From Chloroflexota bacterium (lineage in GTDB: Bacteria > Chloroflexota > UBA4733), in NCBI GenBank assembly GCA_023381895.1, contig JAMCTA010000143.1, forward strand, positions 1 through 14,648: a DNA stretch of 14,648 nt, in the 5' to 3' direction. Shown piece by piece: positions 1-14,648 of this stretch. The notes below the pieces were generated by a model that was not told the origin of the DNA, searched no databases, and worked only from the letters and a program-made list of their open reading frames with translations. The position numbers and the translations under genes were made by a program. The first letter of the stretch is position 1; every line of letters begins with the position of its first letter.

Positions 1-1
1 G

Positions 2-673
2 GGAATCCTCGATGCTGCCGAGTGTGTCCCGACCTTCGACACGCCTCCAGAGCTGGTTCAGGGCGTCATCGCAGGGGGGGCGCCGGCAATGACGCGACCA
101 GTCGAGGGTGCCGAAGACGATACGAGAACTGGACGCGCCGTCATTGTCGAGCATGGCATCTCTGCTGGTGACGTGGTCACCGGTCTCTCGGCGAGCGGGC
201 GCGCGCCGTATGTCTTGGCTTGCCTTGATGCGGCCAGAGAGGTTGGCGCGTTCACTATCGGTGTATGTTGTACAGAGCACTCCGCTATGGAAGGCCGCTG
301 TGACGTTCTCATCGCACCCGTTGTGGGACCAGAAGTGCTGACCGGGTCGACACGCCTGAAGGCGGGAACAGCGCAGAAGCTTGTACTCAACATGCTGAGC
401 ACAGCCAGTATGGTTCGCTTAGGCAAGTGTTACGGCAATCTGATGGTCGACGTCCAAGCAACGAACTTCAAGTTGCGTGATCGAGCGGCACGAATTGTGG
501 CTACTGTCACGAGGCAGCCCTATGCGCTGGCGTGGGCAGCGCTCGATCGAGCGGGCTTTCGCACAAAGGTGGCGATCGTGATGATCGCCAAGAATATCGA
601 GGCAGACGAGGCTGAACAACGCCTGGCGGTGGCTCGGGGCCAGTTGCGGCGAGTACTGGAGAGCAAGACGTAG
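2..673 (+). CDS. murQ: N-acetylmuramic acid 6-phosphate etherase, 5' end outside the window
   Basis: MurQ cleaves the lactyl ether of N-acetylmuramic acid 6-phosphate, giving GlcNAc-6-phosphate and lactate, in cytoplasmic recycling of cell-wall sugars. The reading frame is open from base 2, upstream of the first ATG at 89, and the upstream codons give the family-typical GILDAAEC, so this is a gene cut by the window edge and not one starting at 89. Both family catalytic glutamates (E83 and E114 in E. coli MurQ) align with visible residues: the E of DAAEC (codon at 20-22) and the second E of VEGAED. The SIS-domain signature GPEVLTGSTRLKAGTAQKL and the following GNLMVDVQATN are intact, as is the C-terminal helical region ending in RRVLESKT. 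By comparison with E. coli, about 76 N-terminal residues are missing. No clear terminator follows the stop. Confidence 0.96.
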   Translation, partial: GILDAAECVPTFDTPPELVQGVIAGGAPAMTRPVEGAEDDTRTGRAVIVEHGISAGDVVTGLSASGRAPYVLACLDAAREVGAFTIGVCCTEHSAMEGRCDVLIAPVVGPEVLTGSTRLKAGTAQKLVLNMLSTASMVRLGKCYGNLMVDVQATNFKLRDRAARIVATVTRQPYALAWAALDRAGFRTKVAIVMIAKNIEADEAEQRLAVARGQLRRVLESKT

Positions 674-684
674 CCCCTTAAACT

Positions 685-693
685 TGTTATACT
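685..693 (+). promoter_or_regulatory. Possible extended -10 promoter for the zinc-ribbon gene
   Basis: The gap 674-836 holds TGTTATACT, which reads as TG-n-TATACT, an extended -10 element matching TATAAT at five of six positions. No good -35 box lies 17 bases upstream, as an extended -10 promoter allows. It would give a 5' leader of about 135 bases before GTG 837. This rests on motif matching alone. Confidence 0.35.
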
Positions 694-836
694 CATGCTG
701 TCGAGACGCAAGTTGTTCGTGTTGAAGCGCTACTGAGAGGCCGGCTGACCACTTCGGAGATCCCCCATCAATCTCGAGCTTTCACAGCGTCTCGCTCGTC
801 GAGGTCTTCGCACAGTTCAAAATGTAAGGATTTCTA

Positions 837-1193
837 GTGTCCTACGCTGACATTACTCTAGTTTGTCGTGACTGCAACTCGCGGTTTCTCTTCACTGCGG
901 GTGAGCAGCAGTACTATGCCACCCATGGCTTGACCCACCAGCCGTCCCGCTGCCCATCGTGCCGGGCGACTCGCAAGGGTAGCCAGGGCTTTGGTGGCAA
1001 TCAATCTGCAAGTGCTCCGCGTGCACCGCGTGAGATGCACGCCGTCGTCTGCTCAGCCTGCGGACGTGAGACTGAGGTGCCCTTCCAGCCGACACCAGGC
1101 AAGCCGGTCTACTGCCGCGATTGCTGGGAAGATCGTCGAGGCAATCGCGCCTACGGCGCACCGGCGGGCTACCGGTCAGATACGCGCTTCTGA
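837..1193 (+). CDS. Small protein with two four-cysteine zinc-binding modules
   Basis: This is a 118-residue protein with a GTG start, preceded by TAAGGA at 825-830 (6-base spacing), which fixes the start. It has two separate four-cysteine modules. The first is C10-x2-C13 ... C39-x2-C42, the probable zinc-ribbon type with LVCRDCNSRFLFTAGEQ and RCPSCR. The second is C72-x2-C75-x17-C93-x2-C96, matching the CxxC-x17-CxxC family (VVCSACGRETEVPF ... PVYCRDCW). The linker between them (about 45-66) is Gly/Ser/Ala/Pro-rich and the tail is Arg/Gly/Tyr-rich, so both are probably flexible. Such proteins are usually annotated as zinc-ribbon domain proteins of unknown function. Nucleic-acid binding is plausible from the fold and basic tail but is inference. 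The gene is monocistronic, bounded by its own terminator. Confidence 0.85.
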   Translation: MSYADITLVCRDCNSRFLFTAGEQQYYATHGLTHQPSRCPSCRATRKGSQGFGGNQSASAPRAPREMHAVVCSACGRETEVPFQPTPGKPVYCRDCWEDRRGNRAYGAPAGYRSDTRF

Positions 1194-1240
1194 GTGTAGT
1201 GACGCTGCAGTCAGCGAGTAGCGCCACTGCCAACGATGGT

Positions 1241-1283
1241 GGCGCTGAGAGGAGTAGGGGGGCTCCTCCTCAGCGCCCTTTTT
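1241..1283 (+). terminator. Rho-independent terminator of the zinc-ribbon gene
   Basis: GGCGCTGAG (1241-1249) pairs perfectly with CTCAGCGCC (1269-1277). The stem extends through AGGAG (1250-1254) with CTCCT (1263-1267), leaving one bulged C at 1268. The loop is TAGGGGGG. A CTTTTT tract (1278-1283) follows at once. On the minus strand there is no U-tract after the hairpin, so it should act on plus-strand transcripts only. Confidence 0.85.
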
Positions 1284-1301
1284 CGCTCGAGACCTCCTGC
1301 T

Positions 1302-1817
1302 TTACAGGACTACTGAAGCATCGTGCGCAATACCATCCCGCACATACGTCATGTCGAGGCGCATGCCGCGTTCGGCTTGTGCCATGATCTGGAGAAGATC
1401 ATCTGCTGTGTTGACCGGCCTTCCTGTGAGACGTGTCACGATGTCTCCTGGATGCAGCCCGAGAGCGGCAGCCGGTGAGCCGGGCGTAACGCGCCCAACG
1501 TACGCTCCTGACTGCCCGGGAAGGCCCTTCGCTTTCAGGATCCTGACTGCATCAGCGACGGCAGCTCCCAGTGCCGGCCGGACCGTGCTCTCCGCAACGA
1601 TCATCTCTAGGCGACGTCGATCGAAGCCGACCACTATCTGACCTTCAATGTCGACCACTGGTACCCCCTGCTGCTGCGACTTGCGAATCATCTCATAGGC
1701 AGCAGCCTGGTCCTGCGAAACGTCCCTCTCGTCGTAGGGGATCCCCTTCTGGGAAAGCCACGCTTTCACCTGGGTGCAGAAGGGTCAAGTTGGCGTGGTA
1801 TAGACTGTTGCGTGCAT
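1302..1817 (-). CDS. Glutaredoxin-PDZ protein with in-frame TGA at the first active-site Cys (probable selenoprotein)
   Basis: The minus strand from ATG 1817 gives a 171-residue protein if the TGA at 1787-1785 is read through. The N-terminus is a glutaredoxin: MHATVYTTPT, then TGA, then PFCTQVKAW, so the active-site motif is U-P-F-C with TGA at residue 11 and Cys at 14. The thioredoxin fold continues with KGIPYDERDVSQD, the cis-proline loop GVPVVDI (P53) and GQIVVGFD. A PDZ domain fills about 99-171 (GAYVGRVTPGSPAAALGLHPGDIV). AAGGAGA at 1833-1827 lies 9 bases before ATG 1817, whereas a start at GTG 1769 would drop the active site. A SECIS-like stem-loop begins at the base after TGA. The likely role is thiol-disulfide chemistry tied to peptide binding through PDZ. 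No signal peptide is seen. A nonsense mutation in an ordinary CPFC glutaredoxin is the main alternative. Stop codon TAA 1304-1302. Confidence 0.85.
1744..1784 (-). promoter_or_regulatory. SECIS-like stem-loop immediately 3' of the in-frame UGA
   Basis: Read on the minus strand, CCCUUCUG directly after the UGA (1784-1777) pairs perfectly with CAGAAGGG (1751-1744). Inside it, GAAAGC (1767-1762) pairs perfectly with GCUUUC (1758-1753) around the three-base loop GUG (1761-1759). The arms are separated by nine unpaired bases on the 5' side and one on the 3' side. The loop starts 24 bases after the UGA and carries G first and a GU step, consistent with what I know of bacterial SECIS elements (downstream in the coding region, small apical loop with a guanine near its start). 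The fold was done by eye. Confidence 0.7.
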
Positions 1818-1845
1818 CCCTCTCTGTCTCCTTGCCGCCTTCTCT

Positions 1846-1858
1846 CCCCAAATTGGGG
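1846..1858. repeat. Short palindrome in the divergent glutaredoxin/ybjQ intergenic region
   Basis: CCCCAA-A-TTGGGG is a perfect inverted repeat of 6-base arms about a single central A. It lies about 30 bases upstream of the glutaredoxin start and about 95 bases upstream of the YbjQ start. It could be an operator for a dimeric regulator or a small hairpin in the glutaredoxin leader. Confidence 0.4.
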
Positions 1859-1883
1859 GGTGGCCGGTGCGGTGCTGGTGTCA

Positions 1884-1910
1884 CCCATATCATGCTAATA
1901 GACGCGTCAA
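1884..1910 (-). promoter_or_regulatory. Weak candidate promoter for the glutaredoxin-PDZ gene
   Basis: On the minus strand TTGACG (1910-1905) matches the -35 consensus at five of six bases. It is followed after 15 bases by TATGGG (1889-1884), which has an upstream TG-n but a poor -10 match and short spacing. Position and direction fit, quality is low. Confidence 0.25.
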
Positions 1911-1952
1911 ATGGCGTGTGTTCCGACGGAGCTTCCAGAGGGGGTGAGCACA

Positions 1953-2276
1953 ATGCTGGTCGTCACAACAGAGCAGGTTTCCGGGCAGCGTGCTGTGGAG
2001 GTCAAGGGCCAGGTCTTTGGGGTCGTCGTCCGCAGTCGTGGTCTCGGTGGCAATGTGCTGGCGACACTGCGATCTCTCCGCGGTGGAGAGATCATCGAGT
2101 ATACCGAGCTGCTGGAGGAAACGCGCCGCAATGCCATCGATCGCATGGTGCAGAATGCAACGGCCATGGGTGCCAATGCGGTCGTGATGATGCGCTTCGA
2201 CAGCTCAGAAATCGGCCAGACGATGACGGAGATCGTAGCCTACGGCACAGCCGTCGTGCTGGCTGCAGAGAAGTAG
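1953..2276 (+). CDS. YbjQ/UPF0145 family protein
   Basis: This 107-residue protein belongs to the YbjQ (UPF0145, COG0393) family, small cytoplasmic proteins often labelled 'heavy-metal-binding domain', whose biochemical role is not settled. Family features are the N-terminal strand MLVVTTEQVSGQ, the segment RSRGLGGNVLATLRSLRGGE, the helix ETRRNAIDRMVQNATAMGANAVVMMRFDSSE and the C-terminal strand VAYGTAVVL. I chose ATG 1953 over ATG 1911 because family members begin just before the V-T-T-E strand and because AGAGGGGG (1937-1944) sits 8 bases upstream. The gene is divergent from the glutaredoxin and abuts a small membrane-protein gene with no gap, so the two are probably co-transcribed and translationally coupled. 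Confidence 0.9.
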   Translation: MLVVTTEQVSGQRAVEVKGQVFGVVVRSRGLGGNVLATLRSLRGGEIIEYTELLEETRRNAIDRMVQNATAMGANAVVMMRFDSSEIGQTMTEIVAYGTAVVLAAEK

Positions 2277-2591
2277 ATGCGCCGCTCCCTCCGTGGGACG
2301 GTCATTGTCGCAGCCTGTACCGGGATACTGGTGGCGCTCTTCTTCGTCAAGGCCAGCCACGGTGCTATCATCCTTCTCGTACTGGACGCCCTGCTGACAC
2401 TCTCCGTGGTACTCGCGGCGGTGCTGTTCGAGCGCTACCACTACCAACCAACAGTCGCGCACCCGGAGCGACTGCGGCCGACCGGAGAGCGCCAGGTTGA
2501 CCCCACGACCGGGGTCCTGCTCGAAGTGTGGGAGGATCCCACGACGGGGCAGCGCGACTACCGACCCGTCACATTAGAGAACGAGCGCTAG
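2277..2591 (+). CDS. Small two-helix membrane protein, function unknown
   Basis: The ATG begins at the base after the TAG of the YbjQ gene, so translation is probably coupled. The 104-residue product has two hydrophobic helices (about 7-24 and 29-50) with basic N-terminal residues (MRRSLRGT), then a soluble tail. The tail contains a repeated D-P-T-T-G element (VDPTTGVLLEVWEDPTTGQRDYRPV), which looks like a small beta motif. I do not recognise a named family. Pairing with YbjQ suggests it may anchor or assist that protein at the membrane, which is inference. The stop TAG overlaps the stop of the convergent downstream gene on a shared CTAG at 2588-2591. Confidence 0.75.
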   Translation: MRRSLRGTVIVAACTGILVALFFVKASHGAIILLVLDALLTLSVVLAAVLFERYHYQPTVAHPERLRPTGERQVDPTTGVLLEVWEDPTTGQRDYRPVTLENER

Positions 2592-4210
2592 TTTCTGGTG
2601 CGCAGGTAGTCGATGATCATGTTGTCGACTACCTGCTCTACGGGAGCGTGGTCATCGGTGAAAACGAGGCCGCTCGTCGGGTGATAGACGGCTGTGCTGG
2701 TCACTGCTGAGATACCGAGGCTGGCCAGCACCGGGTTGTCCAAGCCCTTCATCCGCTGCGTGAGAGCAGAGAGGGATGCTGGGCTGTTGTTGCCAACGAT
2801 GAGAGTGTTGAGGATCAGCGCACCAGAAGGCGACGGCACGTCTATGAGATAGATGCTGGCGAAATCCCGGCTCATGGTCCGCGCGATGTCATCAACGAGC
2901 TTCTGGTCGCGTGCAGTTCTACCGACGTTGATGACGACGCTGCCATCTGGTGTCAGGTGTTGCTCCACCTCGCGAAAGAACTCTACTGTCGTCAGCTGGA
3001 AAGGGATGTACGGAGTGTGGTACGCGTCAACACTGATGAGGTCGTACTTCGCGTGTGTCGTTCTGAGAAAGTACCGGCCGTCCTGGGCGATGGCGTGGAC
3101 ATTGGGCTCATGCAGGTCGAAATACTTGCGGCCGACCGCGATGATGCTCGGGTCGATTTCTACGCCATCAATTGGCACGCCAGGATAGAAGTAGCTCAGC
3201 TCCTTGGCCATAGTGCCCGCGCCCATCCCAATGATCGCTGCCTTTCGGACCTGGTTCAGTGGATGGAGCGGATTGAAGTAGGGGGCGACCAGTACATAGT
3301 CCCAGTAGGCACGGGTCAGATGGGCGAGCGGGTTGGGGTTGCCCTCTGATGCCGGATTGTACACGGAGTGGATCGCTATGCCTTCATTGAGGAGCAGGAG
3401 GCGAACGCCGTGATCCTGGATGACCTGGATGAAGTTGTACGGTGACTCGAGCTCAGTCATCATGCCAGGTTCCGGCTTGATCACGGCAGGTGGAAGCAGG
3501 AGAAGCACGAGGCCAGCTATCACGACCATCCAGGGCCAGCGTCTGCCAAAGCCAATAGCTGAGACGATCAAGAGGACTAGGCCGAGACTGATCAGCGTAC
3601 GCGCCGTGCCGATGGTTGGGATGAGGACGAGCACGGAGAGGAACGTCCCCACGATGCTCCCGATGGTGGAGAGTGCATAGAGGCCACCCGCCACGTTCCC
3701 GGCACGTTCAATCTGGCGTAATGCCAACCGGATGGCAAAAGGCGACACACAACCGAGAAGAGTCACAGGAACAGAGAAGAGAATAATGGTCCCCAAGAGA
3801 GAGCCAGCAAAGGCGCCGACAGAGTAGGTTGCAAAGGCGTTCAGCGAGAGTAGCAAGATAGGCCGTGCGACGACTGGAATGAGAACCAGAGCGGCACCGG
3901 CGACACCAGTGATGAAGTAGAGGTTGTGAGCACGCGGGAAGCGGTCTGCGATCCTTCCACCGGCGTAGTAACCGACGGTGAGATAGAGCAGAATGAGACC
4001 GATGATATTGGCCCAGACGAAGAGGCTCGTGCCGAAGTACGGTTCAAGCAGTCGCGACGCACACATTTCGGCTCCGAGTGACGCGGCCCCAGCAACGACT
4101 ACGATGGTGCGGAGCATGACCGGCCGCTCTCGGAACGGGGAGGGCGCTGCTGCAGGTGCTGCGCTCGGCTCCGCCGGCGGGATCGTAGGATCCTGGAGGT
4201 TCGTCTGCAC
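2588..4210 (-). CDS. Membrane-anchored spermidine-synthase-like protein (fused transmembrane and SAM-methyltransferase-fold domains)
   Basis: This is a 540-residue fusion. After a Pro/Ala-rich cytoplasmic leader, residues about 33-240 form some seven or eight transmembrane helices, including the typical GAEMCASRLLEPYFG and GLILLYLTVGYYAGGRIADR. Residues about 255-520 form a Rossmann fold of spermidine-synthase type: ESPYNFIQV near the start, LNEG, the SAM-binding loop IIGMGAGTM (326-334), acidic E351 in GVEIDPS, DGRYFL (377-382) and SVDAY (393-397). Soluble SpeE makes spermidine from putrescine and decarboxylated SAM. Membrane-fused relatives are common but their substrate is mostly unproven, so I do not call it speE. 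The GTG start at 4210 is the only one before an in-frame stop, and its AGGAG lies only 3 bases upstream, which is tight. ATG at residue 32 is the alternative. The gene is convergent with the YbjQ pair and divergent from the MoxR operon. Confidence 0.88.
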   Translation of the reverse strand: MQTNLQDPTIPPAEPSAAPAAAPSPFRERPVMLRTIVVVAGAASLGAEMCASRLLEPYFGTSLFVWANIIGLILLYLTVGYYAGGRIADRFPRAHNLYFITGVAGAALVLIPVVARPILLLSLNAFATYSVGAFAGSLLGTIILFSVPVTLLGCVSPFAIRLALRQIERAGNVAGGLYALSTIGSIVGTFLSVLVLIPTIGTARTLISLGLVLLIVSAIGFGRRWPWMVVIAGLVLLLLPPAVIKPEPGMMTELESPYNFIQVIQDHGVRLLLLNEGIAIHSVYNPASEGNPNPLAHLTRAYWDYVLVAPYFNPLHPLNQVRKAAIIGMGAGTMAKELSYFYPGVPIDGVEIDPSIIAVGRKYFDLHEPNVHAIAQDGRYFLRTTHAKYDLISVDAYHTPYIPFQLTTVEFFREVEQHLTPDGSVVINVGRTARDQKLVDDIARTMSRDFASIYLIDVPSPSGALILNTLIVGNNSPASLSALTQRMKGLDNPVLASLGISAVTSTAVYHPTSGLVFTDDHAPVEQVVDNMIIDYLRTRN

Positions 4211-4390
4211 TCTCTCCTGCTATCGCCCGTAGGAAGCGGCTAACGCTGTTCAGCGTACGGCCAGGTCGCTGCTCCGTCAACCTGCGGAGCCTGGGCACTG
4301 CCCAGTGCTGGCTCTGAAGGCTGCCACTGTCTATCTGCTTGCTTCACATCGTGTACCATGCCGCTAGTGCACGGAAGAGGAGGCCAGAAC

Positions 4391-5377
4391 GTGGCACTCC
4401 AGAGGAGTAACCCCGGTCAGAGACGGCGGGCCTCCGCGGCCCTCGTCATCCCGCTGTCCTTGACGCTTGTGCTCCTGGTAGTGGTTGCCATCGCGACTCG
4501 ACCGGTCACGGGCGGGTTGTTTACGGGTGGCCAGCGGCACAGCATCTCTCTGCTGCTCGACGTGATCTTCTTCTTCTTCGCCCTCCTTGCGCTGGCCGGC
4601 AGTATCCTCCTGATCATCGTGCTCACCCCGAACCGCAAGCGAAAGAAGGGTGACGACGAGTGGGACGAAGTCGTCGAGCTCGCACCACTACGCTGGCAGA
4701 CAGTGCTCATTATAGTCATGATCTGGCTTGCAGTCCTTCTCTTCCTCTTGCTCTTAGTGCTCAAGTTTCTGCCGAATAGCTTCCTGGGTGTGCCAGGAGG
4801 TGCCGCCAGTCCTCCACTCCCCAAAGGCGTGTTGCCGGCACTGCCGCCGTCGATGCCGGCCACGGCGTCGATGCCGCCGCAAGGCATGCCTGGACTTCCA
4901 CCAATCCTGGTGCGGACGGTGCTCATCATGCTTGGTCTCCTCTTCGTGTCCCTAGTGGCACGGGCGCTCTGGATCGATCTGCGCCGGCGCACGCCAAAGG
5001 ATCAGTCAGCTGCCGCTGATGCAGTCACGGAGATCCTTGAAGAGGGGATAGATGCCCTCCGGAGAGAAACCGATCCTCGGAGGGCGGTCGTCCGGGCTTA
5101 CGCTCGCATCGAAGCCGAAGCTGGGCATCACGGATTGCCGCGGCGGCGCCACGAAGCGCCTTTTGAGTTTCTTCAGCGCCTTGTGAACAGCTCCATCGTC
5201 GCTGAGGGGCCGCTGCATAGACTCACGACAATCTTCGAGCTCGCACGGTTTAGCCCCCATCCGATGGGGGTGGAGTACAAGGATGAGGCGATCGAACTGC
5301 TGCAAGCCGTTCAGCGCGAGATCGCTGCCAACGCCGAGGCTGTTGCCGCACGTGAAGAGAAGGTTCCTGCTCGATGA
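4391..5377 (+). CDS. DUF4129 domain membrane protein, first gene of the MoxR operon
   Basis: This is a 328-residue protein with four transmembrane helices (about 15-36, 51-78, 103-125, 172-191) and a soluble C-terminal DUF4129 domain (about 228-310): DPRRAVVRAYARIEAEAGHHG, HEAPFEFLQRL, LTTIFELARFSPHP. The charge pattern (NRKRKK after helix 2, DLRRR after helix 4) puts the DUF4129 domain in the cytoplasm. A Pro/Met-rich loop (127-171) then lies outside. I chose GTG 4391 over ATG 4358 because GAGGAGG (4377-4383) sits 7 bases before it. DUF4129 proteins commonly accompany MoxR and DUF58 genes, often fused to or beside transglutaminases, but no transglutaminase catalytic segment is present here. 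The stop overlaps the next start as ATGA. Confidence 0.88.
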   Translation: MALQRSNPGQRRRASAALVIPLSLTLVLLVVVAIATRPVTGGLFTGGQRHSISLLLDVIFFFFALLALAGSILLIIVLTPNRKRKKGDDEWDEVVELAPLRWQTVLIIVMIWLAVLLFLLLLVLKFLPNSFLGVPGGAASPPLPKGVLPALPPSMPATASMPPQGMPGLPPILVRTVLIMLGLLFVSLVARALWIDLRRRTPKDQSAAADAVTEILEEGIDALRRETDPRRAVVRAYARIEAEAGHHGLPRRRHEAPFEFLQRLVNSSIVAEGPLHRLTTIFELARFSPHPMGVEYKDEAIELLQAVQREIAANAEAVAAREEKVPAR

Positions 5378-5895
5378 GACGGTGGCAAGCACTTAGGCAG
5401 GCAACAGTCTTGGGGATCCTGTCGATCGTGGCAGTTATCCTCGTGGCCTTGGTGCAGCCGCAGGTGCTAGACACTGCCTTGTCTCTAGAGCTTGGCGTGC
5501 TGGCGGTGCTCGGAGCGTGGGTGGCACAGCAGGCGATGACTCGTTGGTTTCCAATGGCAGTCCGAGATAGCTTTCGAGCTGCAATAGACCGGCACAGGGA
5601 GATCAGTGGCCCACCGTCCGAGCTCGTCGAGATGACTAATGCGATCCGCTTCAGCTCCGTATCTTCTTTCGACTATCACTACCGGCTTCGACCACTGCTT
5701 CAGGAAGTAGCGAAGCAGCGTCTCACGCGACACATCATCAATCTGAATGTACGGCCGGCTGCGGCGGAGCAACTACTGGGAGCGACGGCCTGGAGCTTGC
5801 TCCGGCCGGATCGCCCCCCTCCGAAGGAACGGCAACGCCGCGGCATACCCTTAGAGACAATTGAAGCGACGATCACCGTGCTAGAGAAGCTGTGA
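5374..5895 (+). CDS. Membrane protein of unknown function in the MoxR operon
   Basis: This is a 173-residue protein starting at ATG 5374, sharing ATGA with the previous stop, so translation is coupled. It has two transmembrane helices (about 10-28 and 35-54) and then a cytoplasmic helical domain rich in Arg and aromatic residues, including AIRFSSVSSFDYHYRLRPLL and a tail ending in TIEATITVLEKL. I recognise no named domain. Its fixed place between DUF4129 and MoxR genes, and a cytoplasmic domain of about 115 residues, make it a candidate substrate or docking partner for the MoxR ATPase, which is inference. The last residues, ETIEATITVLEKL, resemble a helix used for packing. Four bases separate it from moxR. 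Confidence 0.8.
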   Translation: MRRWQALRQATVLGILSIVAVILVALVQPQVLDTALSLELGVLAVLGAWVAQQAMTRWFPMAVRDSFRAAIDRHREISGPPSELVEMTNAIRFSSVSSFDYHYRLRPLLQEVAKQRLTRHIINLNVRPAAAEQLLGATAWSLLRPDRPPPKERQRRGIPLETIEATITVLEKL

Positions 5896-5899
5896 CTTC

Positions 5900-6874
5900 A
5901 TGCTCGACACTCCCTCGGTTGGCCGGCTTACACAGAAGATCCTCGACGAGATGGAGCGTGTCATCGTCGGTAAGCGCTCGATGCTCGAGCTTGTGCTGAT
6001 GGCGCTCCTGGCGGACGGGCACGTACTGTTCGAGGATTTCCCAGGCCTCGCCAAAACTCTCACCGCAGCCTCCTTTGCTCAGGTGCTGGGCTTGGATTTC
6101 AAGCGTATCCAGTTCACTCCGGACCTTCTCCCTGCGGACGTCACCGGTTCTTCCATCTTCAATCAGCGCACCGGTGAGTTTGAGTTTCGGCCAGGTCCGG
6201 TGTTCACGAATATCCTGCTGGCGGATGAGATCAACCGGGCCCCGCCGAAGACGCAGGCGGCGCTCCTCGAGGCCATGCAGGAGCGTCAGGTAACAACCGA
6301 TGGTGTCTCGCGTCTGCTCCCGGAGCCGTTCCTGGTACTGGCAACAGAGAATCCCATCGAGTACGAGGGCACCTATCCGCTGCCAGAAGCGCAGCTTGAT
6401 CGCTTCATGCTGCGGACGGGCATCGGCTACCCATCCCGTGAGCAGGAGTGGGAGGTCCTCAAGCGTCGCATTGAGCGGCGATCCGACCGGTCGGAGCTCG
6501 ATCGCGTCGTCGAACCAGAGGCGCTTCGCAGCCTCCAAGAGGCGCTCGAAGCCGTGTATGTTTCTGAGAGCGTCGGCTACTACATGGTGGACCTCGTAGC
6601 GGCCACCCGGCAGAATGCCCGGGTTCAAGTGGGAAGCAGCCCCCGAGGCTCTCTTGCACTCCTCAAGCTCGCCCGAGCCCGTGCTGCCCTATCAGGGAGA
6701 GACTTTGTGACTCCTGAGGACGTGAAGGCAGTTGCGGAGCCAGCCCTTGCCCATCGCATCATACTGGCGCCGGAGCAGTGGGTGCAGCGGGTGCCGCAGT
6801 CTACGGTCATCCGGCAGTGTCTTGAGGAGGTTCCTACTCCCGCTACCGTAGAAAGGGTGTCTGCGCTGCGTTGA
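5900..6874 (+). CDS. MoxR-family AAA+ ATPase
   Basis: This is a 324-residue ATPase of the MoxR (AAA_3 plus AAA lid) type, a cytoplasmic chaperone-like machine that usually acts on VWA or DUF58 partners. The Walker A region reads EDFPGLAKT (45-53, K52), the family form with Ala before Lys. Walker B is ILLADEINR (105-113). Sensor 1 is ATENP (148-152), and EAQLDRF (163-169) carries the arginine of the sensor/finger segment. The lid domain is at about 235-310 (SSPRGSLALLKLARARAAL, VTPEDVKAVAEPALAHRI). Length and motif order are normal, so it should be active. The ATG lies 4 bases after the upstream stop, with GAGAAG just before it as the likely ribosome site. The stop overlaps the DUF58 gene start. 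Confidence 0.96.
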   Translation: MLDTPSVGRLTQKILDEMERVIVGKRSMLELVLMALLADGHVLFEDFPGLAKTLTAASFAQVLGLDFKRIQFTPDLLPADVTGSSIFNQRTGEFEFRPGPVFTNILLADEINRAPPKTQAALLEAMQERQVTTDGVSRLLPEPFLVLATENPIEYEGTYPLPEAQLDRFMLRTGIGYPSREQEWEVLKRRIERRSDRSELDRVVEPEALRSLQEALEAVYVSESVGYYMVDLVAATRQNARVQVGSSPRGSLALLKLARARAALSGRDFVTPEDVKAVAEPALAHRIILAPEQWVQRVPQSTVIRQCLEEVPTPATVERVSALR

Positions 6875-8142
6875 GGAGTTTTGTCACACCGAAGCTCGCT
6901 GCTTACGCCGCCGCCGTCCCAGCAGGACTTATCACGGCCTTGTTCACCGGCCGGATCGAGCCGTTGTTGCTTATACTGCCGTTCCTCATCACCCTGATGC
7001 TGGGATTGCTTCTCGCTGACGTTCCCGACGTCCGGCTCCAGGCGACGCTGAGCCGGAGTCGTATTCAAGAAGGGGATGTGGCGGACCTTACTGTATACAC
7101 CGCAGCGGAATCAGATCTCCAGCGGTGTGACGTTGCGCTCCTGCTCCCCGAAGGTCTTGGGGTTCCGCAGAGAGAGCAGTCGGTTGCCCTCGTGCTACCT
7201 TCCGGAGACTACGGGCTGACGCGGCACGTTCGGGCGGATCGCTGGGGAGCTTACTTCATCGGCACCGCGCTCGTCCGTTGCTGGGCGCCCTTCGATCTTC
7301 TCGTTTGGGAGGGTACCTTCGTGCAGAGTAACGAGCTCCGCGTCTATCCCCGACTCGAGTATCTACGAGCGGTTCCTAGCCCCTGGAAAACGAACGTGCT
7401 CGCAGGTAATGAGCTGGCTCGTACGCGCGCTGAAGGCGTGGAGTTTGCCGATGTGCGTGCCTTCGTGCCGGGAGATGCCGTCCGCCGTATCAACTGGCGC
7501 GTCAGTGCGCGCCGCGGTGAGCTGGCCGTGAACCAGCAGCACCCTGAGCGTAATGGAGACGTCGTACTGTTCCTGGATACGTTTGCAGAGCTGGTAGCAG
7601 CAACACGCTCCAGCCTTGATGTCGCTGTCCACCTCACCGCGGCGCTAGCGCACGTCTATCTCGAGCGACGTGATCGTGTTGGGGTGATTGGATTCGGAGG
7701 GGAGCTTCGCTGGCTGGAGCCCGACATGGGCAGCCGGCAGCTCTTACGCATTATCGAGGCACTGCTTGATACGCGCGTGGTGCTCACCTATGCTTGGAAG
7801 ACTGTCACCGTCATTCCCTCGCGCGTTCTCCCTCCTAGCTCACTGCTGATTGCCGTGAGTCCTCTTCTTGATGAGCGATTCATCAAGGCTATTCTCGACC
7901 TGCACGCGCGTGGCTTTCAGATAGCAGTCGTCGAGGTATCGCCGTTTCACTTTGTCGATGCTGAGTCTGACCGAGTCTCGCCCTTAGGTATCCGCTTGTG
8001 GAAGCTGCGGCGAGGGCTCACAGCCGACGAGTACCTCCGGCGTGGGGTTCCGTTTGCCTCTTGGACACCGGATCGCTCTGCCGAGAGTATTGCAATGGAG
8101 CTGAGAGGCATGCAGCGATGGCTGCGGATCGCGCGCGCGTGA
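6871..8142 (+). CDS. DUF58 domain protein, MoxR partner
   Basis: This is a 423-residue protein with two N-terminal transmembrane helices (about 9-26 and 31-49), an extended beta region, and the DUF58 signature at about 191-220: EFADVRAFVPGD, RRINWRVSARRGELAV. A VWA-like fold follows, with VVLFLDTFAELV around D236. The DUF58 signature is the hallmark of proteins encoded beside moxR. The start is TTG 6871, sharing TTGA with the moxR stop. No other in-frame start lies nearby, and AAAGGG at 6852-6857 is a somewhat distant ribosome site, so expression probably depends on coupling to moxR. Its role is likely as the membrane-tethered client or adaptor of the ATPase in envelope assembly or stress, inferred from the family. 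Confidence 0.93.
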   Translation: MRSFVTPKLAAYAAAVPAGLITALFTGRIEPLLLILPFLITLMLGLLLADVPDVRLQATLSRSRIQEGDVADLTVYTAAESDLQRCDVALLLPEGLGVPQREQSVALVLPSGDYGLTRHVRADRWGAYFIGTALVRCWAPFDLLVWEGTFVQSNELRVYPRLEYLRAVPSPWKTNVLAGNELARTRAEGVEFADVRAFVPGDAVRRINWRVSARRGELAVNQQHPERNGDVVLFLDTFAELVAATRSSLDVAVHLTAALAHVYLERRDRVGVIGFGGELRWLEPDMGSRQLLRIIEALLDTRVVLTYAWKTVTVIPSRVLPPSSLLIAVSPLLDERFIKAILDLHARGFQIAVVEVSPFHFVDAESDRVSPLGIRLWKLRRGLTADEYLRRGVPFASWTPDRSAESIAMELRGMQRWLRIARA

Positions 8143-8666
8143 CCCTGGGCGCCAGTGCCGCCCTGCTTGCGGTTCTGCTGACCCTGCCTCAGGCCAGTCG
8201 CTTCCACCTACTCGTTCCCGTCCTCCTCGCCCTTCTCCCCGCTGTCCTGGCCCCGGTCGCACTGTGGCGCAACTGGACTTCCTTGTTCTTCGGCGCCATT
8301 GGTCTGCTCGGCGTCACCTACGTATTCAGCCTGCGCTCTATGAACGGTGTATTTGATATCACTGCCTTGCTGTACGGCTGGGGGCTCTGGCTCTGTGCCG
8401 AATGTGGCCAGCTTGCGCTATCGTTGCAGTGGATCCGGACAGTGCAACCATCGGTTTGGCAGCGGCGTGCGCTGCTGTCCCTGGCCGTCACGCTGGCTAC
8501 TGCCGGGTTGACGCTCTTGCTCCTCGCCGCCGCTGAGCTTCCGCTGATCGGCACACTCGTGCTGCGAGGTGCTGGAGTACTGGCAATCATCGGCACGCTG
8601 GCTGTCGTGATCAGTCTTCTGTCGCGAGTAGACACCGATCCTGTAAGACGTGGCCGCCGTCAATGA
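8118..8666 (+). CDS. Polytopic membrane protein, last gene of the MoxR operon
   Basis: This is a 182-residue protein with about six hydrophobic helices (near 8-23, 29-49, 54-70, 80-102, 118-137, 141-168) and a basic C-terminal tail (VRRGRRQ), which puts that end in the cytoplasm. I recognise no family. ATG 8118 has GAGAGG (8102-8107) 10 bases upstream and overlaps the DUF58 gene by 25 bases. GTG 8139 is also possible and would give a GTGA overlap like other junctions in the operon. The open frame further upstream to 7998 lies inside DUF58 and is not credible as a start. Its operon position suggests a membrane component of the MoxR system. Confidence 0.75.
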   Translation: MAADRARVTLGASAALLAVLLTLPQASRFHLLVPVLLALLPAVLAPVALWRNWTSLFFGAIGLLGVTYVFSLRSMNGVFDITALLYGWGLWLCAECGQLALSLQWIRTVQPSVWQRRALLSLAVTLATAGLTLLLLAAAELPLIGTLVLRGAGVLAIIGTLAVVISLLSRVDTDPVRRGRRQ

Positions 8667-8681
8667 TCGACTATACGCGCC

Positions 8682-8718
8682 TGCCAGCTTGCATTCCATC
8701 CCCCAGCAGCTGCTGGCA
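8682..8718. repeat. Inverted repeat after the MoxR operon, enclosing a 14-base palindrome
   Basis: TGCCAGC (8682-8688) pairs with GCTGGCA (8712-8718) over a 23-base loop. The overlapping CCAGCAGCTGCTGG (8703-8716) is a perfect palindrome that would compete with it. No U-tract follows, so an intrinsic terminator is not supported. It may still shield the 3' end of the operon mRNA. Confidence 0.4.
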
Positions 8719-8733
8719 ACGTCGTGATCTTCG

Positions 8734-8757
8734 CTACAGTGAGATCAGATACTGTAG
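8734..8757. promoter_or_regulatory. Operator-like inverted repeat upstream of the membrane gene at 8801
   Basis: CTACAGT (8734-8740) and ACTGTAG (8751-8757) are perfect inverted arms with a 10-base spacer, so their centres are 17 bases apart. It lies 44 bases before ATG 8801. The geometry suits a dimeric DNA-binding regulator. A leader hairpin is the alternative. Confidence 0.4.
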
Positions 8758-8800
8758 GGAAGAGAGCCTTGGCACTTCCCGATAGCTCGAGGTGGTCGCA

Positions 8801-9298
8801 ATGGACGCTGAGGACTATGCTCAGTTCGGCCAGCTCATTCTGCTTGAGCACGTGAGAGCTGGTCGACTTGCCCTTGCAGGCGCCCTCTCTTCAATCCCCG
8901 TTGCTGCGCTTGTTGTGGGCGTGGGTATGGTGACGGAACATCCCGCCGCAGACAACATAGCGCTGGCGATTGTACTGCTGATAACAGGTGCCATTGGCGC
9001 CAAGGCTTACCAAAGAGCACAGCTTCGGTGGCGACGCGGAGACCTGACTGCGGCAGCGGTGTGGTGGCTCGTGGTCTGTGGATCTCTTGCCGTTGCAGTG
9101 AGTAGACCCATCTCCGACCTTCTGCCACTAGCCTTCGTTGGGCTTCCTCTCTGGCATTGCTCGCCGAGATGGCGTGGCGCTTTTGCTTCCGGATTACTCT
9201 ACGGCGTATTTCTGGCGCCTCACTGGAACGGCTTGTCCACGAGTCCCTGCGTGAGCACTACGCGGATGATTGGCGTGCGTACCAACAGCGCCTCGTAG
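8801..9298 (+). CDS. Membrane protein of unknown function, C-terminus possibly frameshifted
   Basis: As read, this is 165 residues from ATG 8801, with GAGGTGG (8789-8795) as ribosome site. GTG 8792 is in frame but overlaps that site. It has an acidic N-terminus (MDAEDYAQFGQL) and hydrophobic segments at about 22-43, 51-68, 82-100 and 107-118. I do not recognise the family. The end of this frame (CVSTTRMIGVRTNSAS) looks unlike a protein tail. Another frame, open from 9106 to the TGA at 9361-9363, encodes a charged amphipathic helix (LERLVHESLREHYADDW, then QQRLVADLREAQRLR) that looks like the natural C-terminus. A one-base deletion between about 9150 and 9215 would explain this, making the true gene 8801-9363. 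Confidence 0.6.
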   Translation: MDAEDYAQFGQLILLEHVRAGRLALAGALSSIPVAALVVGVGMVTEHPAADNIALAIVLLITGAIGAKAYQRAQLRWRRGDLTAAAVWWLVVCGSLAVAVSRPISDLLPLAFVGLPLWHCSPRWRGAFASGLLYGVFLAPHWNGLSTSPCVSTTRMIGVRTNSAS

Positions 9299-9459
9299 CG
9301 GATCTCCGCGAGGCGCAGCGGCTGCGCTCCGGCGGACAGCATGAGCATCATGACGCCCCCTGACAGCTGACGGTAGCATGCGTGACACTCAAAGCATGTG
9401 AAGCGAGCGACGCCGAGCGTGCCCCTATGGATCCCTGCTGTGATTTAAGGAGCGGTTCT

Positions 9460-11595
9460 ATGTCATCGACGGTCCCCGTTCTCCATCGAAGGTGGCCGTT
9501 CCCATCTGGGATGGGCCCGCGCGATGATGAGGAACTCTACCAGCAGACTATCCGGCGCCTTGCCTCGGTTCTCATCGTTGCAGCGTACTGTCTCTTGATT
9601 GCACTGGCGCTGCTCGTACGTCCTGAGGTCATGCCCCCAGTAGCGGTGGCGCTGCTGATGGTGGTCGGAGGAACCGTCAGCTGGGCGATGGCGGTCCGGT
9701 GGACCTCGCCTGCGGCGCTTGTCTTGGTAGCATCGCTGCTCGTGTTTCCAGCGCTCCTCTCCCTAGCGACGGGCGAGCGCTCGCTCTTGAGCCTGCTCGC
9801 AGGGGCAGCGATCGCGGCGGCGTTTCTGTGGGGCGCTGCTGGTGCTGGTGCCGTAGCGGTGGTGAGCTCCCTCGTGCTGTGGCTAAGCTCTGCTGGAAGC
9901 CTTACCACTGCCTGGAGTGCGCTTGCCTGCGTGTGGCTCGTCGCCGCGCTGAGTGGCGTGGGGGTTCAGGTGGTCGCCACGCTTGCCTCGTGGGAGCGCT
10001 CCAGCTCGGAGTTCGCCCGCCGCCGGGCGGCTGAGGCCCAGGCCCATCAAGGCGAGCTGGCGCGTCTCACGCAGTCCCTGCAGATCGCCAATGGCCAGCT
10101 CCGGGACCTCAATGCGGAACTGGAGCGCGCAAGGCAGACGGCAGAGGAGGCGCGCCATCTGAAAGTCGAGTTTGCCACGAGCGTGAGTCACGAGCTGCGA
10201 ACTCCGATCAATCTTGTGATCGGCTTCAGTGAGATGATGGTGTTGAATCCTGAGCTTTATGGTGATGGCGGTCTGCCGAAGGTGCTGCGTGATGACATCG
10301 AAGTGATCTATCGCAACGCGTGTCACTTATCTCAGCTTATTGATGACATTCTGGACCTCAGCCAGATCGATGCCCGCCGGCTGCCACTGGAGCTTGAGCA
10401 GTGCTCGCTCGTAGAGGTGGCGAACGAAGCGTTGGCGGCCATCCGGGGCCTATTAGATGATCACGTTATCGAGCCCGTTGTGGACTGTGCTGCCAGCCTA
10501 CCGCTCGTGCTGGCGGATCACACACGGTTGCGCCAGGTGCTCATCAACCTTCTCGCTAACGCCGCACGCTTCACGGAGCACGGTCGCGTCACCGTTCGGT
10601 GCACCGCGCTCGACAGTGAGCTGCTGGCTCAAGTGATCGATACCGGCCGCGGCATGACCAAGGAACAAGCGGCTGTCATCTTTCGGGAGTTTGTCCAAGT
10701 TGGAGACGGACGCGAGCGGCACACGAGTGGACTCGGTCTCGCCATCTGCAAGAGAATCGTCGACTTGCATGGAGGACGAATCTGGGTTGAGAGTGAGCTT
10801 GGCAAGGGGAGCACGTTCTCCTTCACGATTCCCTTCCAGCGTCCCTCGCCCCCGATGCCGGTGAGCGCTACGTGGGCCCGTCCCAGGACGGAAGGCAAGC
10901 CACCTGCGGTAGGTGTTGTACTGGCTGATGAGGCGGTGTGGCGCCTTCTGCGTCGGCACCTGCCGAGCTACCGCCCGTGCCGGTTCGACACGCTTGAAGC
11001 GGCCTTGCAGGCCAGCGAGGAACAGCCCATCGAGGCGCTGGTTGTGGATCAGCGGCTGACGAGCAGGGAGGGCCTGCAGGGCGTGCGACTGCCAGTGCTG
11101 CTCTGCGAGTTCGATCATCCCGTTGCTCAACACGACCCGGATGTGTCCGCCTACCTCTTCAAGCCGGTGACGCGCAGTCAGCTGCGCGAGGCTCTGCTGC
11201 CACACGTGCAGCAGGAGTGCGAGGTACTCATCGTCGATGATGAGCCTGAGATGCTGCGCCTCCTCCAGAGCTTTGTGCTCGTGGAGTTCCGGCACTGCAG
11301 AGTTCGCCTGGCTCGGGATGGCACTGAGGCCCTCTCTCAGGTCAAACTCCGGATCCCTCACGTGGTCATTCTGGACCTCCTCATGCCCGGTCTCGATGGC
11401 TACGGCTTTCTGGAGCAACTGCGCGCCGAGAGCGCCTGGAAGGACGTCCCGGTCATCGTCGTCAGTGCGCACGGGAACACCTCAGACCGGGTGACGGTCA
11501 ACCGGCTCTCGCTGTTGTACGGTTCTGCGCACAATCTGGGTGCGACCCTGGCCGGGCTCGAGCAAGTGCTCCAAGCCGTGACACAGCGCGTGTAG
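9460..11595 (+). CDS. Membrane hybrid histidine kinase with two C-terminal receiver-like domains
   Basis: This is 711 residues from ATG 9460. AAGGAG (9447-9452) lies 7 bases upstream, so I prefer it to the in-frame start at 9382. Order of parts: six transmembrane helices (about 33-176) with no large external sensor, a coiled coil (about 177-236), HisKA with phospho-accepting H244 in SVSHELRTP, and HATPase with N box [14 protein letters not shown] (358-371), G1 DTGRGM and G2 SGLGLAI (423-429). A degenerate receiver follows (484-582: D530 in VVDQR and K568 in LFKP, but no acidic pair and no Ser/Thr before the DHP loop). A second receiver (587-711) has D593/D594, D639 in [11 protein letters not shown] and S669, but no switch lysine. 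It is predicted to sense a membrane or internal signal and relay phosphate. No partner regulator lies nearby. Confidence 0.93.
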
Positions 11596-11678
11596 CCTCG
11601 TCCGGATTCTGGCCGCAGCATGGCCGTACCCCTCTCATCATTCGCGGCATCTCATGCAACAATCCTGTTTGATCTTCG

Positions 11679-11716
11679 CAGATTTCCCCGCACCCCAGCG
11701 CATCAAGCGAAATCTG
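11679..11716. promoter_or_regulatory. Inverted repeat upstream of the sugar ABC operon
   Basis: CAGATTTC (11679-11686) and GAAATCTG (11709-11716) are perfect 8-base inverted arms with a 22-base spacer, 41 bases before the ATG of the binding protein. Arm centres are 30 bases apart, about three helical turns. It may be an operator for control of sugar uptake. The rest of 11596-11757 shows no convincing promoter boxes or terminator. Confidence 0.4.
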
Positions 11717-11757
11717 TCCTGCATTGTTCCGTCGAGAATTGACGTAGGGAGGAAGCA

Positions 11758-13239
11758 ATGTCGCAATCAAACATGCTTGAAGGTTCTTCCCGGCAGGGAG
11801 GTCGTCCTGGTGCAGTGAGCTTGACCCGGCGTTGCGTGCTTGCACTGTGTGCTGCCGGCGCTGCTGGCACGCTGCTGGCAGCGTGTGGTGCTTCGACCAG
11901 CACATCGGCAGCGACCGGAACTGCCGCTACCAAGGCTGCTGCGAGCACGGCGTCAGGAGCGAGAGCGCCGTCTCAAGCGACGGCTGTGCCTTCCTCAGTG
12001 TTCAAGGGGACTCAGGCCCAGAAGACAATTCTCGTGTGGGACTGGGCAGCAGGCTGGGAGCAGTTACTGCAGAAGCTTGCTACCACTTACGTTCACGACA
12101 ATCCACAAGCAGCGCTGAACCTGCAGATTCAACCTGGCTACTTCACAAAACTCCCCGTCGCCCTCGCGGGTGGCACTGGTCCGGATGCCTACCGTATGGT
12201 AGGGCGCGACGTGTTCAGTTGGGACTACCGGAAGCAGCTCGTTGACCTCACGAGTATGATCAATCAGAATGCGAAGGTCAAGACTGATTATGGAAATATG
12301 GCGAAGCCATCGCGAGATGCAGTGACCTATCACGGCAACGTCGTGGCTATGCCCTTCGGCGGCACGCTCATCGTGACGATCTACAACACGGATCTTGTCA
12401 AAGCTGCCGGCCTTACCCCACCCGCAGAGCTCGGCTCCAAATGGGACTGGAACAAGGTCGTGGAGTACGGGGAAAAGCTCACCAGGCGCGGGAATGGTCC
12501 GCGCCCCTCGGTCTATGGCTTCTGGGCAACGGAGGATTGGGAGCAGGGATGGCTGAACTGGGTACTGGCCAATGGTGGTTACTTCCTTGATCCCACGAAG
12601 AACTACCGCGTCTGCTTGCTGGACCAGCCTCAAGCGATTGGGGGCGTGCAAGACATGACGGATCTGGTTCTCAAGTACAAGGTGTCACCGACTGCCCAGG
12701 AGCTGTCGTCTGAGAATGGCGCAACGCTCTTTTACACCGGCAAGATCGCCATCACCACGATGGGCACATTTGGTATTCCTCAAGTACGGCAAGCGAAGAT
12801 CAATTTCGACATCGCGATGGTGCCCTACTCGCCAAACACCGGAAAATCAGCAAGCAACTCCAACTTCAGCGCGATGGGGATCAACCCAGCATCGAAGGTT
12901 CAAGAGGAGACTGCCAAATACGTCCTCTGGACTGGGACGGAAGAGGCACAGAAGATTATCGGTTCCTTTGAGTTCATGCCGGCGAGCATCCCCGCGATTC
13001 AGCAGACCTATCTTGATCCGAAGTTTGGTCCGGCTCATCGCTCGATCCTAGCTGACGTCTTGAAGATCACTACACCGCAGCCTGAGCCCGACGTCGTGGC
13101 GTTCACCGACGTGATGGACAATCTGACGCAAAAGGAGATTCCGTTGCTGTTCGGTGGCCATGAGTCGGTGCAAAAAGGCTTCGGCAAGGTGACTCAGGAA
13201 GTCAACGCCAAGATTCAGCAGGCCGTGAAGGCAGGTTAG
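11758..13239 (+). CDS. Sugar-type ABC transporter substrate-binding lipoprotein
   Basis: This is a 493-residue family 1 extracellular solute-binding protein, catching a substrate, probably a sugar, outside the membrane for the two permeases that follow. The N-terminus has a twin-arginine-like motif SLTRRCVLAL (R24, R25), a hydrophobic core and a lipobox LLAAC with C43 as the lipidated residue. A Ser/Thr/Ala-rich linker (about 44-80) follows. The mature domain shows typical elements: KTILVWDWAAGWEQLL, GGTGPDAYRMVGRDVFSW, AMPFGGTLIVTIYNTDLVKAAGL, GKIAITTMGTFG, and EETAKYVLWTGTEEAQ with PASIPAI near the end. The specific ligand cannot be read from sequence. The start is supported by GGGAGG just upstream. 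Two bases separate its stop from the permease start. Confidence 0.93.
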   Translation: MSQSNMLEGSSRQGGRPGAVSLTRRCVLALCAAGAAGTLLAACGASTSTSAATGTAATKAAASTASGARAPSQATAVPSSVFKGTQAQKTILVWDWAAGWEQLLQKLATTYVHDNPQAALNLQIQPGYFTKLPVALAGGTGPDAYRMVGRDVFSWDYRKQLVDLTSMINQNAKVKTDYGNMAKPSRDAVTYHGNVVAMPFGGTLIVTIYNTDLVKAAGLTPPAELGSKWDWNKVVEYGEKLTRRGNGPRPSVYGFWATEDWEQGWLNWVLANGGYFLDPTKNYRVCLLDQPQAIGGVQDMTDLVLKYKVSPTAQELSSENGATLFYTGKIAITTMGTFGIPQVRQAKINFDIAMVPYSPNTGKSASNSNFSAMGINPASKVQEETAKYVLWTGTEEAQKIIGSFEFMPASIPAIQQTYLDPKFGPAHRSILADVLKITTPQPEPDVVAFTDVMDNLTQKEIPLLFGGHESVQKGFGKVTQEVNAKIQQAVKAG

Positions 13240-13241
13240 CA

Positions 13242-14165
13242 ATGGCATTCATCCGGCAGCGTTCTCTAGCGCAGAAAGAGGCGATACTCGGCTGGTTGCT
13301 GGTGTTCCCCTGGTTAGCGGGATTCGTCCTTCTCATCGCGGGGCCAATCATTGCGTCACTGGTGTTGAGCCTGACGGCGTGGGACATTCTCCGGCCGCCA
13401 AAATTCATCGGGCTGACCAATTTCCAAGACCTCTTGCAGCCTGGCTCGCACTTCTGGCAATCAATCAAGGTGACGACGATCTATGCCTTCGTCAGTGTCC
13501 CAGCGCATACTGTGCTGGCCCTTCTCGTGGCGATCCTGCTCAATCAGAAGGTGAAGGGTCTGCGTCTGTGGCGCACGCTGTACTACCTCCCATCGGTCGT
13601 GTCCGGCGTCGCCGTCGCGTTCTTGTGGCAATGGGTCTATGATGCCGATTTCGGCCTCGCGAACTGGGTGCTCTGGACTCTCTTTCACATTGAGGGCCCG
13701 GCGTGGCTCGTCGATCCGTACTGGGCGCTGCCGGCGCTCATCATCATGGACATCTGGACGTTTGGGGCGCCGATGGTGATCTTCCTCGCCAGTCTACAGG
13801 GCGTGCCAGAGGAGCTCCACGAGGCTGCGCAGATCGACGGCGCTGGAGCAATTCGACGCTTCTTCTCGGTGACGCTTCCCCTTATTACGCCCGTGGTGCT
13901 CTTCAATGTCACGTTAGGGCTGATCGCCGCGCTCCAGATGTTCACACAGGCCTACATCATCACGAACGGTGGCCCTGGCAATGCCACACTCACCACGATG
14001 CTGTACCTCTACCAGAATGCCTTCCAGAATCTCCGCATGGGATATGCGTCGGCCATCGCGTGGCTGCTCTTCCTGTACATCATGGCGCTCACGCTGCTCG
14101 TCTTCCGGTCGTCGAGACACTGGGTGTACTATCAGTCTTCGACTGACGGAAGGGGGGGACAGTGA
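13242..14165 (+). CDS. ABC sugar permease, MalF/UgpA type
   Basis: This is a 307-residue inner-membrane permease of the CUT1 class with about six transmembrane helices and the family opening LGWLLVFPWLAGFVLLIAGPI. The ATPase-docking EAA loop reads EAAQIDGAG (194-202) followed by LPLITP. Other typical parts are LRLWRTLYYLPSVVSGVAVAFLWQW and FTQAYIITNGGPGNATLT, where NGGP is highly conserved in MalF/UgpA-type permeases. The start ATG lies 2 bases after the binding-protein stop. Its last base (A of TGA) is the first base of the next ATG, so the two permeases are translationally coupled, as expected for a heterodimer. Confidence 0.95.
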   Translation: MAFIRQRSLAQKEAILGWLLVFPWLAGFVLLIAGPIIASLVLSLTAWDILRPPKFIGLTNFQDLLQPGSHFWQSIKVTTIYAFVSVPAHTVLALLVAILLNQKVKGLRLWRTLYYLPSVVSGVAVAFLWQWVYDADFGLANWVLWTLFHIEGPAWLVDPYWALPALIIMDIWTFGAPMVIFLASLQGVPEELHEAAQIDGAGAIRRFFSVTLPLITPVVLFNVTLGLIAALQMFTQAYIITNGGPGNATLTTMLYLYQNAFQNLRMGYASAIAWLLFLYIMALTLLVFRSSRHWVYYQSSTDGRGGQ

Positions 14166-14648
14166 TGGCGCAAGCTCGATCCCTATCTGCCAGCGAGCTG
14201 AGCCAATCTCCGGCACGCTCCCGGCCGCTCTCTGGGCGTCTTGCCCGTCTCGGTAGTCGTGCGGCGCTCTACGCTATGATTGTCATTGGGGCAATCTTCT
14301 GCCTGCTCCCTTTCACGTGGCAGCTATCCACCGCACTGAAGACAGCACGCGACGCTCTCGTCTTCCCGCCAATCTGGATGCCCAATCCGATCCAGTGGGG
14401 TAACTTCGTGGCCTCCATGACGATCCCTGGGTTGCCCTTCGGCACATTCTTCGCGAACACCATCATCATCACGACACTAGCCCTGACGGGCAATATGGTG
14501 GCTGCTCCCATCGTAGCCTATAGCCTTGCACGCTTGCGCTGGCCCGGACGCAACCAGGTGTTCGCACTCGTGCTGGCCACGATCATGCTGCCGCAACAGG
14601 TGACGATCATCCCGCAGTTCATCCTGTTCAAGTACTTTGGCTGGGTCA
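14165..14648 (+). CDS. ABC sugar permease, MalG/UgpE type, 3' end outside the window
   Basis: The first 161 codons are visible and the window ends inside the gene. After a basic N-terminus (MAQARSLSASELSQ, then GRLARLGSRAAL) comes the first helix (MIVIGAIFCLLPFTWQLSTALKT), the FPPIWMPNPIQWGNF stretch typical of MalG/UgpE-type proteins, and then NTIIITTLALTGNMVAAPIVAYSLARLRWPGR and MLPQQVTIIPQF, a strong family signature. The EAA loop and C-terminus lie beyond the window. ATG 14165 overlaps the previous TGA by one base and is preceded by a GGAAGGGGGGG tract (14148-14158). GTG 14162 is a possible alternative start. No ATPase gene is seen, so a shared MsmK-like ATPase may serve this importer. 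Confidence 0.93.
   Translation, partial: MAQARSLSASELSQSPARSRPLSGRLARLGSRAALYAMIVIGAIFCLLPFTWQLSTALKTARDALVFPPIWMPNPIQWGNFVASMTIPGLPFGTFFANTIIITTLALTGNMVAAPIVAYSLARLRWPGRNQVFALVLATIMLPQQVTIIPQFILFKYFGWV

What the first reader, a model, noticed from the sequence alone, without database searches (positions are those of the whole stretch)
1302..1817. Probable selenocysteine glutaredoxin: TGA exactly at the first active-site Cys
Reading through the TGA at 1787-1785 gives TTPT-U-PFCTQVKAW, a textbook glutaredoxin start with TGA where CPFC has its catalytic Cys. Three independent features agree: the frame stays glutaredoxin-like on both sides of the TGA, an ATG with a well-spaced AAGGAGA site lies just 10 codons upstream, and a stem-loop starts right after the TGA. 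Cys-to-Sec replacement at redox-active sites is the known pattern for selenoproteins, and Sec glutaredoxins have been reported in bacteria to my knowledge. Standard gene calling would start at GTG 1769 and produce a protein without an active site.
Basis: partly seen in the sequence, partly recalled or inferred. Interest (0 to 1): 0.93.

Follow-up and report, generated by a model that had tools for sequence, protein, structure and literature searches.

The report
Selenocysteine glutaredoxin fused to PDZ domain
A gene in DNA from a Chloroflexota-like bacterium encodes a glutaredoxin joined to a PDZ domain with a UGA stop codon exactly where the catalytic cysteine belongs; the same UGA and the same kind of RNA hairpin recur in many relatives, so the cell is predicted to insert selenocysteine there, and gene callers that start after the UGA lose the active site.

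Summary
Frame 1817-1302(-) reads through one TGA (1787-1785) as MHATVYTTPT-U-PFC..., 171 residues: a glutaredoxin domain plus a PDZ domain. The nearest held genome (96% identical protein) and a second genome of its genus (66%) have TGA at the same codon. Among 400 genomes of the phylum, 40 full-length glutaredoxin-PDZ genes in 39 genomes carry TGA (31) or TGC/TGT (9) there, nothing else. A hairpin 23 nt after the TGA fits the published bacterial SECIS rule; it is in 38 of 39 distinct TGA genes and 0 of 21 Cys genes and shows paired changes. A model trained without the window's clade finds it in the window (E 1.8e-6). SelA is in both nearest genomes, but tRNA-Sec and SelB were not found in them (57-66% complete). 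tRNA-Sec is in 26 of 31 TGA genomes, including all 23 at least 90% complete. Sec and Cys interchange 7-11 times on the tree. Sec-glutaredoxins are known; I found no report of the PDZ-fused form in the papers searched. Selenium insertion is untested.

The parts
1302..1817 (-). Glutaredoxin-PDZ gene read through the TGA, 171 residues
   Evidence: Open but for one TGA; relatives at 96%, 66%, 47-53% identity
1827..1833 (-). AAGGAGA, likely ribosome-binding site, 9 nt before ATG 1817
   Evidence: Sequence; function inferred
1785..1787 (-). In-frame TGA at residue 11, predicted selenocysteine codon
   Evidence: TGA or TGC/TGT in 40 of 40 surveyed genes
1751..1770 (-). Predicted SECIS hairpin GGUGAAAGC-GUG-GCUUUCCC with loop GUG at 1761-1759
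   Evidence: held-out covariance model hit 1778-1746, E 1.8e-6
1744..1784 (-). Outer stem of the same element: 1784-1778 paired with 1750-1744
   Evidence: Combined fold -17.4 kcal/mol, best fold -17.9; outer stem not shown to be conserved
1632..1808 (-). Glutaredoxin domain, residues 4-62
   Evidence: PF00462, 69.4 bits, cut-off 22.9
1311..1568 (-). PDZ domain, residues 84-169
   Evidence: PF13180, 43.5 bits, cut-off 27
1767..1769 (-). GTG that standard ORF calling takes as start; really Val16 and part of the hairpin's 5' arm
   Evidence: equivalent truncated database entries P0039 and P0102

Best explanation
This gene encodes a glutaredoxin-PDZ protein in which the codon of the active-site cysteine is an in-frame UGA, conserved in relatives together with a hairpin behind it, and the UGA is predicted to be decoded as selenocysteine by the SelA/SelB/tRNA-Sec pathway. 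How it would work (inferred): SelB carrying Sec-tRNA binds the hairpin whose GUG loop lies 23 nt after the UGA, and the ribosome inserts Sec at residue 11, giving a U-P-F-C site in which Sec11 is the attacking selenol and Cys14 the resolving thiol. The PDZ domain would tether this redox head to the C-termini of partner proteins. Glutathione is an unlikely partner, since glutathione synthetase GshB is below cut-off in all 25 TGA genomes tested. In several relatives the gene lies beside rubrerythrin-family genes, desulfoferrodoxin or flavin disulfide reductases, so a part in peroxide and disulfide defence is the likeliest job. Shown: the UGA and its conservation, the hairpin and its paired changes, SelA in the nearest genomes. 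Inferred: Sec insertion, chemistry, donor and partners.
For: TGA at the same codon in 31 of 40 full-length glutaredoxin-PDZ genes of the 400-genome survey, Cys codons in the other 9. The leader before the TGA evolves as coding sequence. Hairpin in 38 of 39 distinct TGA genes and 0 of 21 Cys genes; Leu codon CTT 37 of 39 against 1 of 21. Covariation score reached by 0 of 500 shuffles. Held-out model hits the window at E 1.8e-6. The hairpin meets the published bacterial rule. SelA over cut-off in G001 and G002; G003 of the same family has SelA, SelB, SelD and Fdh. tRNA-Sec in 26 of 31 TGA genomes, 23 of 23 at least 90% complete. TGA is an ordinary stop in 6 of 13 ORFs of the window.
Against: SelB, SelD and tRNA-Sec were not found in G001 and G002, nor tRNA-Sec in G003; incompleteness (66, 57, 81%) is an assumption. 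The window's own genome is not held. The window's helix alone is unremarkable: 15% of random synonymous codings pair as well, and the fold z-score is -1.11. One search used only the 31 genes picked for at least 7 of 8 pairs, so its percentage paired is biased, and two of its measures were not decisive (59 and 153 of 500 shuffles). Two Cys genes (L086, L077) score within the range of weak TGA genes. No experiment shows selenium in the protein.
Confidence: 0.95

Rival explanations
1. The TGA is a mutation or sequencing error in a Cys glutaredoxin gene, i.e. a recent pseudogene or assembly artefact.
For: One base separates TGA from TGC/TGT; the assemblies nearest to it are metagenome bins.
Against: The same TGA in 39 distinct genes across many families. 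Window against L072: 15 synonymous and 6 non-synonymous codon differences and no other lesion. The hairpin goes with the TGA.
Confidence: 0.02
2. Translation starts after the TGA (GTG 1769) and the product is a PDZ protein with a broken redox domain; the part before the TGA is a short leader or relic.
For: Standard ORF calling does this, and two database proteins are written so (P0039, P0102).
Against: The 10 leading codons keep the glutaredoxin start with 7 synonymous and 1 non-synonymous changes between the window and L073. Y6, C11 and C14 are among the invariant columns of 39 aligned relatives. The GTG lies within the hairpin.
Confidence: 0.02
3. UGA is read as another residue, through a changed genetic code or leaky suppression, without selenium.
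For: tRNA-Sec and SelB were not found in the two nearest, incomplete genomes.
Against: TGA ends 6 of 13 ORFs of the window. SelA is present. The only other codons seen at the site are Cys codons. tRNA-Sec is in all 23 TGA genomes at least 90% complete.
Confidence: 0.01

Closest known systems
Sec-glutaredoxin (Grx, PF00462, UxxC), listed for Geobacter sulfurreducens, Alkaliphilus metalliredigenes and Moorella thermoacetica; Clostridium oremlandii (sp. OhILAs) known from reference titles
   Same: Glutaredoxin fold and Sec at the first position of a UxxC site (PMC13188914, PMC1794560, passages)
   Different: Described as small proteins; here a PDZ domain is fused, and GshB is below cut-off in 25 of 25 TGA genomes searched
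NCBIfam NF041212, Uxx-star family glutaredoxin-like (seleno)protein
   Same: All nine members of alignment A1 match it, the window at 59.3 bits; NCBI gives this name to P0093, a Cys glutaredoxin-PDZ protein of a Chloroflexota bacterium
   Different: The window falls below its cut-off of 66; the model covers only the glutaredoxin domain (70 positions)
NCBIfam NF041199, Trx7/PDZ domain-containing (seleno)protein
   Same: Also a thioredoxin-type fold joined to PDZ in a selenoprotein
   Different: CxxU motif and a model of 390 positions; the window matches only the PDZ part, 32.7 bits against a cut-off of 300
NCBIfam TIGR02196, glutaredoxin-like protein, YruB family
   Same: Best NCBIfam match of the window's glutaredoxin domain (85.2 bits)
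   Different: Just below its cut-off of 88.55

Membership tests
Bacterial selenoprotein (UGA-Sec) | In-frame UGA aligned with Cys of homologues and conserved | tested here: met
   31 TGA, 9 Cys of 40
Bacterial selenoprotein (UGA-Sec) | SECIS-type hairpin after the UGA (3-9 nt loop, G in its first two positions, 16-37 nt spacing, at most -7.5 kcal/mol) | tested here: met
   Loop GUG, 23 nt, hairpin -8.8 kcal/mol; rule from PMC13188914 section 5
Bacterial selenoprotein (UGA-Sec) | SelA in the genome | tested here: met
   In the nearest genomes G001 and G002; own genome not held
Bacterial selenoprotein (UGA-Sec) | SelB, SelD and tRNA-Sec in the genome | tested here: inconclusive
   Not over cut-off in G001, G002; SelB and SelD in G003 but no tRNA-Sec there
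Bacterial selenoprotein (UGA-Sec) | Selenium in the protein | not testable with these tools
   Needs 75Se or mass spectrometry
Glutaredoxin (PF00462) | Domain score over Pfam's cut-off and U/CxxC motif | tested here: met
   69.4 against 22.9 bits; U-P-F-C
Glutaredoxin (PF00462) | Glutathione as cofactor | tested here: inconclusive
   GshB over cut-off in 0 of 25 TGA genomes; GshA, GshF and uptake not tested
NCBIfam NF041212 Uxx_star | Score over cut-off 66 | tested here: not met
   59.3 bits, scanned with C for Sec
NCBIfam NF041199 Trx7/PDZ selenoprotein | Score over cut-off 300 and CxxU | tested here: not met
   32.7 bits, PDZ part only

The most novel reading that the evidence does not exclude
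A family of client-tethered selenoredoxins spread over Chloroflexota that works without glutathione: the PDZ domain brings a Sec-Cys redox head to the C-termini of rubrerythrin-type peroxide reducers and their flavin reductases, and the gene is a natural record of repeated Sec/Cys exchange in which the SECIS helix decays when Cys takes over.
Probability: 0.25. Interest if true: 0.68.

Novelty: new variant of a known kind. Interest (0 to 1): 0.5.

Why it matters
Gene callers can cut the active site off this protein: two such truncated entries are among the 120 relatives listed, one from Dehalogenimonas sp. WBC-2. Two papers that treat selenocysteine in Dehalogenimonas name formate dehydrogenase and, in one, selenophosphate synthase; the word glutaredoxin does not occur in their main texts (PMC4918011, PMC13390414, passages and word counts). 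The family also offers sister genes that differ only in Sec or Cys state (L092/L086, L078/L077, L100/L094), in which gain and loss of selenocysteine and of its hairpin could be tested directly.

Tried and rejected
Single-sequence folding after the TGA was not significant (z -1.11); the signal came from comparing 19 TGA with 15 Cys genes (mean z -1.68 against -0.46, p 3.5e-4; raw energies do not differ, p 0.66). Rfam gave nothing over gathering scores in the window and 6 sub-threshold, unrelated hits around the TGA. tRNA-Sec near selA or selD of G001-G003: none in four loci; 20 loci of the looser search are ordinary tRNAs. On held-out genes the covariance model hit the site in 14 of 15 TGA loci (L100 missed), but also in Cys loci L086 (17.4 bits), L077 (16.3), L075 (12.3), L089 (10.1) and L170 (9.4), against 14.7 for the weakest TGA hit. 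By the looser measure of 6 of 7 pairs, Cys genes L075 and L098 equal the TGA gene L186. One search holds only genes preselected for at least 7 of 8 pairs. The contrast of fused genes (15 TGA of 30) with standalone ones (0 TGA of 50) is not used, because one scan pattern contained Cys, and a standalone gene with TGA does exist (L190). Fold and sequence matches in the PDB show the halves apart: glutaredoxins and Deg-type PDZ by sequence, Deg/HtrA proteins in the 50 rows shown by fold.

Counting: related genes are treated as independent. In one search minus-strand loci were read in the wrong orientation, and one search used too strict a motif and found almost nothing; replace them, with four genes (L091, L166, L179, L187) placed by hand, and L190 (standalone) left out. 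Of the 120 listed database proteins, 117 show Cys at the site, 2 are truncated, and 1 that my pattern read as G was not looked into (P0017 counted as Cys by eye). The tree's bootstrap had not fully settled.

Full report
What is in the sequence. On the minus strand, ATG 1817 opens a frame that meets TGA at 1787-1785 and then runs to TAA at 1304-1302. Read through, it gives 171 residues beginning MHATVYTTPTUPFCTQVKAW. AAGGAGA at 1833-1827 lies 9 nt before the ATG. Pfam finds glutaredoxin at residues 4-62 (69.4 bits, cut-off 22.9) and PDZ at 84-169 (43.5 bits, cut-off 27) in the window, and both in all nine members of alignment A1. AlphaFold on 39 aligned sequences gives mean pLDDT 93 and pTM 0.59, so the halves are well predicted and their mutual placement is open.

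Is the TGA real? The window's own assembly is not held; the nearest is G001. Its contig length equals that of JAMCRV010000020.1, a Chloroflexi bacterium bin. G001 (96% identical protein) and G002 of the same genus (66%) carry the TGA at the same codon, as do five more of the 61 genomes (47-53%). A survey of 400 genomes of the phylum gave, at E 1e-30, matches in 54 genomes, of which 39 hold 40 full-length glutaredoxin-PDZ genes. Each of the 40 was read: TGA in 31, TGC/TGT in 9, no other codon. Between the window and L073 the ten codons before the TGA differ by 7 synonymous and 1 non-synonymous change, while the 60 nt before the ATG are 25% identical without gaps, so the leader evolves as coding sequence.

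The hairpin. In TGA genes, nucleotides 16 to 34 after the TGA fold as a stem of the type GYGAAAG/CUUUCRC with GUU or GUG at the tip. Counting two registers one base apart, 38 of 39 TGA genes have it (31 with at least 7 of 8 pairs, 7 with 7 of 7; L186 has 6 of 7) and 0 of 21 Cys genes do; two Cys genes reach 6 of 7. The leucine codon in the 3' arm is CTT in 37 of 39 TGA genes and 1 of 21 Cys genes. Against random synonymous codings, TGA genes pair more than expected (6.82 against 4.76 of 8; 15 of 39 genes at p below 0.01) and Cys genes do not (3.81 against 3.86; 0 of 21); the window alone is at p 0.15. On the 31 genes chosen for at least 7 of 8 pairs (30 distinct), 24 cells change on both sides against 7.4 in shuffles and the covariation score is reached by 0 of 500 shuffles; two coarser measures are not decisive (59 and 153 of 500). 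In the window the helix is GGUGAAAGC-GUG-GCUUUCCC with one unpaired U; its tip pair C-G stands where many relatives have A-U, with Ala-Trp for Glu-Phe in the protein. The hairpin alone has -8.8 kcal/mol and together with an outer stem -17.4, near the best fold at -17.9. It meets the published bacterial rule: 3-9 nt loop, G in its first two positions, 16-37 nt from the UGA, at most -7.5 kcal/mol (PMC13188914 section 5, read). A covariance model from 23 TGA genes outside the window's clade places its best hit in the window at 1778-1746 (E 1.8e-6; the next is E 0.73). Part of that score is shared coding sequence.

The machinery. SelA is over cut-off in G001 and G002 (529 and 547 bits) and in 8 of 9 genomes tested; G029 lacks it. 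SelB over cut-off is in 45 of 61 genomes and in 4 of the 7 TGA genomes among them, not in G001, G002 or G029. SelD over cut-off is in 6 of 9, not in G001, G002 or G020. G003, same family, has SelA, SelB, SelD with an in-frame TGA and a formate dehydrogenase with an in-frame TGA, but no glutaredoxin-PDZ match at E 1e-20. tRNA-Sec at E 1e-10 is in 295 of 400 genomes: in 26 of the 31 TGA genomes, the other five being G001, G002, G121, G129 and G233 at 57-89% completeness, and in all 23 that are at least 90% complete (completeness). Of the 9 genomes with a Cys gene, 8 have it; G302 does not. ARAGORN calls tRNA-SeC with anticodon TCA in all 12 loci kept. Against this, none was found in G001-G003 with looser filters. 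TGA is an ordinary stop in 6 of the 13 window ORFs checked (several ORF names there are my own reading).

Evolution. On a tree of the 60 proteins, with the Sec residue masked, Sec and Cys need 11 changes, at least 7 on well-supported branches; the window, L072 and L073 form a Sec-only group (100/99). Sister pairs differ in state (L092/L086 and L100/L094 well supported, L078/L077 at 98/77). The two Cys genes that score best with the SECIS model are two of these sisters, L086 and L077, as recent Sec-to-Cys changes would leave them (inference).

Function. All 60 genes keep U/C-x-x-C. GshB is over cut-off in 0 of 25 TGA genomes searched of the 31, so glutathione is a doubtful partner; other routes to glutathione were not tested. 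Rubrerythrin-like neighbours recur in 9 of 60 loci, 5 Sec and 4 Cys, many loci having little flank. In L079 the order is CoA-disulfide reductase (over the NF007123 cut-off), two ferredoxin-oxidoreductase subunits, glutaredoxin-PDZ, two rubrerythrin-family genes. L085 has a rubrerythrin, a desulfoferrodoxin and a flavin reductase. The window's own neighbours are a zinc-ribbon protein, a YbjQ-type protein, a fused MFS/spermidine synthase and MurNAc-6-phosphate etherase, mostly shared with L072 and L073, and say little. A part in peroxide or disulfide defence is therefore inferred from relatives only.

What is known. Sec-glutaredoxin (UxxC) is an accepted family (PMC13188914 and PMC1794560, passages). 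NCBIfam has a Uxx-star glutaredoxin-like (seleno)protein model whose name NCBI gives to P0093, a Cys glutaredoxin-PDZ protein of Chloroflexota; the window scores 59.3 against its cut-off of 66. A Trx7/PDZ selenoprotein with CxxU is listed in both reviews (passages) and is a different protein. A glutaredoxin-PDZ selenoprotein does not appear in the passages I read, and the listings showed no paper on one by title or abstract start; most subscription papers are not held, so it may be in print elsewhere or in NCBI annotation. Of 120 listed database relatives, 117 carry Cys, 2 are cut after the TGA (P0039; P0102 of Dehalogenimonas sp. WBC-2), 1 was not resolved.

Verdict. It is a predicted selenoprotein of a known redox kind in a fused form that I found undescribed, with strong comparative evidence and no experiment.

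Noticed in passing
L190 (G013:C454:69049-69276): A second, standalone glutaredoxin in G013 with an in-frame TGA at the first redox position (...SGUMFC...).
   Followed up: no
L187 and L180 (G288): G288 has two glutaredoxin-PDZ copies: one with TGA (L180) and a Cys paralogue with an in-frame TAG in the linker between the domains (L187).
   Followed up: partly
L064-L069 (SelD genes of G015, G029, G039, G013, G003, G030): SelD over cut-off carries one in-frame TGA in 6 of 6 such genomes, so SelD itself looks like a selenoprotein there.
   Followed up: no
Family f7: g8 genomes G009, G021, G048 against g25 genomes G030, G039, G074, G090, G106, G186, G249, G263: The g25 genomes have tRNA-Sec at E 1e-10 and the TGA gene; the three small g8 genomes have neither, a possible joint loss.
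   Followed up: no
window 1911-2276 and 837-1193: Genes flanking the finding encode a YbjQ-type putative metal-binding protein and a treble-clef zinc-ribbon protein.
   Followed up: partly
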